Shown here piece by piece: positions 1 through 64,000 of a stretch of DNA of 64,000 bases. A program made the position numbers and the translations under genes. The stretch is from the NCBI RefSeq assembly GCF_000299355.1, contig NC_018664.1:372001-436000 (forward strand), read 5' to 3'. Under the pieces are notes generated by a model that was given only the letters and a program-made list of their open reading frames with translations, did no database searches and was not told the DNA's origin. Each line of letters opens with the position of its first letter. Within the stretch, counting starts at the first letter, position 1. This DNA comes from Gottschalkia acidurici 9a. Its GTDB lineage: Bacteria > Bacillota > Clostridia > Tissierellales > Gottschalkiaceae.

Positions 1-1
1 A

Positions 2-1756
2 TCACTTAGAAAGCTGATGAAAGAAAAAAATTTAGATGCATACATAATACCAACCTCTGATCCACATCAAAGTGAATATGTTCCAGACTATTGGAAAGGG
101 AGAGAATGGATTTCTGGATTTACAGGCTCAGCTGGAACTGTAGTTGTAACTATGAAAGAAAGTGGACTATGGACAGATGGTAGATATTTTATACAAGCTG
201 AGAAAGAGTTAAAGAGTAGTGAAATAAAACTATATAAAATGGGTCAAGATAAAGTTCCAAGTATCAATAAATATCTAGAAGATCAGCTGGAATCTTCATC
301 ATGCGTAGGATTTGATGGAAAATTATTTTCATATGATCAGGTAAAGAATATGAAGAAGACTTTCAAAAAGAAAAATATAAAAATAAACTCAAGCTATGAT
401 TTAATTGGAGAACTATGGGGTGAGAGACCTCAACTACCTAATGAAAAGATATTTACACATGATGTAAAATACTCAGGAAAAAGCGTAAAGGAAAAATTAG
501 AAGTAGTAAGAAAAAAAATGAAGGAAAAAAATGCAGATTTTTATGTGCTAAGTTCACTAGACGATATAGCTTGGCTTTTTAATATAAGAGGTAGAGATAT
601 ACCTTGTAATCCTATAGCTATATCCTATACTTTAGTATCTACCAATAATGCCACATTGTTTATAGACGATACAAAGCTTACGTCTAGTGTTAAAGAATAT
701 TTATGTAAAAATGGAGTAGAAATAAAAGAATATAGTGATATAAAAACTGTTATGGAAAAGCTAGATTGGAAGTCAAATATATATCTGGATTCTTCTAAAA
801 CGAGTGTATGGCTTCATGACAGTATTCCTTCAACATGTGAAAAAATATATGGAAAAGATATAGTAATGAATTTAAAGGCTATAAAAAATGACATAGAAAT
901 AGAGAATTTTAAAAAATGCCAAATAAGAGATGGTGTAGCTATGGTTAAATTTCTTTGTTGGCTAGATAAAAATATAGGAAAAGAGAAGATAACAGAATTA
1001 TCTGTAAGTGAAAAGTTAGAAGAATTCAGAAGACTAGGTGAAAATTATATAGAACCAAGTTTTGAGACTATATCTGGATATAAAGATCATGGAGCAATAG
1101 TCCATTATAGTGCGAGTGAAGATAGTCAATACATATTAAAAAATGAAGGGATGCTCCTGCTAGATTCAGGAGGACAATATCTAGATGGAACTACTGATAT
1201 AACAAGAACTATAGTCTTAGGTAAGGTGACAGAAGAAGAAAAGAGAGACTTTACATTAGTTCTGAAAGGAAATATTTCATTAAGTAAAGCTAAATTTTTA
1301 TATGGAACAACAGGCTCAAGATTAGACATATTAGCAAGACTTCCTTTATGGGAACAGGGTCTAGATTTTAAACATGGCACAGGACATGGTGTAGGTTATC
1401 TGTTAGGAGTACATGAAGGTCCACAGAGGATTTCATATGCACATAATGACATTAAACTTGAACCAGGAATGCTTATTACTAACGAACCAGGACTATACAA
1501 AGAAAATAAGCATGGTATAAGAACCGAAAATATTTTGTTAGTTACAGAAGATAAAAAAACTGAGTTCGGAAAGTTTATGAAGTTTGAAGTTACTACATTT
1601 TGTCCTATAGATTTAAATGGAGTATCTGTAGAACTACTTACTGAAGAAGAAAAAAGATGGTTAAATGAATATCATAAAGATGTATATGAGAAGCTATCAG
1701 TTTATTTAAATGAAGAAGAAAAAGAGTGGTTAAAAATAAGTACTAGGGAAGTTTAA
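2..1756 (+). CDS. Xaa-Pro aminopeptidase (M24 family), 5'-partial
   Basis: This is a metallopeptidase that removes the N-terminal residue from peptides with proline in second position, and it acts in the cytoplasm. The reading frame is open to the left edge, and the first visible residues (LRKLMKEKNLDAYIIPTSDPHQSEY) are those found a few residues into this family, so the true start lies just upstream. Two creatinase-like N-terminal domains are followed by the pita-bread domain. The metal ligands are visible in order: Asp in LLLDSGG, Asp in TTDITRT, His in GTGHGVG, Glu in TNEPGLY and Glu in GIRTENI. The length of about 585 visible residues fits the long, roughly 590-residue eukaryote/clostridial type. 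It is followed by a terminator and seems unrelated to the iron genes. Confidence 0.95.
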   Translation, partial: SLRKLMKEKNLDAYIIPTSDPHQSEYVPDYWKGREWISGFTGSAGTVVVTMKESGLWTDGRYFIQAEKELKSSEIKLYKMGQDKVPSINKYLEDQLESSSCVGFDGKLFSYDQVKNMKKTFKKKNIKINSSYDLIGELWGERPQLPNEKIFTHDVKYSGKSVKEKLEVVRKKMKEKNADFYVLSSLDDIAWLFNIRGRDIPCNPIAISYTLVSTNNATLFIDDTKLTSSVKEYLCKNGVEIKEYSDIKTVMEKLDWKSNIYLDSSKTSVWLHDSIPSTCEKIYGKDIVMNLKAIKNDIEIENFKKCQIRDGVAMVKFLCWLDKNIGKEKITELSVSEKLEEFRRLGENYIEPSFETISGYKDHGAIVHYSASEDSQYILKNEGMLLLDSGGQYLDGTTDITRTIVLGKVTEEEKRDFTLVLKGNISLSKAKFLYGTTGSRLDILARLPLWEQGLDFKHGTGHGVGYLLGVHEGPQRISYAHNDIKLEPGMLITNEPGLYKENKHGIRTENILLVTEDKKTEFGKFMKFEVTTFCPIDLNGVSVELLTEEEKRWLNEYHKDVYEKLSVYLNEEEKEWLKISTREV

Positions 1757-1781
1757 TCATTTATATATTTTTATTTAAAAC

Positions 1782-1830
1782 AAAAGTCATAAGATAAAGG
1801 CAATAAGTCTAAGTCTTATGACTTTTATTT
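1782..1830 (+). terminator. Rho-independent terminator after the aminopeptidase
   Basis: The arms AAAAGTCATAAGA (1782-1794) and TCTTATGACTTTT (1814-1826) are perfect complements and are followed by a T-rich stretch. The AGTCATAAG stem recurs in other terminators of this window. Confidence 0.85.
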
Positions 1831-1976
1831 TTTAAAACTTAAAGATTAATCTAGATTGATATAAAAGTATATCTAGAGTATCAAAGCAAAGTTAATATTA
1901 AAGAATAGGGAATATAAGTCGATAATATGGTTAATTGTACAAAATATAGGAGAATAGCTTATAGGGGGATAGCTTT

Positions 1977-2768
1977 ATGGATATTAAACTAAACGAGAAT
2001 TCAACTTTATTTACTAATCAAATGTATAAGTCAGGGAAGTATGTAGAAAGTGCGAACAAGTTAGGAGAAAAAGTTCAGGCAAATATAAATATGAAAAAAG
2101 ATATGTTAGAGATATCTGACGAAGGAATGCTAAAACTTAAACTAAGAAATCTTACACAAGCTGATAAACTAGAAAAGAGAAAAGATGAATATAAAGAGGT
2201 TTTAGAACAAAGACTTAAAATATTTGAAGATGCACAATCTACTATACAGTTAGCTAGAAAATTAATTCTGGAGTCTATGAAAGATAATGTCTCCACAGAG
2301 GAAAAGGAGAATATAGATTCAGAAGTAAAAGACATGTTAGAAGATATTCAACATATTGTGGATGAAGCAGTTAAAAACAATCAGAAAACTAATGTTAATA
2401 ATACTGAAGATATTAAAGATAAAGATAATAATATGAGTGAATATAACGACATAGAATTACCATCTCTTGAAAAAGAAGAAGTCAATGAAAAAGAAGAAAG
2501 TAAAGATAAAATTGACTTTAAAGATATAGACATAAAAAATAATCCTTTCGAGGCACTAGCATTACTTTCAGATGCGTCTGATTCATTGCTGAATGAAATT
2601 AATAAAATACTTAAACAAATTAACATGCTTCAAAAAAATATAGATGAATTACTAGGAGAAGATGTTGAGAAAAAAGAAAAGATAAAGGTTGAAGATATAA
2701 ATAATAACGAGTTGGTAGAAAATATAAAAGAAGAAAATAATAAAGAAAATACAAGCCAGCCCAATTAA
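1977..2768 (+). CDS. Unknown acidic coiled-coil protein
   Basis: I do not recognise this 263-residue protein. It has no signal peptide or membrane segment. Residues about 40-130 are charged and heptad-like, consistent with a helical bundle or coiled coil. A low-complexity Asp/Glu/Lys/Asn linker follows (about 135-185), then a second helical patch (FEALALLSDASDSLLNEINKI) and a charged tail. The start is supported by an AGGGGGAT ribosome site just upstream. It stands alone between two terminators. The N-terminal part looks a little like small flagellar or cell-surface-associated helical proteins, but I cannot assign a family and no neighbour suggests a role. Confidence 0.7.
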   Translation: MDIKLNENSTLFTNQMYKSGKYVESANKLGEKVQANINMKKDMLEISDEGMLKLKLRNLTQADKLEKRKDEYKEVLEQRLKIFEDAQSTIQLARKLILESMKDNVSTEEKENIDSEVKDMLEDIQHIVDEAVKNNQKTNVNNTEDIKDKDNNMSEYNDIELPSLEKEEVNEKEESKDKIDFKDIDIKNNPFEALALLSDASDSLLNEINKILKQINMLQKNIDELLGEDVEKKEKIKVEDINNNELVENIKEENNKENTSQPN

Positions 2769-2832
2769 ATATGTTGTTTATACTTCATCCTATAGTAGGG
2801 CTATATAAGGAACAATAAATATAGCTATAAAA

Positions 2833-2870
2833 ATAAAAAATCCTAAATAATTAGGATTTTTTTATTTTTT
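2833..2870 (+). terminator. Rho-independent terminator
   Basis: The hairpin AAATCCTAA / TTAGGATTT with a 2-4 base loop is followed by TTTTATTTTTT. Confidence 0.85.
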
Positions 2871-2992
2871 GTAAGTTAGGCAGAACCAAGTACAAGTATG
2901 TAATCATATAGTAGACTAGTATAAATTATAAAAAGTTCGATATTTTTTATTATTCATATTTAAAGCAATATTATAGTATATATAAAATGAAA

Positions 2993-3011
2993 TGAAAATG
3001 ATTATCAATTA
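2993..3011 (+). promoter_or_regulatory. Fur-type box upstream of the Mn/Fe ABC importer
   Basis: TGAAAATGATTATCAATTA closely follows the Fur consensus (TGATAATNATTATCA-like core). It lies about 30 bases before the ribosome site of the substrate-binding lipoprotein gene. Similar boxes precede most iron genes in this window, which supports a Fur role. MntR or Zur cannot be excluded. Confidence 0.7.
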
Positions 3012-3042
3012 AAGGATTAACTATATAAAAGGAGTGTGTGAA

Positions 3043-3990
3043 ATGAAACGCTTTATATCTATTATTATGATTCTTAGTTTACTTGTTTTAACATTAATAG
3101 GTTGTAATAATAAGCCACAAGATGAGATAACAGATAGTAAAGAAAATGAAAAGATTAAAGTGGTAGCTACAACTACAATGATAACAGACCTAGTAAAAGC
3201 TATAGGTGGAGAAAATATAGAAGTACAAGGGCTAGTAGGACCGGGAATAGATCCACATCTATATAAAGCTAGTGCAGGGGACGTAAATAAAATGCAAAAT
3301 GCTGATGCTATTTTCTATAATGGACTTTATTTGGAAGGAAAGATGGGAGAAATATTTGAGAACTTGGAGAAGATTAATATAAAAACTGTGGCTATAAGTA
3401 AAGACATAGATAAGTCAGAACTACTTCAGTCAGAAGAATTCGAGGGAAACTTTGATCCGCATATATGGTTTGATGTGTCATTGTGGATAAAGGCTACTGA
3501 AACAGTAAAAAACTCTCTCATAGAGTTAGACGCGGCTAACAAGCAAGAATACGAAAAAAATGCAGAAGAATATATGGAACAATTAAGAAAGCTTAATCAA
3601 TATGTAATAGATAAGGTAGAGAAGGTTCCACAAGAAAAAAGAATACTTATAACAGCTCATGATGCATTCAATTATTTTGGAAGAGCATATAAGTTTGAGG
3701 TAAAAGGACTTCAAGGAATAAGTACAGCCTCAGAAGCTGGAACTTCTGATGTTAAAAATTTAGCTGAATTTATAGTAGAAGAAAAGATACCTGCAATATT
3801 TATAGAGTCGTCCCTACCTAGAAGAAATGTTGAAGCATTACAAGAGGCTGTAAAAGCTAGAGGATTTGATGTAGAAATTGGAGGAGAACTTTTCTCAGAC
3901 TCACTTGGAGAAGTAGGTACAGAAGGTGGAGATTATGCAGGAATGGTTAAACATAATATAGATACCATAACTAAGAATTTTGAGAAATGA
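3043..3990 (+). CDS. Metal ABC transporter substrate-binding lipoprotein (TroA/MntA type)
   Basis: This is the extracellular metal-binding lipoprotein of a cluster 9 ABC importer. A signal peptide ends in the lipobox LIGC, giving a lipid-anchored Cys. Metal ligand positions of the family are visible: His in GIDPHLYKAS, His in FDPHIWFD, Glu in STASEAGTSDV and Asp in FSDSLGE. A Glu as third ligand and the lack of a His-rich loop point to Mn or Fe rather than Zn (known for PsaA/MntC versus ZnuA). The ATG at 3043 was preferred over a GTG at 3034 because GGAG at 3031-3034 is then 8 bases away. It is the first gene of a four-gene operon (binding protein, ATPase, two permeases) behind a Fur-type box. 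Confidence 0.92.
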   Translation: MKRFISIIMILSLLVLTLIGCNNKPQDEITDSKENEKIKVVATTTMITDLVKAIGGENIEVQGLVGPGIDPHLYKASAGDVNKMQNADAIFYNGLYLEGKMGEIFENLEKINIKTVAISKDIDKSELLQSEEFEGNFDPHIWFDVSLWIKATETVKNSLIELDAANKQEYEKNAEEYMEQLRKLNQYVIDKVEKVPQEKRILITAHDAFNYFGRAYKFEVKGLQGISTASEAGTSDVKNLAEFIVEEKIPAIFIESSLPRRNVEALQEAVKARGFDVEIGGELFSDSLGEVGTEGGDYAGMVKHNIDTITKNFEK

Positions 3991-4011
3991 TCTAAGAAGG
4001 AGGAGTTTTAG

Positions 4012-4725
4012 ATGAGTAAAATAATAAAAGTTGAAGACTTAACAGTTGCTTATGAAGAAAAGCCTGTTTTGTGGGATATAAATTTAGAAATACCTTCAGG
4101 AATATTAATGGCTATAGTAGGGCCTAACGGAGCAGGAAAGTCGACACTTATTAAAACTATGCTGAATCTGATAAAACCAGTAGCTGGAAGAGTAACATTC
4201 TGGGGTAGTCCTTATGAAGAAATGATAAAAAATATAGCTTATGTACCACAAAGAGGGTCAGTAGATTGGGACTTTCCAACGAATGTATATGATGTAGTAA
4301 TGATGGGGAGATATGGAGACCTAGGATGGTTCAAAAGACCGAAGAGATTAGATAAAGTACTTACGATAGAAGCAATTGAGAAAGTAGGTATGACTGAATT
4401 CTCAGACAGACAAATTAGTCAACTATCAGGAGGACAGCAACAGAGAGTGTTTTTAGCAAGAGCTTTAGCACAAAGTGCTGAAATTTACTTCATGGATGAA
4501 CCTTTCCAAGGAGTAGATGCAAAGACAGAAGAAGCTATAATAAATTTATTAAAAGAACTTCGTTCTCAAGGAAAAACAGTAGTAGTAGTACATCATGATT
4601 TACAAACAGTAGATAAGTACTTTGACTATGTTACATTGTTAAATAAGAAAGTAATAGAATCAGGGCCTGTAAAAGAAGTATTTACTGATGAAAAAATATT
4701 AAAGACTTATGCTGTTAATAACTAA
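4012..4725 (+). CDS. Metal ABC transporter ATPase (MntB/TroB type)
   Basis: This is the cytoplasmic ATP-hydrolysing subunit of the Mn/Fe importer. Walker A GPNGAGKST lies near residues 37-45, the signature LSGGQQQR near 143, Walker B with YFMDEPFQGVD near 163, and the switch His in VVHHDL. The 237-residue length is usual for the family. The ribosome site GGAGG precedes it by a short gap after the binding protein stop, so the two genes are in one operon. Confidence 0.95.
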   Translation: MSKIIKVEDLTVAYEEKPVLWDINLEIPSGILMAIVGPNGAGKSTLIKTMLNLIKPVAGRVTFWGSPYEEMIKNIAYVPQRGSVDWDFPTNVYDVVMMGRYGDLGWFKRPKRLDKVLTIEAIEKVGMTEFSDRQISQLSGGQQQRVFLARALAQSAEIYFMDEPFQGVDAKTEEAIINLLKELRSQGKTVVVVHHDLQTVDKYFDYVTLLNKKVIESGPVKEVFTDEKILKTYAVNN

Positions 4726-4753
4726 AGTGACTATATTTAAACTGGAGGTGATA

Positions 4754-5659
4754 GTGTTGAATTTTTTAAAAGATGTTTTATTGGATCATACTTTTATTAC
4801 AGTAGGTTTAGGAGCCACTGCATTCGGAGCAATTAGTGGTATATTAGGTACGTTTGCAGTTCTTAGGAAACAGAGTTTAATAGGAGATGCTATATCTCAT
4901 GCTACTTTACCCGGAATATGTATAATGTTTCTTCTGACAGGAACTAAGAGTACACCATTATTTCTTATAGGTGCACTGATATCAGGAATAGTTGCTAGTG
5001 TAATAGTTATGTATATAACTAAAGTATCTAAGGTTAAGTATGACAGTTCCTTAGGAATGATCTTGTCAGTGTTTTTTGGATTAGGGTTAGTACTTTTAAC
5101 TTATATTCAAAAAATACCTAATGCAAATCAAGCTGGACTAGATAAATTTCTATTCGGTCAGGCATCTACACTATTGAAAATAGATGTTAAGATTATGGGT
5201 GCTGTAGCTATTATAGTGATAATTATAACTTCACTACTGTGGAAAGAATTTAAAATATTATGCTTTAATAGTGAATTTGGTGCAAGCTTGGGTTTACCTA
5301 TGAAAAAATTAGATTTTTTATTAACTTGCTTATTAGTATTATCTATAGTTATGGGGCTTCAGACTGTAGGAGTAATATTAATGAGTGCTATGATTATTGC
5401 ACCAGCAGTAGCTGCAAGACAGTGGACAGATAAACTTTGGCTTATGACTGTACTATCAGCTATATTTGGTTCTGTATCTGGTATTAGCGGAACTTTAGTA
5501 AGCTTCTTTATTCCCAAAATGCCAACAGGACCTGTAATAGTAATTATTATGAGTTGTATAGTTTTTATATCAATCTTATTTGCACCTAGCAGAGGTGTAA
5601 TTTGGAATAAGATTAAGAATAGAAAAAACAAAGAAACAGTAAATAAAAAAGAGCATTAA
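4754..5659 (+). CDS. Metal ABC transporter permease (MntC/TroC type), first of two
   Basis: This is an integral membrane subunit of the Mn/Fe importer with about eight to nine hydrophobic segments and the ABC-3 family hallmark GDAISHATLPGI near the N terminus. An upstream ATG at 4709 would overlap the ATPase gene and give a non-conserved N terminus. The ribosome site GGAGG at 4744-4748 serves the GTG at 4754 or the adjacent TTG at 4757, giving a protein beginning with (V)LNFLKD. It is followed by a second paralogous permease, so the transporter may use a heterodimeric channel. Confidence 0.92.
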   Translation: MLNFLKDVLLDHTFITVGLGATAFGAISGILGTFAVLRKQSLIGDAISHATLPGICIMFLLTGTKSTPLFLIGALISGIVASVIVMYITKVSKVKYDSSLGMILSVFFGLGLVLLTYIQKIPNANQAGLDKFLFGQASTLLKIDVKIMGAVAIIVIIITSLLWKEFKILCFNSEFGASLGLPMKKLDFLLTCLLVLSIVMGLQTVGVILMSAMIIAPAVAARQWTDKLWLMTVLSAIFGSVSGISGTLVSFFIPKMPTGPVIVIIMSCIVFISILFAPSRGVIWNKIKNRKNKETVNKKEH

Positions 5660-5722
5660 ACGAACTAAATAGTAAAGAAAAGATATCAGCTTTATAAATT
5701 AGCCATATAAGGAGGGGAGAAA

Positions 5723-6862
5723 ATGAATTTAGCACAAGTAGAAATATTAATAATTGCAGTTCTAACATCTGCATCTTGTGCACTCATAGGTAGTTTTCTT
5801 ATACTAAGAAAAATGGCAATGATGAGTGATGCCATAAGTCATACTATTCTTTTGGGAATTGTAGTTGCTTTTTTTATTACTCAAGACTTATCTTCACCGC
5901 TATTAATTATTGGAGCTACACTAACGGGATTAGCAACAGTATTCTTGGTAGAAATGCTGCAGAAAACTAAGTTAGTTAGTGAAGATGCATCTATCGGAAC
6001 CATATTTCCTTTTCTATTTAGTATAGGAATAATTTTGATTAGTTTGTATGCAGGGAATATTCATTTGGATATAGACTCAGTCTTACTTGGTGAGTTAGCA
6101 TTTGCGCCTTTTGATAGATTAGTTATAAGAGGATTAGACTTAGGGGCAAAATCTATATATGTAATGGGTGTAATATTTTTATTAGACTTGATATATATAG
6201 TGTTATTTTATAAGGAGTTAAAAATAGTTACATTCGACAGTGCATTAGCAACTGCTATAGGTATTTCACCTATTATAGTACATTATTCATTAATGACTTT
6301 AGTATCAGTTACAACTGTAGGAGCGTTTAATGCAGTTGGGGCAATATTAGTAGTAGCTTTAATGATAGTACCACCTAGTACAGCTTATTTCTGGGTGGAA
6401 GATCTAAAGAAGATGATTATATGGAGTACGATTTTTGGAGCTCTAAGCGCCATAATTGGACTTTTAATAGCCTTTAGACTGGATATATCTATTGCGGGCT
6501 CTATGTCTGTAATGTCAGGAGTTATATTTTTAATAGTATTCATATTCAGTCCTAAGAAAGGATTATTAACTATATTAAAGAGAAGAAAAAGACAAAAATA
6601 TGAATTTGCAGAATTATCTCTACTAATGCACTTACTTAATCATCAAGAGATTGAGTATGAAGAGATAGAGTTGAAAAAGCCAACTATAGTAGAGCACTTG
6701 AGATGGGAAGAACAATTTTTAAATGAGATTATAGAGCGTTTAAGTAAATATAAATATATAAGCATTGAAGATGACTTACTGAAGATAAATGATAATGGGA
6801 TAGAATATATAAGAAATAACTCTATTTTAAAAGAATCAGAAAATATACAGTTATGTAAGTGA
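5723..6862 (+). CDS. Metal ABC transporter permease with C-terminal extension (MntC/TroC-type long form)
   Basis: This is the second ABC-3 family permease of the operon, with the motif SDAISHTILLGI and about nine membrane segments up to residue 275. After a basic KRRKRQK stretch it carries about 85 extra residues (AELSLLMHLLNHQE through NGIEYIRNN) that read like a small winged-helix fold. The known long permeases of Mn importers in Firmicutes have such a tail, sometimes likened to the DtxR/MntR helix-turn-helix domain. The ribosome site GGAGGGG precedes the ATG. No terminator is evident directly after it. The decayed siderophore genes follow. Confidence 0.9.
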   Translation: MNLAQVEILIIAVLTSASCALIGSFLILRKMAMMSDAISHTILLGIVVAFFITQDLSSPLLIIGATLTGLATVFLVEMLQKTKLVSEDASIGTIFPFLFSIGIILISLYAGNIHLDIDSVLLGELAFAPFDRLVIRGLDLGAKSIYVMGVIFLLDLIYIVLFYKELKIVTFDSALATAIGISPIIVHYSLMTLVSVTTVGAFNAVGAILVVALMIVPPSTAYFWVEDLKKMIIWSTIFGALSAIIGLLIAFRLDISIAGSMSVMSGVIFLIVFIFSPKKGLLTILKRRKRQKYEFAELSLLMHLLNHQEIEYEEIELKKPTIVEHLRWEEQFLNEIIERLSKYKYISIEDDLLKINDNGIEYIRNNSILKESENIQLCK

Positions 6863-6870
6863 ATTATGAA

Positions 6871-7195
6871 ATGAATAATATAAAAAAGATGTTTATTATA
6901 ATATCTATACTTGTGGCAATATCTACAGCATTAGTTGGATCTATAACTTTCTTAGGACTACTCGTTGTCAATTTTACTTATGAGTATATAGCTATATATT
7001 TGTTATAGATAGAGCTGCAGTTGTAGGTGGAAATACATCGGATAAAGAGACTTTAGAAAATGATATAGTTAAGAAAACAGAAGCATAAAAAATAATAAAA
7101 TTATATACCTTGACTCACATGTTTGGTATGTTGCACCAGGAGGACTTAATACAGCTTTAAAAATGGTAGAAGATGTGGAGAAGGTTTTTGAATAG
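6871..7195 (+). pseudogene. Remnant of a siderophore ABC importer: FecCD permease joined to a binding-protein tail
   Basis: The first 45 codons read as a FecCD permease segment (VAISTALVGSITFLGLLVVN), which then stops. In another frame the sequence continues as the C-terminal part of a YclQ/CeuE-like binding protein (AAVVGGNTSDKETLENDIVK), hits a stop near 7086, and a further frame gives IIYLDSHVWYVAPGGLNTAL to the stop at 7195. So an internal deletion joined a permease to the end of a binding protein gene, and frameshifts followed. This was recognised by family resemblance read by eye, with no search run. It seems to be a lost ferric-siderophore importer between two intact iron operons. Confidence 0.75.
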
Positions 7196-7226
7196 CAAAA
7201 AATTATAATAGAAAATAATAATAAAG

Positions 7227-7273
7227 ATAAAAGCTCATCTTTTTCAAGTTTTGAAAGATGAGCTTTTATTTTT
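7227..7273 (+). terminator. Rho-independent terminator
   Basis: AAAAGCTCATCTTT pairs with AAAGATGAGCTTTT around a short loop, followed by ATTTTTG. It closes the metal importer region before the feo operon. Confidence 0.85.
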
Positions 7274-7337
7274 GTAATGAGTGCAAGTGATTTTAATTAT
7301 CAATTGGGTTGACTTAGCAATGAAAGCATGATATAAC

Positions 7338-7359
7338 AATGATAATGATAATATCTATC
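7338..7359 (+). promoter_or_regulatory. Fur-type box upstream of feoA
   Basis: AATGATAATGATAATATC is a strong hexamer-repeat Fur site (GATAAT twice). It lies about 15 bases before the feoA start region. Confidence 0.8.
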
Positions 7360-7373
7360 AATGGAGGGATTAT

Positions 7374-7586
7374 ATGACTTTATATGAATTAGACAAATCT
7401 AGGAAATGTATTCTTGCGAAAACTCCAGGTAACTCACTGTTAAATTCAATAGGAGTAAGAGAAGGCAAGAAAGTATCAATGGTTACAAAACAACCACTAG
7501 GAGGACCAATTGTGGTACAAGTGGATAAAAGAAATATAGCTATATCAAAAGACATAGCGTGTCAGATTGAAATCGAGGAGGAATAA
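7374..7586 (+). CDS. feoA: Ferrous iron transport protein A
   Basis: This is a small cytoplasmic SH3-fold protein of 70 residues that assists FeoB in Fe(II) uptake. The typical features are the LYELDKSRKCILAKTPGNS opening, the GVREGKKVSMVTKQPLGGP core, and the ending in which a strand IAISKDIACQIEIEE closes the barrel. The ribosome site GGAGGGAT precedes the ATG. Its stop lies three bases before the feoB start, so the two are translationally linked. It is preceded by a strong Fur box and is expected to be induced when iron is low. Confidence 0.93.
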   Translation: MTLYELDKSRKCILAKTPGNSLLNSIGVREGKKVSMVTKQPLGGPIVVQVDKRNIAISKDIACQIEIEEE

Positions 7587-7588
7587 TA

Positions 7589-9358
7589 ATGAGTTGTCAT
7601 GATGAAGCTAAAGCATTACCATTAGACGATTCCATAGGTATAAAAATACTTTTAATGGGAAATCCCAATGTAGGTAAGAGTGTTATGTTCTCAAAACTTA
7701 CTGGAAAGGAAGTTATAGCATCAAATTATACGGGAACAACAGTAGGGTTCACTCATGGATCAGTTAATGTAAAGGGGAAAGAGGGAACTCTTATAGATGT
7801 ACCTGGTACATATTCTTTACAGGCTACATCTCCAGCGGAAGAAGTAGCAATAGACTTTTTAAATCAAGGAGCGGATGTGGTACTGTGTGTACTAGATTCT
7901 ACAAATTTAGAAAGAAACTTAAATTTAGCTCTGCAAATAAAAGAATACAATATACCTATCATATTTGCACTAAACCTTACGGATGTGGCCGAGCAACAAG
8001 GAATAAAAATAGATGTGCAAAAACTAAGTAAGGAACTTAATTCACCAGTTATACCTACTGTTGCTACTAGAAATATAGGGCTTAGAGACATAATAAATAA
8101 GATTTCAGAGTTATGTGAAGACAAAGGTAACAATAATGAAGAAGTAAAAAAGATGTCACAAGGTGATAGATGGATGAAAGTAGGGGAGATAGTAGAAAAA
8201 GTGCAGACTATAGAAGACAAAGAACCTACATTCATGGAAAAAATGGGTGAATACACCCTAAGGCCTATGCCGGGAATACCAATAGCAGCTTTAGTTTTAC
8301 TACTATCATTAGCAATAGTAGTTGGTATAGGTAAAGGATTAAGAGCAGGATTACTCTTGCCTCTTATAAATAATTTTGTAACACCTTTCTTTACTAGTAT
8401 AGTATCTAAATTTGCTACAGAAGGTAGTCTAATATATAACGTATTAGTTGGTGAATATGGAGTTTTAATTAAGGGTATAGAATGGCCTTTCGCACTTATA
8501 TTACCGTATGTGTTTTTATTCTACATAGTATTAGCGTTCTTAGAAGATAGTGGGTATTTACCAAGAATAGCAGTTTTAGTAGATAGTATATTTAGAAAAA
8601 TAGGAATTCAAGGTGGAAATGTAGTACCACTTATAATGGGATATGGATGTGCAGTTCCAGCTATATTAGGAAGTAGAGCTGCTACATCTTATAAAGAAAG
8701 AATAATAGTAGCTTCTGTAGTGTCGTTAGGAATTCCATGTGTAGCTCAGACAGGTGCATTTATAGCATTACTAGGATCTCATTCAGCTGCGTTATTAGTT
8801 TTAGTATACATTATATCTTTTATAGTTATGATTTGTGGTGGACTTATATTAAATAAAATGATACCAGGAAAGTCAGATCCTATACTACTAGAAATTCCGA
8901 ACTTACTTAAACCAGATTTAAAATCTATGGTGAAGAAAATATGGATACGTACAAAAAGTTTTATGATTGAAGCTGAAGTACCAATGTTAATTGGAGTTGC
9001 ATTTGCAGCCTTAGTGGCTGAGACAGGAGTTCTAAATTCGGCTAGTAAAGTGTTAGAACCTGTTATAGAAGGATGGTTAGGATTACCTAAGGAAGCAACA
9101 TTAGGACTTATTTTAGGAATTATAAGAAGAGAACTTGCAGTACTTCCTATGCTAGAGTTAAACTTAAACACTCTACAATTATTAGTAGGATCAATAGTAG
9201 CACTATTTTATATACCATGCTTATCTGTTGTGGGCGTACTTATAAAAGAATTTGGCATGAAAATAGCTTTAACTATATCAGCAATAACGATAATATTAGC
9301 GTTTTTATTTGGTGGAATAGTAAACCAAATAGGAAGTTTCGTGTTACAAATAATATAG
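7589..9358 (+). CDS. feoB: Ferrous iron transport protein B, compact form
   Basis: This is a membrane Fe(II) transporter with an N-terminal GTPase. The G motifs are visible: G1 GNPNVGKS (about 24-31), G3 DVPGTY, and G4 NLTD. The two Gate regions follow (EDSGYLPRIAVLVDSIF with GIQGGNVVPLIMGYGCAVPA; then RRELAVLPMLELN). At 589 residues it is shorter than the about 670-770 of classical FeoB, with a short linker after the G domain and no long C-terminal tail. The start is set by GGAGGAATAAT ATG. The N terminus MSCHD carries a Cys-His pair of unknown meaning. It is co-transcribed with feoA and probably with the next two genes. Confidence 0.95.
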   Translation: MSCHDEAKALPLDDSIGIKILLMGNPNVGKSVMFSKLTGKEVIASNYTGTTVGFTHGSVNVKGKEGTLIDVPGTYSLQATSPAEEVAIDFLNQGADVVLCVLDSTNLERNLNLALQIKEYNIPIIFALNLTDVAEQQGIKIDVQKLSKELNSPVIPTVATRNIGLRDIINKISELCEDKGNNNEEVKKMSQGDRWMKVGEIVEKVQTIEDKEPTFMEKMGEYTLRPMPGIPIAALVLLLSLAIVVGIGKGLRAGLLLPLINNFVTPFFTSIVSKFATEGSLIYNVLVGEYGVLIKGIEWPFALILPYVFLFYIVLAFLEDSGYLPRIAVLVDSIFRKIGIQGGNVVPLIMGYGCAVPAILGSRAATSYKERIIVASVVSLGIPCVAQTGAFIALLGSHSAALLVLVYIISFIVMICGGLILNKMIPGKSDPILLEIPNLLKPDLKSMVKKIWIRTKSFMIEAEVPMLIGVAFAALVAETGVLNSASKVLEPVIEGWLGLPKEATLGLILGIIRRELAVLPMLELNLNTLQLLVGSIVALFYIPCLSVVGVLIKEFGMKIALTISAITIILAFLFGGIVNQIGSFVLQII

Positions 9359-9376
9359 ATAAATGGAGGAAAAAAG

Positions 9377-9943
9377 ATGAGCATAATACCTAGATTTACT
9401 AAGTCCTTGGAAAGAATAACGTCCTTCTTTCCAAGACTAGTGTACTTTTATAGTCTTTATTATAAAGATATAGTAGAAAAAGAAGTTGAGTTAGGACAAT
9501 TGACTGAAGAAGATAAAGTGCTTTGCATAGGAGGAGGACCATTTCCATGCACAGCATTAGAAATAGCTTACCAGACAGGAGCAAAGGTTTGCGTAGTAGA
9601 CTGTGATCCTGTGGCTGTAAGTTGTGCTCAAAGAGTTATAGACAAACTTAATATGTCAGAAAGAGTACGCGTATTTATATCAAGAGGAGAAGATATAGAT
9701 CCTTCAAAATATTCAGTAATACATATGGCATTACAAGTATTCCCTAAAGATAAAATACTTAAAAATATCTTAAAAAGATGTTCTAGTGAAACCAGAGTGC
9801 TAGTTCGTAGTCCCAAAGAGCATCTTAAGTCATTATACTTCAAGGAATTCGAAATTACTGATAATCAATATCAGAATCAATCTATAGATCAAGATAACTG
9901 TACAATGAATGCGACTCTATTATTTAGAAAAATAAAGGAGTGA
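9377..9943 (+). CDS. Small SAM-binding protein resembling nicotianamine synthase
   Basis: This 188-residue protein has a Rossmann SAM site: CIGGGPFPCTALEIAYQTGA followed by VVDCDPVAVSCAQRVID. The GxGPxPxTxLxxA pattern is typical of nicotianamine synthases and the related CntL-type opine-metallophore enzymes, which move the aminobutyrate group of SAM. Ordinary methyltransferases rarely have it. The protein is much shorter than plant NAS or CntL (about 270-320), so it could equally be an unclassified class I methyltransferase. It lies 18 bases after feoB behind a GGAGG site, within the Fur-boxed operon, and is followed by a membrane flippase-like gene. A link to iron is inferred from position only. 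Confidence 0.6.
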   Translation: MSIIPRFTKSLERITSFFPRLVYFYSLYYKDIVEKEVELGQLTEEDKVLCIGGGPFPCTALEIAYQTGAKVCVVDCDPVAVSCAQRVIDKLNMSERVRVFISRGEDIDPSKYSVIHMALQVFPKDKILKNILKRCSSETRVLVRSPKEHLKSLYFKEFEITDNQYQNQSIDQDNCTMNATLLFRKIKE

Positions 9944-9949
9944 ATAAGT

Positions 9950-10945
9950 GTGAAAAAATACCTTCTTCTGCTAGCAAGCATAGCATCGGTAGTAATGATA
10001 TTATGGTTAGCTGACTTTAATAAGGTATTTAACGCTATAAAATCTTTTGATATGAGTATCATTATCATAGGATGTGTTCTACAGATAATAACTGTGATGT
10101 TGCTTAATATACAATGGTATACAATTAGTATACAAATTGGACAGAAGATATCTTTTAAAAACATTTTTCATATAAATATGGCTGGAACATTTACAGAAAG
10201 TATAACTCCTTCAGTAAAATTTGGAGGAGAACTAACAAAGATACTTATGATAAAGTCAATTGCAAACATATCGACAAGCAAGTCAACAGCAATAGTAGGA
10301 GTTCAAAAGACAATTAGTATCTTCACATTCATAGTACTCAATATAATATCATTACTTTTATTTATAATTCAAAGTACTAATTTAAGTTCTAATATTATTA
10401 ATGTAATAGTAATTAGTTTTATAGTATTAACGGTGATATTCGCACTTATAAGCCTAATGCTATTTTACCCACAGAAGATTAAATATATCACCAAATTTAT
10501 GAAAAATGAAAATAGATTTAAACAAAAAATAGAAGATGGAATTGATGGTTTTAATAAATCTTTTAGAGAAATGATAAAGAATAAAAGATTACTCATTTTA
10601 CAAACTATACTTTCGATTATTATATGGCAGTTTTATGGAGTAAAAGCTTATCTTATAGCAAAAGGACTAAATGTAGATGTTAGTCTTATACAAATGTCTG
10701 TTATAACTTATCTTACATATATGGTATCTATGATTCCATTATTACCAGGTGGTGCTGGTAGTTTTGAAGGAACTATGATTTTACTGCTTACGTCTATCGG
10801 GGTACCATCATACAATGGAATGGCAATTTCTATAATGTTAAGATTTGTTACTTTCTGGTTTGTATTTTTAATAAGTGCTGCTTATTTGTTAATTCATCAA
10901 ATATTTAAAGTAACTAAAAAGAAATTGAAGACTTTAAGTGTATAA
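9950..10945 (+). CDS. Flippase-like membrane protein (lysylphosphatidylglycerol synthase TM / UPF0104 family)
   Basis: This is an integral membrane protein of 331 residues with about eight hydrophobic segments. The family signature is seen in FTESITPSVKFGGELTKILMIK and again in SMIPLLPGGAGSFEGTM, the conserved core of the MprF/AglD-type transmembrane domain that is thought to flip lipids. No catalytic synthase domain is attached. The start is GTG behind AAGGAG at 9935-9940, six bases after the SAM-protein stop. Its place in the feo operon suggests the SAM protein and this protein act together, for example making and exporting or flipping a product, but this is a guess. Confidence 0.8.
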   Translation: MKKYLLLLASIASVVMILWLADFNKVFNAIKSFDMSIIIIGCVLQIITVMLLNIQWYTISIQIGQKISFKNIFHINMAGTFTESITPSVKFGGELTKILMIKSIANISTSKSTAIVGVQKTISIFTFIVLNIISLLLFIIQSTNLSSNIINVIVISFIVLTVIFALISLMLFYPQKIKYITKFMKNENRFKQKIEDGIDGFNKSFREMIKNKRLLILQTILSIIIWQFYGVKAYLIAKGLNVDVSLIQMSVITYLTYMVSMIPLLPGGAGSFEGTMILLLTSIGVPSYNGMAISIMLRFVTFWFVFLISAAYLLIHQIFKVTKKKLKTLSV

Positions 10946-10955
10946 AAGAAATTTC

Positions 10956-11003
10956 AAAAGTCATACTTAGTTAAACTATAACAACTAAGTATGACTTTTT
11001 TTA
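10956..11003 (+). terminator. Bidirectional terminator between convergent genes
   Basis: AAAAGTCATACTTAGTT (10956-10972) pairs with AACTAAGTATGACTTTT (10983-10999) and runs into a T tract. It also serves the leftward Crp/Fnr gene, whose stop lies inside it. Confidence 0.88.
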
Positions 11004-11675
11004 GCTTTCATAAAGAATTAAGTTCAACTCTTCTAAATCCTTAATTATAATAGTTCTTTTGTCAAATGTTAATATACCTTTATCACTTAAATCTCTAAGC
11101 TCTCTTGAAAGTGAAGATCTTGAAACATTCATATGCTCAGACCAAGATTTTTTTGAAAAAGATAAAGTTATCTTATTAGAATTATTTTTTTCACATTCAT
11201 TGATAAGAAAGAAAGCTATCTTTTCTTTAATAGAATTTAAAGAAAGTATTTCGATTTTTTTATTTAATTCTAGTATACGATTAGATACAGACTCTAAAAA
11301 GTTTATCATTATTCTCTTATCAATTAAAAACAATTTTAGTAGTTCATTCTTATGAATAAGCAATATATCAGACGGACTACATGCAGAGATGTTAGATGGG
11401 TAATATTCAATTTTAGAAAACATTGAGGCATTAGCAATTAGGTCAGGTGCAGTTCTCGTAGTTACTGTTACAACCTTTCCACAAGGAAATATTTTTTGAA
11501 CATCTATAGATCCAGATAAGATAATTCCTATTGTATCAGCAATCTTTTCATAGGAGAAGACAATTTCATTTTCTTTAAAATGTTCAACTCTATAATTTAT
11601 ACTTCCCAAAAGATGCTCTATATGACTTAAAGCTTGGCCTTTGAATAGACTACATTCTTTAAGAATATTTAACAT
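11001..11675 (-). CDS. Crp/Fnr-family transcriptional regulator
   Basis: This is a 224-residue regulator with an N-terminal cyclic-nucleotide-type beta roll (about residues 15-115, including GIILSGSIDVQKIFPCGK) and a C-terminal winged helix (KKSWSEHMNVSRSSLSRELRDLSDKGIL). No N-terminal Cys cluster of the FNR type is seen: Cys8 stands alone. It is divergent from the large activase gene, which starts 128 bases away. The gap between them holds a GTTTCCGTAGATAC palindrome. A near-identical site lies before the cupin genes at 18.4 kb, so this regulator (or its paralogue at 19.2 kb) probably controls the whole block and itself. Confidence 0.9.
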   Translation of the reverse strand: MLNILKECSLFKGQALSHIEHLLGSINYRVEHFKENEIVFSYEKIADTIGIILSGSIDVQKIFPCGKVVTVTTRTAPDLIANASMFSKIEYYPSNISACSPSDILLIHKNELLKLFLIDKRIMINFLESVSNRILELNKKIEILSLNSIKEKIAFFLINECEKNNSNKITLSFSKKSWSEHMNVSRSSLSRELRDLSDKGILTFDKRTIIIKDLEELNLILYES

Positions 11676-11709
11676 ATTACTTAACTCTCCTTTCTAAAAA
11701 TAATAAAGT

Positions 11710-11723
11710 GTTTCCGTAGATAC
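11710..11723. promoter_or_regulatory. Candidate Crp/Fnr operator (GTTTCCGTAGATAC)
   Basis: This imperfect palindrome matches the site at 18424-18437 (read on the other strand as GTATCCGTGGATAC) in 12 of 14 positions. It sits between the divergent Crp/Fnr regulator and the activase gene, close to a rightward -10 (TATAAT, 11746-11751). Confidence 0.55.
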
Positions 11724-11764
11724 TTCTTTCTGAAATATATTATAGTATAATCTATGAAAGAAGT
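11722..11764 (+). promoter_or_regulatory. Rightward promoter region flanked by an ACTTCTTTC/GAAAGAAGT inverted repeat
   Basis: ACTTCTTTC (11722-11730) and GAAAGAAGT (11756-11764) are perfect inverted repeats around a TATAAT (11746-11751). The repeats bracket the probable activase promoter, so they may bind a regulator or form a hairpin. A weak Fur-like sequence (TGATAATGAGATTCA, 11768-11782) follows. Confidence 0.4.
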
Positions 11765-11803
11765 AAATGATAATGAGATTCAATATTGAAAAGAGGTGAA
11801 GAT

Positions 11804-14800
11804 GTGTACAGTTTAGGAATAGATATAGGCTATTCATCTATTAAGTTAACACTTATAAATAAAAACAATGAGGTTAAGTATAAGGAATACTTACTTCATA
11901 AGGGAAATATAAAAGAAGCATTTAGAAAATCTATCCATGACTTACTATTAAAATATGATAGAGAAGATATAGGATTTGGAGCTGTAACAGGAAGCGGAAG
12001 TGAAATTTTAACTAAAAGCAAAGAAATAGATGCTGTTAATGAGATAACATCCATTATAGAAGGAAGTTTAAATATAGATAAAAATATAGGATCAATTATT
12101 GAAATAGGTGGACAAAGTGCTAAATATATAACTGATTTTAGTGAGAATGATAAATCACAAATAAAATTTTCTATAAATTCAAACTGTGCAGCTGGAACAG
12201 GGGCATTTTTAGAAGAACAAATATATAGACTAAATCTAAAACTAGAGGACTACTCAAAGTTAACAGACAGAGCGAAAACTATACCAAGAATAGCTGGAAG
12301 ATGTAGTGTATTTGCTAAAACAGATATAATACATCATCAACAAGAAGGGGTTTCGGTTGAAGATATATTATTAGGGCTTTCATACTCTGTAATTAAGAAC
12401 TATAAAGGAACTATTATAAAGAAACTACCAATTAAGAAACCTATATTATTTATTGGAGGTGTTGCGAGTAATACTAGTATTATAAGAGCATTAGAAGACG
12501 TACTTGTATTAGATGAAGATGAATTAATTGTACCAGAATACTTTAGTAATATAGCATCTTTAGGAGCATCTATAATAGCTAAAAAAGAAAACAAAAAGAT
12601 AAGTATGGAACAAATAATAGAAAGTATAGAGAAATTAGATAAAGTTCAAATACAAGAACATATCAATACATTACCTAAGCTAAAACTATTTGGAGATGGT
12701 GATAGTGTAAACAAACATATATGTAAATCTCTAGATAACAGTGAAAATAAATTAGATTGTTTCTTAGGAGTAGATATAGGTTCAACTAGTACAAATTTAG
12801 TTCTTATAGATAGTAATAATGAAGTTCTATCATATAAATATTTAAGAACACTAGGTGATCCAGTTGAAGCAGTAAATAAAGGGCTGAAAGAATTAGAAAG
12901 TGAATTTAAAAATAAAATAAAAGTTGCGGGAGTAGGAACTACAGGTTCAGGAAGATATATGGTAGGAAAGCTTATAGGGGCAGACATTATAAAGGATGAA
13001 ATAACTGCTCAAGGGAAAGCCGCAACTACTATAGATAAAAATGTAGACACTATATTTGAAATAGGTGGCCAAGATTCTAAATATATAAGCTGTAAAGATG
13101 GAGTAATAACAGATTTTGAAATGAATAAGATATGTGCTGCTGGAACAGGTTCATTCATAGAAGAACAAGCTAAGAAGCTTAACGTTCCTTTAAATGAGTT
13201 AAGCCAGTTATCACTTAAGAGTAATTCTGCTATAAATCTAGGAGAGAGATGTACAGTATTTATAGAAACAAATGTAGCTACTAGTCTAGCTAAAGGAGCA
13301 GAGATAGAAGATATAGTTTCAGGTCTTTGCTATTCGATAGTTAAAAATTACCTTAATAGAGTAGTAGGACAGAAAAAAATAGGAGAAAAAATATTCTTAC
13401 AAGGAGGTATTGCTTATAATCAGGGGATAGTAAATGCATTTAGACAAACAATTGGTAAAGAAGTGATTGTTCCACCATTCTTCAGTGTGACAGGTGCTTT
13501 AGGGGTAGCTATTTTAGCTAAAGAACAAATGATGGATAGGAAAACTAGTTTTAGAGGATTTAAAATAGATAAAAACTACGATTGGATAAAAGAAAATACT
13601 AATAAAGAACTTAAAAAGAACGAGTCAAACATATATGAAGAAACAGAATTACTATATCTAAAAAACTATGATGGAATAATAGATGATAAGAAACAAACAG
13701 TAGGGATACCAAGAGTATTATTTTTACACAAACTATTCCCAATGTTTAATATATATTTTAAAACTCTAGGATTTAACGTAATACTTTCAGATCAAACTAA
13801 TGAAAAAACAGTAGCTTTAAGTCAAGAAAATTCATTAGATGAAACTTGTTATCCAGTGAAATTGATAAATGGACACGTTGCAGAACTAATAAGTAAAAAT
13901 GTAGACTATATATTTTTGCCAAGTCTTTATACTATGAAGCATGATGTATCAACTACTAGACAAGACTATGGATGTGCATATATGCAACAAGCACCCAAAA
14001 TAGTTCAACAAACCATGAGACTTGAAGAAAGAGGAATTAAGCTATTGTCTCCAGTTCTATCATTCAACTTTGGCAAAAGATATATGATGAAAACATTATT
14101 AGATTTAGGGAAAAGTTTAGATAAAAAAACCATTCAAACTGCTAGAGCTATTCAAAAAGGAATGGTTGCATTAAAAACTTTTGAAAAAAGTGTTGAGAAA
14201 ATAGGAGATAGAATAATCGAAAACTTAGAACCTGATGAAAAAGTTTTCGTAATAATTACTAGAGCTTATGGTGTAATAGATCCAGTGCTTAACATGGGAA
14301 TAGCAGAAAAAATTATGAAAATGGGATATAAGGTGATAACATTATCAAACTTACCGGCACATGATCATGATACATCTAAAGAACATCCTAATATGTACTG
14401 GCCTTTCGGACAACATATATTGTCAGGTGCTCAAATTGTGAACAAGCATCCTAACCTATATGCTATATATCTAACGAATCATGGTTGTGGACCTGATACA
14501 ATCTTAGCACACTACTTCAAAGAAGAGATGAAAGAAAAACCGTATTTAGCTATAGAGGTAGATGAACATTCTTCAAGTGTAGGAGTAATAACTAGAGTAG
14601 AGGCATTTATTAATAGTATAGGCACTGAAAAAGCTAGTAGTGAAAAGGCAAAGAGCTTAAAGGTTTATTCAGACATGGTAGCTCACAAAGAAGTTAATAT
14701 GCATAATAACTTAAACAATATAAAAGAGGAAGACTTAGCTTTTATACCATATATGTATCCTTACTCTGATATTTTTAAAGAGATTTTAGTTAAAGAAGGT

Positions 14801-15820
14801 ATAGATACTAAGATATTACCTATGACAGATGAAAAATCTATTGAGATAGGTAGAGAGTTTACTATAACTAAAGAGTACCTTTCACTTACAAGCATGTTAG
14901 GAGATGTATTTAAAAAAATAAGAGAATTAAATTCAAGTGAAAATATAAACTTCATAATTCCAACATCTGAAGGAACAGAAGCGAGTCGCCAATATAGTAG
15001 GCTAGTAAGAACAAAACTAGATGAAGAAGGATTTGAAAATATAAATGTGATATCTCCATTTATAGAAGATTTGATACTTGAAAGTGAAGAGAATTTAGAG
15101 AAGATATTCTTAGGATTTATAGCAGGAGATATAGTTAGATTATCAGATGTATCTAATAGAGAAATAGTATTAAAGAAAATATTAAGCTTAATAAATAATA
15201 ACAAATTTAGTATAGAGAACTTAAAAGATATTTCAAAAGAAATATATCTAGATTTAAAAAGTGTAGAAATGAAAAAGAAAATCTTAGTAATAGGAGAGCC
15301 TATGATACTTTTTAATGATTTTTTAAGTAACTATACACTTAAGGATATTGAAGACCAGAAAAATAGAGTAGTATATGCACCAATGAGTGAATACATGTGG
15401 TTTGTATGGAAAGACTTTTTAAGTAACACTAAAGATAAAAAGGTTAAGTCGTTACAAAAAACTATAGAACAAAGATTAAATAAATTAAAATTATATATGA
15501 GTAATATATCGGATATGTTACTAGAAGAGACTTCATTTGAGAAAGATTTAGAAGAATTAGTATGTATAGCTGATGAAAATTTAAAGAAGTATTCAGGAGG
15601 AAACGGTAGATATAGACAAGCTAAAACTCTAGGAAATTTAAAGAATATAGATGGGATTTTAACGTTAGCATCTATGTATGAGAACACAAATACTATATTA
15701 AATATAATTGAAAAAGAAACTAATCAAGATAAATCAAAACCAATTCTAAACTTAACATTCGACGGAAATAAAAATAAGAGTGATGAAATGAAAGTAGAGT
15801 CTTTTATGTATTATATATAG
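11804..15820 (+). CDS. Giant activase / 2-hydroxyacyl-CoA dehydratase-like reductase fusion (BadF/HgdC x2 + DUF2229/HgdB-like)
   Basis: This cytoplasmic protein of about 1338 residues has two tandem ASKHA ATPase modules. The first opens with SLGIDIGYSSIKLTL and the second, near residue 320, with FLGVDIGSTSTNLVL. Each carries the two Cys that in HgdC-type activases help hold one bridging 4Fe-4S cluster per dimer (Cys128 and Cys167; Cys444 and Cys483). The C-terminal half is DUF2229/HgdB-like, with Cys682 (ETCYPVK), Cys724 (YGCAYMQ) and Cys895 (HGCGPDT), which could ligate a second cluster. Known relatives drive very low-potential electron transfer with ATP, and double-cubane cluster proteins are one outcome. 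The GTG at 11804 behind GAGGTG is preferred over an upstream TTG at 11786. The substrate is unknown. Confidence 0.85.
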   Translation: MYSLGIDIGYSSIKLTLINKNNEVKYKEYLLHKGNIKEAFRKSIHDLLLKYDREDIGFGAVTGSGSEILTKSKEIDAVNEITSIIEGSLNIDKNIGSIIEIGGQSAKYITDFSENDKSQIKFSINSNCAAGTGAFLEEQIYRLNLKLEDYSKLTDRAKTIPRIAGRCSVFAKTDIIHHQQEGVSVEDILLGLSYSVIKNYKGTIIKKLPIKKPILFIGGVASNTSIIRALEDVLVLDEDELIVPEYFSNIASLGASIIAKKENKKISMEQIIESIEKLDKVQIQEHINTLPKLKLFGDGDSVNKHICKSLDNSENKLDCFLGVDIGSTSTNLVLIDSNNEVLSYKYLRTLGDPVEAVNKGLKELESEFKNKIKVAGVGTTGSGRYMVGKLIGADIIKDEITAQGKAATTIDKNVDTIFEIGGQDSKYISCKDGVITDFEMNKICAAGTGSFIEEQAKKLNVPLNELSQLSLKSNSAINLGERCTVFIETNVATSLAKGAEIEDIVSGLCYSIVKNYLNRVVGQKKIGEKIFLQGGIAYNQGIVNAFRQTIGKEVIVPPFFSVTGALGVAILAKEQMMDRKTSFRGFKIDKNYDWIKENTNKELKKNESNIYEETELLYLKNYDGIIDDKKQTVGIPRVLFLHKLFPMFNIYFKTLGFNVILSDQTNEKTVALSQENSLDETCYPVKLINGHVAELISKNVDYIFLPSLYTMKHDVSTTRQDYGCAYMQQAPKIVQQTMRLEERGIKLLSPVLSFNFGKRYMMKTLLDLGKSLDKKTIQTARAIQKGMVALKTFEKSVEKIGDRIIENLEPDEKVFVIITRAYGVIDPVLNMGIAEKIMKMGYKVITLSNLPAHDHDTSKEHPNMYWPFGQHILSGAQIVNKHPNLYAIYLTNHGCGPDTILAHYFKEEMKEKPYLAIEVDEHSSSVGVITRVEAFINSIGTEKASSEKAKSLKVYSDMVAHKEVNMHNNLNNIKEEDLAFIPYMYPYSDIFKEILVKEGIDTKILPMTDEKSIEIGREFTITKEYLSLTSMLGDVFKKIRELNSSENINFIIPTSEGTEASRQYSRLVRTKLDEEGFENINVISPFIEDLILESEENLEKIFLGFIAGDIVRLSDVSNREIVLKKILSLINNNKFSIENLKDISKEIYLDLKSVEMKKKILVIGEPMILFNDFLSNYTLKDIEDQKNRVVYAPMSEYMWFVWKDFLSNTKDKKVKSLQKTIEQRLNKLKLYMSNISDMLLEETSFEKDLEELVCIADENLKKYSGGNGRYRQAKTLGNLKNIDGILTLASMYENTNTILNIIEKETNQDKSKPILNLTFDGNKNKSDEMKVESFMYYI

Positions 15821-15837
15821 ACATAAGGAGTGATAAA

Positions 15838-16548
15838 TTGGTTTTAGTAATGGATAGAGTATATAAAGACTATGGTGATATTAAAGTATTAAAAGACATG
15901 TCCTTTGGTGTAAATAGAAAAGAGATATTTTGTGTACTAGGACCTTCTGGATGTGGAAAATCTACAATTTTAAATCTTATATCAGGACTAATTAGTCCTG
16001 ATATAGGACTTGTAAAAAATGAAGCTGAAAAAATAGGATATGTTTTTCAAGAGGATAGACTTATTCCATGGAAAACGGTATATGAAAATATACAAATAGT
16101 TGGAGATAACAAAGCTAAAATAATTAACTTAATTGATGATATGGATTTAAAAGGATTTGAAAATAAGTATCCTAGAGAATTAAGTGGAGGAATGAGACAA
16201 AGATGTTCCATAGCAAGAGCATTTAACTATAATTCAGAACTATTGCTTATGGATGAGCCTTTTAAATCTTTAGACTATAACTTAAGAATTAGTATGATAA
16301 ATCACTTAATAAATATATGGGTAAAGAGTAAAAACTCTATAGTGTTTGTAACGCATGAGATAGATGAAGCCTTACTTCTAGGAAATAGAATAATGGTGTT
16401 GTCTAATAGACCAACGTCTGTAAAAAAGATTTTTAATATAGGCACTAATCAAACAGAGAGAAAGCTAAATGATAAAAATCTTAATAGAATTCGTAATGAA
16501 ATAATAGAAATATTTATTACACAAAAAGAGGAGGAATATAAAAAATGA
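15838..16548 (+). CDS. NitT/TauT-type ABC transporter ATPase
   Basis: This is a cytoplasmic ATPase of 236 residues. Walker A is LGPSGCGKST, the Q-loop region is FQEDRLIPWKTVYENI (typical of SsuB/TauB/NrtD-like importers), the signature is LSGGMRQR and Walker B is LLMDEPFKSLD. The start is TTG at 15838 with AAGGAG at 15826-15831. It lies 17 bases after the activase gene, and its stop overlaps the next start, so activase and transporter are one operon. Confidence 0.92.
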   Translation: MVLVMDRVYKDYGDIKVLKDMSFGVNRKEIFCVLGPSGCGKSTILNLISGLISPDIGLVKNEAEKIGYVFQEDRLIPWKTVYENIQIVGDNKAKIINLIDDMDLKGFENKYPRELSGGMRQRCSIARAFNYNSELLLMDEPFKSLDYNLRISMINHLINIWVKSKNSIVFVTHEIDEALLLGNRIMVLSNRPTSVKKIFNIGTNQTERKLNDKNLNRIRNEIIEIFITQKEEEYKK

Positions 16549-17570
16549 AAAAGATTGCTGGCTTACTACTAATTCTAGTACTATCAATAGGGATACTAGG
16601 AGGATGTACAAATACTAAGAATACTGAAAAAACTGGACAAGCAATAGATAAGTCTAAAATAAAGAGTAATGGTAATGAAAAGATTAATATTAAGGTAGTA
16701 TCACCAGAGGGAGCGCCCACATTAAGTATGATAAAAATGTTTAAAGAAAAACCTGTGATAGGTGAAAATGTTGAAATTGACTATGAAAATATAAAATCAC
16801 CAGATGTATTGTCCTCTAAATTGATGGCAAATGAAGCAGATATAGCAATAGTACCAACTAATTTAGCAGCTACTATTTATAACAAAGGGCTTCCATATAG
16901 ACTTGTGGCATCTAATGTTTGGGGATCATTGTACTTATCAAGTGTTGAGGATATAAAAACTTTTGATGACTTGAAAGGAAAAGAAATTTATACTATGGGA
17001 CGCGGACTAACACCGGATATAGTATTTAGGTATTTATTGGAGCAAAATGGAATAGATCCTGAAAAAGATGTAAGTTTAAAATATCTTACTGGAGGAACAG
17101 AACTAGCATCTAGTCTTATAGCAGGTGAAAGCAAAACATCTCTAATTCCAGAACCTGTGCTTTCAAAAGTTCTTATGAAGAAAAAGGATATAAAAGTAGT
17201 ATTAGATATTCAAGAAGAGTGGTCTAAGGCTACTAAAATGGAAAATGGTTATCCACAAGCATCTTTAATAATAAAATCAGATATTATAGAAAATCATCCA
17301 GAAGTTGTAGAGGCTTTTCTTAAAGAGTTTAAAAGCAGTATAAACTGGGCTAATGAAAATCCAACACAAGCGGGAAATTACAGTGAAGAGTTAGAAACTG
17401 AACTTAATGCAAAGGTAGTTGAAAGTGGAATAGAAAGAACAAATATAAAATATGTAGATGCTCTTAATGCTAAAGAATCTATAAAAGCTTACTTCAATAT
17501 ATTAATGGATTACTCACCTGACTTATTAGGAGGAAAACTACCAGATGAGGAATTTTACTATACAAAATAA
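16545..17570 (+). CDS. ABC transporter substrate-binding lipoprotein (NMT1/SsuA-like)
   Basis: This is an extracellular binding lipoprotein of 341 residues. The signal peptide ends at the lipobox LGGC (Cys at about residue 21). The body has the NMT1/TauA pattern: VVSPEGAPTLSMIKMF, LMANEADIAIVPTNLAA, DLKGKEIYTMGRG and a GEWS-like QEEWSKATKMENGYPQASLI. Members bind sulfonates, nitrate, thiamine precursors or other small molecules, and the ligand cannot be told from sequence. The first codon overlaps the ATPase stop (ATGA), and the 3' end overlaps the permease gene by 26 bases. Confidence 0.9.
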   Translation: MKKIAGLLLILVLSIGILGGCTNTKNTEKTGQAIDKSKIKSNGNEKINIKVVSPEGAPTLSMIKMFKEKPVIGENVEIDYENIKSPDVLSSKLMANEADIAIVPTNLAATIYNKGLPYRLVASNVWGSLYLSSVEDIKTFDDLKGKEIYTMGRGLTPDIVFRYLLEQNGIDPEKDVSLKYLTGGTELASSLIAGESKTSLIPEPVLSKVLMKKKDIKVVLDIQEEWSKATKMENGYPQASLIIKSDIIENHPEVVEAFLKEFKSSINWANENPTQAGNYSEELETELNAKVVESGIERTNIKYVDALNAKESIKAYFNILMDYSPDLLGGKLPDEEFYYTK

Positions 17571-18306
17571 AAAGCATAGGGAAATAGCAATTACCACTAT
17601 CTCTGTTATGTTACTATTAATTTTATGGAAAGTCATATCTATTTGGGTGGGGAAGGAAATAATTATTCCTTCTCCAGAAAGCACATTTAAAGAGATGATA
17701 GTAATTATTAAAAGTGATAAGTTTTTACCTTCAATAATAAATACATTAACTAGAACTGTAATAGGATTTTCATTCGCATTTATTTTATCTATAGTCCTTG
17801 GTATGATAGCTGGCTTTTTTAAACCTATATATTACTTATTAAGACCTGTAATATTATTAAACAAAGCTATACCAACTATGTCTATTATACTTATTGCACT
17901 TATATGGCTGAAGTCAGAAATAGCACCTATTTTAGTTGGATTTTTAGTTATATTTCCAATACTATATAGCAATGTTGTTCATGGAATAAGAAATATAGAT
18001 AAAAAACTATTAGAAATGGCTAGACTATATAAAATAAGAAAGTTAAAAATAGTAAAAGATATATATCTTCCATCAATTAAATCTCATTTAATTACTGGAT
18101 CTTCATTAGCTATGGGACTTAATTTAAAGGTAATAATAGCAGCAGAAGTTCTAAGCCAACCTAAAGTTTCAATAGGTACAAGTTTTTATATTGAAAAAGC
18201 AAATTTAAATACATCAGGGGTATTTGCATGGTCAATAATAGCTGTTGTAATAGCAGCTATTCTGGATGGTATTATTAGGGTGATAAAAAACAGCACAATA
18301 AAATAA
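17545..18306 (+). CDS. NitT/TauT-type ABC transporter permease
   Basis: This is a membrane subunit of 253 residues with about six hydrophobic segments and the BPD-type EAA loop in MARLYKIRKLKIVKDIYLPSIKSHLITG. It overlaps the binding-protein gene by 26 bases. The first gene of the unit is the activase, which suggests that the imported compound is linked to the activase reaction. No terminator is clear in the 220 bases that follow before the cupin genes. Confidence 0.92.
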   Translation: MRNFTIQNKKHREIAITTISVMLLLILWKVISIWVGKEIIIPSPESTFKEMIVIIKSDKFLPSIINTLTRTVIGFSFAFILSIVLGMIAGFFKPIYYLLRPVILLNKAIPTMSIILIALIWLKSEIAPILVGFLVIFPILYSNVVHGIRNIDKKLLEMARLYKIRKLKIVKDIYLPSIKSHLITGSSLAMGLNLKVIIAAEVLSQPKVSIGTSFYIEKANLNTSGVFAWSIIAVVIAAILDGIIRVIKNSTIK

Positions 18307-18421
18307 ATTAAGATGACAAGAGATATTAAAGTTATAGATAAATAAAATATTTTAACCATGACTTCTCATTATTTTAGTATAAACTGCAAGCTTAAGGGCA
18401 GATTAATAGAATATTTAGAAT

Positions 18422-18439
18422 ATGTATCCACGGATACGT
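18422..18439. promoter_or_regulatory. Candidate Crp/Fnr operator (GTATCCACGGATAC)
   Basis: The core 18424-18437 is GTATCC-AC-GGATAC with perfect 6-base arms, and flanking bases extend the symmetry (TATGTATCC / GGATACGTA, 8 of 9). It lies about 95 bases upstream of the cupin pair and matches the site at 11710-11723 in 12 of 14 positions. Confidence 0.55.
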
Positions 18440-18530
18440 AATGTTTAAGAAGATCATGATATATTTAAGAAAATAACAGTTAAAGAGGAAAAATAAAGAT
18501 ATTAATAATAATATTTAAGGAGGAATTAAT

Positions 18531-18869
18531 ATGGAATTAATAAAAAATATTGTAAGGGGAAAAGCAATAGATTTTGATAGTTTAGTAAGTGTTAATGAGG
18601 GGCAAATAGAAACTAAAACTCTAGCTCAGAAAAAAGGAGTAGGGCTTACTGCACTAGCATTTGGAAAAGGTGAGGGCGTAGGACCACATACAGCTAATGG
18701 AGATGCACTTATATATATTCATGAAGGAGTTGCAACTGTAACTATAGGGGATGAAGTGCAGGAAGCTACTAAGGGGCAAGTAGTTTTAATGCCTACAGGA
18801 ATTCCGCATCAAGTTACAGCTAAGGAAGATATGAAAATGCTTTTAGTAGTAGTTAGAGAGGATAATTAA
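18531..18869 (+). CDS. Small cupin-domain protein
   Basis: This is a single-domain cupin of 112 residues. The first cupin motif is recognisable around [24 protein letters not shown] and the second around [25 protein letters not shown]. Of the usual metal ligands, His in PHTA and the final His in PHQV are present. Such small cupins may bind a metal or a small ligand, or act as isomerases or sensors. AGGAGG precedes the start. It is followed after one base by a second cupin and then a Crp/Fnr-type gene, so the three are probably one operon under the palindrome at 18.42 kb. Confidence 0.85.
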
Positions 18870-18870
18870 G

Positions 18871-19212
18871 ATGAAAGTTATTAAAAATATAAGCCCTATC
18901 AACCCAATGAAAATTAATGATATAATTAGTAATAGTAGTGGATCTATTGCAAGTAAAGCAATATGTAATACTGAAAGTACAGATATTAGGTTTTTTTCTT
19001 ACGCAAAAGATGAAAGCATAAGTAAAGAATTTCAAGAGGAAGATTCTATTATTTATATAATAGAAGGAGAGTTAAAAGTTTTATATGATGAAGAAAACGA
19101 GAAAAAAGAAGTTACCCTAAAAGAAGGAGAATTGATAGCTCTACCAAGTAACTTAAATTATGGAATATATGCAACGAAAGATTCAAAGTCATTTAATATA
19201 CTAGTTAAATAA
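18871..19212 (+). CDS. Second small cupin-like protein
   Basis: This 113-residue beta-barrel protein resembles the preceding cupin in layout: EEDSIIYIIEGELKVLYDEE, then LKEGELIALPSNLNYGIYATKDSKSFNILV. The metal-ligand His residues are missing (SNLNYGI replaces the PHxV motif). It may therefore be a non-metal partner or a sensor subunit. The start follows the previous stop by one base, which suggests translational coupling. I cannot state a substrate. Confidence 0.75.
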   Translation: MKVIKNISPINPMKINDIISNSSGSIASKAICNTESTDIRFFSYAKDESISKEFQEEDSIIYIIEGELKVLYDEENEKKEVTLKEGELIALPSNLNYGIYATKDSKSFNILVK

Positions 19213-19228
19213 TGAGGTGTATGGTTGT

Positions 19229-19919
19229 ATGTTTAAATATGCTCACAAGTTAAAGCCTGTATTATTATTTAAAGATATGGAAAGTGATGAAATAGCTAAA
19301 GTATTGAATTGCTTATCATATTATCAACGTGAATATGATAAAAATGAGTTTATAATTTTACAGGGAGATGAACTAAAGGAAATAGGAATAATTATTGAAG
19401 GTGAAGTAATAGTAACTAAAGATAGGCCAGATGGTGATTATGCTATTGTAGATGTTCTAAAAAAGTACGATACCTTTGGAGAAGATATAATTTATTCTGG
19501 GTTAAAGAGTTCGCTATATACACTTAGAGCTAAAAAACATACTACTATTATATATATAGATGGTAAGAAGATTTCAAGTGATGAGAGCACCAGTTGTAAA
19601 TATAGAAGTAAAGTAAATCTTAATATGTTGAGAAGATTAGCTGAATATAGCATATTTATAAATACTAAGATGAAGTATATGGGAATTAAATCTCTTAAAA
19701 AGCGAGTAGCTACATTCTTACTTGATGAATTCGAAAGATATAAGTCAAATACGTTTAGTATAGATATGAATAGAGAGGAAATGGCGGATTTTCTTAATGG
19801 TACTAGGCCAGCAGTTTCTAAAAATATTAATGCAGTATAAAAAAGATGGTATGATTGAATACAACAAAAATACTTTTACTATAAAAAATATAAGTAGATT
19901 GTTAGATGAACTAAGTTAA
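19229..19919 (+). pseudogene. Crp/Fnr-family regulator with a frameshift in its DNA-binding domain
   Basis: The N-terminal cNMP-binding-type roll (FKDMESDEIAKVLNCL through YSGLKSSLYTLRAKKHTT) and most of the winged helix (NREEMADFLNGTRPAVSKNIN) are intact. The frame then meets TAA at 19838-19840. One frame over, the family ending continues (YKKDGMIEYNKNTFTIKNIS) to a stop at 19917-19919. Removing one base near 19832 restores the S-x-x-I-x-x-Y-x-x-x-G-x-I helix spacing. The ATG at 19229 is chosen because GAGGTG (19214-19219) fits it better than the GTG at 19217. It is either a recent pseudogene or a sequence error. It is paralogous to the regulator at 11.0 kb. Confidence 0.75.
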
Positions 19920-19924
19920 AAAAT

Positions 19925-19962
19925 AAATCCTAATATATTATATATTAGGATTTTATTTTTTA
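19925..19962. terminator. Bidirectional terminator
   Basis: AATCCTAATATA and TATATTAGGATT form a stem around a TTA loop, followed by TTATTTTTT. It lies between the convergent Crp/Fnr and AraC genes. Confidence 0.85.
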
Positions 19963-20681
19963 GTAATAAGACTTATTTTTAGTTTAAAGTTTTTAGGGGT
20001 AGTTCCTGTGTACTTCTTAAAAACGGATGTAAAGTAAGCCTGATTACTAAAGCCTAAAAGGATTGCTATATCTAAAATAGATTTTTGAGAATGACAAAGA
20101 AAGAACTTACTTTTTTCTATGCGAGTATGATTCAAATAGTCTGAGAAACGCATTTTCATTTCCTCTTTGAACAAATTACAGAAATAGTATTTATTTAAAT
20201 GAACATGATCAGATATCTCATCTAAACTTAATGGTTGTCCTAAATTATCATGTATGTAATTTAGGGCTTTTCTTATATAAGGATTATTAGTTTTAAATTT
20301 AGTTAATCCAGTTATAGTTTGAACACTAAATCCGACAATTGCGTAGCCACATAAATCAATAACTCCACCAATATCAGTAGCTTTCTCAATATACTTTATT
20401 GAATCTTGATGCATAGCTTTAGCACTATATGGTGACACGCCTTTCTTTATTACATTATGACAAATCACGGATAATAAAGAAATCATATGATTTTTTACAG
20501 ATCTTAAGTCATGACTTTCATACGAATCACAGAAACGATTTTTATTAAAAAATTTATTAAATATATTTAAGCTCGTATTAGAATCACCACTCAAAATACT
20601 ATTTAATAAACTAGTTTCAAAGTCATGATCATGGTAGTACTTATCTCTATTATGTTTAGGAAAATGAATTTTATCAAGCAT
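19953..20681 (-). CDS. AraC-family regulator divergent from the nitrogenase-like haem operon
   Basis: This is a regulator of about 242 residues with a C-terminal AraC double helix-turn-helix (YIHDNLGQPLSLDEISDHVHLNKYYFCNLFKEE and QKSILDIAILLGFSNQAYFTSVFKK). The N-terminal part is not a cupin-type sensor. It looks like the helical region of response-regulator-like AraC proteins (LLNSILSGDSNTSLNIFNKFF) with several Cys and His. The ATG at 20681 behind GAGGTG is preferred to GTG at 20690. It is transcribed away from the NifH-like operon, with a perfect Fur palindrome just upstream. It may activate that operon in response to the imported ligand or to iron state. Confidence 0.9.
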   Translation of the reverse strand: MLDKIHFPKHNRDKYYHDHDFETSLLNSILSGDSNTSLNIFNKFFNKNRFCDSYESHDLRSVKNHMISLLSVICHNVIKKGVSPYSAKAMHQDSIKYIEKATDIGGVIDLCGYAIVGFSVQTITGLTKFKTNNPYIRKALNYIHDNLGQPLSLDEISDHVHLNKYYFCNLFKEEMKMRFSDYLNHTRIEKSKFFLCHSQKSILDIAILLGFSNQAYFTSVFKKYTGTTPKNFKLKISLITKK

Positions 20682-20701
20682 ATTATACACCTCAAAATGA
20701 A

Positions 20702-20720
20702 AATGATAATAATTATCATT
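20702..20720. promoter_or_regulatory. Perfect Fur palindrome before the AraC gene
   Basis: AATGATAATAATTATCATT is an exact 9-1-9 palindrome and the best Fur match in the window. It lies just upstream of the leftward AraC start. Confidence 0.85.
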
Positions 20721-20849
20721 ATATCATAAAAAAACTGTAAAGTGTAATTTAAATTATAAAATATATGCAGTCACAATATATTATAAAAGAAAGTAAGGAT
20801 TTTATAAAAACATAGATATTAGAAATGATATATTTTATACATAAACAAT

Positions 20850-20868
20850 ATTGAGAATCATTATCATG
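20850..20868 (+). promoter_or_regulatory. Fur-type box before the nitrogenase-like operon
   Basis: TTGAGAATCATTATCATGG (20851-20869 region) matches the Fur core ATTATCA half-site strongly and the other half moderately (GAGAAT). It lies about 16 bases before the NifH-like start. Confidence 0.75.
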
Positions 20869-20884
20869 GAAGGGAGATTTACTA

Positions 20885-21619
20885 ATGAAGAAAATAGCAG
20901 TATACGGAAAGGGCGGTATAGGAAAATCAACTACAGTTTCTAATTTATCAGCAGCACTTTCTACTTTAGGATATAAGGTTATGCAAGTAGGCTGTGATCC
21001 TAAAGCTGACTCCACTAAGAACCTTATGAAGGGTAAGTTCATACCTACAGTTTTAGATGTTCTAAAAGAAAAAGAAGATAATGTAGAGATAGAAGATATA
21101 GTATTTAAGGGTTATAACGATATTTTATGCGTAGAAGCGGGAGGACCTACTCCTGGAGTTGGGTGCGCAGGTAGAGGAATAATAACAGCTTTTGAGAAGT
21201 TGGAAGAGCTAGAAGTCTTTGAAGAATATCAACCAGATATAGTTATATATGATGTTTTAGGAGATGTAGTATGTGGTGGATTTGCTATGCCAATTAGAAA
21301 TAACTATGCTGAAGAAGTATATGTAGTTACATCGGGTGAAATGATGTCTATGTATGCAGCTACTAATATATCAAGCGCGGTAAATCAGTTTAAAAAGAGA
21401 GGATATGCAAGATTAAAGGGACTTATTTTAAATGCTAAGAATGTAGAAAATGAGGTTGAGTTAGTTGAAAAGTTATGTAAGGAAATAGACACAAGAATAT
21501 TTCACTATATACCTAGAAATAAACTTGTGCAAGAAGCGGAAAATGAAGGAAATACAGTAGTAGAGGCTTTTGCTGATTCGGAAATGTCAAATATTTATAT
21601 AGAATTAGCTAAAAAATAA
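20885..21619 (+). CDS. NifH/BchL-like ATPase (nitrogenase-like reductase component)
   Basis: This 244-residue dimeric iron-sulfur ATPase is expected to feed electrons, one per ATP cycle, to the NifD/K-like proteins encoded at the end of the operon. The P loop is [10 protein letters not shown] (about 8-17), switch I is GCDPKADST (about 38-46), and the two cluster Cys are conserved: Cys94 in GVGCAGRG and Cys130 in VVCGGFAMP. It is shorter than NifH (about 290) because the C-terminal tail is missing, as in other nitrogenase-like reductases. No nifB, nifE, nifN or nifV is nearby, so nitrogen fixation is unlikely. It is the first gene after a Fur box. Confidence 0.93.
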
Positions 21620-21631
21620 TGGAGGGATAAA

Positions 21632-22575
21632 ATGAAAAAATACTAGTATTGATGCTTTCGACAGCTATTTTACTTTCAGGTTGTGGTATAAATGTACAAA
21701 ACGCAGATAAGTCAGGTAAAGCAGATACACAGAGTACAGCATCACCAAAGAAAGAAAGTGAGTCTAGTGAAGCTAGTAATTTAAAGATACCTAAAGATGC
21801 AAAAATAGTAGCAGGTACAGTTATGGCCTCAGAACTACTAGATTTACTAGATATAGAATTAGTAGGAGTTCCTAGTACAAAAAAAGGCTTACCAGAAAGA
21901 TATAATGGACTAACAGAAATAGGGATGTCTATGAAGCCAGATATAGAAAAAATAGTTTCATTAGGAACGAATGTGTTAGTAACAGATTCAACTTTAAAGG
22001 AATCGTTAGACGTACAATTAAAGGGAAAAGATATAGATATAATATACATGAACAATAATTCTTATGAAGATTTAATCAAAACTATAGAATCACTAGGAAA
22101 AGCATTTGAAAAAGAAGATAAAGCTGAAAAGGTTATAAAAGATATGAAGCAAAAAGAAGAGCAAATTATGAAAAAGATAGAAGGTAAGAAGAGTCCTAAA
22201 GTCATGGTTATATTTGGAACAACAGAAAGCTTTATGTTAGCAACTAAAGATTCTTTTGTAGGAAGTTTAGTGGAGAAACTAGGGGCTACTAACATAACAG
22301 AAGAAATTGACCAAAAGGGAACTACACCTTACGTTCCGTTTAGTCTAGAGCAAGTGGCTAAGTTAGATCCTGATATGATACTTTGTTTAACTCATATGGA
22401 AGTAGAGGCGAGTAAAGCTGCATTTGATAAAGAGTTCTCTAAAGGGCTGTGGAAAAATATGCACGTAATAAAAAATAATAAAGTATATAGCTTAGATCCT
22501 GAGTACTTTGGAGTAACTGCAAATAGTAGAGCAAGTGAAAGTTTAGAAAGACTAGCAGATATACTTTATAAATAG
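21632..22575 (+). CDS. IsdE-like haem-type ABC transporter binding lipoprotein, frameshift at the start
   Basis: This is an extracellular lipoprotein (lipobox LLSGC). It resembles staphylococcal IsdE along its length: ELVGVPSTKKGLPERY, EIGMSMKPDIEKI (IsdE's haem ligand Met region) and CLTHMEVEASKAAFDKEF with LDPEYFGVTAN (region of the IsdE His ligand). The best ribosome site (GGAGGG) serves ATG 21632, but that frame stops after four codons. One extra A in the A6 run at 21635-21640 would give MKKILVLMLSTAILLSGCG. Otherwise a start at TTG 21649 or ATG 21652 lacks a good site. This may be a sequence error, a decayed start or a slippage switch. Haem specificity is judged by eye. Confidence 0.82.
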
Positions 22576-22584
22576 GAGATTAAT

Positions 22585-23586
22585 ATGGCAACAAAACTGG
22601 TGGAAAAAAGCGAGAATAAAATAATAATAATTAGTATTTCTATAATGCTATTGATATTTTCAATTGTACTTTCAATTAGACTTGGAAGCGTAGATTATAC
22701 TCTAGGTGAAATAATAAATTTAATGAAGAGCAGTGAAATGACTCCCGATAAAAATGTGATTTTATATATAAGACTTCCAAGAATCATACTTTCAATGATA
22801 TTAGGAGCTAACTTAGCAGTATCCGGAGCACTACTTCAATCAGTTATGCAAAATCCATTAGCAGATCCAGGACTAACAGGTGTGTCATCAGGTGCTAGCT
22901 TAGCAGCTATAATTGTAATGTTAATGTTCCCAATGTATTCTAATTTAGTTCCTTTAGTTGCATTTTTAGGTGGTACAATAGCGTGTGGTCTAGTTTATAT
23001 GCTAGCTTGGAAAGATGGTATAAAACCAGTAAGAATAATATTAGCAGGTGTAGCTGTGAATGCTATGCTAGGTGGAGGTACAAACCTTCTGTCAATATTA
23101 TACAACGATAAAATACAAGGGATACTTTTATGGGTAAACGGAAGTATTAGTGGAAAGAATTGGGCAGATATAAAGCTTATAAGTATATATAGTTTTATAG
23201 GACTAATTTTGTCCATACTTTGTATAAGAAAGGCTAATATACTTCAGCTGGGAGATGAAATGGCAACAAACTTAGGTGTAGATATAAGTAAGTATAGATT
23301 AATAATATCTTTAGTTGCAGTATTTATAGCAGCAGTATCTACATCATTAGTAGGTATTATAGGATTCGTAGGTCTTGTAGTTCCTCATATATCAAGACTT
23401 CTTATAGGTTCAGACTATAAATATTTACTACCTTTAAGCATAATAATCGGAAGTATATTACTTGTATTAGGAGATACATTTGCTAGAACAGTTGCAAGTC
23501 CTATAGAATTGCCTGTAGGTATAATAATGGCTATAATTGGCGGTCCATTCTTCCTATATTTATTAAGAAAGGGGCAAAAGCAATGA
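22585..23586 (+). CDS. FecCD-family ABC permease (haem/siderophore type)
   Basis: This is the membrane subunit for the IsdE-like protein. The 333 residues contain about ten hydrophobic segments and FecCD hallmarks: RLPRIILSMILGANLAVSGALLQ, NPLADPGLTGVSSGASLA, and VGIIGFVGLVVPHISRLL. The start ATG follows the binding protein stop by 9 bases behind GGAGAT. The stop overlaps the ATPase start (ATGA). There is one permease gene, so a homodimeric channel is expected. Confidence 0.95.
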   Translation: MATKLVEKSENKIIIISISIMLLIFSIVLSIRLGSVDYTLGEIINLMKSSEMTPDKNVILYIRLPRIILSMILGANLAVSGALLQSVMQNPLADPGLTGVSSGASLAAIIVMLMFPMYSNLVPLVAFLGGTIACGLVYMLAWKDGIKPVRIILAGVAVNAMLGGGTNLLSILYNDKIQGILLWVNGSISGKNWADIKLISIYSFIGLILSILCIRKANILQLGDEMATNLGVDISKYRLIISLVAVFIAAVSTSLVGIIGFVGLVVPHISRLLIGSDYKYLLPLSIIIGSILLVLGDTFARTVASPIELPVGIIMAIIGGPFFLYLLRKGQKQ

Positions 23587-24389
23587 TAGGTGCTGAGAAG
23601 TTATGCATAGGGTATGAAGAGAAAATTATAGTAAATGATTTTTCGTTTAATGCAGAAAAAGGAGAAGTTATATCTATAATAGGGCCTAATGGATCAGGAA
23701 AATCTACTTTACTAAAAGCTATATCAAGATTCATAAAAGCTAAAGAAGGTTTAGTTTATTTTGATAAAAGAGATATGAGTAAAATGAACATAAAAGATAT
23801 AGCTAAAGAAATGGCATCGCTATCACAGTATAATAGAAGCCCAGAAGATATAACAGTGAAAGAGTTAATTTACTACGGAAGAGTACCTCATAAGAAGTGG
23901 TATGAAAAAAGAAATTCTGAAGATGAAGATATAATAAGTTGGGCCATCAAGGAAACCTCATTAGGAGGATATGAGAATAAGAAGGTATCTTCACTTTCTG
24001 GTGGTGAAAGACAAAGAGTTTGGATAGCGATGGCTTTAGCACAAAAACCTAAAATTCTTTTGCTAGATGAGCCTACCACTTATCTAGACATATGCCATCA
24101 GTTAGAGGTAATGGAACTTATAAGGAAGTTGAATAAAACTTTAAACCTTACAGTAATTATGGTCTTACATGACTTAGGCCACGCTGCTAAATATAGCGAC
24201 AAAGTTATAGTAATTAAAAGAGGTAACTTAGTAGTAGAAGGTTCTCCGGAGAAAGTCTTAACTAGAGAACTTATAAAGGATGTCTATAATGTAGACACAT
24301 GTATAAGAAAAGATATCATAAAGGGTGAGCTTATGATATATCCTATAGAAGTTTGTAAAAGAGAAGAAGGACGTGAAGCTTATGAGTAG
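23583..24389 (+). CDS. FecE-family ABC ATPase
   Basis: This is the ATPase of the haem/siderophore-type importer, 268 residues. Walker A is GPNGSGKST (about 34-42), the signature LSGGERQRVWIAMA, Walker B LLLDEPTTYLD and the switch His in VLHDLGH. It starts within the permease stop codon. Its own stop overlaps the start of the NifD-like gene, so importer and reductase subunits are tightly coupled in translation. Confidence 0.95.
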   Translation: MIGAEKLCIGYEEKIIVNDFSFNAEKGEVISIIGPNGSGKSTLLKAISRFIKAKEGLVYFDKRDMSKMNIKDIAKEMASLSQYNRSPEDITVKELIYYGRVPHKKWYEKRNSEDEDIISWAIKETSLGGYENKKVSSLSGGERQRVWIAMALAQKPKILLLDEPTTYLDICHQLEVMELIRKLNKTLNLTVIMVLHDLGHAAKYSDKVIVIKRGNLVVEGSPEKVLTRELIKDVYNVDTCIRKDIIKGELMIYPIEVCKREEGREAYE

Positions 24390-25671
24390 TTTAAATACTA
24401 TACTAAAATTAACAGATATAAATACCAGAGAAGATATTAAACCATTGTCTTATGCAATGTTTCCAGGAACTCACTGTCCATTATTTGGTGTGACTATGAT
24501 AGCATCATTTATAGAAGATTTAGTAGTCGTAGTTTTAGGAACACAGGAATGCACTTATTACTCTAAAGACTTTGCATACTTGAGACAAAAAGGAAAAGAT
24601 AATTTCTATTCTTTAGTTGTTAACAAGCATGATATAACGTTTGGCTGTGAAGAAAAGATAAAAGAAGCTATAAAATATATAGACATGAATATGAAGCCAA
24701 AAGCAATAATGATGGTAACAACTTGTGTATTAGAAGTTATAGGTGAAGATACAGAAGGGATAAAGAACTTATTACAGGACGATATAAATGCTAAACTTTT
24801 AGTAGTAAAGACAGAACACTTTAAATGCAATAATCATATTGTGGGCATGGAAGATGCGCTAGAGGAACTAATAGTCCTAATGGAACCTCAGCAAAAAGAA
24901 AAGGGAAGCATAAATATACTAGGTCATAGACAGCATGATATAGAAAAGACAGAATTGTTTAAAATTTTAAAAGATGAAAATATAAAAATAAATACTATAA
25001 TACCATCAGAATCAAGTATAGAAAGTTTAGAAATAGCACCAAGAGGGGAACTAAACTTAGTAACAGATTTTGTAGCACTACCTTTAGCTAGAGAAATGGA
25101 GAAGAAGTTTGATATACCTTTTATATATTTTGACAAGTATTTGTCTATGGAAAGGATAAAAGAAGGATATACAAAGATACAAAATGTTCTCGATATAAAT
25201 ATATCAGACAGATTGAAGGCAAAAGAAAAAGAACTTGAATTAATGATTGAAGAAGCTAGAGAAAAGTTAAGTGGAAAAACCTTCATGTATGGAAATACTC
25301 CTATGAACGCATTTGAGGTTTCAAGCTTTTTAAGTAGTATAGGTATTGAACCTATAGTTATACAAGCAAGAGACTTATATGAGAATGATAAAATATATAT
25401 AGAAGAAATAAGAGCAAGAAATTATAATCCATACGTAACTAAAATAGCTAATATATCACCTTTAAGAAAGCTTTATGATGAATTTAAGCCAGACTTTTAT
25501 ATAGGTCATGAAAACCCTATGGAATTAGCTAGAAGAGGTATAGTTCAAGTAACATTAGATGAGGCAACTAAGGGGTTAGGATATGAAGTATGTATGACTA
25601 GTATAAAGAAGATATTGCTATGTTTAGAACAGAGTAAATCGATGGGAGGTATAAAACATGGAGCTATATAA
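24382..25671 (+). CDS. NifD/BchN-like component 1 subunit with three cluster cysteines
   Basis: This nitrogenase-like component 1 protein of about 429 residues keeps the P-cluster-type Cys of the NifD side: Cys32 (GTHCPLFG), Cys57 (GTQECTYY) and Cys115 (VTTCVLEVIGED). These would ligate a 4Fe-4S cluster at the subunit interface, as in DPOR. No clear counterpart of the NifD FeMo-cofactor Cys/His pair is seen. The second half is a Rossmann-like domain with FMYGNTPMNAFEVSSFL and YIGHENPMELARRGI. The ATG at 24382 overlaps the ATPase stop and fits AAGGA better than the GTG at 24373. Its partner subunit follows. The substrate is unknown. An imported haem or other tetrapyrrole/iron chelate is the leading idea from context. 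Confidence 0.88.
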   Translation: MSSLNTILKLTDINTREDIKPLSYAMFPGTHCPLFGVTMIASFIEDLVVVVLGTQECTYYSKDFAYLRQKGKDNFYSLVVNKHDITFGCEEKIKEAIKYIDMNMKPKAIMMVTTCVLEVIGEDTEGIKNLLQDDINAKLLVVKTEHFKCNNHIVGMEDALEELIVLMEPQQKEKGSINILGHRQHDIEKTELFKILKDENIKINTIIPSESSIESLEIAPRGELNLVTDFVALPLAREMEKKFDIPFIYFDKYLSMERIKEGYTKIQNVLDINISDRLKAKEKELELMIEEAREKLSGKTFMYGNTPMNAFEVSSFLSSIGIEPIVIQARDLYENDKIYIEEIRARNYNPYVTKIANISPLRKLYDEFKPDFYIGHENPMELARRGIVQVTLDEATKGLGYEVCMTSIKKILLCLEQSKSMGGIKHGAI

Positions 25672-26911
25672 ATTTTTTCCTAAACCGTCAGATAGAATGG
25701 GAACTATATGGACTCTTAGCTCTATAGATGAAGTATATATAGTAGAGTTTGGCCCAGCTGGAACTACTCACTTTGCTATTGAAGGTATGATGCAGTTAAA
25801 TGGAGAAAGTAAGGCTAGTGTATTTACAACAGACTTAGATGAGTCGGATGTGTCTTTTGGAAAAACTGAAAGATTGGAAAAAGCTATAGTAGAAGTTGAT
25901 CAGAATCATAATCCCAAAGTAATATTTGTAATGGCATCTTCAATATCTGCAATAATAGGGACAGATATTGAAAACGTATGTATTAATCTTGAAGACAAAG
26001 TGAATGCAAGGCTAATTCCTATAACTACAGGGGGATATAACGGTGATTATTCTTTAGGTATAGAGAAAACACTTGAAATGTTATGCAAAGAAATTGTAAG
26101 AACGAGTGATACTAAAAAGAAAAATACTTATAATATCATAGGAAGTAATATAGATATGTATAACTTTTTATCCGATACAGAGGAAATAAAAAAGATGATG
26201 AAATGTGCATTTAATATGGATGTAAATACTACATTTACAGCATATACATCAATAGATGAAATAGAAAATGCAGGTAGCGCTGAGATAAACTTAATTTTAA
26301 GAAACGAAGGAATAAAGGGAGCTAAAATATTAGAAAAGTCAAATAGTATTCCTTATCACTATGGAAGACCTTATGGACTTAAAGGAACAATGGATTGGAT
26401 AACAAATATAAGTGAGAAACATAATTTAATTATAAATGAACAGTATATAAAAGATGAAGTATCTAGGCTAAGAAGAAATATGATTAGCTATAAAATGATG
26501 ACGAGGGAACTTAAAAACAAAAAAGTAATTTTAGTAGGAGATTTAGACGTAGTAGTTGGACTAACTTCATTTGTAGAGGAGATAGGGCTTTTAGTTGAAA
26601 AAATCATAGTTAAGCATAGCACTTCTAAAAAAGTGAAAGAAACTGTACCTGAAAGATATAAGAAAATAATAGAATTTGATTTAAGTGAAATGGAGATAGA
26701 AAAATATTTAAACTCTCAAGAAATATACCTTCTACTAGGGGATGGAGGTACTTTAAAGCTTCAGAATAAAAGTGAATTAAAGTTCCAAATCTCAAATCCA
26801 AATCTTTTGAAACATAATATTTATCCATATACACCTTTCGTAGGATTTAGTGGAGCACTATATCTTATACAATGTTTATATGAACTGGAAAAAGGGAAGC
26901 TAGCAGTATAA
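25658..26911 (+). CDS. NifK/BchB-like component 1 subunit lacking the cluster cysteines
   Basis: This 417-residue partner of the NifD-like protein is expected to form a heterodimer or heterotetramer with it. NifK features remain: VEFGPAGTTHFAIEG where NifK has GxxGC, the TTDLDESDVSFGKTERLEKAI stretch (as in TTxMTExxxVFGG), and VMASSISAIIGTDI where NifK has TTCMAEVIGDD. The Cys positions are Thr36/Thr37 and Ser94/Ser95, so this subunit gives no canonical Cys ligand. The cluster would then need a fourth ligand of another kind, as DPOR uses an Asp. The start (GGGAGG, spacing 8) overlaps the NifD-like stop by 14 bases. A terminator follows the gene. Confidence 0.85.
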   Translation: MELYKFFPKPSDRMGTIWTLSSIDEVYIVEFGPAGTTHFAIEGMMQLNGESKASVFTTDLDESDVSFGKTERLEKAIVEVDQNHNPKVIFVMASSISAIIGTDIENVCINLEDKVNARLIPITTGGYNGDYSLGIEKTLEMLCKEIVRTSDTKKKNTYNIIGSNIDMYNFLSDTEEIKKMMKCAFNMDVNTTFTAYTSIDEIENAGSAEINLILRNEGIKGAKILEKSNSIPYHYGRPYGLKGTMDWITNISEKHNLIINEQYIKDEVSRLRRNMISYKMMTRELKNKKVILVGDLDVVVGLTSFVEEIGLLVEKIIVKHSTSKKVKETVPERYKKIIEFDLSEMEIEKYLNSQEIYLLLGDGGTLKLQNKSELKFQISNPNLLKHNIYPYTPFVGFSGALYLIQCLYELEKGKLAV

Positions 26912-26943
26912 CAAAACATATATGTATTTAAAATTGTTAATAT

Positions 26944-26990
26944 GAGCACTATTAATATTAGTATGAATTACTAATTTGATAGTGCTTTTA
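26944..26990 (+). terminator. Terminator of the nitrogenase-like operon
   Basis: GAGCACTATTAATATTAGTA pairs with TACTAATTTGATAGTGCTTT with a few mismatches and is followed by a T-rich run. A closely similar hairpin occurs at 48105-48152. Confidence 0.8.
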
Positions 26991-27065
26991 GTATATTATT
27001 TTCTTAAAAAACAACAGTATTTTTTATAAACAATCTCATTTAGATTATAATAAAATTAACCTTAT

Positions 27066-27084
27066 GAGATAATGAATATCATTT
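27066..27084 (+). promoter_or_regulatory. Fur-type box
   Basis: GAGATAATGAATATCATTT matches the Fur core (GATAATGAATATCATT) with one central mismatch. It lies about 30 bases before the unknown gene at 27113. Confidence 0.7.
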
Positions 27085-27112
27085 ACATTCTATTTGAGTA
27101 GGGGGATAAAAA

Positions 27113-27784
27113 ATGAGTTCAAAATATAAGGAATACTGGTATTGGGGAAACATGGTCTTAACAGATCAACCCTTGTGGAATAGTTCATTTAAAAATCTAT
27201 CATTAACTAAAGATTCTATATTCATATATTCATTCATAATGGATAAAAATAAGGATGTATTTAAAAATAGTTGGGCATATTATCCAGATATTAAATCTTT
27301 GCTAGGATTTATTGAGTATGTTTTTCTACCAACAGCTTTCTTCACATGGCTTGATAATGAAACGGAGGGATTTAAAACTCCTATAGCTACCGTAGATGAA
27401 GTTTTGAATGTAATGGTTGAAAAAGACAGACCTGAATCTGATATATTGACCATGAGAGAACAGATAAAAGATTTAAGAACATTATGGTTAATGGATGATT
27501 CTGATAATATAAGAGAACTTAAAAACTTCTCAAAAGAATTTAATAAGCAATGGAAAGAATACGATGATAGATTATTATACTTTAGAGTTTTTCAAAGGTC
27601 TACAGAAATAGGCGAGTTCGTGTTTACAGGAGAAGAGAATAACTTTTTTGAAGAAATAATGGAAGAAGACATAGGTATGACAAAAATACAATGGAAGGAA
27701 ACATGTGAAAATATATATGATAATAAATTCTTGAAAAATAGATTTATTGATATATTAAATCATAAAGTAGGATGCTTAGTTTGA
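27113..27784 (+). CDS. Unknown soluble protein under a Fur-type box
   Basis: I do not recognise this 223-residue protein. It has no signal peptide or membrane segment, is rich in Trp, Tyr and Phe, and opens with KEYWYWGNMVLTDQPLWNSSF. The middle is charged and helical (ILTMREQIKDLRTLWLMDDSDNIRELKNF) and the end carries two Cys (WKETCENIY, VGCLV). AGGGGGAT precedes the ATG. The Fur box suggests induction by low iron, and the alternative ribosomal S4 gene follows 36 bases later, possibly in one transcript. A role in iron stress is inferred only from position. Confidence 0.75.
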   Translation: MSSKYKEYWYWGNMVLTDQPLWNSSFKNLSLTKDSIFIYSFIMDKNKDVFKNSWAYYPDIKSLLGFIEYVFLPTAFFTWLDNETEGFKTPIATVDEVLNVMVEKDRPESDILTMREQIKDLRTLWLMDDSDNIRELKNFSKEFNKQWKEYDDRLLYFRVFQRSTEIGEFVFTGEENNFFEEIMEEDIGMTKIQWKETCENIYDNKFLKNRFIDILNHKVGCLV

Positions 27785-27820
27785 TAAAAATTAATAGAAA
27801 GTAATGGAGGAGATATGAGT

Positions 27821-28411
27821 ATGGCAAACATGAAAGGACCACGTTTTAAGCTATGTAGAAGGCTAGGACTAAATGTAATTGGACACCCAAAAGCAATGGA
27901 TCGTGCAGGAAGAGGAACTAGTAGAGCAGATAAAAAGTTATCAAATTACGGAGAGCAGCTTTTAGAAAAGCAGAGACTAAGAGCATATTATGGAGTCATG
28001 GAAAAACAGATGAAAAAATATGCAGATAGAGCTATGAAAGCTCCTGGAATATCAGGTGAAGAGTTAGTTAAATTGTTAGAATGTAGACTAGATAATATGG
28101 TTTACAGAATGGGGTTCGCCTCATCTATCCGTCAAGCTAGACAGATGGTAAATCATGGACATATACTTGTAAACGGATCAAAAGTAGACAGACCATCATT
28201 TGAGGTAAAGCCAGGTGACGAGATAAGCATGAAAGAGAAGTCTAAGAAAATAGATTTATTCAAAGAAAACTTTGAAAGCAACCTAAATACTTTATCTTAT
28301 ATAGAAAAGGATAAAGAAGATTTAAAAGCCAGACTTTTATCTATACCTGATAGAAACGACATTCCTATAATTATAAATGACTACTTAATTATTGAGTATT
28401 ATTCTAAGTAG
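27821..28411 (+). CDS. rpsD: Ribosomal protein S4, alternative copy
   Basis: This protein of about 196 residues is a full-length S4: the N-terminal [26 protein letters not shown], the [22 protein letters not shown] segment, the S4 RNA-binding domain ([31 protein letters not shown]) and the ending YYSK. No CxxC zinc motif is present. It lies far from any ribosomal-protein operon, next to a Fur-boxed unknown gene, so it is probably a second rpsD copy and not the one in the alpha operon. The ATG at 27821 is preferred to 27815 because AGGAG at 27808-27812 is 8 bases from it and the family begins MAxMKGPRFK. It may replace the main S4 in metal or translation stress. Confidence 0.93.
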
Positions 28412-28450
28412 TTAATACTATCATTAATAAAATAAAGAATGAAAATTTTA

Positions 28451-28478
28451 GAGAGGCATATATGTCTCTCTATTTTTA
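28451..28478 (+). terminator. Terminator after the S4 gene
   Basis: GAGAGGCATATATGTCTCTC is a near-perfect hairpin (one G-T pair) followed by TATTTTTATA. Confidence 0.75.
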
Positions 28479-28521
28479 TATATAATTTCTTAATTATATA
28501 ACTTAACCTGCATCTTGATAG

Positions 28522-28788
28522 ATCGAGAAATATAAGACGAGTAAGAATGGACACCGAATTACAGGTGAGAAAAAAGCACACTATAAATTTGATGTAAATG
28601 GTAATTACATTAAAGTAGCTTATTATTATCCTCATGGATGGATTTTAAAAGTAGAAGATTTGATTGGTATTTATAGTGGTGAATATGATTTAAGTTATGG
28701 TCGATGGGTTAAGGGAAGAGCTCTAGGCTATGATGAAATAAATATGTGGATGAGGGTATATGATATAAATATTAATCAAAACCATTGA
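28522..28788 (+). pseudogene. C-terminal fragment of an unknown protein, possibly a polymorphic toxin tip
   Basis: An 88-codon open stretch without a start codon reads KNGHRITGEKKAHYKFD, VAYYYPHGWILKVEDLIG and YDLSYGRWVKGRALGYDEIN to a stop at 28788. The upstream part is missing. Its composition and its place just before a decayed nuclease tip and an immunity fragment suggest it also came from a secreted-toxin C terminus, but I do not recognise the domain. Confidence 0.5.
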
Positions 28789-28869
28789 GTCTTTAAAAAT
28801 TAAGATTGATGAAACCTTGATTGGCTTTTAGTCTTTCAAAGTTTTTCATTTGAAAAATTATTCTGAGAC

Positions 28870-29049
28870 AAAACGAAATCGAGAAAAGGTCAATGGTATA
28901 TGGGGCACACACAGAAAATAAATATAGCGGATGGCATAAGAAATACATAGACGATGAAATTACTAAACAAGAATTTAAAGATTGATATAGAATGTCAAAA
29001 ACTATAGACCTGAGAGTCCATCAGCAAATGGGAGTCATAAACATGAATA
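28870..29049 (+). pseudogene. Remnant of a GH-E-type nuclease toxin C terminus
   Basis: Pieces in shifting frames read GQWYMGHT, then ENKYSGWHKKYIDDEITKQEFKD, then YRNVKNYRPESPSANGSHKHE with a stop at 29049. Together they follow the order of the C-terminal nuclease domain (HNH/endonuclease VII-like, GH-E type) of polymorphic toxins, which typically ends ...EYRNPxNYRPExPxxNRSHKYE. At least two frameshifts inactivate it, and the body of the toxin is absent. The match is from memory of the family. Confidence 0.7.
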
Positions 29050-29063
29050 AAGGAGTGTCTTAA

Positions 29064-29144
29064 ATGCCAACAGAAAAAGCAGATATTTTTATGTTAGCAA
29101 AATTCGGCGATTTAGATTTATTTAAGAAGAAATTCGAGAAGTGA
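29064..29144 (+). pseudogene. Truncated immunity-protein start (ankyrin-like)
   Basis: AGGAG precedes an ATG at 29064 and the 26 codons read MPTEKADIFMLAKFGDLDLF before a stop at 29144. This resembles the first residues of ankyrin-repeat proteins that follow toxin genes as immunity factors. It sits 15 bases after the nuclease remnant, as an immunity gene would. The rest is lost. Confidence 0.55.
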
Positions 29145-29351
29145 CTAAGTAATTATACTCATTTATCAATACTTATTTTTTTGAGTTAATACTTCAACTA
29201 TGACGTTCTTTAATAAATTAATCAACATACTTTTACTCTCGTATTATTTTTATTTATATCAGGCGCTAGGAATTACTATCTGCTTTTCGACTGCAGCAAC
29301 TATTAATAATATTTAATTAATGCAATATTATATCCATTTATAAAAATATGC

Positions 29352-29678
29352 CTATTTAGTGATATGTTTCTCACCCCATTGATACATAAGTTTAAGTATT
29401 GGTACTAATGTTTTACCCTCTTCTGTTAGCGAGTATTCAACCTTTGGTGGAATTTCATTATACTGTTCCCTGTGAATTAAGTTGCTGCTTTCTAATTCTT
29501 TTAGTTGGTTGCTTAATGTTTTGTGTGCAATTGGTTCTAACGTATTTTTTAACTTGTTATATCTTATTACTTCAGCTTGGTATACTTCCCATAATATAAT
29601 CCATTTCCACTTTCCTTCAATGATAGATATTGTATAGTACAGTGGACAACTGTTATATTTACTTTCAAAGCTTTTCAT
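29352..29678 (-). CDS. HxlR-family transcriptional regulator
   Basis: This 108-residue winged-helix regulator has the typical HxlR order: CPLYYTISIIEGKWKWIILWEV with the redox-sensing-type Cys near residue 11, then IAHKTLSNQLKELESSNLIHREQY and PPKVEYSLTEEGKTLVPIL. It is divergent from a flavodoxin-like gene. HxlR proteins next to such genes usually repress them and respond to electrophiles or oxidants through the Cys. A perfect ATAAGT-N4-ACTTAT palindrome in the shared promoter region is its likely operator. Confidence 0.93.
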   Translation of the reverse strand: MKSFESKYNSCPLYYTISIIEGKWKWIILWEVYQAEVIRYNKLKNTLEPIAHKTLSNQLKELESSNLIHREQYNEIPPKVEYSLTEEGKTLVPILKLMYQWGEKHITK

Positions 29679-29719
29679 ATAATACCTCCTTTACTCACTT
29701 TTAGGTTAGTATATAACAA

Positions 29720-29735
29720 ATAAGTGCATACTTAT
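29720..29735. promoter_or_regulatory. Probable HxlR operator
   Basis: ATAAGT (29720-29725) and ACTTAT (29730-29735) form an inverted repeat with a GCAT centre in the gap between the divergent HxlR and flavodoxin-like genes. Confidence 0.6.
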
Positions 29736-29802
29736 CTATTTTCCTATAATAATATATAATCCATATTATGAAGTCAAGTATATATAAATGGAGGTTGAAT
29801 TA

Positions 29803-30456
29803 ATGAAAGTAATAGCAATTAACGGAAGTCCAAGAAAAGATAAAAATACTGCTACTCTTCTTAATAAAGCACTTGAAGGAGCAGCTTCACAAGGAGCTGA
29901 AACAGAGCTTATTCATCTTTATGATCTGAATTATAAAGGTTGTGTAAGCTGTTTTGCTTGCAAAATGAAAAATGGTAAAAGCTATGGTAAATGTGCTTTC
30001 AAGGATGATTTAACACCTATCCTTGAAAAGGCTTCAAATGCTGATGCCATTATCCTTGGTTCTCCAATATATTTTAATACAATTTCGGGAGCTATGAAGT
30101 CTTTTTTAGAAAGGTTCATGTTTCCATATTCAATGTATGCTCCTGGTTATCCAAGTCTTTTCGGAAGAAAAATGCCAACTGGGGCCATTTACTCCATGAA
30201 TGTAACTAATGAACAAATGAAAAATTTAGAATATGAACAAGGTCTTAAATTCGTAGAAGAATATACGTCGAGACTTTTTGGATCCTTTGAATCATTAATT
30301 GTAAACGACACATATCAATTTAATGATTATTCAAAATATGTTGTAACAGTATTCGATGAAAAGAAAAAGGCAAAAGTTAGAAAAGAGCAATTTCCTATAG
30401 ATTGTCAATCTGCTTTCGATATGGGCGTAAGATTTGTTAAACAGGCTAATTTGTAA
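29803..30456 (+). CDS. NADPH-dependent FMN reductase / flavodoxin-fold family protein
   Basis: This cytoplasmic flavoprotein of 217 residues has the FMN site SPRKDKNTATLL near the N terminus, CVSCFACK with two Cys after it, and ILGSPIYFNTISGAMKSFLERFMFPY as the flavodoxin core. The Cys pattern (CxxCxxC-like, VSCFACKMKNGKSYGKC) recalls iron-sulfur flavoproteins, but the canonical 4Fe-4S spacing is incomplete. The ATG at 29803 (GGAGG, spacing 8) is preferred to 29788. Expression is likely controlled by the divergent HxlR gene. It probably reduces quinones, nitro compounds or similar electrophiles. Confidence 0.9.
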   Translation: MKVIAINGSPRKDKNTATLLNKALEGAASQGAETELIHLYDLNYKGCVSCFACKMKNGKSYGKCAFKDDLTPILEKASNADAIILGSPIYFNTISGAMKSFLERFMFPYSMYAPGYPSLFGRKMPTGAIYSMNVTNEQMKNLEYEQGLKFVEEYTSRLFGSFESLIVNDTYQFNDYSKYVVTVFDEKKKAKVRKEQFPIDCQSAFDMGVRFVKQANL

Positions 30457-30505
30457 AAGTATGTAAGTGAATTATTATATTACAATATCTTTGCAAATCT
30501 ATAAG

Positions 30506-30532
30506 AGGTCTTACTCTAGTAAAGTAAGGCCT
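30506..30532 (+). terminator. Possible terminator hairpin
   Basis: AGGTCTTACT pairs with AGTAAGGCCT (one G-T) around CTAGTAA. No T run follows, so this is a weak call. Confidence 0.4.
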
Positions 30533-30674
30533 TCAAACCTTATATTAAGCCTATCCTATAAATCTTATTATGAGGATATTGAAAAAGTCTACGTCATTTG
30601 TGGTACGGTTCACCGTAACTAATTTTAAATACATTTAAATATATAATTACGTCACAAAAGATTACGATTGTGAC
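30533..30674. other. Gene-free stretch with two palindromes
   Basis: No coding frame is seen. Two dyads stand out: ACGGT-TC-ACCGT (30605-30616) and GTCACAA...TTGTGAC (30651-30674). The second adjoins the stop of the leftward fragment and may be its terminator. Confidence 0.4.
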
Positions 30675-30896
30675 TTACTTCATACTTTTCAATTTATCTA
30701 ACTGTTCTCTAAGTCTTCTATTTTCATCTTTTAGATCTTCCATTTCAACTAATTGAATAATTAAGTTTGGCTTATCTTCTTTAAGTTTCTTAATTTCTTC
30801 ATATAGCTGCTTTATCTTATCATCTTTAGCCTTTATCTTATCTTTAGGTGTAGCAATTATACTATCATCAGGAACACCTTTTTCAATAGCTAGCTA
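30675..30896 (-). pseudogene. Coiled-coil protein fragment, 5' end missing
   Basis: The minus strand reads IEKGVPDDSIIATPKDKIK, a charged run, then LYEEIKKLKEDKPNLIIQLV and EDLKDENRRLREQLDKLK to a stop at 30675, with no start codon or ribosome site. The end is a strong coiled coil. Some transposon-encoded accessory proteins end this way, but the fragment is too short to assign. Confidence 0.5.
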
Positions 30897-31081
30897 TCAA
30901 TGATAGGCTAACATAATTGCTAGAGTTTTTTTATTAGTAAGTTTTACTAGCACAACGGGTTAACTTATGATAAAACATAATATAAATAAGAAAAATCTAT
31001 TTTTAGCTAAACTTTATTCTAATAATATAGAAAGCAGATGTAATCATATTTGGAGCATCACGTTAGAAGTTATTGCTCATA

Positions 31082-31239
31082 GATATTCTTAAAGCTGAGA
31101 ATTTTAGGACAGTGGTTGGATTAGGAACTTATGATGTTCACTCACTTAGAGTACAAAGTATAGAAGAGTTTACTAATGTAATAGAAGAATACTTTCTAAA
31201 ATTGATAAAGAGAAAGTATGGATAACGGCTGACTGTTAG
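31082..31239 (+). pseudogene. MetE-like (cobalamin-independent methionine synthase family) C-terminal remnant
   Basis: The frame reads DILKAENFRTVVGLGTYDVH, then VQSIEEFTNVIEEYFLKIDK and VWITADC before a stop at 31237-31239. This matches the metal-site end of the MetE family (GVYDIHSPRxPSxEE...WVNPDCGLKTR), cut just at the conserved Cys. The upstream part is missing, so this is a decayed fragment. Assignment is by recognised motif order. Confidence 0.65.
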
Positions 31240-31274
31240 CGTTAGAGATAAGATAATTTAACAATATTAAATTT

Positions 31275-31315
31275 TAAAATAGAAAGTGATTTAAAAGGTT
31301 ACTTTCTATTTTTTA
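31275..31315 (+). terminator. Rho-independent terminator
   Basis: AAATAGAAAGTGA pairs with TTACTTTCTATTT and is followed by TTTT. It lies after the MetE remnant. Confidence 0.8.
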
Positions 31316-31390
31316 GTTAATTACTTACTCTTTTTAATAAAATACGATGTATACTTGACAAACAAAGTACATATGATAAAATAAGAACAA

Positions 31391-31411
31391 TAATGATAAT
31401 CGTTATCAAAT
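31391..31411 (+). promoter_or_regulatory. Fur palindrome before the DUF2325 gene
   Basis: AATGATAATCGTTATCAAA contains perfect TGATAA-TCG-TTATCA arms and lies about 20 bases before the start codon. Confidence 0.82.
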
Positions 31412-31429
31412 ACGAAAGGAGAGATAAGT

Positions 31430-31708
31430 ATGAGTATAGTTATTGTAGGAGGACATGAACGAATGGAGAGGGATTATATAGATGTAGGAAAAAGGCATGG
31501 ATATAAGATTAAAATATTTACAAAAATGCAAGGTGACCTATGTAAAAGAATAGGAAACCCTGACTATATCGTGATGTTCACTGATGTAGTTTCACACAAA
31601 CTAGTTAATACTACTAACAAGATAATGAAGAAAAAAAATATACCTAGCTTAAGGCTACACAATAGTAGCATTCAAACATTAGATAATGCCTTAGCTCAAA
31701 TTAAGTAA
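31430..31708 (+). CDS. DUF2325 family small protein
   Basis: This 92-residue protein follows the DUF2325 pattern: SIVIVGGHERMERDY at the start, a charged middle, then YIVMFTDVVSHKLVNTTNKI and the ending IPSLRLHNSSIQTLDNAL. It is a small Rossmann-like half-domain without a known biochemical role. Four conserved polar residues (His9, Cys40 region, His56, His77) might bind a metal, which is inference. GGAGAG precedes the ATG and a clean Fur palindrome overlaps the promoter region, so it should be made when iron is low. Confidence 0.85.
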   Translation: MSIVIVGGHERMERDYIDVGKRHGYKIKIFTKMQGDLCKRIGNPDYIVMFTDVVSHKLVNTTNKIMKKKNIPSLRLHNSSIQTLDNALAQIK

Positions 31709-31868
31709 AAAGAAATTCATCTAAATCGGAAAGGATGAATAAGTATAATGAGACTATGTTGATATGGACGGAATGTAATAGTGATATCATAAAAAGATGG
31801 TCTCAATATTATTTGAAGCTAAAGGTAATATAGCTTTTAGTAAATATAGAAAAGTTAATAAGAATAAT

Positions 31869-31911
31869 TAAAGTCATAAGATATACTATAAGTAATACTT
31901 ATGACTTTAAT
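31869..31911 (+). terminator. Terminator with AGTCATAAG stem
   Basis: AAAGTCATAAG (31870-31880) pairs with CTTATGACTTT (31898-31908), followed by AATTATG. The 160 bases between the DUF2325 stop and this hairpin hold no clear gene. Confidence 0.7.
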
Positions 31912-31989
31912 TATGCGTTTTAGGTAAGTAGGATAGATAAAACTATGACTGATAGCTATATAGAAAGCTAATTACCTTCCTTTAATATA

Positions 31990-32526
31990 TTAATCATTTT
32001 TTACATAGGTAAGTTCAACTATTCCATTAATATTTTTTGTTTCAATAAGTTTTAATTTGATTTGGGGATTGTTTCTTAAAAATAGAGGAATGCCATCACC
32101 TAAAATAGTTGGAATTATAGATATAATATACTTATCTATTAAATCTTGCTTGATAAACTGGTCAATTAACTTTCCGCCACCAACGAGCCAAATATCTTTT
32201 CCTTGTTGCTTCTTTAGATTCTTGATAAATTCAGTAATATTTTCTGATATAAACTCTACATTGTTATCAGGTTCATATTTCTTTGTAGTTGCTACATAAC
32301 ACTTTTTCCCCTCATATACCCAAATATCAGGAGAAAGCTCATTAATAACCTGATCATATGTAGTTCTACCCATTACAATCGTATCTACAGTACTATAAAA
32401 TTTATCATATCCGTTATCAGTATTATCGTTATCGCTATCTCCACTTAACCAATCAATAGAACCATTACTTCTTGCTATATATCCATCTAAACTTGCTGCA
32501 ATGTAGAGTACTATATTTCTACTCAT
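31990..32526 (-). CDS. Dihydrofolate reductase-like (RibD C-terminal) family protein
   Basis: This cytoplasmic, 178-residue protein has the DHFR/RibD-C fold: NIVLYIAASLDGYIAR at the start, IVMGRTTYDQVI with the NADPH-binding Arg-Thr, and DIWLVGGGKLIDQFIKQDLIDKY. The family reduces pyrimidine or pterin-like substrates with NAD(P)H, and many members such as B. subtilis YyaP have no known substrate. The gene stands alone and its ribosome site (AGGAGG on the minus strand) is strong. Confidence 0.92.
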   Translation of the reverse strand: MSRNIVLYIAASLDGYIARSNGSIDWLSGDSDNDNTDNGYDKFYSTVDTIVMGRTTYDQVINELSPDIWVYEGKKCYVATTKKYEPDNNVEFISENITEFIKNLKKQQGKDIWLVGGGKLIDQFIKQDLIDKYIISIIPTILGDGIPLFLRNNPQIKLKLIETKNINGIVELTYVKND

Positions 32527-32934
32527 AAAATTATCCTCCTTAACTTATATATAACTTAATTATATCAGACTTATAAAATTACATACTAGAATAATAAAGG
32601 TACTGAAGGTTATAAGATTAGACATATAGAAGCTATATTATTAAATTGTTCGTTAGTCTTCATAGTTTGCTTGACAGATACAAGGATATAAGAACGTAGT
32701 TCTCAGAATTTTTGTTTATCAGAGAGTTCATATTGCAGCCATACGATGAGTTGGTCATACCAGTATAGTAATAGCCCAACTTATATAAATCATATTAAAT
32801 GAGATTAATGTTAATGTTTAAGGATAAGGGTTTATATACTTTATCTAATCAGAGAAGGATTAAGTTAACTTAAATCGAGAATATGTATAGTCAATAAGAT
32901 GTATATGATATCTTAGAGTGTATGATTTTTTTAA
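32527..32934. other. Gene-free stretch
   Basis: About 400 bases without a coding frame I can support. The only structure seen is a small AGAAC-GTAGTTCT hairpin near 32690 followed by a few T. No family fragment was recognised. Confidence 0.5.
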
Positions 32935-32969
32935 TTGACATGAAAACTCTAAATGGTGTACATTACAAT
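32935..32969 (+). promoter_or_regulatory. Promoter-like segment shared with 39974-40009
   Basis: TTGACA (32935-32940) is followed 18 bases later by TACATT, with TACAATTAG beyond. The whole segment, including CTAAATGGTGTACATTACAA, is repeated with few changes at 39974-40009. It lies about 45 bases before the DUF4491 gene. Confidence 0.55.
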
Positions 32970-33015
32970 TAGAAAGAAAAAATTATAATAAAATATATTT
33001 ATTGGGAGAGAAGAA

Positions 33016-33324
33016 ATGAATTATTTAGGAATCTTACATGGTTTAGTTGCATTTATACTAATAGGAGTTTTTCATCCTATTGTAATAAAAGCAGAGTATT
33101 ATTTAGGAAGAAAAAGTATAGTTATTTTCATAATAGCAGGTATATTTTCCTTAGTTGCTTCACTAAATACAGAAAGTATTATATCAAACTCTTTTGGTAT
33201 ATTCGCATTTTGTTGCTTCTGGAGTATAAAAGAAGTCATAGAGCAGGAAGAAAGGGTACTAGCAGGAAGATTTCCTAAGAATCCTAAAAGAGATTATAAA
33301 GAAAAAGAAAAGTATCCTAACTAG
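33016..33324 (+). CDS. DUF4491 family membrane protein
   Basis: This small membrane protein of 102 residues has three hydrophobic helices: YLGILHGLVAFILIGVFHP, then IVIFIIAGIFSLVASL and GIFAFCCFWSIKEV. The family marks FHPIVIKAEYYLGRK and EEQERV-like EQEERVLAGRFPKNPKR are both present. The function of the family is unknown. GGGAGAG precedes the ATG. The gene is monocistronic and its promoter resembles one at 39.97 kb. Confidence 0.88.
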   Translation: MNYLGILHGLVAFILIGVFHPIVIKAEYYLGRKSIVIFIIAGIFSLVASLNTESIISNSFGIFAFCCFWSIKEVIEQEERVLAGRFPKNPKRDYKEKEKYPN

Positions 33325-33364
33325 AATATACTATCTTTATTAAACTCAAATTATATCATATAAT

Positions 33365-33386
33365 AATGATAATGAATATTATTTGC
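33365..33386 (+). promoter_or_regulatory. Fur-type box before the AraC gene
   Basis: AATGATAATGAATATTATTTGC matches the Fur core in the first half perfectly and in the second half with one change. It is nearly the same as the box at 27066. Confidence 0.7.
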
Positions 33387-33418
33387 ATTTTCTAATATGT
33401 AAAGAATGGGGATAGGAA

Positions 33419-34417
33419 ATGGAGAAAAATATAAATGAAGTATACTTTAATCTGATGGAAAAGAAATTTTTAACTAGAACTATGGATAAGCCTACGCTTA
33501 TTGAGTATAGAGTAAAGGACGACTTAGGTACTGGAATGATAAGTCGGGTGATACTAAATAAAGGCTTAGAATTTTGTATATGTAGAGATCATACTCTTAA
33601 TAGAGAGTTACTAAATTCTGAACTTAACGAGAAGCGATTTATAGAAATTAACTACTGTATAAGCGGAAAAGGAAGTATAAAATTAGCAAGTGAAAAAAAC
33701 TGCATTAACCTAGAAAAAGGAGACTTAATGTTTTACAGAAACGATAAGTTGGAGAAGACAGAAAGATTTAGTATGGAGCTTAATAACTATACTGGAGTTA
33801 TAATAGGACTAGATGGTGATGAGCTTAAAAAGATTTTCTTTCCTGAACGTGAGAAAGAAATGTTAGAAGAGTGGGATAGATCTATAGAGTCTATATTTAA
33901 GGGAAGCACTCACTTTAAAGTAAAAGCTCCATCTAGTATAGAGTGGGATATAAAAGATCTTCTTAATTATAACTATAAATTTGAAGATGTTACAAGCTTA
34001 CTCTTATGTCAAAGTAAACTTATGGAGATTATATCAAAGAGTTTAAACTATGGAATTAATAAAAGAAAAGAAATAAATCTAAGTAAATCAGATATAGAAG
34101 AAATATATAAAGCTAAAGATATATTGAATAATAATATAGATGAACCACCTAGTATAGAAGAGTTAGCAAGCCTTTGTAGCACAAACACATATAAGTTAAA
34201 GAAAGGATTTAAAGAGTTATTTAATAATACTCCTTACGGATATCTAAGAGAAACTAGAATGCATAAAGGAAAATATCTACTTGAGAATACAGACATGACT
34301 ATATCAGAGATTGCAAGTAGTGTAGGTTATACTAATCCAAGCAAATTCTCAGAAGCATTTAAGATTAAATATAATATAACGCCTAGTGAGTGTAGAAAAG
34401 TTAATAAAAATATTTAA
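33419..34417 (+). CDS. AraC-family regulator with cupin-like sensor
   Basis: This 332-residue regulator has an N-terminal beta-rich sensor (INYCISGKGSIKLASEKNCINLEKGDLMFYRND) and a C-terminal double helix-turn-helix (PPSIEELASLCSTNTYKLKKGFKELF; MTISEIASSVGYTNPSKFSEAFKIKY). It resembles PchR/YbtA-type activators of siderophore genes, which sense the ferric siderophore. A Fur box lies upstream and the next gene is a Fur-boxed MATE efflux pump, so this regulator probably controls it. A terminator with an AGTCATAA stem separates the two. Confidence 0.92.
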   Translation: MEKNINEVYFNLMEKKFLTRTMDKPTLIEYRVKDDLGTGMISRVILNKGLEFCICRDHTLNRELLNSELNEKRFIEINYCISGKGSIKLASEKNCINLEKGDLMFYRNDKLEKTERFSMELNNYTGVIIGLDGDELKKIFFPEREKEMLEEWDRSIESIFKGSTHFKVKAPSSIEWDIKDLLNYNYKFEDVTSLLLCQSKLMEIISKSLNYGINKRKEINLSKSDIEEIYKAKDILNNNIDEPPSIEELASLCSTNTYKLKKGFKELFNNTPYGYLRETRMHKGKYLLENTDMTISEIASSVGYTNPSKFSEAFKIKYNITPSECRKVNKNI

Positions 34418-34460
34418 AGTCATAAGTAATAGAAAATATTATTTATGACTTTTTCTTTTT
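34416..34460 (+). terminator. Terminator with AGTCATAA stem
   Basis: AAAGTCATAAGTAAT pairs with ATTATTTATGACTTT with one bulge, then TTCTTTTT. The stem begins at the AraC stop codon. Confidence 0.82.
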
Positions 34461-34485
34461 GGAGCAGAAAGAATACTAACCAGAG

Positions 34486-34502
34486 TTGATAATTGTTATC
34501 AA
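34486..34502 (+). promoter_or_regulatory. Perfect Fur palindrome before the MATE gene
   Basis: TTGATAATTGTTATCAA is an exact 7-3-7 palindrome, about 40 bases before the TTG start. Confidence 0.8.
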
Positions 34503-34541
34503 TACGGATACAATTTACATAAAACGTGAGGAGGGATTAAT

Positions 34542-35939
34542 TTGAGTGAAGCTGTAACAAATCAAAAAGAAAGGCAAAAACAATTTATTTTATCAAGTAA
34601 CATGTGGAAGGTAATGTTTGAATTATCATGGCCAGCAGTTATAGCTATGGTTTTATACGGTCTAAATTCAGTAATAGACGGTATATTTGTCGGAAAGTTT
34701 GTGGGAGAAAGTGCACTAGCAGGTGTTTCAGTAGCTTATCCTCTTTCTCAAATTAGTGTAGGGCTAGGATCTCAAATTAGTGTAGGGCTAGGATCTCTAA
34801 TTGGAGTCGGAGCTGGTTCAGTTCTTAGTATAGCGCTAGGTAGTAAAGATAAAAGAACACAAGAGCGTCTAATAGGAAATGTTAACTACCTTTCTATTGT
34901 ATCAACACTTATATACATGGTATTAGGACTATTTTTTTCGACTCAGCTAGTAAAAATTATGGGAGGGGTAGGAGAATCTTTAGTTTTAGGAGATAGTTAC
35001 TTTAGAATTACAATCTTTGGTTCAATTTTCTGGATATATGGACTAGCAGGGAATATGATTGTAAGGTCTGAAGGAAAAATGAAGTCAGCAGCATTAATGA
35101 TGGGAATAGGATTAGTTGTTAATATAATCGCTAACTATATTTTAATTGTAAATTTAGGGCTAGGAGTAGAAGGAGCTGCATGGGGAACAAATATCGGTAT
35201 GTTTGTATATACTCTTTTGGGTTGGATTTATTTTGGAAAGGGATTTTCTTCTTTTAAAACAAAAGTTTTTTCAATCTATAGAGACAAAGATATTATAAGT
35301 TCAATTATACGTTTAGGTACGTCATCTCTTATTATGATTATAATGAACTTAGTTCAAGCAGTTATTGTTTTTAATGCGCTAGCTAAATATGGTACAGTTG
35401 CAGATATAGCATTTTATGGCGCAGTATATCGTATATTCACATTTTTACTAACACCTATATTTGGACTAATGCGCGCATTACAACCAGTAGCCGGTATTAA
35501 CTATGGATCAGAGCAATACGAGCGTGTTATTAGTTCTTTTAAAACTTTTATAGTTGCATCTACAATATTAACATTACCATTTTGGATTATTTCTATGTTA
35601 TCTCCAAATTCTATTTTAGGACTAATGCTACCAGATCAAATATTCTCGGGAACTCAATTAATGTGTTTTAGAATTTATATGGCGATACTTCCATTATTAT
35701 CAACAATTTTTATGGCAATGACATTTTTCCCTGCTATAGATAGAGGAAGACCATCAGCTATAATAGGGATTGTAAGACAGCTAGTTTTCTATGTACCAGT
35801 AATGATAATTTTGCCTAAAATGATAGGGGTTCTAGGTATATATTATGGAACATTTGGAATAGACGTAGTTATTGTAATGGGAACTATTATTATGGTTAAA
35901 AAAGAATTTAACGCATTAAGATCAAAGCAAGCATATTAA
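34542..35939 (+). CDS. MATE-family efflux transporter
   Basis: This is a twelve-helix multidrug-and-toxin type exporter of 465 residues, energised by Na+ or H+. Family marks include ELSWPAVIAMVLYGLNSVIDGIFVG and, in the second half, RLGTSSLIMIIMNLV. A 24-base in-frame duplication makes QISVGLGS occur twice in the first bundle. The start is TTG behind GAGGAGG. A perfect Fur palindrome and an upstream AraC regulator suggest that it exports something linked to iron, such as a siderophore or its breakdown product. That is inference, since the family also carries drugs and dyes. Confidence 0.9.
   Translation: MSEAVTNQKERQKQFILSSNMWKVMFELSWPAVIAMVLYGLNSVIDGIFVGKFVGESALAGVSVAYPLSQISVGLGSQISVGLGSLIGVGAGSVLSIALGSKDKRTQERLIGNVNYLSIVSTLIYMVLGLFFSTQLVKIMGGVGESLVLGDSYFRITIFGSIFWIYGLAGNMIVRSEGKMKSAALMMGIGLVVNIIANYILIVNLGLGVEGAAWGTNIGMFVYTLLGWIYFGKGFSSFKTKVFSIYRDKDIISSIIRLGTSSLIMIIMNLVQAVIVFNALAKYGTVADIAFYGAVYRIFTFLLTPIFGLMRALQPVAGINYGSEQYERVISSFKTFIVASTILTLPFWIISMLSPNSILGLMLPDQIFSGTQLMCFRIYMAILPLLSTIFMAMTFFPAIDRGRPSAIIGIVRQLVFYVPVMIILPKMIGVLGIYYGTFGIDVVIVMGTIIMVKKEFNALRSKQAY
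34749..34796 (+). repeat. 24-base tandem duplication inside the MATE gene
   Basis: The 24-base unit coding QISVGLGS occurs twice without change (34749-34772 and 34773-34796). It adds eight residues to a transmembrane segment. Exact identity suggests a recent slip. Confidence 0.9.
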
Positions 35940-36013
35940 ACTTTAAGATTATAGTAAATAATAAAGGAGTAATAAGTTATTTATTATAATTAATAGTATA
36001 TAGTGTAGATAAT

Positions 36014-36080
36014 AAGACTTCTTGAAGTGGTGCTACTTTCAGTATTAATAGTAGCAGTTTCAGGGAGTCTTTATTTTTAT
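36014..36080 (+). terminator. Long hairpin terminator after the MATE gene
   Basis: AAGACT (36014-36019) pairs with AGTCTT (36066-36071), with inner pairing of GTGCTACT with AGTAGCAG, then TTATTTTTAT. The bases from 35940 to 36013 show nothing else. Confidence 0.75.
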
Positions 36081-36118
36081 ATAAACTTTTATAATATAGT
36101 AGCAATTAGTAGAATAAC

Positions 36119-36148
36119 TTGACAGTATAAATATCATATGCATATAAT
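36119..36148 (+). promoter_or_regulatory. Sigma-A-type promoter for the DUF4097 lipoprotein
   Basis: TTGACA (36119-36124) and TATAAT (36143-36148) are perfect boxes with an 18-base spacer. The leader to the gene is about 150 bases and shows no riboswitch that I recognise. Confidence 0.7.
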
Positions 36149-36304
36149 GGTACCAACTAGGCAACGTTACACCATAAATGTATTATAGTTACAATAGATA
36201 GATTTTTATATGATTTTAAGTACTATACAAATCATTTTTTAAATGTACTTAATAATATACATAAGTAATAAAGTTGTTAAATAGAGAAAGGAGGATAAAT
36301 TATT

Positions 36305-37213
36305 ATGAGAACTCGTAAACTCTTAGTAATAGCAATAGCATGTGTTTTGGTGTTTATGATAGGAGGCTGTGACTCAGATCAATTAAAAGCAGAGTTAACT
36401 AATAGCAAACTATCTAATTCTATTCTACATCAAACATTTAATTATGAAGAAGCTACAGAAGCAGAAGTGTTATCAATATTTAATACAGTAGGAGATATAA
36501 AAATATCACGATCTGAAAGTGATAAAGTTATTGTGATCGCTCAACTAGAACAAACAAAAGAACTTAAGGATATAGATAAAAAGCTTGAAAACCTTGTAAT
36601 CCAACCACAAATTCGTAATGGTGTAATTTACTTTGAACCTCTCTACAATAAAGATACAAGTCGCAATTATTGGGAATGGATTTCATCTGAGTTAAATGGT
36701 AACGGTATAAATATTAATTTTGATATTCAAATACCAGATACAATTAAAGAACTTCGTGTTTACAACGAGATTGGTGATATAGAGTTAAACAATATTTCTT
36801 CAAAAATATATGCTCAAACAAATATCGGAAGCATTGTAGGCACTGATCTGAATCCATTAGATACAGCAACTTTTATAAGTAACATTCCAAAGTTACAAAA
36901 TGAAGGAATAAATATAAGTTTATCGAGCATTGATAACGTTAATTCAATCATAACGGCAACTACTCTTAATGATATAACTATTAACCTACCAAAAGAGTCA
37001 AATTACAGTCATATAGAAAACGACGATATCGCTACTGAATATCCTTATGAAATATCTACAAATAGTAACGTAAATTATATTAGAAAGAAGAGTCTTGAAA
37101 AATTAAATAACTTAAATAACAAACGAAACAATACAGTTATAACCACTCATGTAAGTGATGATCTTTTGAGAGAAGTATACATTAATATAGAAGGAGATAA
37201 TAAAAACGTATAA
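36305..37213 (+). CDS. DUF4097-type lipoprotein
   Basis: This is a secreted lipoprotein of 302 residues with a signal peptide ending in the lipobox IGGC. The middle carries the repeated beta-strand pattern of DUF4097 proteins: FNTVGDIKISRSESDKVIV, VYNEIGDIELNNISSKIYAQTNIGSI. This is a right-handed helix-like fold of unknown role, often linked to cell-envelope sensing. The last 80 residues are Asn-rich and charged. AGGAGGAT precedes the ATG. It has its own strong promoter and terminator and no clear partner. Confidence 0.8.
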   Translation: MRTRKLLVIAIACVLVFMIGGCDSDQLKAELTNSKLSNSILHQTFNYEEATEAEVLSIFNTVGDIKISRSESDKVIVIAQLEQTKELKDIDKKLENLVIQPQIRNGVIYFEPLYNKDTSRNYWEWISSELNGNGININFDIQIPDTIKELRVYNEIGDIELNNISSKIYAQTNIGSIVGTDLNPLDTATFISNIPKLQNEGINISLSSIDNVNSIITATTLNDITINLPKESNYSHIENDDIATEYPYEISTNSNVNYIRKKSLEKLNNLNNKRNNTVITTHVSDDLLREVYINIEGDNKNV

Positions 37214-37295
37214 TATCTTATTTTCATATAGTTAAAACTGTAAGATAAAGTTTAATTAGAAGTTACCAAGTATAGAATCGTTAATAAGAACACTT

Positions 37296-37338
37296 GAAGT
37301 CATAAGTAATAATTATTATTACTTATGACTTCTTTTGT
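37296..37338. terminator. Strong terminator with AGTCATAAG stem
   Basis: GAAGTCATAAGTAAT and ATTACTTATGACTTC form a long stem (37296-37332) followed by TTTTGTATTT. It may also stop the leftward ABC-2 operon. Confidence 0.85.
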
Positions 37339-37396
37339 ATTTACCAGGTTTATATATTTTAATGTAAAATAACTATTAGAATATCTAATGTCAGTT

Positions 37397-38141
37397 TTAT
37401 TCCCAGCGGAAAAAACGTATAGAAACACTTACGCAAACAACCATAATTGATACCATTATAATGATTGAAGATAAGGAGGCATGGATTGGTAAACCCAAAG
37501 AAGTAGCTTTGAGTAGCTTAATTCCTTGTGTCAAAGGTAATATATCTGATATCCTTTGAAGTGATGTGGGCATAATTTCATAAGGCAACGTAGCACCTGA
37601 AAAAATAAGCATTGGAAAGTATAGTACACAACACAATAGGTTAGCTATTTTAATATTAGATGCAACTCCTGCGACCATCATTCCTATACTGTAGATTGAT
37701 ATCATTACCAAAAAATAAGCTCCAATAAATGAAAGCCATGAACCATACATTTGATAATTGAAGAAAATAACAGCCACTATATAGACAAGAACTAAGGAAA
37801 CTATAGACATAAGTGCATTAATTGCAACCTGAACAATCAAAAGTAAAGCTGGGCTTATTGGTGTTACCTTAAAACGCTTGAGTATTTTTTTATGCCTATA
37901 ATCTGAGATTACTAGGGGAAGTCCCATAACTCCTGCAGCACATATTCCAATAGACACTACTGCACCGAATGACTGAGCTAAAAAATGTATATTTAGCTCC
38001 ATCAAAAGCCAACTTGTTCCCATAAATAATTCCGAGAATTATCATTATCACAATTGGCATACAAACCGCGAAGATGACCATATCCATGTTACGTATAGAT
38101 AGCTTCAATTCAGTTTTAAACAATGTGTTAAATGCTTTCAT
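37397..38141 (-). pseudogene. ABC-2 type permease with a frameshift
   Basis: The N-terminal part runs MKAFNTLFKTELKLSIRNMD to IYGNKLAFDGAKYTF. The rest, FLAQSFGAVVSIGICAAGVM to the stop at 37397, is in another frame. The break lies at a run of six T on the minus strand (37980-37985), and one T less would restore a single ABC-2 permease of about 247 residues with six membrane segments. It pairs with the ATPase encoded just upstream, with which it overlaps by 14 bases. The unit would export drugs, peptides or lipids. It may be a true loss or a sequence error. Confidence 0.82.
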
Positions 38142-38862
38142 TCTCTTTATCCTCCTCTTCCGTGTACCAAAGGTAAGCATCCTCAAAACTCTCGAAAGGA
38201 CTATCTGTAATTGCTTCCTGTACTGTTCCTGAAAATATAATTTTTCCGTCTCTTAGAATACTGATTTTGTCACATAAAGCTTCTATCTCATCCATAAAAT
38301 GAGATGTTAAGAATATAGTTAAACCTTTATCTTTTAGATCAGAAAGGCATTTCCATACATCTCGCCTTGCTTTAGCATCTAGTCCTGTAGTTAACTCATC
38401 TAAAAACACAACATCAGGATTAGGAATTAGAGCAAGGACAATGGACAATCTCTGTTTCTGTCCACCAGAAAGTTGATTTACTTGACTTTTCAATTTGTTG
38501 GAAAGACCAAATTGATTTAATAGGGTATCATAATTCAAGTAGTTCTTATAAAGCGATTGTGTGACTTCACAAAGCTCAGCTACTGTTATTTTATCTTGAT
38601 AAACTACCTCCTGAAATTGAACACCTATTCTGCTAAATAGCTGTTTTCGTTCTGTTTGGGGGTTCATCTCTAAAATTGATATGACTCCACTGTCACACTT
38701 TTTAATACCTAAGATACATTCAATAGTTGTACTTTTACCTGCACCATTTGCTCCAAGTAGACCAAATACTTCACCACGACGAACTGAAATATTAACATTT
38801 TCAACTGCGCTTATACCAGCATATGACTTGCTTAAATTCTCCACTTTGATTGTTGTTTCCAT
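38128..38862 (-). CDS. ABC-2 exporter ATPase
   Basis: This 244-residue ATPase has Walker A GANGAGKST, the Q-loop VQFQEVVYQ, the signature LSGGQKQRLSIVLAL and Walker B VVFLDELTTGLD (Leu in place of the usual Pro after DE). The switch His is in LTSHFMDE. It belongs to the DrrA/CcmA-like exporters. It is transcribed from a MerR-type operator at 38.9 kb and is followed by the frameshifted permease. AGGAGG is visible upstream on the minus strand. Confidence 0.93.
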   Translation of the reverse strand: METTIKVENLSKSYAGISAVENVNISVRRGEVFGLLGANGAGKSTTIECILGIKKCDSGVISILEMNPQTERKQLFSRIGVQFQEVVYQDKITVAELCEVTQSLYKNYLNYDTLLNQFGLSNKLKSQVNQLSGGQKQRLSIVLALIPNPDVVFLDELTTGLDAKARRDVWKCLSDLKDKGLTIFLTSHFMDEIEALCDKISILRDGKIIFSGTVQEAITDSPFESFEDAYLWYTEEEDKENESI

Positions 38863-38907
38863 TCTTACAACTACCTCCTATTCTTTTTATTTATACAAAA
38901 AGGATAA

Positions 38908-38943
38908 CACCAGATCAAAGTCTGGTGTTAAGGTGTAGGGTTT
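38908..38943 (-). promoter_or_regulatory. MerR-type operator and hairpin before the ABC-2 operon
   Basis: AGTCTGGTGTTAAGGTGTAGGG (38919-38940) matches the segment before the merR-like gene in 20 of 22 bases. In addition AACACCAGA (38906-38914 area) and TCTGGTGTT form a hairpin that, read leftward, is followed by ATCCTTTTTG, so it may also work as a terminator or attenuator. It overlaps the merR stop. Confidence 0.6.
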
Positions 38944-39689
38944 GTTTTGAATTTTTCTTGCATCTTTTCAAGGCGAGCAATTATATCTAGTACATTTTGC
39001 TCAGCATGAGACAAAGATGTGAGTAGCTTATCATATGCAGAGACGATATCCTCATTTTCATTTGGAGTATCAATTATCTTTCTTATGTCAACTTTGGAAT
39101 TGTTAGATAAAGCTCCTAGCATTCTCAAAATAGCAGAAAGTGAGTAATTTGCACAGCGAAGAGAGCGAATGATTTTTAATTGATCAATATCTTTATCAGT
39201 ATATACACGATAACCGTTGTGTTTTCTCTTCACAGTCAGCAAACCGTTCATTTCCCAATTTCTTAAGGTATCTATTGAGATTTGCAGATAATTAGCTGTT
39301 TCCTTTCTAGTGAGATACAATTTGTTAGTTCTTTGATTAGTTTTAGATAATACTTTTGTCACAATTTCTATAGCTTCTTCAGCATTCTTCTGTTCAGTCT
39401 TAATTTGTTGCAAGTAACTTTTTGCAAGGATAATGGACTTATCAAAATTTTTATTAGCTGAAGCTTTGATAATATCAATTACTTTCTTTCGCAATCCATT
39501 TTGCAGAATCTCTACTTTTAAAGCAGTTCTTGCGAGTTTGAATTGTTCTAAGTGAAGATCAGTAAATATACGGTATCCATTTGACTGTCGTTCTGGCTTA
39601 GATATTAAATTTAATCTCTCATAAAGTCTCACAGTATTGGGATGTATGCCGATTATTTTTGCAATTTCAGATGTTCTATATACCGTCAT
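38928..39689 (-). CDS. MerR-family regulator with two DNA-binding domains
   Basis: This 253-residue protein carries two separate MerR helix-turn-helix domains. The first is YRTSEIAKIIGIHPNTVRLYERLNLI (start) and the second is YLTRKETANYLQISIDTLRNWEMNGLL near residue 120, each followed by its wing (NGYRIFTDLHLEQFKLAR; NGYRVYTDKDIDQLKIIR). A helical linker joins them. Normal MerR proteins have one domain and dimerise, so this one may bind an operator as a monomer or bridge two. The same 25-base sequence lies before its own gene and before the ABC-2 operon, which points to autoregulation and control of the exporter. Confidence 0.9.
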   Translation of the reverse strand: MTVYRTSEIAKIIGIHPNTVRLYERLNLISKPERQSNGYRIFTDLHLEQFKLARTALKVEILQNGLRKKVIDIIKASANKNFDKSIILAKSYLQQIKTEQKNAEEAIEIVTKVLSKTNQRTNKLYLTRKETANYLQISIDTLRNWEMNGLLTVKRKHNGYRVYTDKDIDQLKIIRSLRCANYSLSAILRMLGALSNNSKVDIRKIIDTPNENEDIVSAYDKLLTSLSHAEQNVLDIIARLEKMQEKFKTNPTP

Positions 39690-39737
39690 TCTGTAATCTC
39701 ACCTCCAATATTTTTGTACATCATAGCATTAAATAGA

Positions 39738-39762
39738 AGTCTGGTGTTATAGTGTAGGGTTT
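39738..39762 (-). promoter_or_regulatory. MerR-type operator before the merR-like gene
   Basis: AGTCTGGTGTTATAGTGTAGGG here and AGTCTGGTGTTAAGGTGTAGGG at 38919-38940 are direct repeats. MerR operators typically sit between over-spaced -35 and -10 boxes, and this one lies about 50 bases before the start. Confidence 0.6.
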
Positions 39763-40330
39763 TATTATAGTCTATGTTAACAAGAGATAGAGCTCATAAA
39801 ATGTCTCTCGTTATATATAACTAAAAAGTTTCATATTATAATAATATAGTGAGATAATTAATAAAACTTTATAAGCTTTTAAATTAAATCAATTAACTTA
39901 GTACCAATATATATAGTAGAGTAAAATTAAAAGCCTCAAACCTTGTGTATAACTTAAAATATATCACTTCCTATTGACATAAAAAACTATAAATGATATA
40001 CAGTACAATAAGGAGAAAGTTGAGAAGAAAGTATAATTTTACAGAACATAGAGAATATTACTTCTTAAAATCTTTTGAATATATTTATATTTTGTTATTT
40101 ATAGAGTATCAAAGAATATTTAGAAAATAAAAGATAATTTTAGAAGGAAACGTAAAATATTATTATGATTTATAAAAAAATAGATAGTTTGTACTTTATA
40201 ATATAAAGATATTTATAATAAATATTAAGTATATTTGAAATGTTAAATTACAATTATATAAAAGAATAAAAAAGAAATGTTCACAGAGTTTTTTGTGAAA
40301 AATTAAATAATCATACGAGGAGAATGAGTA
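39763..40330 (+). other. Largely gene-free stretch with a promoter copy and a possible small ORF
   Basis: A promoter-like block (39974-40009: TTGACATAAAAAACTATAAATG and on) repeats the one at 32935. AAGGAG at 40010-40015 and a TTG at 40020 then open a 36-codon frame (MRRKYNFTEHREYYFLKSFE...) ending at 40130. It is aromatic-rich and of unknown nature. No other gene is seen up to the acetyltransferase. Confidence 0.4.
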
Positions 40331-40903
40331 ATGAGAATAGAAGAATTATCAATAAATCAAAGAGAGAATGTTTATAATAATCACTTAACGGTAGACTTTC
40401 CTGAGAGTGAAGTTAAACCACTTAAACAGATTGAAGGTTTAATTGAGAAAGATAATTATGTTTGCTATGGCTTTTTTGAGGGTGAGGATCTGTTAGGATA
40501 TACATACTTTGTAAAAACTAAAAGTTCTAATACGTTATTATTAGATTATTTTGCTGTTAACAAGCAATATAGATCTAATGGTATTGGTAGTAAAATTATT
40601 GGATCTATAAAAGACAAACTTCATGGTAAGTATTCATTATTACTTGGTGAAGTTGAAAATCCAGAGTTTGCATGTGATGATAATGATAGATCTATGAGAG
40701 AACGTCGTATTGCATTTTATTTAAAAAATGGATTTAAAGTAAGTAGTGTGAAAAGTAGTGTTTCAGTAGATGATTATATAATAATAACTTTAAACTTGAG
40801 TAAAGAATTAAATGATAAAGAAATTTATCAAGAAATGAGTGAAATCTATCGTGTTATGTTTGGGGAAAAGTTCTTTAATGAACATATCAATATTTCAATA
40901 TAG
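40331..40903 (+). CDS. GNAT-family acetyltransferase
   Basis: This 190-residue protein has the GNAT core: YVCYGFFEGEDLLGYTYFVK (strands 2-3), LLLDYFAVNKQYRSNGIGSKIIGSI with the acetyl-CoA motif QYRSNGIG, and FYLKNGFKVSS. The C-terminal 35 residues are an added helix. AGGAG precedes the ATG. The substrate cannot be told from sequence. It lies alone before a chemoreceptor gene, about 70 bases away. Confidence 0.92.
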   Translation: MRIEELSINQRENVYNNHLTVDFPESEVKPLKQIEGLIEKDNYVCYGFFEGEDLLGYTYFVKTKSSNTLLLDYFAVNKQYRSNGIGSKIIGSIKDKLHGKYSLLLGEVENPEFACDDNDRSMRERRIAFYLKNGFKVSSVKSSVSVDDYIIITLNLSKELNDKEIYQEMSEIYRVMFGEKFFNEHINISI

Positions 40904-40974
40904 AAAATATATAGTAAATGTAAAATTTTAAAAGATGCAATTAACAATAAAATATGAAAGGGAGTGATAAAAAC

Positions 40975-43014
40975 ATGAACAATGAGGGCGTTTCTAAAAC
41001 ACTTTTAGGAAATTTATCAATAAAAAATAGAAGTATTATATCAAAAATTATTTTCTTTACAGTAGTAATTTTTATTTTGATATCTTTCCTGACTCAGGCC
41101 TCTTTATACAAATACGTAAAAAATATAGTGTATAATATGGAATTAGAGAAAGTGAAGAATGCACATTCAACAGTATATGATACATTCACATCCGCTAGTG
41201 TTACAAATAAGTCTGCAAATGAGGCTATGAATGAGCGTACCGTGATAATTTCTAAAGCAATTGCTAACTTTTTATCAAAGAGCAACTACTCTGTAGAAGA
41301 GGTCAAAGAAGTTGGACAAAATATGGGGGCTGAAGAAATCAATATTATTGATGAACAAGGCATTATAATTAGCAGTACAGTAGAAAGTAATATTGGAAAA
41401 GATGTAAAAGGTGAAGAGAAAATATCATCAGGGTTAGAGGCATTAAATGGAGAGGTTGTGGTTGGACCAGCTCCTGCTATGGGTACAGATCTAATTCAGT
41501 ACATTAGTGTACCCCGTATAGATAAAAAAGGTGCCATTCAAATAGGATTTAGTTCTAAGCCACATAATAAAATACACGAAGACTCTAATCCTCAAAGCTC
41601 GATAGGTCAAACACAGATAGGTAAAACAGGTGTAGTAATGGCTTTTAACAGCGATGGTAAAATAAAAGTACACTCTAATCAAGAACTTGTAGGTACATCT
41701 ATAGAAAATAAAGATTTTCTAAAGACAGTTGTAGAAAATGAATCTGGAGAAATTAAATTTGTAGAAAAAGGTATAGAGTATTATGGTATTTATGAAAAAA
41801 GATTAGGATTATATATTACAGCAGCAATGGGAATTAAGGAAGTTGAAGAAAAAACTTGGATAGTACAAAGAACTTCTATGATCTTTTCTATAATAACTCT
41901 TATAATAGTTGCACTTGGAGTATACATGATATTTCAAAAGCTTATCGCCAAAAAGATAAAAAACTTTTTAGTTGAACTAGACTTTGTAAGTAGAGGAGAT
42001 TTAACAAGAAACATTCATTTAGACTCTGATGATGAAATGGGAACTATGTTCAAAAGTTTTAATAATACAGTAAATAGTGTTAGGGATATAATAAAAGAAG
42101 TACTATCATCTGCCGAAATAGTTACTTCTAGCAGTGAAGAGCTAGCTGCTAGCTCATATCAACTATCAGATACATCACAAGAAATATCTAAGGTTATTGA
42201 AGATATAGCAACAGGTTCAGTAAAACAAGCAGAGGATGTTAAGAGTGGTTTAGAGAAAGCTATGAAGCTAGAACAAAATACGTATAAATTAAGCTCGCTT
42301 ACAAAAGAATTAAGAGATATATCTGATAAAATAGAATCCTTAAAAGATAAAGGAATTATAGACAACGAGAATGTGACTGATAAGTCAGACTTAAGTAACT
42401 TATCAATAGAAGAAATATCTAAGATGGTAAGTGAAACCAATGAAAGCACTAAAAAAATTAATGATATTATTAGTGTGATTAATGATATTGCTAGTCAAAC
42501 AAGTTTACTTGCATTAAATGCTTCTATTGAATCAGCAAGATCAGGAGAGGCTGGTCGTGGATTCTCAGTAGTAGCGGAAGAAATCAAAAAGCTTGCAGAA
42601 CAGTCATCTAACTCAGTTAGTGATATTAAGAACATAACTAATGAATTACAGTGTAAATCGACTCAAACTGTAGAGACAATGGAGAAAGTTAAAGAAATCA
42701 TACAAGAACAAACAATAGCTATAGATGATACTAAAAGAGTATTTCTGAATTTAGCAGATGAAATTGAAGAATCTAGAAAAAAGGTAGATGAATTAAATCT
42801 ACTAGAAGGAGAAATAATGTCTAACAAAAGTGATATTATGAATGCATTCGATAGGCTTTCAGTAGTTGCAGATCATAACTCAGATAGTACTCAGCAAGTT
42901 TCTGTTACAACTGAAGAACAAAGTTCTTCTATAGAAGAGTTAGCTAGCTTCAGCAATAATTTATCAGAATTATCATTAAAGCTTAAAGAAATAATTAATA
43001 GATTTAAGATATAG
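40975..43014 (+). CDS. Methyl-accepting chemotaxis protein
   Basis: This is a membrane chemoreceptor of about 679 residues. A first membrane segment ([18 protein letters not shown]) is followed by an extracellular Cache-type sensor of about 250 residues, then a second segment ([21 protein letters not shown]), a HAMP domain and a long cytoplasmic coiled coil. The signalling tip shows [20 protein letters not shown] and [20 protein letters not shown]. The usual C-terminal receptor pentapeptide is absent. The ATG at 40975 fits AAAGGGAG better than 40954. Redox, metal or metabolite sensing is possible. Confidence 0.92.
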
Positions 43015-43079
43015 AATAAAGACATATTTACTAGAATAAAAATATAATTGAAAGTTACTATGCAACTTAGAATTAGTAC

Positions 43080-43133
43080 CAAAACAACACTTTATTGATA
43101 ATTAATATTATTATCAATAAAGTGTTGTTTTAA
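43080..43133 (+). terminator. Long perfect terminator hairpin
   Basis: AAAACAACACTTTATTGATAAT pairs base for base with ATTATCAATAAAGTGTTGTTTT, around a short AT loop. Confidence 0.88.
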
Positions 43134-43212
43134 ATTCAGAAAACCACGTACTATATGATTTAGCTCTAGAGGGGTATAGCTATGATAAAAAGTATATATG
43201 ACTCATTCTATT

Positions 43213-43258
43213 TCAAATGTAAATGGAGATGAAATATTTCATCCCCATTTACATTTTT
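43213..43258. terminator. Terminator of the leftward YhaM-like gene
   Basis: AAATGTAAATGG (43215-43226) pairs with CCATTTACATTT (43245-43256), with inner pairing of GATGAAAT/ATTTCATC. Poly-A on the left strand side makes it work leftward. Confidence 0.75.
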
Positions 43259-44228
43259 ATAATTCATCTGTATCTTCTTTATTAATACCAGACTTATAAA
43301 GCTGTCTATTATCTAAAGACCATATTCTTTCTGTAAATTCACTTTGATTAGTATCTTTGAGAGCTTTCTCCATATCATACATAGATGCGTCTATAGTGTC
43401 TAGATAGTGTAAAAGTTCAGCTTCTGGTATCATTGGTTTTTTTGGACTTCCATACTCAGGATGATAGTGATGTGTAAGTATCATATGTTTAATGAGAAGA
43501 TTAATTTCCGGATCTATATTTAATTCTCTACAAACCCTATCTATATTTTCTATTCCTTGTATAATATGTCCTAGAAGTTGTCCTTCTATAGTGTATTCAG
43601 AAACTATTCCTAAATTGCTAGAATTCATTTCCTCTAACTTAGCCATATCATGTAATATTATACCTGCATATAATAAGTCTCTATTTATAAAAGTATATAT
43701 TTCAGAAAGCTTTTCACCAGAGTTAATCATTCTAAGAATATGATACATAAGGCCTGAACGTATAGCATGATGATTTTTTTTAGCTGCAGGATAGTATAGT
43801 AATTTTTCCTTGTTCTCAGTAACTATCCTGTGAACTAATCTTTTAATATCCTCATTTTCCATTTGATCTATGTAAATTAATATACAATTATACATTTCTT
43901 TTGAACTTAAAGGTGCAGATTGAACAAAGTCTTCTATATTTAAATCATCCTCATCATTTATATTTCTTAATTTCATTATCTTTAATTGCTTTTTTCCTTG
44001 CCATTCTAAAATATCGCCTCTTATCTTTATTATACTATTTTGGATATAAGCATTATCATCTCCCTTATAATCCCATAGTTTTCCGTTCATTTCTCCTGTA
44101 TCATCTGATAATGTTATATCTAAAAAGCAATTTCCATTTGAAGCTACTTTTTTTTCAACAGACTTCAACATAAAAAATCCATCTATACGTTCATTTACAG
44201 TGAAGTCTTTTATTTTTTTATATTGCAT
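43257..44228 (-). CDS. YhaM-like 3'-5' exoribonuclease (OB fold + HD domain)
   Basis: This 323-residue protein has an N-terminal OB-fold (FFMLKSVEKKVASNGNCFLDITLSDDTGEMNGKLWD) and a C-terminal HD phosphohydrolase domain. HD ligands appear as HHAIRSGLMYHILRM, ILHDMAKLEEM and the pair MILTHHYHPEYGSPKKPMIPEAELLHYLDTIDA. This layout is that of B. subtilis YhaM and S. aureus CbfA/Cbf1, which act on RNA and single-stranded DNA with Mn2+ or Co2+. The start is ATG at the right end with GGAGAG upstream on the minus strand. Confidence 0.93.
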   Translation of the reverse strand: MQYKKIKDFTVNERIDGFFMLKSVEKKVASNGNCFLDITLSDDTGEMNGKLWDYKGDDNAYIQNSIIKIRGDILEWQGKKQLKIMKLRNINDEDDLNIEDFVQSAPLSSKEMYNCILIYIDQMENEDIKRLVHRIVTENKEKLLYYPAAKKNHHAIRSGLMYHILRMINSGEKLSEIYTFINRDLLYAGIILHDMAKLEEMNSSNLGIVSEYTIEGQLLGHIIQGIENIDRVCRELNIDPEINLLIKHMILTHHYHPEYGSPKKPMIPEAELLHYLDTIDASMYDMEKALKDTNQSEFTERIWSLDNRQLYKSGINKEDTDEL

Positions 44229-44870
44229 TTTATCTCTCCTAATCTCTATAATCTATCTTGTAATTTATACTTTTAATATACATTACAAGACTTTATATTT
44301 AAGTTATCCATACTATGAATTTATTAATTAAGATTATAATAAATATTATCCCACAGAGCAAATAACATATAAAGGCGATAAAGTGAAAATTACAGCCATT
44401 TATGTAAGAAAATCAAAATAAACTATGAAAGGTGAATTTATAAAAACCAAATAGACATATGTAACGACTATGCTAGAAATAATATTATAGTAAAATATTA
44501 TTTAATTTATTACGATGGAGGATACTTAGAAAAAAAGCAATGAGTTACCAAGCTTAGGGGAATTATTATTGATTAAAAAATGGTGAAATTAATATTTTAA
44601 GATGTTACATATTTGATATCATCACTAAATCCTTAAGAGGTTTTTTAATATAATAAATTTATTAGTAGAATATAAAGACTTTATTATATCGATTAAATAT
44701 ATGATTTATATGGAAAGTGTATTCTTTCAACTACGAAGAGAAGCTATATTTGAAAGAATAAAAGATAATTTATCTAAATTAGAGAAAGCAGGTAAATACA
44801 TTAGCTTTCTCTAATCAAAAAATGACTTACAAAGTAAAGATAGATTTTGAGAAATATCTAAAGTTCGAAA
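44229..44870. other. Decayed stretch without an intact gene
   Basis: A short open piece at 44334-44420 reads DYNKYYPTEQITYKGDKVKI and ends KITAIYVRKSK, a C-terminal fragment of an unrecognised protein. Near 44779-44815 TTAGAGAAAGC pairs with GCTTTCTCTAA, a likely terminator of some lost gene. Nothing else can be supported. Confidence 0.45.
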
Positions 44871-44871
44871 A

Positions 44872-44908
44872 ATCTTATTAGAATAACTTTATTCTAATAA
44901 GATTTTAG
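44872..44908 (-). terminator. Terminator overlapping the AraC-SBP stop codon
   Basis: AATCTTATTAGAATAA pairs with TTATTCTAATAAGATT, and on the minus strand it is followed by TTTTTC. The stop codon at 44889 lies inside the stem. Confidence 0.8.
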
Positions 44909-46538
44909 GTAGCTCTTCTAATAGTCTTTCTCTTGTAAATGCATCACCAGAGCTCCATTTTGCATTATTAACGAGATAGGCGTGTCCATTTCTCACAGCG
45001 GGAAGACTCTTCCAAAGAGAAGTTTCTATTAGTTCTTCTGTAGCTAATCTTGATTCTATTGCTTCAGGGAATAGAATGAAAACCCTATCACCCGCATAAT
45101 CAGATAATAAATCTAAGGATATTTCCATATAGCCTAAACCATCATCTATAATTTTTTTAACAGGATCTACTGGTTGAAATCCATAGCTATGATAGAGAGA
45201 GGATGGAAGACCTTTAAGCCCCATAACAAATAATCTCTTTCCATGATCAAATGTAAAAACGGAAGCTGTTTCGCCATATCTTAATGTTGATTGAAGTTGC
45301 TGCCACATAATATTTTCTCTCATATTATAACGACTAATCCAGTCTTCCGCCTCTTCTTGTTTATTAAGCCACTTTCCCAAAGTCTTCATACGGTTTTCTA
45401 ATGATGCCCAAGAATTATGAGTAACTGTAGGAGCAATTTTAGAGATCTCTTTATATTGCACTTCATCATCATTTGTGAAGATAATTAAATCTGGATCAAG
45501 TTTAAGACACTTTCCGGTGTTAAAAGGAAATCCTATATCGTGGACAGAGCGAACATAATTTTTATAAAAAGTATTTTCTATATTACTACCTATAGGGCAT
45601 ATTCCAAGTGCTAATAAATCACCCAATGATTCACCATGATAAATTATTCGTTTAGGTGATGAAGGTATTTCTACATTATGACCTGTCCAATCCCTTATCA
45701 AAACTTTTTGTCTCATGAAATGGGCATACTGTTTTGGTGGAACACCTACTACTTGACGAAAACGACGATTAAAATAGTATTCATCATTAAATCCAACACG
45801 CTGTGCAATTTTTCTCAAGGGCTCATCAGATTCATGAAGTAGGTGCTTGGCATTTTTAATTCTTAAGGTTGTTAAGTAGTCGAGTGGTTTTTGGCCGGTT
45901 AAGGTTTTAAAAATACGACTATACTGCCATGAAGGGATTTTAGCTCTATCTGCTAGTTGTTTAACTGTTAAATCTTGACAATATTGTTCATTGATGAACT
46001 TAATTGTTTGTTGAACCGCTGTTGTATTATCTTTAGTATCATCATTATCTACTTGGTATTCAATTAATATCTTTAATAGTTCATAAAACTGTATTTGTTT
46101 ATTTAAATGTTCTAAACTATTTTTATTATCTCTATTCTTATATAATTCTTCGGTCAAGCGATATAAGCGGGTAAGTGGGTAGATAGAAAACTCAATCTGA
46201 TTATGAAATACATCTTCCGAATAAAGTGATGGCTCTTGATTTTCATTACTTTGAATAACTTTATACGTAAGTTTATAGAAGCTTAGAAAATTTTTATCTA
46301 CATTTACCATCTCTAGCAGAGTTTCTGGTTTTAATACGAAGCATTTACCCTGCGTTGCAAAAAAAGGTTCACTTTCGATAGAAACAGTTGCGCTTCCATC
46401 TATAAAAATAAATAAAGTGTGAAAGTTAGAATTAAAATTGTTAAAATTCCAGTTACTATCCCACTTAATATAGCTAATATCAATTAGTTGAAAAAATAGT
46501 GATTGTTTAAATAGACTTTGATTACTAGTCATAAACAA
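44889..46538 (-). CDS. AraC regulator fused to a siderophore-binding domain (Btr-like)
   Basis: This 549-residue protein has an N-terminal cupin-like arm, an AraC double helix-turn-helix (QDLTVKQLADRAKIPSWQYSRIFKTL; EPLRKIAQRVGFNDEYYFNRRFRQVVG) and, directly after it, a FecB/TroA-type siderophore-binding domain (VEIPSSPKRIIYHGESLGDLLALG and on). There is no membrane segment, so the whole is cytoplasmic, like B. subtilis Btr, which senses imported ferric siderophore. The domain closely follows the binding lipoprotein encoded next to it (VDIPASPKRVIFHGENFGDLLAIG), so the pair probably binds the same ligand. The lipoprotein gene is transcribed in the same direction, upstream. Confidence 0.93.
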   Translation of the reverse strand: MFMTSNQSLFKQSLFFQLIDISYIKWDSNWNFNNFNSNFHTLFIFIDGSATVSIESEPFFATQGKCFVLKPETLLEMVNVDKNFLSFYKLTYKVIQSNENQEPSLYSEDVFHNQIEFSIYPLTRLYRLTEELYKNRDNKNSLEHLNKQIQFYELLKILIEYQVDNDDTKDNTTAVQQTIKFINEQYCQDLTVKQLADRAKIPSWQYSRIFKTLTGQKPLDYLTTLRIKNAKHLLHESDEPLRKIAQRVGFNDEYYFNRRFRQVVGVPPKQYAHFMRQKVLIRDWTGHNVEIPSSPKRIIYHGESLGDLLALGICPIGSNIENTFYKNYVRSVHDIGFPFNTGKCLKLDPDLIIFTNDDEVQYKEISKIAPTVTHNSWASLENRMKTLGKWLNKQEEAEDWISRYNMRENIMWQQLQSTLRYGETASVFTFDHGKRLFVMGLKGLPSSLYHSYGFQPVDPVKKIIDDGLGYMEISLDLLSDYAGDRVFILFPEAIESRLATEELIETSLWKSLPAVRNGHAYLVNNAKWSSGDAFTRERLLEELPKILLE

Positions 46539-46553
46539 ATTCTCTCCTTACAT

Positions 46554-46574
46554 AAATGAAAGTAATTATCAGTT
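46554..46574 (-). promoter_or_regulatory. Fur-like box before the AraC-SBP gene
   Basis: On the minus strand it reads AACTGATAATTACTTTCATTT, with a good first half (TGATAATTA) and a weaker second half. A modest match. Confidence 0.5.
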
Positions 46575-46634
46575 ACTAAAATTATATAAAAAATAAAGAG
46601 GCATTTCAACTTTAAGATGAAAGCCTCCTTATAA

Positions 46635-47606
46635 CTATTTTTTTAACATTCTAGGAACTTCTTCTAATAACCATTCTCTAGTAGATGCATCACTATTACT
46701 TTTTTGAATATCTATGAAATAAACATGTCCATTTTTAACAGCAGGTAGATCATTCCATAGCTGACTATTTATCATTTTAGCTGTTGATTCCTTTGCATCG
46801 TGCAAGTTAGTTTCAGGATTAAGAACGAAAATCCTATCTCCTGCATACTCAGGAAGGAGTTCTAAGGATATTTCTGCGAAACCCTTTTTTTCATCAAGAA
46901 ACTTTTGAATTTTATCTCCTGGTTTAAAACCTTGAGGAGAATATAGCACTTGAGAAAGACCAGTAGTTCCCATAATAAATAATCTATTTCCAGGATAGTA
47001 GGTAAGTACTGTAGCTGTTTCTCCAGGTTGTATCGTTCCATCCTCTATAAGTTGTTGCCACATATGTGATAATTTCTTATTATATTCTTTCAACCAATTA
47101 TCTGCTTCTTGTTTCTTTCCTAATATATCTCCTAGCTCAGATAATCTATCTTCTAGTGGGGCAAAACTATCAAACACTATTGTTGGAGCAATTTTTGATA
47201 GCTGTTCATAGACTTTTTCATCTGAACCTGCAAAAACAAATAAGTCTGGCTTAAGTTCTAATACTTTTTCTAGGTTAACTGGAAACCCCACATCTTCCAC
47301 ATCTTTCGCACGATCTTCATAGATATGATCTTTAATCCATACATTACCTGTACCAACTGCATCTACACCAATGGCTAGAAGGTCACCAAAATTTTCGCCA
47401 TGAAAAATTACTCGCTTTGGTGAAGCAGGGATATCAACTTCATGTCCCATATAATCTTTATATTTGCGAGTTTTTGATTTCTCAGATTCATTTTGAGTTG
47501 ATATTTCATTATCCTTTTCCACTGTTTTAGAGTTACATGCAGTTATAAACACACTCACTAGTAGTAAGAGAGAGAAAGATAAAATCATTCTTTTTGCATA
47601 CTTCAT
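46635..47606 (-). CDS. Siderophore-binding lipoprotein of an ABC importer
   Basis: This 323-residue extracellular lipoprotein has a signal peptide with lipobox ITAC and a FecB-like fold in which two domains are joined by a long helix (KIAPTIVFDSFAPLEDRLSELGDILGKKQEADNWLKEYN). The motif GHEVDIPASPKRVIFHG opens the mature protein. The ligand is presumably a ferric hydroxamate or citrate-type siderophore. No permease gene adjoins it, so it must use the permease set at 58.8-61.8 kb or one elsewhere. A Fur box lies upstream. Confidence 0.93.
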   Translation of the reverse strand: MKYAKRMILSFSLLLLVSVFITACNSKTVEKDNEISTQNESEKSKTRKYKDYMGHEVDIPASPKRVIFHGENFGDLLAIGVDAVGTGNVWIKDHIYEDRAKDVEDVGFPVNLEKVLELKPDLFVFAGSDEKVYEQLSKIAPTIVFDSFAPLEDRLSELGDILGKKQEADNWLKEYNKKLSHMWQQLIEDGTIQPGETATVLTYYPGNRLFIMGTTGLSQVLYSPQGFKPGDKIQKFLDEKKGFAEISLELLPEYAGDRIFVLNPETNLHDAKESTAKMINSQLWNDLPAVKNGHVYFIDIQKSNSDASTREWLLEEVPRMLKK

Positions 47607-47639
47607 AATTAAATACCTCCAAGTTTATAAGATAATACT

Positions 47640-47659
47640 AATGAAATTCATTATCATTT
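47640..47659 (-). promoter_or_regulatory. Fur-type box before the siderophore-binding lipoprotein
   Basis: On the minus strand AAATGATAATGAATTTCATT has a perfect first half and one to two changes in the second. Confidence 0.72.
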
Positions 47660-47750
47660 ATTATAAAGATAGTTTATCATTGTATCAATGGACAAAGATA
47701 AATAGCATAAATTTTTTTTGTACAAAAATAAATAGAAAGGAGGTAACTTA

Positions 47751-48089
47751 TTGAAAAAATCAGATAATCAAATATTACTTTAGAATTATGCATCAATTAA
47801 GATTCTTGATGTTCGTTATATGACAATGAAACTTGGAGAACAATTAGATTCTTACTATTTACCTACAAGTACATTCTTATATATTACAAGGGGTAGTGCG
47901 AAAATATATATGGACGGAGATATGCAAATTACTGAATCATTTCATATAATTCATGGTGGCAAGGGAATGTGTCTTGATATTATCCCAAAGGAAAGTCTTG
48001 AGTACTATTTAATTATGTATAAAGCAATGATTCCTCCAAAATCTAATAAAGAGATTATGAAATTAATAGATAAGATGAATCCATATTGA
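47751..48089 (+). pseudogene. Truncated AraC-SBP regulator (N-terminal sensor only, nonsense codon)
   Basis: AGGAGG precedes a TTG at 47751. The frame reads KKSDNQILL, then TAG where the paralogues at 51.3 and 53.5 kb have Trp (ILLWNRTSIKVLDV), and continues ASIKILDVRYMTMKLGEQLD and HIIHGGKGMCLDIIPKESLE to a stop at 48089, just before the AraC helix-turn-helix would begin. So it is a decayed copy of the N-terminal cupin-like arm. The part from 47820 could still be translated as an 89-residue peptide. Confidence 0.8.
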
Positions 48090-48104
48090 AAAATATTTAG
48101 AATT

Positions 48105-48152
48105 AGCACTATTAATATTAGTAAAAAATACTATATTGATAGTGCTTTTATA
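48105..48152 (+). terminator. Terminator closely similar to that at 26.95 kb
   Basis: TTAGCACTATTAATATTAGT pairs with ACTATATTGATAGTGCTTTT. The left arm is identical over 17 bases to the terminator of the nitrogenase-like operon. Confidence 0.72.
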
Positions 48153-48454
48153 TATTACCATAAAGTTAAATGAAAATAAAAACCACAAAAAAATAGAAAC
48201 ATAAGTACAGTAGTTTTAGAAATGAAGTGGAGTTCTAACATAAAAAATTTAAAGTATTTTAGAAAATTATAAGAAAAATTATGCACTACTTTCTTTGCAA
48301 TACGATCAACACAACAGAAGATAAATTCTAAACATAGAATGATGACAACTATTGATTATGTAGCAATAGGTAGAAATAACAGGAAAGTTAGAAAAATTTA
48401 TCATAAAATGCTATAATGTATTAGAATTTATAAAATATATTAGGGAGGAGTTTT
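48153..48454. other. Gene-free stretch
   Basis: Only short broken frames are seen. A strong GGAGGAG at 48443-48449 leads into the stalk-domain remnant. Confidence 0.45.
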
Positions 48455-48766
48455 ATGATAAATAAATTTAATATTATAGGGTTTATCATAGGAGGTATTT
48501 CGCGCCTATATTGACAGGTTCAATAGCTAGATTTGAATCAGAATCAATAAGAAAACATATATGTTCTTTATAGTAATATTAGACTAGTTGCATATGGAAA
48601 TCTAGCAACTTTTAAAGTAAATTTAATTGGAAGTAAAATAGAACCTTTCATTTACAATGAAACTACATATTTACCAGTTAGAACAGTTGATGAAGCTATG
48701 AAGAAGAAAGTGGATTGGGACAATAAAAGTAAAACTGTTTACATAAGAAAATATCAGAAGAAATAA
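48455..48766 (+). pseudogene. Stalk-domain (copper amine oxidase N-terminal-like) protein remnant
   Basis: The ATG at 48455 has a good ribosome site and opens as MINKFNIIGFIIGGIS, then breaks. In later frames ILTGSIARFESESIRKH and YSNIRLVAYG appear, and the last frame reads KIEPFIYNETTYLPVRTVDE, then KKVDWDNKSKTVYIRK to a stop at 48766. The motif PFxYNxTTYLPVR...VxWDxxxxTVYI is the extracellular stalk domain common in clostridial surface proteins. At least two frameshifts inactivate it. Confidence 0.72.
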
Positions 48767-49128
48767 AACATAACAGATACTTAGGCTAATTTCAAATTAG
48801 GATTTATTCATTTTAATTTTAAACAACTTGAAGATAAAATTGATTCAACTTACTCTGGGATCAATACTTCAGAAAACACAAATATTTTATTTAGATGAAA
48901 AACTATACAAAGCTTTATCTATTTCAGAAGATGAATTGCTTCATATGGTCGATATACCAATATCAGTACAAATCATTTGAAAGTTATTAAAGAAATCAAT
49001 AAATTAACTATAGGACAGATGGCTTTATTTTGAAATAGATAGTTCAAAATTTAATGTTAACAAAGAAAAAAGAAACATCATATTAAATAACTGATGTGAT
49101 ATTTCTTTCAAAAGGAGAAAATTGACTT
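48767..49128. other. Decayed stretch before the lipoprotein gene
   Basis: Broken frames include LDEKLYKALSISEDELLHMV-like text near 48890-48950, which I do not recognise. A hairpin GAAACATCATATTA / TGATGTGATATTTC lies at about 49069-49107, just before the ribosome site of the next gene. Confidence 0.4.
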
Positions 49129-50424
49129 ATGAAAAAAGTATTATTAGCTTTGATTTTAATTTTATCTTTAACTGGTTGTAATGAAAGACAACTAAACAAA
49201 GCATACGAATATTTAAAAGCACAAGAATATAAAAAGGCTGAAGATATATTTATTAAAGTGTCAAATGATAAGGATATACAGAATTCGAAAAAGGCATACC
49301 TTGGACTAATAGAAATATATGATGAACTAGATGATATAGAAAAATTAAAAGAAGTATTAGAAGAGTCTACAAAAAAAGGTTTAAAATATCAAGATGAAAA
49401 TACATATAATAAAATATTTGATTATTATAAATCAATAGGTGATGAAAAAACAATAAGATATTTAGTTGAAGATGGATTTTCGAATATAAAACTTCCTATT
49501 GATATATATAGAGAATATATAATAAATGATAATATAGGTAATTCTGAAATAATAGATATTATAGTTGAAGATTTAAATGATGATGGGAAAAATGAGATCG
49601 CAGTTGCCCTTGGAAATAAAGGAATAGAATATAATAAAGATTCATATGTACAAGTTAATCTTAAAGTTTTTAATAATAAATCTAAAGTAATATATGAAAC
49701 TGATGAACCAATGTCACATGAGATTGCAGATATACATATTGAATTAGGTGATTTTACTGGTGATGGTAAACCAGAGCTTTACTATAATAGAGCACATTCA
49801 TCAAACTTTACGATAAATAAAATAGAAATATTGGATTTTAGAAATAACAAGGTTAAAAATATATATGATTCTGATTCTGTACTATTAGATTTAGATATAT
49901 CAACAATAAGTGATAATCAGTTGAAAATCTTTTCACAGGATAAAAGAAAGTCTTATATACTACAGACTGATTGGGAAATGAACATATTTGACACAGAGTA
50001 CCAGCGCTTCAATATGGGAGAATATAAGGTAGTTAAAGATAGGATTCGAAACATAGCAAAATTAGAACTTCCAATAACTCTTTGGGGCAATGGCACATAT
50101 GGAAAACTACTAGTTACATATGAATATAAAGATGGGAAGGTAACTTATAAAGATTTTAAATTCACTCCGGAAGAAGGAGTAAAGATAGTTAGTAGCTTAT
50201 CAGGCAAAAAATACGATTCGATAGAATATGGAAAAAACCTATTAATAAGATACTGGGATATGAAAAAAGATGACTCAGAACAAGGTAAAATTGTATTGAA
50301 AGTAAATGAAAATGATATGATTTTCTTTACACCTAATTCGGGCTATGTAGAAACGCAAGCTTATGAAGTTATAGAATGTGATGAGAAAAATGAAATAATA
50401 ACAGTAAAAAAGATGATATCATAG
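49129..50424 (+). CDS. TPR-like / VCBS-type lipoprotein, C terminus cut by a frameshift
   Basis: This 431-residue secreted lipoprotein has a short signal peptide with lipobox LTGC. Residues 25-130 are helical repeats of TPR type (AYEYLKAQEYKKAEDIFIKV; AYLGLIEIYDELDDIEKLKEVL). Then come two FG-GAP/VCBS-like calcium loops (VEDLNDDGKNEIAVALG; LGDFTGDGKPELYYNR). The frame ends at 50424, but one frame over the protein continues as DDIIETYEIYSSDTRTEMAL to 50537. One A is missing from the A6 run at 50406-50411. So the last 37 residues are replaced. No iron-related role is evident. Confidence 0.8.
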   Translation: MKKVLLALILILSLTGCNERQLNKAYEYLKAQEYKKAEDIFIKVSNDKDIQNSKKAYLGLIEIYDELDDIEKLKEVLEESTKKGLKYQDENTYNKIFDYYKSIGDEKTIRYLVEDGFSNIKLPIDIYREYIINDNIGNSEIIDIIVEDLNDDGKNEIAVALGNKGIEYNKDSYVQVNLKVFNNKSKVIYETDEPMSHEIADIHIELGDFTGDGKPELYYNRAHSSNFTINKIEILDFRNNKVKNIYDSDSVLLDLDISTISDNQLKIFSQDKRKSYILQTDWEMNIFDTEYQRFNMGEYKVVKDRIRNIAKLELPITLWGNGTYGKLLVTYEYKDGKVTYKDFKFTPEEGVKIVSSLSGKKYDSIEYGKNLLIRYWDMKKDDSEQGKIVLKVNENDMIFFTPNSGYVETQAYEVIECDEKNEIITVKKMIS

Positions 50425-50624
50425 AAACATATGAGATCTACTCTAGTGACACGAGAACAGAGATGGCACTGAAAGAGGGCAATAAGATATGGTCAGTATG
50501 GTCTCCAATTCAAAGTGTTTATGGATATTTAAATTAAAATTTTTAATATAGTAATATTAATTATATCTATGTTTACTTTTAATTACGAAACATATATTCA
50601 TACTAGTTGATTTTAAGTCGTAGA

Positions 50625-51085
50625 AAAGAAGTAAAAAAGTTTTTAGAGGAATTTAATAGATAAATTGAAAAAGCAAAGATTGAAATGAATGAGGTTATTA
50701 GTAAAGATGACACATTTACTACTTTAATAATAAATGAGAAAAATACTTTTGTGATTGTTAATAATAGCATGAATCAAGGTAGAGTGTTATTTAAAGTCTT
50801 AGATATGAAGTCGCAAAAAAATATAATACTGAAAAATATTCTGGTGTTAGTTATGAGATTACTGGTGACTATATAGGAGACTGAGTATTTGAAATTAGCT
50901 GATTTTAATAAAAAAGAAGAATTCCCAGCAACGTGGACAGAGTTGGATATAGTGAAAAAAGATGAAGTAATAAAATTAGAAACAAAAAACTGTTTTATCT
51001 TAGACCTAATATAATAATGTACCAAGCTGAAGAACTAGTTAATAAAATCGTAGAAGTTACTTCAAAAAAGCGAAACAAAAATTAA
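50625..51085 (+). pseudogene. Degenerate C-terminal half of a siderophore-binding protein
   Basis: The sequence reads KKFLEEFNR, stop, IEKAKIEMNEVISKDDTFTT, then with frameshifts to ELVNKIVEVTSKKRNKN. It parallels residues of the SBP part of the protein at 51253-53202 (KINEVISEDDTFSILGINEK ... VETASKKRSKN) almost line by line. So this is the wreck of an earlier tandem copy, lying directly before the intact one. Confidence 0.85.
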
Positions 51086-51090
51086 ATTTT

Positions 51091-51139
51091 AAGATATTCT
51101 CATGAATATGTAGCGTCCTGAGAATATCTTATTTTTTAT
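51091..51139 (+). terminator. Terminator left from the lost copy
   Basis: AAGATATTCTCA pairs with TGAGAATATCTT, then ATTTTTTA. The same hairpin recurs after the intact gene at 53308. Confidence 0.8.
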
Positions 51140-51154
51140 AGAACAAAACATGAG

Positions 51155-51183
51155 TTGACTAATTAATAGTGAGTTGATAGAAT
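51155..51183 (+). promoter_or_regulatory. Promoter, first of three conserved copies
   Basis: TTGACT (51155-51160) and TAGAAT (51178-51183) with a 17-base spacer. The block repeats at 53401 and 55861, each followed by a Fur box about 15-20 bases downstream. Confidence 0.7.
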
Positions 51184-51197
51184 AAAAAATACAATGA

Positions 51198-51215
51198 AAT
51201 GAGAATCGTTATCAT
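51198..51215 (+). promoter_or_regulatory. Fur-type box
   Basis: AATGAGAATCGTTATCAT has a perfect second half and GAGAAT in the first. It sits at the expected transcription start, so Fur binding would block transcription. Confidence 0.8.
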
Positions 51216-51252
51216 ATATAGATATAAATACTTTAAAATGGGAGATGAAGTG

Positions 51253-53202
51253 GTGAAAATAGATGACCATATTCTGCTCTGGAATCGCACATCAATCAAA
51301 GTACTAGATGTACGCTATGTAAATATGAAGCATGAGGAAAAGCTTCTTTCTTACCAATTACCTTCAAGTACATTTTTATATGGAATTAATGGCAGTGCAC
51401 AAGTATGGATAGATGGAGTCGTACAGATAGTAGAAAGATTTCATGTTTTTCATGGGGGAAAGGGCATGTACCTTGATATTATGGCAGGAGATAGCTTTGA
51501 GTACTATCTAATTATATATAAAGCAACAATTCCTTCATATTCTGAGAAAAGGATTTTTAAATTAATAGATAATGAAAATATATTTCAATCCCAGTATAAC
51601 TTTTCCCCTCAATATCCACTTTCATTATTGGGCAAGGTAGAATTGATGAACCAGCAATGGGTCGTGGGAGGTATGTTAGAAAAGTTGCACACTAAAACAT
51701 TATTATATCAATTTGTACATGATTTACTATGGCAGTTAAATCATCAAAATATTGAACTGAGTAAGCCTGATATAGTTACTCAAGCTATTCGTTATCTACA
51801 TGATAGATATAGTGAGCAGATTACACTGGACTCTATATCTGAGGACTTAAATTACAGTACTCGTTATTTATCTAGAAAATTTAAGAAACAGATAGGAATG
51901 AGTCCTATTGCATTTTTAGTTCAGATAAGAATTAAAAAAGCACAACACCTACTAACAAGCACAAATGCATCTCTTCAGGAGATTGCGGAACATATAGGAT
52001 ATTCAGACATGTTTTACTTTAGTCGTATTTTCAAAAAACATACTGGAATGACTCCTATGAAGTTTAAAGATTACATGATAGCAAATAAAAAAGAGTCTAA
52101 TTGTATATATAATAGGTCCATATCCCCCATTGTAAATGGAAATATGCAATGCTATAGTATTTGTGAAGATGATAATCATAATCAATACTATGAAGGGAAT
52201 GATTTACCAATGTACAGAAAAATCAAAACACCAATGGTAGCAACTTTATTACTTTGCTTTATCTTATTGTTGGGTGCTTGTTCTAGTAGGACAGGTGAAA
52301 CTACATTAACAGAGAATAAAGAAAATGTTGTACAAACTAAAAATAAAACAATAACAATTACTGATGATGCGGGTAGGAAAGTAGAAATACCAGAAAAACC
52401 AGAACGTATTGCAACAGACTGGTTTGTAGGACAAGTACTTTCACTAGATGTAGTACCAGTTGGAGCAGATATGAGGTATGTAGACTATTCACTTTACTTA
52501 AAAAATTATTACAACGATGGCGATATTAGTGATATAGGTGATACTAAAGCATCTTTAGAGAAATTAGTGGATGTAAATCCAGACTTAATTATTACTTGGG
52601 ACAAGGACGCTGTAGAGAGGTACTCAAAAATAGCACCAACAATTGTGTTTTCAGAAGCTAAGTACAAGACAGTGCACGAAGAAATCACTGCAATGGGAAA
52701 ATATTTAAATCGTAATGAAGAAGCAAAAAAATTTTTAGCGGAATTTGATAGACGAACTGAAAAAGCAAAGACTAAAATTAATGAAGTTATTAGTGAAGAT
52801 GATACATTTAGTATTCTTGGTATAAATGAGAAAAGTGCTTTTGTGGTTGGTAATGATAGCGTGAATGGAGGTAGAGCGTTATTTCAAGTTTTAGATATGA
52901 AGCCACAAAAAAATGTTCAAAAAAAATACGATACTGAAAAATCTTCTGGTGGTAGTTATGAGATATCACATGAGGTTATTGGTGACTATATAGGAGATTA
53001 TGTATTGGCAACAGTTCGTTCTGATAAAAAAGAAGATTTACCAGCAACATGGACAGAACTTGATGCGGTGAAAAATGATGAAGTAATAGAATTAGATGTA
53101 AAAAGATATTTTTCTTCAGATCCAATATCTGTGATGTACCAGATAGAAGAACTAGCTGATAAAATTGTAGAGACTGCTTCAAAAAAGCGAAGTAAAAATT
53201 AA
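51253..53202 (+). CDS. AraC regulator joined through an internal lipoprotein signal to a siderophore-binding domain
   Basis: The 649-residue frame has three parts: a cupin-like arm with FHVFHGGKGMYLDI, an AraC double helix-turn-helix (EQITLDSISEDLNYSTRYLSRKF; ASLQEIAEHIGYSDMFYFSRIFKKHTG), and from about residue 320 a sequence that is a complete lipoprotein start: MYRKIKTPMVATLLLCFILL then LLGACSS, followed by a FecB-type binding domain (VEIPEKPERIATDWFVGQVL). It could be a membrane-tethered regulator with an outside sensor, or give a free lipoprotein by internal start at ATG 52210. The GTG at 51253 (GGGAG, spacing 8) is chosen because the upstream ATG at 51199 lies in the Fur box. Confidence 0.88.
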   Translation: MKIDDHILLWNRTSIKVLDVRYVNMKHEEKLLSYQLPSSTFLYGINGSAQVWIDGVVQIVERFHVFHGGKGMYLDIMAGDSFEYYLIIYKATIPSYSEKRIFKLIDNENIFQSQYNFSPQYPLSLLGKVELMNQQWVVGGMLEKLHTKTLLYQFVHDLLWQLNHQNIELSKPDIVTQAIRYLHDRYSEQITLDSISEDLNYSTRYLSRKFKKQIGMSPIAFLVQIRIKKAQHLLTSTNASLQEIAEHIGYSDMFYFSRIFKKHTGMTPMKFKDYMIANKKESNCIYNRSISPIVNGNMQCYSICEDDNHNQYYEGNDLPMYRKIKTPMVATLLLCFILLLGACSSRTGETTLTENKENVVQTKNKTITITDDAGRKVEIPEKPERIATDWFVGQVLSLDVVPVGADMRYVDYSLYLKNYYNDGDISDIGDTKASLEKLVDVNPDLIITWDKDAVERYSKIAPTIVFSEAKYKTVHEEITAMGKYLNRNEEAKKFLAEFDRRTEKAKTKINEVISEDDTFSILGINEKSAFVVGNDSVNGGRALFQVLDMKPQKNVQKKYDTEKSSGGSYEISHEVIGDYIGDYVLATVRSDKKEDLPATWTELDAVKNDEVIELDVKRYFSSDPISVMYQIEELADKIVETASKKRSKN

Positions 53203-53307
53203 AATTATTGTAAAATATTTGCTTAATATGTTAAATATTTTGAATCTTGTTATTTAAAAAACAACCCTTATGTTTACTATAAACAATTTTAATAAATTGA
53301 ATTTTAA

Positions 53308-53354
53308 GGTATTCTCATGAGATATGTAGTAGCATGAGAATATCTATTTTTTTG
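53308..53354 (+). terminator. Terminator of the first chimera gene
   Basis: AAGGTATTCTCATG pairs with CATGAGAATATCTA, then TTTTTTTG. A copy of the hairpin at 51091. Confidence 0.8.
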
Positions 53355-53400
53355 ATAGAACAAAACATGAATTAACTAATTAGAATCATGACTTGCTACG

Positions 53401-53429
53401 TTGACTTATTAATAGTAAGTTGATAGAAT
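53401..53429 (+). promoter_or_regulatory. Promoter, second conserved copy
   Basis: TTGACT (53401-53406), 17-base spacer, TAGAAT (53424-53429). Confidence 0.7.
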
Positions 53430-53443
53430 AAAAAATACAATAA

Positions 53444-53462
53444 AATGATAATTGTTATCATT
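53444..53462 (+). promoter_or_regulatory. Perfect Fur palindrome
   Basis: AATGATAATTGTTATCATT is an exact palindrome (8-3-8) placed like that of the first copy. Confidence 0.85.
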
Positions 53463-53498
53463 TGCAGATATAAATATTTTAAAAGAGGAGATGAAGTG

Positions 53499-55391
53499 GT
53501 GAAAATAGATGACCATATTCTGCTCTGGAATCGCACATCAATCAAAGTACTTGATATACGTCATATAACCATGGAATATGGTGAAGAACTTAGATCATAC
53601 AGATTACCTGCAAGTGCATTTCTATATGCAACTAGGGGTAATGCAAAAGTGAGTATTGATAATATAATAAAAATGACTGAAAGATTTTATGTATTTCATG
53701 GAGCCAAAGGAATGTATCTTGATATTATGGAAGTGGATAGCTTTGAGTGCTATTTGATTTTGTACAAGCTAATAACTCCGTTAAATTTTAGAAAAGAAAA
53801 TATATCTCAAATTCCATACTTAATTTACCCTAACAATCCAATTTTTTTGTTTGATAAGGTGAGTCTAATGAACCAAAAATGGAACAGCGGAAATTCATTG
53901 GAAAAGCTTCACGTTAAGGCATTGTTATATGAATTTGTATATGAGATTTTACATCAAATAAGTAATAAAAAGGCTAATAAGACTAAACTTGATTTAGTTG
54001 AACAAACCACACAATATATATGTGAAAGATATAATGAACAGATTACACTCGAATCTATGGCAAAGGAACTAAACTATAATCATAAGTATCTATCTAGAAA
54101 ATTTAAAAGTCAGACGGGAAAAAGTCCAATTACTTTATTAACTGATGTTAGAATTGAAAAGGCACAAGAAATAATGAGAAGCACTAACGCTACGATTGAA
54201 GAGGTTGCAAAGTATGTAGGATATTCAGATAAGTTTTACTTTACTCGTATTTTTAAAAAACATACAGGAATAACTCCAGGGAAATTTAAAGAATATACAA
54301 TAAATCAGAAAAAGGTGTCCAATAGTACAAATGATAAGTTGATATCGTCCATTGTGAATAAAAATATACGATGTTACAATAAAATTGAGAATGAGAATCT
54401 GGATCAGTACGATGGAAAGGATGATTTATTAATGTATAAAAGGCTTATAAAATCAATGGTGTTAACTTTATCTCTTTGTTTTACTTTATTGTTAAGTGCT
54501 TGTTCTGGAACTACTAATAATACTTCAATAAATGAAAATATACAACCTAAGGGAAAAATGGTTATGTATGAAGCTGAAAATGGAGAAATTGAAATTCCAG
54601 AAAATCCACAAAGAGTGCTAACTGTATCGGATAGTTACGTAGGATATCTACTAGCTTTAGGTATCAAGCCAGTTGGAATGTCAGACTATGCATTAGGACA
54701 CCCATTTTTTGAAGGAAAAGTTGACGGAATAGAAAGCTATGGAGATAATCAATCAGTAGAAAAAATTTTAGAATTAAAACCTGATTTAATTTTTACATTT
54801 GATAATATGGAAGCGCTAGACAAGATGGAAAAAATAGCTCCAACAGTTGCAATAAAATATGGTGAGAAAGACTTTAGAGAACAGTTACGTGAATTTGGAA
54901 AGATACTTGGAAAAGAAAAAGAAGCCGGAGAATGGATTACAAATTGGGATAAGAAAGTTTTAGAATATAAACCTACTATTCAAGAGATTATGAAAGATAA
55001 AACAGTTACTATCTTAGTGGGAAGTTCTAAAGGAATTTATGCATATGGAGAAAATTTTGGTAGGGGTGGAGAAATACTTTATGGAGAATTTCAATTAAAA
55101 GCTTCAAAGATTATTCAAGAAGCAACAATGGATAAAAAAGAAGGATATGCCCTTCTTTCACTCGAAAAACTTCCAGAGTATGCTGGAGATTATATATTTG
55201 TAGCAGAAAATCTGGAAGAAGAAATTAGAGAAAATGATTTATGGAAGTCACTACCAGCAGTAAAAAACAATAGAGTGTTTACTATAGATGATGATATATG
55301 GTATTTCAATGATCCTGTTTCTCTGGATAAACAGCTTGAACTCATTGTTAAAAATCTTACAGGAAAAAGTAAATATATAATTATTATATAA
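53499..55391 (+). CDS. Second AraC regulator / lipoprotein siderophore-binding chimera
   Basis: This 630-residue frame is a paralogue of the one at 51.25 kb with the same order: cupin-like arm (FYVFHGAKGMYLDI), AraC domain (EQITLESMAKELNYNHKYLSRKF; ATIEEVAKYVGYSDKFYFTRIFKKHTG), then from residue 312 an internal signal sequence (LIKSMVLTLSLCFTLLLSAC) and a binding domain (IEIPENPQRVLTVSDSYVGY). The AraC parts are close, but the binding domains differ much, so the sensed ligand probably differs. The first 65 bases of the gene region are identical to those of the first copy. The GTG at 53499 (AGGAG, spacing 8) is the start. Confidence 0.88.
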   Translation: MKIDDHILLWNRTSIKVLDIRHITMEYGEELRSYRLPASAFLYATRGNAKVSIDNIIKMTERFYVFHGAKGMYLDIMEVDSFECYLILYKLITPLNFRKENISQIPYLIYPNNPIFLFDKVSLMNQKWNSGNSLEKLHVKALLYEFVYEILHQISNKKANKTKLDLVEQTTQYICERYNEQITLESMAKELNYNHKYLSRKFKSQTGKSPITLLTDVRIEKAQEIMRSTNATIEEVAKYVGYSDKFYFTRIFKKHTGITPGKFKEYTINQKKVSNSTNDKLISSIVNKNIRCYNKIENENLDQYDGKDDLLMYKRLIKSMVLTLSLCFTLLLSACSGTTNNTSINENIQPKGKMVMYEAENGEIEIPENPQRVLTVSDSYVGYLLALGIKPVGMSDYALGHPFFEGKVDGIESYGDNQSVEKILELKPDLIFTFDNMEALDKMEKIAPTVAIKYGEKDFREQLREFGKILGKEKEAGEWITNWDKKVLEYKPTIQEIMKDKTVTILVGSSKGIYAYGENFGRGGEILYGEFQLKASKIIQEATMDKKEGYALLSLEKLPEYAGDYIFVAENLEEEIRENDLWKSLPAVKNNRVFTIDDDIWYFNDPVSLDKQLELIVKNLTGKSKYIIII

Positions 55392-55406
55392 AAAATGTAA
55401 AAATAA

Positions 55407-55458
55407 AAGGCGAAATATCTCGAGTCTATATAAGAACGGAGCATTTGGCCTTTTTAAT
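55407..55458 (+). terminator. Probable terminator
   Basis: AAAAGGCGAAAT pairs loosely with CATTTGGCCTTTTT across a 25-base loop and is followed by TTTAAT. Confidence 0.6.
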
Positions 55459-55516
55459 TTATATAAGATATTAATTTTTATATTATATTTGTTACATTGA
55501 CTTACATATTAAAGGT

Positions 55517-55762
55517 ATTGTTAAAGAGGGAGAAACAGTATCGGTAGTTCAAATAAGTGAGAAATCAATATTTGTATATGTAAATTCTAAAGAAGATTCA
55601 GAAAAGATTTTAAACAGTTCTATCTGGAAAAAGGTTCCCGCAGTTGAGCAGGGAAAGCTTTATATATACGGTCAGTTTGATGATGAATTTGTAATGGAAG
55701 ATCCATATTCTTTAGAGCTTCAACTTGAGACTATAGTAGATGTTCTTTTAAAAAATAAATAG
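55517..55762 (+). pseudogene. Siderophore-binding protein C-terminal remnant with internal deletion
   Basis: The frame reads IVKEGETVSVVQISEKSIFVYV, then NSKEDSEKILNSSIWKKVPA, then LYIYGQFDDEFVMEDPYSLE to a stop at 55762. The last part matches the family ending (LWKSLPAVKNNRVFTI...DPVSLDKQLELIVKNL). The region between the two lobes and the whole N-terminal domain are gone. No start codon is present. Confidence 0.75.
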
Positions 55763-55771
55763 CAATATATG

Positions 55772-55820
55772 AAAATAGGTTCTCTTATGTATATTTAAAT
55801 ACTGAGGGAACCTATTTTTA
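55772..55820 (+). terminator. Terminator after the remnant
   Basis: AAATAGGTTCTCT pairs with AGGGAACCTATTT, followed by TTAATA. Confidence 0.75.
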
Positions 55821-55860
55821 ATATGTAAGAAATACAATATTAGAATTATAGCTTTTTATA

Positions 55861-55889
55861 TTGACTTCTTAGTAGTAGGTTGATAGAAT
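55861..55889 (+). promoter_or_regulatory. Promoter, third conserved copy
   Basis: TTGACT (55861-55866), 17-base spacer, TAGAAT (55884-55889). Confidence 0.7.
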
Positions 55890-55907
55890 GAAATAGAAAA
55901 AACAAGA

Positions 55908-55925
55908 GTGATAATCATTATCATA
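55908..55925 (+). promoter_or_regulatory. Perfect Fur palindrome
   Basis: TGATAATCATTATCA (55909-55923) is an exact palindrome just before the binding-protein gene. Confidence 0.85.
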
Positions 55926-55939
55926 TAAGGGGTGTACTT

Positions 55940-56911
55940 ATGTTAAAAAAGAGATCAAGTAAGTTGTTAATTGTTTTAACTATTATCCTTTCTTTATTTA
56001 TTACTGCCTGCAGTGGAAAAAATGAAGAAAAAGTTTCACAGGAAAGTAAAGAAAGTAAAACTAAAATTATAAAAACAGTAGATGGAGATATAGAAATACC
56101 AGCAGAGCCAAAGAGAGTAGTAGTACACGGATACTTACCTACTGTATTGGCATTGGGTGTAAATCCAGTAGGTGCTACTAAGCAAGATACTAAGAATATA
56201 CACATAAAGGATATGGTTTCTGGAATTGAAAGTATAGGAGAGGGCTTAGGAGGACAAGTATCTCCTGAAGCAATTTTAAGCTTGAAACCTGATTTAATTA
56301 TTACATTAGGATTTGGTGACGACAAGGAGAAACATGATAATATTTCAAAAATTGCTCCAACTATTACAATTCCATTTGATACTTATAAGAATGTTCACGA
56401 GGAAATGAAGGCATTCGGAGAAATACTTGGTAAGGAGAAAGAAGCTGAAGAGTGGCTTAAAGAATATGATAAAAGAGTTAACGTTGCTAAAGAAAAAGTT
56501 AAATCAGTAATTGATGAGAAAGAAACAGTTTCAATACTCGGAGCTTTCAATAAATCTTGTTATGTATACGGTAATGGTGGATATAGAGGTGGACAGGCTA
56601 TTTATAGAAATCTCGAATTAACACCACCACAAGTTATACAAAAAGAATTAATAGATGCTGGTGAAACTTTTAAGCAAATATCCCTTGAAGTAATGAAAGA
56701 CTATTCTGGGGACTATGTATTTTTTATTGATGAATCAGGAGAAGGGGCTTTTGATAAAAATAGTCAAGTTTGGCAATCTCTCGATGTCGTAAAAAATGAC
56801 AAAGTACTTTATATGGAACCAGACTTTTTCTGGCCTTATGATCCAATAGCTGTAATCAATCAAACTGAAAAGGTTGCAGACATGCTAGTTGAAAAGAATA
56901 AGAGTAAATAA
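55940..56911 (+). CDS. Siderophore-binding lipoprotein
   Basis: This 323-residue extracellular lipoprotein has lipobox ITAC and the FecB-like layout: IEIPAEPKRVVVHGYLPTVLALGVNPVG, LKPDLIITLGFGDD, the linking helix with MKAFGEILGKEKEAEEWLKEYDKRV, and SQVWQSLDVVKNDKVLYMEP. It has a promoter and Fur box of the type that drives the two chimeras, and the permease and ATPase genes lie downstream after the exporter-type ABC gene. It is the likely primary partner of that permease set, though the exporter-type gene has its own promoter between them. Confidence 0.93.
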   Translation: MLKKRSSKLLIVLTIILSLFITACSGKNEEKVSQESKESKTKIIKTVDGDIEIPAEPKRVVVHGYLPTVLALGVNPVGATKQDTKNIHIKDMVSGIESIGEGLGGQVSPEAILSLKPDLIITLGFGDDKEKHDNISKIAPTITIPFDTYKNVHEEMKAFGEILGKEKEAEEWLKEYDKRVNVAKEKVKSVIDEKETVSILGAFNKSCYVYGNGGYRGGQAIYRNLELTPPQVIQKELIDAGETFKQISLEVMKDYSGDYVFFIDESGEGAFDKNSQVWQSLDVVKNDKVLYMEPDFFWPYDPIAVINQTEKVADMLVEKNKSK

Positions 56912-56955
56912 GATTAAATGTTATGTTTTGTACAAAAAACATTCCTATTTGTCCA

Positions 56956-56985
56956 TTGACTAAGATGTAAATATGAGCCTATAAT
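56956..56985 (+). promoter_or_regulatory. Promoter of the ABC exporter-type gene
   Basis: TTGACT (56956-56961), 18-base spacer, TATAAT (56980-56985), followed by a Fur box. Confidence 0.7.
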
Positions 56986-57002
56986 AACATTTGAAGAAAT
57001 AT

Positions 57003-57020
57003 AATGATAATCAATATCAT
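57003..57020 (+). promoter_or_regulatory. Fur-type box
   Basis: AATGATAATCAATATCAT matches the consensus with one change in the second half. Confidence 0.82.
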
Positions 57021-57050
57021 AGACATCTTAATAAATGGAGGGATTAATGA

Positions 57051-58766
57051 ATGCTTAAGCGATTTTTTTCATACTACAAACCTTATAAAAGCTTATTCAT
57101 ACTGGATTTTTCATGTGCTATTATCGCTGCATTATTAGAGCTTACATTTCCATTAGCTCTTAATAAGGTAGTTGATGATTTACTACCTGGTCAAGATTGG
57201 AGCTTAATTTTATGGGGTTGCATGGGTTTACTTGGGATATATATGTTTAGCTCTATCTTACACTATGTAGTCACATATTGGGGACATAAGCTAGGAATCA
57301 ATATTGAAGGGGATATGAGAAAGAAACTTTTTACTCATGTACAAAAGTTATCTTTTAGTTTCTTTGATAATAAGAAAACTGGTCATTTAGTATCTAGAAT
57401 GACTAATGATTTAATGGATATAGGTGAAATTGCACATCATGGTCCAGAAGAATTGTTTATTGCAGTTATGACACTAGTAGGAGCTTTTGGATTAATGATC
57501 TCTATAAACTGGAGGCTAGCACTACTTACCTTTATCACAATTCCTTTCTTAATATACCTGTCAATATACTTTAGTCGTAAAATGACAAGGGCATTTGATC
57601 GTATGTATACTGATATTGCTGATTTTAACGCTAGAGTAGAAAATAATGTAAGTGGTATACGTGTTGTAAAGGCTTTTGCTAACGAAAAATATGAAATAGA
57701 TAAGTACAATGTAAATAATGAACGCTTTCGTCAAACAAAATTAGACTCTTATAAAATCATGGCTTGGAACTCTTCTATTAGTTATGTTCTTATGAAATTT
57801 GTAACCTTATTTGTTTTAGTATGTGGAACTTGGTTCGTAATTAGAGAAGATATGACATATGGAGAGTTCATGGCATTTGTGCTACTGTCAAATGTATTCT
57901 TACAACCTATTAAACAAATTAACTCTGTCATTGAAATGTATCCAAAGGGAATAGCTGGATTTAAAAGATATATAGATCTTTTAGAAACATCTCCAGATAT
58001 AGAAGATTCTGAGGATGCTATTCATGTTGATAATTTAAAAGGAAATATAGAATATAGTCAAGTTGACTTTGGATATGAGGGTGGACATAAGATACTTAAA
58101 AATATAGATTTAACTATCAATGCAGGAGAAACCATTGCTTTAGTTGGACCTTCTGGAGCTGGAAAGACAACTTTATGTAGTTTACTTCCACGTTTTTATG
58201 AAGTTGAATCGGGAGCAATTACCATAGATGGTATAGATATAAGAAAAATGACATTAGAGTCTTTACGTAGTCATATAGGGATCGTTCAACAAGATGTATT
58301 TTTATTTAATGGAACTATTAGAGAAAATATAGTTTATGGAAAGTTAGATGCTACAGAGGACGAAATCTGGCAAGCTTTGAGAAGAGCACAACTTGAGGAA
58401 TTAATACAATCACAACCGGAAGGATTAGATACTGTTATTGGAGAGCGTGGAGTAAAATTGTCTGGAGGACAAAAACAGAGACTTTCTATAGCTAGAATGT
58501 TTCTTAAAAATCCATCTATACTTATTTTAGATGAGGCTACCTCAGCATTAGATACAGAAACTGAAGCAGCAATTCAAAAAGCACTTGAAGAATTGTCTCA
58601 TGGAAGAACAACACTAATTATTGCACATAGATTAGCAACTATAAAAAATGCAGATCGAATAGTTGTAGTAACTGAAGAAGGAATTATAGAAGAAGGTAAC
58701 CACAATGATCTTCTAGATAGAGATGGTGTATATAGTAATCTTTATAAAGCACAATTTGGATTTTAA
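57051..58766 (+). CDS. Exporter-fold ABC protein (permease-ATPase half transporter), Fur-boxed
   Basis: This 571-residue half transporter has six membrane helices (residues about 15-290) and an ATPase domain: Walker A GPSGAGKTT, signature LSGGQKQRLSIARMF, Walker B LILDEATSALD and switch His in IIAHRLAT. A homodimer would be functional. In the exporter fold, most members pump drugs or lipids out, but IrtAB, YbtPQ and related pairs take up ferric siderophores. Its own Fur box and promoter, and the FecCD genes right after it, favour a siderophore role: export of siderophore or uptake/reduction support. Which direction applies cannot be read from sequence. Confidence 0.92.
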   Translation: MLKRFFSYYKPYKSLFILDFSCAIIAALLELTFPLALNKVVDDLLPGQDWSLILWGCMGLLGIYMFSSILHYVVTYWGHKLGINIEGDMRKKLFTHVQKLSFSFFDNKKTGHLVSRMTNDLMDIGEIAHHGPEELFIAVMTLVGAFGLMISINWRLALLTFITIPFLIYLSIYFSRKMTRAFDRMYTDIADFNARVENNVSGIRVVKAFANEKYEIDKYNVNNERFRQTKLDSYKIMAWNSSISYVLMKFVTLFVLVCGTWFVIREDMTYGEFMAFVLLSNVFLQPIKQINSVIEMYPKGIAGFKRYIDLLETSPDIEDSEDAIHVDNLKGNIEYSQVDFGYEGGHKILKNIDLTINAGETIALVGPSGAGKTTLCSLLPRFYEVESGAITIDGIDIRKMTLESLRSHIGIVQQDVFLFNGTIRENIVYGKLDATEDEIWQALRRAQLEELIQSQPEGLDTVIGERGVKLSGGQKQRLSIARMFLKNPSILILDEATSALDTETEAAIQKALEELSHGRTTLIIAHRLATIKNADRIVVVTEEGIIEEGNHNDLLDRDGVYSNLYKAQFGF

Positions 58767-58792
58767 ATATTGTAGTATTAAGGAAGGTATTT

Positions 58793-59845
58793 ATGATGGT
58801 AGAAACAAAAACAGATGAGATTGAAGTGAATGATAAATTAAATATCAGGAGTCGTCCATTGTTAGCATCGTTTATTATAGTCGGTGGAATAGTTGCTTTA
58901 GTATTAGGAATAGCATTATCGGTATCATTTGGAGCTGCAAATATTAAAGTATCTACTGTATGGGAAGCTATATTTAACTTTAATCCTAATCTGACGGAAC
59001 ATATAATTATACAAGATCTTAGATTACCTAGGGTACTAGGGGGTGCTATAGTAGGTGCTTGCTTTGCTATATCAGGGGCTATAATGCAAGGAATGACACG
59101 AAATCCTCTAGCTGACTCTGGAATAATGGGATTAAACTCTGGAGCTGGGTTTGCATTAGCTGTTTGTTTTGCATTCTTTCCAGGAACTCCATACTTGCAC
59201 TTAATCCTATATTCGTTTTTAGGTGCAGGGATGGGAGCAGCTATTGTTTTTGGAGTAGGTTCACTTTCCAAAAATGGACTAACACCAGTAAGGTTAGTAT
59301 TAGCTGGTGCTGCTGTAAGTACCCTGTTAAGTGCATTCAGTCAGGGTATAGCTATTTACTTTGATATTGGACAGGATTTAGCATTTTGGACAGCTGGAGG
59401 AGTAGCTGGTACTACTTGGATACAACTTAAGATAATAGCTCCTTGGGTGGCTATCGCAATAGCTGGAGCTATTATTCTATCACCTTCAATAACTCTTTTA
59501 AGTTTAGGTGATGAAGTTGCCAAAGGTCTTGGACTACAAACCAAATTAGTAAAAATAATAGCCACAATTATTGTTCTTATGTTAGCAGGTGTAGCAGTAT
59601 CAGTTGTTGGTGCAGTAGGATTTGTAGGGTTAATTATTCCTCATCTTACTAGATATTTAGTAGGAGTTGATTATCGATATATTATTCCATGCTCTGGAGT
59701 ACTCGGAAGTCTATTAGTAGTACTAGCAGACCTTGTTGGAAGAGGAATTAATCCTCCATATGAAACGCCTATAGGAGCTATTATTTCACTTATAGGAGTA
59801 CCCTTTTTCCTATATCTAGCACGAAAGGAAAGGAGGGAATTATAA
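58793..59845 (+). CDS. FecCD-family siderophore permease, first subunit
   Basis: This 350-residue membrane protein has about ten hydrophobic segments and the family marks RLPRVLGGAIVGACFAISGAIMQ, NPLADSGIMGLNSGAGFA and VVGAVGFVGLIIPHLTRYL. An added charged N-terminal stretch (VETKTDEIEVNDKLNIRSRP) precedes the first helix. It lies 26 bases after the ABC exporter-type gene with AAGGAAGG, so probably in the same transcript. It would form a heterodimer with the next protein. Confidence 0.94.
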   Translation: MMVETKTDEIEVNDKLNIRSRPLLASFIIVGGIVALVLGIALSVSFGAANIKVSTVWEAIFNFNPNLTEHIIIQDLRLPRVLGGAIVGACFAISGAIMQGMTRNPLADSGIMGLNSGAGFALAVCFAFFPGTPYLHLILYSFLGAGMGAAIVFGVGSLSKNGLTPVRLVLAGAAVSTLLSAFSQGIAIYFDIGQDLAFWTAGGVAGTTWIQLKIIAPWVAIAIAGAIILSPSITLLSLGDEVAKGLGLQTKLVKIIATIIVLMLAGVAVSVVGAVGFVGLIIPHLTRYLVGVDYRYIIPCSGVLGSLLVVLADLVGRGINPPYETPIGAIISLIGVPFFLYLARKERREL

Positions 59846-60879
59846 TTGAATATTGCGGATATTTCTTTAAAAGAAAAAAGAAAAGAATAAGAGGTATTAC
59901 TATACTTAGTATACTTACTGTTCTAATAATAATAACACTTATTATAAGCATGAATACAGGATATATTAGACTAGCTCCTTTAGATGTACTAAGAACTTTA
60001 TTTGGAAATGGGAATGATAAAGAAAACTTAATTCTCTTTGAATTTAGACTACCGCGTATTGTAATATCTGTCATGGTTGGAGCAGGACTTGCTTTATCAG
60101 GATGTATTATGCAGGGTATATCTAAAAATGCTTTGGCTGATCCGGGTATTTTAGGAATTAATTCTGGTGCAGGATTAATGGTAGTAATATTTGTTTCATT
60201 TTTTTCAACTAACTCGATTTCTTCTATTTTTTTACTACCATTCTTAGCCTTATTAGGTGCGGGATTAACAGCTATATTAATTTATGCGTTAGCTTATAAA
60301 AGACATCAAGGATTGTTACCAACACGACTTTTATTAACAGGAATAGCTGTTCAAGCTGGAATAAGCGCAGCAATGATTGTTCTTACCCTTCGTTTAAATC
60401 CAGAGAAATATAAGTTTGTAGCTGTTTGGCTAGCAGGAAACATTTGGGGGTCTAATTGGAAGTTTGTACTTGCTCTATTACCTTGGCTACTAGTATTTAT
60501 TCCATATACACTTTATAAAGGAAAAACTCTTGATGCACTTAGTATGGGAGACCAAATTGCAACGGGTCTTGGTGTTCCTGTTGAAAAAGAAAGAAGAGCT
60601 TTACTAGCAAGTGCAGTTGCATTAGCAGGTTCTTGTGTTGCTGTAAGTGGAGGAATAAGCTTCGTAGGATTAATAGGTCCTCACTTAGCTAGACGACTTG
60701 TAGGTCCAAAACATGCATATTTGCTTCCTGCATCTGCGCTCATAGGATCATTACTACTTATTGTATCTGATACTTTGGCACGTTGGATTTTACAGCCATC
60801 AGAAATACCGACAGGTATAGTTGTAGCAGTGGTTGGAGCACCATATTTCCTATATTTACTAGCTAAGACAAGAGAATAA
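59846..60879 (+). CDS. FecCD-family siderophore permease, second subunit, frameshift near the start
   Basis: The main frame from ATG 59950 gives 309 residues with FecCD marks (RLPRIVISVMVGAGLALSGCIMQ, NALADPGILGINSGAGLM, SGGISFVGLIGPHLARRL). The best ribosome site (AGGAGG, 59831-59836) serves TTG 59846, whose frame MNIADISLKEKRKE ends at a TAA at 59888. One extra A in the AAAA run near 59881-59884 would join it to the upstream part of the main frame (RIRGITILSILTVLIIITLII), which supplies the missing first helix. So the gene is probably one of about 345 residues with a one-base loss or a sequence error. If real, a shorter protein lacking helix 1 may be made. Confidence 0.85.
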
Positions 60880-60921
60880 AGTATTAAAGGGATGAAAACA
60901 ACTGATAGAGAGGTGATAACA

Positions 60922-61752
60922 TTGTTAGATCGTTTGAGTACAAAGGAACTCGATATAGGGTATGACGGATCGTTAATTGTAAAGCAGCTAAACTTAAAAA
61001 TACCTACAGGCAAGATAACAGCTTTAGTAGGATCTAATGGTTCTGGAAAATCAACAATATTAAAAACTATGGCAAGAATTATGAATCCTAAGAATGGTAA
61101 TGTATTATTAGATGGTAAATCTATACACTCACAGTCGACTAAAGAGGTAGCTAAACAGCTAGCAATATTACCACAAAATCCTACTGCACCTAATGGATTG
61201 ACTGTTTATGAGCTTATTGCCTATGGGCGTTTTCCACATCAAAAAGGGTTTGGATCGTTAACTTCTGAAGATAAAGATATTATTTATTGGGCATTAGAGA
61301 TGACAGGAATGAAAGAATTTTATGATAGACCAGCAGATCAGCTTTCTGGGGGGCAGAGACAAAGAGCTTGGATTGCTATGGCACTTGCACAGCAGACAGA
61401 GATTTTATTTCTAGATGAACCTACTACATTTTTAGATATGGCTCATCAGCTAGAAGTATTAAAGTTATTAGAGAAGTTAAATAAGGAAGAAAAAAGGACC
61501 ATTATTATGGTGGTTCATGATTTGAATCATGCCGCTAGGTATGCCCACCATATGGTAGCAATCAAAAAAGGAACTGTAATTAGTGAGGGAGAACCAGCAA
61601 AAGTTATGACTCAAGAAGTTCTGAGAGAGGTATTTGGTATAGAAGCCGATATAATAATGGATCCAAGAGAAGGTGTACCTTTATGCTTACCTTATGAGCT
61701 AGCTCATAGTAACATTGATATAAAGAATAACAAATCTTTAAAAATTGTATAA
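60922..61752 (+). CDS. FecE-family siderophore ABC ATPase
   Basis: This ATPase of about 276 residues has Walker [10 protein letters not shown], the signature [14 protein letters not shown], Walker [12 protein letters not shown] and switch His in VVHDLNHA. It completes the importer with the two permeases. The TTG at 60922 (GAGAGG, spacing about 9) is preferred to the ATG at 60892, which has its AAAGGG directly against the start. A long terminator follows, so the unit ends here. Confidence 0.94.
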
Positions 61753-61792
61753 AAAAGCTGATATAACAACTATTGGTATAGATTATAAATCC

Positions 61793-61857
61793 AAATACTC
61801 TTCTTTTAACGACAGATTAGAAAATGGGAATCTGTTTTAAAAGGAGAGTATTTTTTA
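61793..61857 (+). terminator. Terminator of the siderophore importer operon
   Basis: AAATACTCTTCTTTTAA pairs with TTAAAAGGAGAGTATTT (one mismatch), with an inner AGATT/AATCT pair, then TTTTATG. Confidence 0.82.
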
Positions 61858-61947
61858 TGTTTTGTATAAGATGAGTTTGTACAAAAATCGAAATGAGAAA
61901 GTACATTGTGTCAGTAAATATCAAATGATATAATTCAAATAAATCAA

Positions 61948-61973
61948 ACGATAATGATAATCCTTATCTAACG
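61948..61973 (+). promoter_or_regulatory. Fur-type box
   Basis: GATAATGATAATCCTTATCT contains TGATAATCCTTATC, one change from a perfect palindrome, plus an added GATAAT repeat. Confidence 0.8.
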
Positions 61974-62006
61974 ATTAATAGGATATCTTGAAGGAGGAAT
62001 TATATA

Positions 62007-62990
62007 ATGATTAAGTCATTTAGAATTATAATATTAGTATCCGTTATGATTATAGGACTAGTGGGATGTGGGAAACAAGATAAAGAAGATTCACAGAAGT
62101 CTCAAAACAACATGACAGGAGAGGAGAAGAGTATAGACAAAGGACAAATAAAAACTAGGACTGTGAGAGATGCTTTTGGTGAAGTTGAGATACCTGTAAA
62201 AGCTGAGCGTATAGTAGCACCTTATTTAGAAGACTATCTAGTTGCTTTAGGAAAGGAACCGGTAGTACAGTGGTATACTCAAACTTGGGGTAAACAGGAT
62301 TATTTAAATCTAGATGTACCTTTATTTGATATAAACGGAGATATAGAAGTATTATTAGATTCTAATCCAGATTTAATTATACTAGAAGGGGAGCCTGATG
62401 CGGAGAAATATGAAAAATATTCAAAGATAGCCCCAACTTACTGGTTGCCTAAAGATGTAAATCAAAACATGTCAAAGACTATTCAAACTATAGGAGATAT
62501 ACTAGGAGTACCAGAGAAAGCAAAAGAGGTTCTAAAAAGTTATGAGGAAAAAGCAGCTAAGGCAAAAGAAGAATTAAAAAAGACAGTTGGAAATGAAACG
62601 GTAGCTGTTATTCGTGTAAATATAGGGGACAAATCATTAGCTTTATTCAGTTCAGAGAAAGGATTCATAGGATCGACAATGTATAATGATCTTGGTCTAA
62701 CACCACATCAAATGGTTAAAGACGTGAAAGACTATCACAGTGTACTATCATTAGAAATTATACCACAACTTGATGCAGACCATATTTTTATCTTTCCATC
62801 TAACGGAGACTGGTCTTCACCAGAAAATAAAGAGGCAATAAAGAGTGTGGAGGAAGGAAAGCTATGGCAGAACCTACCTGCTGTTAAAAATGGACATGTT
62901 TATAAGGTGGATAGATCACATTGGCAAACGACAGCAATTAAAGCAAAGTCAATGCAGATAGATGATGTACTTAAGGAACTTACTAAATAG
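62007..62990 (+). CDS. Siderophore-binding lipoprotein
   Basis: This 327-residue extracellular lipoprotein has lipobox LVGC and the FecB-like layout: VEIPVKAERIVAPYLEDYLVALGKEPVV, NPDLIILEGEPDAEKYEKY, KIAPTYWLPKDVNQNMSKTI and LWQNLPAVKNGHVYKVD. It is monocistronic, with its own Fur box and terminator. The chimeric regulator that follows carries a domain whose visible start (RIFAPYLEDFLLSLGVTPIAQ) closely follows this protein (RIVAPYLEDYLVALGKEPVVQ), so the two likely bind the same ligand. Confidence 0.93.
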   Translation: MIKSFRIIILVSVMIIGLVGCGKQDKEDSQKSQNNMTGEEKSIDKGQIKTRTVRDAFGEVEIPVKAERIVAPYLEDYLVALGKEPVVQWYTQTWGKQDYLNLDVPLFDINGDIEVLLDSNPDLIILEGEPDAEKYEKYSKIAPTYWLPKDVNQNMSKTIQTIGDILGVPEKAKEVLKSYEEKAAKAKEELKKTVGNETVAVIRVNIGDKSLALFSSEKGFIGSTMYNDLGLTPHQMVKDVKDYHSVLSLEIIPQLDADHIFIFPSNGDWSSPENKEAIKSVEEGKLWQNLPAVKNGHVYKVDRSHWQTTAIKAKSMQIDDVLKELTK

Positions 62991-63020
62991 AATAAAGGGG
63001 TTCTTCATGAGATTAATGGA

Positions 63021-63060
63021 AAGGAAGTCATTCAATTATTATTGAATAGCTTCCTTTTTT
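63021..63060 (+). terminator. Rho-independent terminator
   Basis: AAGGAAGTCATTCAATTA / TATTGAATAGCTTCCTT stem with a small internal mismatch and a TTTTTT tail. Confidence 0.85.
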
Positions 63061-63074
63061 GATTTATAATATAA

Positions 63075-63094
63075 AATGATAATCATTATTAATT
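63075..63094 (+). promoter_or_regulatory. Fur-type box
   Basis: AATGATAATCATTATTAATT has one change (C to T) in the second half, about 15 bases before the start of the AraC-SBP gene. Confidence 0.78.
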
Positions 63095-63106
63095 GGAGGA
63101 AAATAA

Positions 63107-64000
63107 ATGAAGGAAAAAATAGCCACATCTATAGTCAATCCTAGTTTATTTTATAAATTGATTGATATCAAATACTTCACCGAGTGGAACGAAGAGGACA
63201 AAATTCCTACAGGCTATAATATATTAATTATTACAAGTGGAAAAGGAGTAGTAAGCATAGATAATATGATATTCAGTCTTGAAAGAGGGGACTGTTTTAT
63301 TCTTACACCAGACATGACAAATAATATAAAAGAGCAAGCGGATGAACTTTGTTTTTATTTACTCACATTTGATGTAGTGATATCAGAGGAGATTAAATCA
63401 AATGATACTGTAGGGAATCTAAAGATTAAACTTCCTTGTGAAGGAAAAGTTGACTGTGCTCCATTTTCTCAATGTATTGATTTAGTAGAGAATATATTCA
63501 AAGATTGTTATCGTAAAAATGAAATAGTAGCTTTCAATAATCATGTTCGATTTCAGCAATTATTACTCTATATTTTTCAACATAATGATTCTAGAAAAGA
63601 GACAGATATATATGTGCGAGTAAGCGAATCTATTGAATATATAAAACAAAATTTTAAGGATATTTTAACCGTAGATGAATTATCTATAATTTCTGATGTT
63701 AATAGAAATAGATATACATCTTTGTTTAAAAAAATAACAGGTCAAGTTCCTCTTAATTATATAAATGAAATTCGAATTAATAGAGCTAAGCGACTATTAT
63801 TAATGACAGATGATAAACTATTTGATATTGCTCGAAATGTTGGATTTAATGATGAATATTATTTTAGTAGACGATTTAAGCAAACAGTTGGGATTTCTCC
63901 TGGTCAATATAGATATAATAATAGGCAAAATATTAGAATATTTGCCCCATATCTTGAAGACTTTCTTTTATCTCTAGGGGTTACACCTATTGCTCAGTGT
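63107..64000 (+). CDS. AraC regulator fused to a siderophore-binding domain (Btr-like), 3'-partial
   Basis: The frame is open to the right edge (298 residues visible). It has a cupin-like arm (YNILIITSGKGVVSIDNMIFSLERGD), an AraC double helix-turn-helix (ILTVDELSIISDVNRNRYTSLFKKI; DKLFDIARNVGFNDEYYFSRRFKQTVG) and, without a membrane segment, the start of a binding domain (IRIFAPYLEDFLLSLGVTPI). So it is of the cytoplasmic Btr type, like the gene at 44.9 kb, and not the lipoprotein-linked type at 51-55 kb. GGAGGA precedes the ATG at 63107. It probably activates the adjacent binding-lipoprotein gene on sensing its imported ligand. Confidence 0.9.
   Translation, partial: MKEKIATSIVNPSLFYKLIDIKYFTEWNEEDKIPTGYNILIITSGKGVVSIDNMIFSLERGDCFILTPDMTNNIKEQADELCFYLLTFDVVISEEIKSNDTVGNLKIKLPCEGKVDCAPFSQCIDLVENIFKDCYRKNEIVAFNNHVRFQQLLLYIFQHNDSRKETDIYVRVSESIEYIKQNFKDILTVDELSIISDVNRNRYTSLFKKITGQVPLNYINEIRINRAKRLLLMTDDKLFDIARNVGFNDEYYFSRRFKQTVGISPGQYRYNNRQNIRIFAPYLEDFLLSLGVTPIAQC

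Follow-up and report, generated by a model that had tools for sequence, protein, structure and literature searches.

Btr (YbbB) of Bacillus subtilis, a Fur-controlled AraC regulator, ends in a fused FeuA-like substrate-binding domain. The ybbB gene adjoins feuA, and Fur and Btr labels are placed there (PMC3896406). Two genes of Gottschalkia acidurici 9a, here called W1 and W2, and their family resemble Btr in joining an AraC DNA-binding domain to a C-terminal siderophore domain of the Peripla_BP_2 class, in their predicted Fur control and in adjoining siderophore uptake genes, but differ in that a receptor gene appears to lie inside the regulator gene; the N-domain of the AraC part is a different one in Btr-like fusions, which carry no internal signal and have a separate siderophore-binding protein (SBP) gene alongside. 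W1 and W2 also share an FhuD-fold SBP with a lipobox signal with FhuD2, FhuD, FtsB and the B. subtilis 3hxp protein, although here the SBP is encoded as the last part of a regulator's frame, with its promoter also serving as the coding sequence of the regulator's linker. In-frame genes with internal starts have been described for cas11, inside large Cascade-subunit genes (PMC11899642), and for repR/repR' of plasmid pIGRK (PMC6854812), where one frame likewise gives two functional proteins, the shorter via an internal start. By contrast, the inner unit of the present family also has a predicted sigma-A promoter and metal-repressor operator inside coding sequence, and the two products would be expected in different compartments. 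No description of a nested receptor-in-regulator arrangement was found in the open-access literature, most subscription papers lying outside the scope of that search.

Fused frames and neighbouring genes

The sequence-only reading had described W1 and W2 as AraC regulators continuing through an internal lipoprotein signal into a siderophore-binding domain, and had found no such segment in the other two AraC-SBP genes of the window (the whole 64,000-nucleotide stretch that was analysed). All of this held: both frames are open from GTG to stop, the signals occupy residues 320-343 of W1 and 312-335 of W2, and the two other fusions lack one (Table 1). Pfam matches place HTH_18/HTH_AraC at residues ~187-272 and Peripla_BP_2 behind it in both proteins, the one-frame order that identifies a Btr-like regulator. 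The GTG starts of W1 and W2 are preceded by GGGAG and AGAGGAG, respectively; in-frame ATGs also occur upstream (51199 and 53445), directly before or inside Fur-box sequence, which makes the GTGs the likelier starts.

An AlphaFold model of the 649-aa W1 gave confident AraC (1-282) and SBP (365-649) parts, a disordered linker (283-334, pLDDT about 30-50) and a short helix at the signal. In fold and sequence the C-terminal part is an FhuD-like SBP, as a siderophore-binding lipoprotein should be. The signals, which begin at ATG 52210 in W1 (lipobox LLGAC, Cys codon 52279-52281) and ATG 54432 in W2 (lipobox LLSAC, Cys codon 54501-54503), combine an internal start codon and Shine-Dalgarno sequence (SD) with n-region, h-region and lipobox Cys, the complete set required of a lipoprotein gene. 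The distance from the end of the internal -10 to the ATG is 52 nt in both genes, and both internal SDs are weaker than is typical.

Table 1 Positions of W1, W2, their putative regulatory signals and related genes in the window
Feature	Position	Strand	Remarks
W1	51253..53202	+	GTG start; AraC, linker, lipoprotein signal, siderophore-binding domain; 649 aa
W2	53499..55391	+	GTG start; AraC, linker, lipoprotein signal, siderophore-binding domain; 630 aa
Predicted nested receptor gene, W1	52210..53202	+	ATG, signal peptide, lipobox Cys, FhuD-like SBP
Predicted nested receptor gene, W2	54432..55391	+	ATG, signal peptide, lipobox Cys, SBP
Promoter-like site 5' of W1	51155..51183	+	TTGACT-17-TAGAAT, extended TG
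Fur-box-like site at W1 ORF start	51200..51214	+	TGAGAATCGTTATCA, 2 mismatches
W1 internal promoter	52130..52158	+	TTGTAA-17-TATAGT, extended TG; encodes linker (I-V ... C-Y-S)
W1 internal Fur box	52170..52184	+	TGATAATCATAATCA, 1 mismatch; encodes D-N-H-N-Q
W1 internal SD	52193..52198	+	AAGGGA
Promoter-like site 5' of W2	53401..53429	+	TTGACT-17-TAGAAT
Fur box at W2 ORF start	53446..53460	+	TGATAATTGTTATCA, 1 mismatch
W2 internal promoter	54352..54380	+	TTGTGA-17-TACAAT, extended TG
W2 internal Fur-box-like site	54386..54400	+	degenerate, 4 mismatches
W2 internal SD	54416..54421	+	AAAGGA
Decayed third copy, AraC N-terminal part	47757..48104	+	in-frame stops
Decayed third copy, SBP remnant	50601..51082	+	
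Btr-like AraC-SBP fusion (comparator)	44889..46538	-	no signal
Separate SBP lipoprotein gene	46635..47606	-	adjoins signal-less fusion 44889..46538
Free SBP gene	55909..56911	+	ATG 55940; perfect Fur box TGATAATCATTATCA at 55909-55923
Promoter-like site of free SBP gene (ATG 55940)	55861-55889		
Separate SBP gene	62007..62990	+	adjoins second signal-less fusion
Second signal-less AraC-SBP fusion	63107..64000	+	534 aa; runs past window end

Distribution and gene context of the family

Genus- and family-level searches found no relatives, so homologues were taken from other families; a single-protein query against genome contigs gave no matches. The collection comprised about 158 fusions that share the AraC N-domain of W1 and W2 and carry an internal signal; they come from Paenibacillaceae, Brevibacillus, Lysinibacillus, Lachnospiraceae and other Clostridia. 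A profile search of genome contigs with the AraC N-domain alignment returned 31 loci, of which only one, lying at a contig end, was not fused, and a query with this N-domain alone gave 161 matches in 25 genomes, nearly all within long fused frames. In the first collection a linker signal was present in 139 of 139 unique fusions with the W1/W2-type AraC N-domain, bearing out the earlier argument against chance fusion, and absent from all 12 Btr-like fusions; later sampling added six further araN-type fusions that had lost it. The lipobox Cys is invariant. Because the sequences are related, these counts are not independent (82 members are non-redundant).

An adjacent SBP gene accompanied 43 of 44 signal-less fusions versus 12 of 148 signal-bearing ones, where it was mostly the SBP of a neighbouring Btr-like pair; signal-bearing fusions do not show the Btr-like combination of no signal and an adjacent SBP, 136 of the 148 lacking the SBP as well. 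When FecC-FecD flanked a signal-bearing fusion, 24 of 26 loci contained no separate SBP. The dual gene has apparently split into a fusion and a free SBP at no fewer than three places in the tree, the AraC copy keeping its SBP domain, and one family member (L184) is split by a broken frame. Homologues with separated parts, which the sequence-only reading had named as grounds for refutation, were found in a few cases (this split copy, and SBP genes beside signal-less fusions), but they do not refute it, as they fit a dual-product gene as derived split forms. Two araC-stop-SBP pairs (L026 and L028) were rejected as evidence of splitting, their AraC N-domain match being only remote.

Signals within the linker and constraint on the full-length frame

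Across the family, the linker before the internal start appears to hold sigma-A -35 and -10 elements followed by an operator and by an SD and start codon; the operator is a Fur box or a different dyad, the latter in the Clostridia type. That the nested receptor has its own promoter and, in most members, a Fur box within this coding linker had escaped the sequence-only reading. Under a strict definition 93% of internal starts had an SD, and under a lax one 100%, compared with 18.5% and 21% of 2113 other in-frame ATGs, and Gly codons just upstream were GGA or GGG in 183 of 184 instances versus 45% elsewhere; the non-redundant set gave 77/82 (strict) and 103/106, respectively. The SD counts are biased upwards, as the internal start was picked among nearby start codons partly by its SD. 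Synonymous shuffling for the SD only was weak per gene (-8.25 vs -7.07 kcal/mol), many purines being set by the peptide in any case; it was backed up with tests on Gly codons, Fur boxes and promoters.

Internal Fur boxes with two mismatches or fewer occurred in 127 of 158 fusions, and the single-mismatch W1 box has the 7-1-7 form near a sigma-A promoter that marks the Fur regulon. Third codon positions in the box are forced (GAT 136/136, TAT 144/145), and CAA codons reach 92/97 against 45% elsewhere. D-N-H-Y-Q, considered as a protein motif of the linker, was rejected; it is the Fur box. Internal promoters scored 8.8, whereas synonymously shuffled sequences scored 5.8 and other positions 4.1, and the codon after the -10 Tyr is ATT whenever it is Ile (58/58) and AGT whenever it is Ser (20/20 vs 17%). 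In the linker dS is down from about 0.6 to 0.26, and over the operator and SD to 0.17. By these family comparisons, codon choice in the linker follows DNA signals, and the in-frame internal initiation signals are conserved, as required for a cas11-like nested second product.

Nested Fur boxes stand at ten different distances and in one phase (127/127), whereas those of free SBP genes are of mixed phase (27/21/14). Common descent could account for part of this one-phase pattern, although the distances of the boxes differ. In the Clostridia-type operator, one T would complete an in-frame TAA; internal copies have A, G or C there in 21/21 cases, whereas copies upstream of ORFs have T in 20/20. 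Judged by these patterns, selection clearly acts on the full-length frame; for the linker peptide as such, the dN/dS of 0.54 is weak evidence and, dS being depressed, cannot alone prove selection on it. It is very improbable that regulator and receptor are merely neighbours sharing a frame, with the fusion a functionless by-product: standalone araC-stop-SBP arrangements (L026, L028) and the broken frame of L184 would suit this, but the avoided TAA, the constant box phase, the almost exclusively fused frames returned by the AraC-N-only search and the SBP domain retained by the AraC copy after splitting all oppose it.

A proposed regulator and receptor from one locus

From sequence comparison alone, W1 and W2 are very probably conserved dual-product genes, nested in frame, for a regulator and a siderophore receptor. 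Both reading modes are shown by comparison to be conserved, and this evidence strongly supports the earlier suggestion of a regulator plus a free lipoprotein started at ATG 52210 or 54432. That both proteins are made, bind a common ligand and form an induction circuit is inferred; no transcript, product or ligand has been observed. The outer unit would use its own, often Fur-controlled promoter to give a full-length AraC regulator with a C-terminal siderophore-binding sensor. The inner unit, occupying the 3' half of that frame and with its own sigma-A promoter, Fur box or dyad operator, SD and start codon, would give a free siderophore-binding lipoprotein feeding an ABC importer (lipidation, surface exposure and service to FecCD are inferred). 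The linker between AraC and signal peptide would be a promoter read as protein and, as the nested receptor has its own promoter, mostly with a Fur box, a separate shorter mRNA is likely besides internal ribosome entry. Iron limitation would derepress both units, with the receptor produced in quantity, and the regulator, having an identical binding domain, is inferred to recognise the same ferric siderophore and activate uptake genes.

Sensing by the full-length regulator in the cytosol, like Btr, is somewhat favoured over a signal-anchored form with an outside sensor; sensing would not need the signal, since some lineages lost it yet kept the AraC-SBP fusion. Membrane tethering of the full-length protein is neither shown nor excluded, and h-region hydrophobicity (2.11 in fused, 2.30 in free proteins) does not decide topology. 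It is possible, if doubtful, that this protein spans the membrane with its receptor outside, one gene's receptor domain then serving as free importer subunit and as extracellular sensor, possibly released by lipoprotein processing. Very improbable is a solely tethered one-component regulator, its AraC part anchored by the hydrophobic segment, its sensor outside and no free lipoprotein made. Such a topology is plausible (positive n-region, N-in/C-out) and agrees with selection on the full-length frame, but offers no reason for the conservation of promoter, operator, SD and start codon within the frame, for the lipobox Cys being kept, for transporter loci that have no other SBP or for the SBP adjoining whenever the signal is lost. 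Release of an AraC fragment together with a lipoprotein, through Lsp cleavage of a full-length precursor at the lipobox, is barely credible: the invariant Cys and a segment like a normal signal peptide would allow it, but a promoter, SD and start codon inside the frame would then have no use, and AraC remains fused to the SBP in members without the signal.

If the dual-product reading is true, annotation as a single AraC gene hides an uptake receptor, at least ten times per genome in some Paenibacillaceae-type genomes. Few cases would then show as clearly as this linker how a regulated promoter and operator can at the same time code for protein, with codon choice and the avoided stop codon recording both constraints, and whether the same DNA holds sensor and transport receptor to one ligand specificity would be testable. 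The dual gene's apparent division, several times over, into a fusion and a free receptor gene offers a natural series for testing how overlapping genes resolve. Overall, a regulator and its receptor appear to be encoded by one and the same stretch of DNA in many Firmicutes of soil and gut.

Signal-bearing fusions in the window and beyond

W1 and W2, two genes joining an AraC regulator to a siderophore-binding domain (SBP), were each open from end to end, upholding the sequence-only reading that a lipoprotein signal lies within one uninterrupted frame; as it also held, neither of the other two AraC-SBP genes of the neighbourhood has such a segment. The linker is disordered in an AlphaFold model of W1. 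The AraC parts are mutual best matches (54%), while the SBP parts share only 33% and cluster with different clades of other families, so sequence comparison leaves room for an exchange of the receptor module. An unrelated lipoprotein gene (49129-50424) separates the AraC and SBP remnants of a decayed third copy. The C-terminal fragment of another SBP (55510-55762), between W2 and a free SBP gene at 55940, suggests that receptors were repeatedly gained and lost at this locus.

Features of the W1/W2 locus (window coordinates)
Feature	Position	Description
W1	51253-53202	AraC N-domain and HTH, linker, lipoprotein signal, FhuD-like siderophore-binding domain; open throughout
W2	53499-55391	As W1; open throughout
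W1 internal signal	from ATG 52210	Lipobox Cys 343; Shine-Dalgarno (SD) upstream of ATG
W2 internal signal	from ATG 54432	Lipobox Cys 335; SD upstream of ATG
W1 internal promoter	52130-52158	TTGTAA-17-TATAGT; ends 52 nt before ATG
W2 internal promoter	54352-54380	TTGTGA-17-TACAAT; ends 52 nt before ATG
W1 internal Fur box	52170	1 mismatch
Decayed third copy, AraC N-part	47757-48104	Contains stops; just upstream of W1/W2
Decayed third copy, SBP remnant	50601-51082	Several stops

Searches of the window's own genus and family returned no relatives; the genomes were a sample without a further member of the genus. Three fusions turned up in one distant genome of a class-level sample. An AraC N-domain query recovered fusions in Paenibacillus, Brevibacillus, Cohnella, Lysinibacillus, Lacrimispora, Scatolibacter, Konateibacter and Clostridium spp. 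Within one family, probably Paenibacillaceae to judge by its gene content, 48 of 151 sampled genomes had strong matches, several of them eight. With the AraC N-domain alone, a query that does not presuppose fusion, there were 161 matches in 25 genomes, and among the matches listed all but nine lay in open frames of at least 599 aa, most of the exceptions retrieved being broken genes. In the first full tabulation the internal signal was present in 139/139 unique fusions with the W1/W2-type AraC N-domain, bearing out the claim that it is no chance fusion, and absent from 12/12 fusions resembling Btr (YbbB) of Bacillus subtilis, which carry another AraC N-domain. Both regulator types occur in a compact Lysinibacillus series (SBP, Btr-like fusion, SBP, two signal-bearing fusions, in tandem).

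The inner unit

An SD 4-mer precedes the internal start in 93% of 140 unique members versus 18.5% of 2113 other in-frame ATGs (100% versus 21% under a lax definition), and in 77 of 82 non-redundant members (lax, 82/82); SD strength, however, entered into the choice of start, which was GTG or TTG in 9/140. Glycine codons in the four positions 5' of the start were GGA or GGG in 183/184 cases (non-redundant, 103/106) versus 45% elsewhere. D-N-H-Y-Q, a peptide conserved in the linker, is a Fur box read as protein: TGATAATNATTATCA was matched with at most two mismatches in 127/158 members, mean mismatches being 1.67 in linkers as against 3.02 after synonymous shuffling and 6.25 for other stretches, and third codon positions were forced. 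The W2 box is degenerate only. A nearly invariant tyrosine (Y301 in W1) supplies the TAT of a -10 box, followed by ATT in 58/58 isoleucine and AGT in 20/20 serine cases. Internal promoters scored 8.8 versus 5.8 (synonymous shuffles) and 4.1 (elsewhere); within the window alone promoter-like matches were no rarer than expected by chance (35 versus 30), so the weight rests on the family-wide test. Over 40 disjoint pairs, dS dropped from 0.55-0.67 in the two domains (AraC, SBP) to 0.26 for the linker and 0.17 over the operator and SD.

Constraint on the through-frame

Were two separate proteins alone under selection, nothing would fix the frame of the linker. Upstream of 62 free SBP genes, Fur boxes use all three phases (27, 21 and 14), whereas those of nested genes occupy a single phase (127/127) at ten different distances, so the frame is not free. 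Clostridia-type members (loci L044-L063) carry, in place of the Fur box, a dyad operator (RGTTAG-N6-CTAACY) upstream of the ORF and again at the internal promoter; its repressor might, as a guess, be a DtxR-like metal regulator. The T of CTAAC, which internally would create an in-frame TAA, is kept in 20/20 ORF-start copies and replaced by A, G or C in 21/21 internal copies (AAA, GAA or CAA). The dyad was derived from these same loci, the T/non-T contrast lying outside the scoring. We read the replacement as a trace of selection keeping the regulator frame open across an operator. Comparison shows selection on both nested gene and through-frame, without transcript or protein data; the proposal that each gene makes a regulator and, from the internal start, a free lipoprotein is strongly supported, though by comparative evidence only (SD, promoter, phase and TAA avoidance among it).

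Signal loss, apparent gene splitting and sensing

Where FecC-FecD flanks a signal-bearing fusion, a separate SBP is absent from 24 of 26 loci, leaving the fusion gene as sole local candidate for the importer's receptor. An SBP gene lies within 1.5 kb of 43/44 signal-less fusions versus 12/148 signal-bearing ones, and the window conforms (signal-less fusions 44889 and 63107, with SBPs 46635 and 62007). The signal was lost in six fusions with the W1/W2-type N-domain, in four lineages; each adjoins a free SBP 42-53% identical to its sensor domain, some keeping the old linker and Fur box upstream (Y-I-N-E-N-H-Y-Q-L ... ATG). In the SBP tree such pairs are nested in signal-bearing clades at at least three separate places, so the dual gene seems to have split repeatedly. 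These adjacency and splitting counts were not corrected for relatedness. One locus (L184; G1152 contig 10, ~61 kb) is a naturally split copy, in which the AraC frame stops within the linker while the SBP frame still has its Fur-box linker, its internal start and its signal.

The Btr pattern is no signal and a separate receptor gene, and the present family does not fit it; feuA and ybbB appear together (PMC3896406). Internal-start genes such as cas11 (PMC11899642) and repR' (PMC6854812) use a similar coding trick, to which this family adds a regulated promoter within the frame. No prior description of this family was found in the open literature, most subscription papers lying outside the search. 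Fusions that have lost the signal persist, so the membrane need not take part in sensing, and the needs of the nested gene can account for the presence of the signal in the full-length protein; membrane tethering of that product remains possible, though less likely than not.

Btr reports ferric siderophore and activates uptake genes. For the nested arrangement we infer that iron limitation would relieve both promoters of Fur; the lipoprotein receptor would come from the inner unit, and the full-length regulator, sharing the receptor's binding domain, would by analogy act as Btr does, reporting the ferric siderophore and activating uptake genes.
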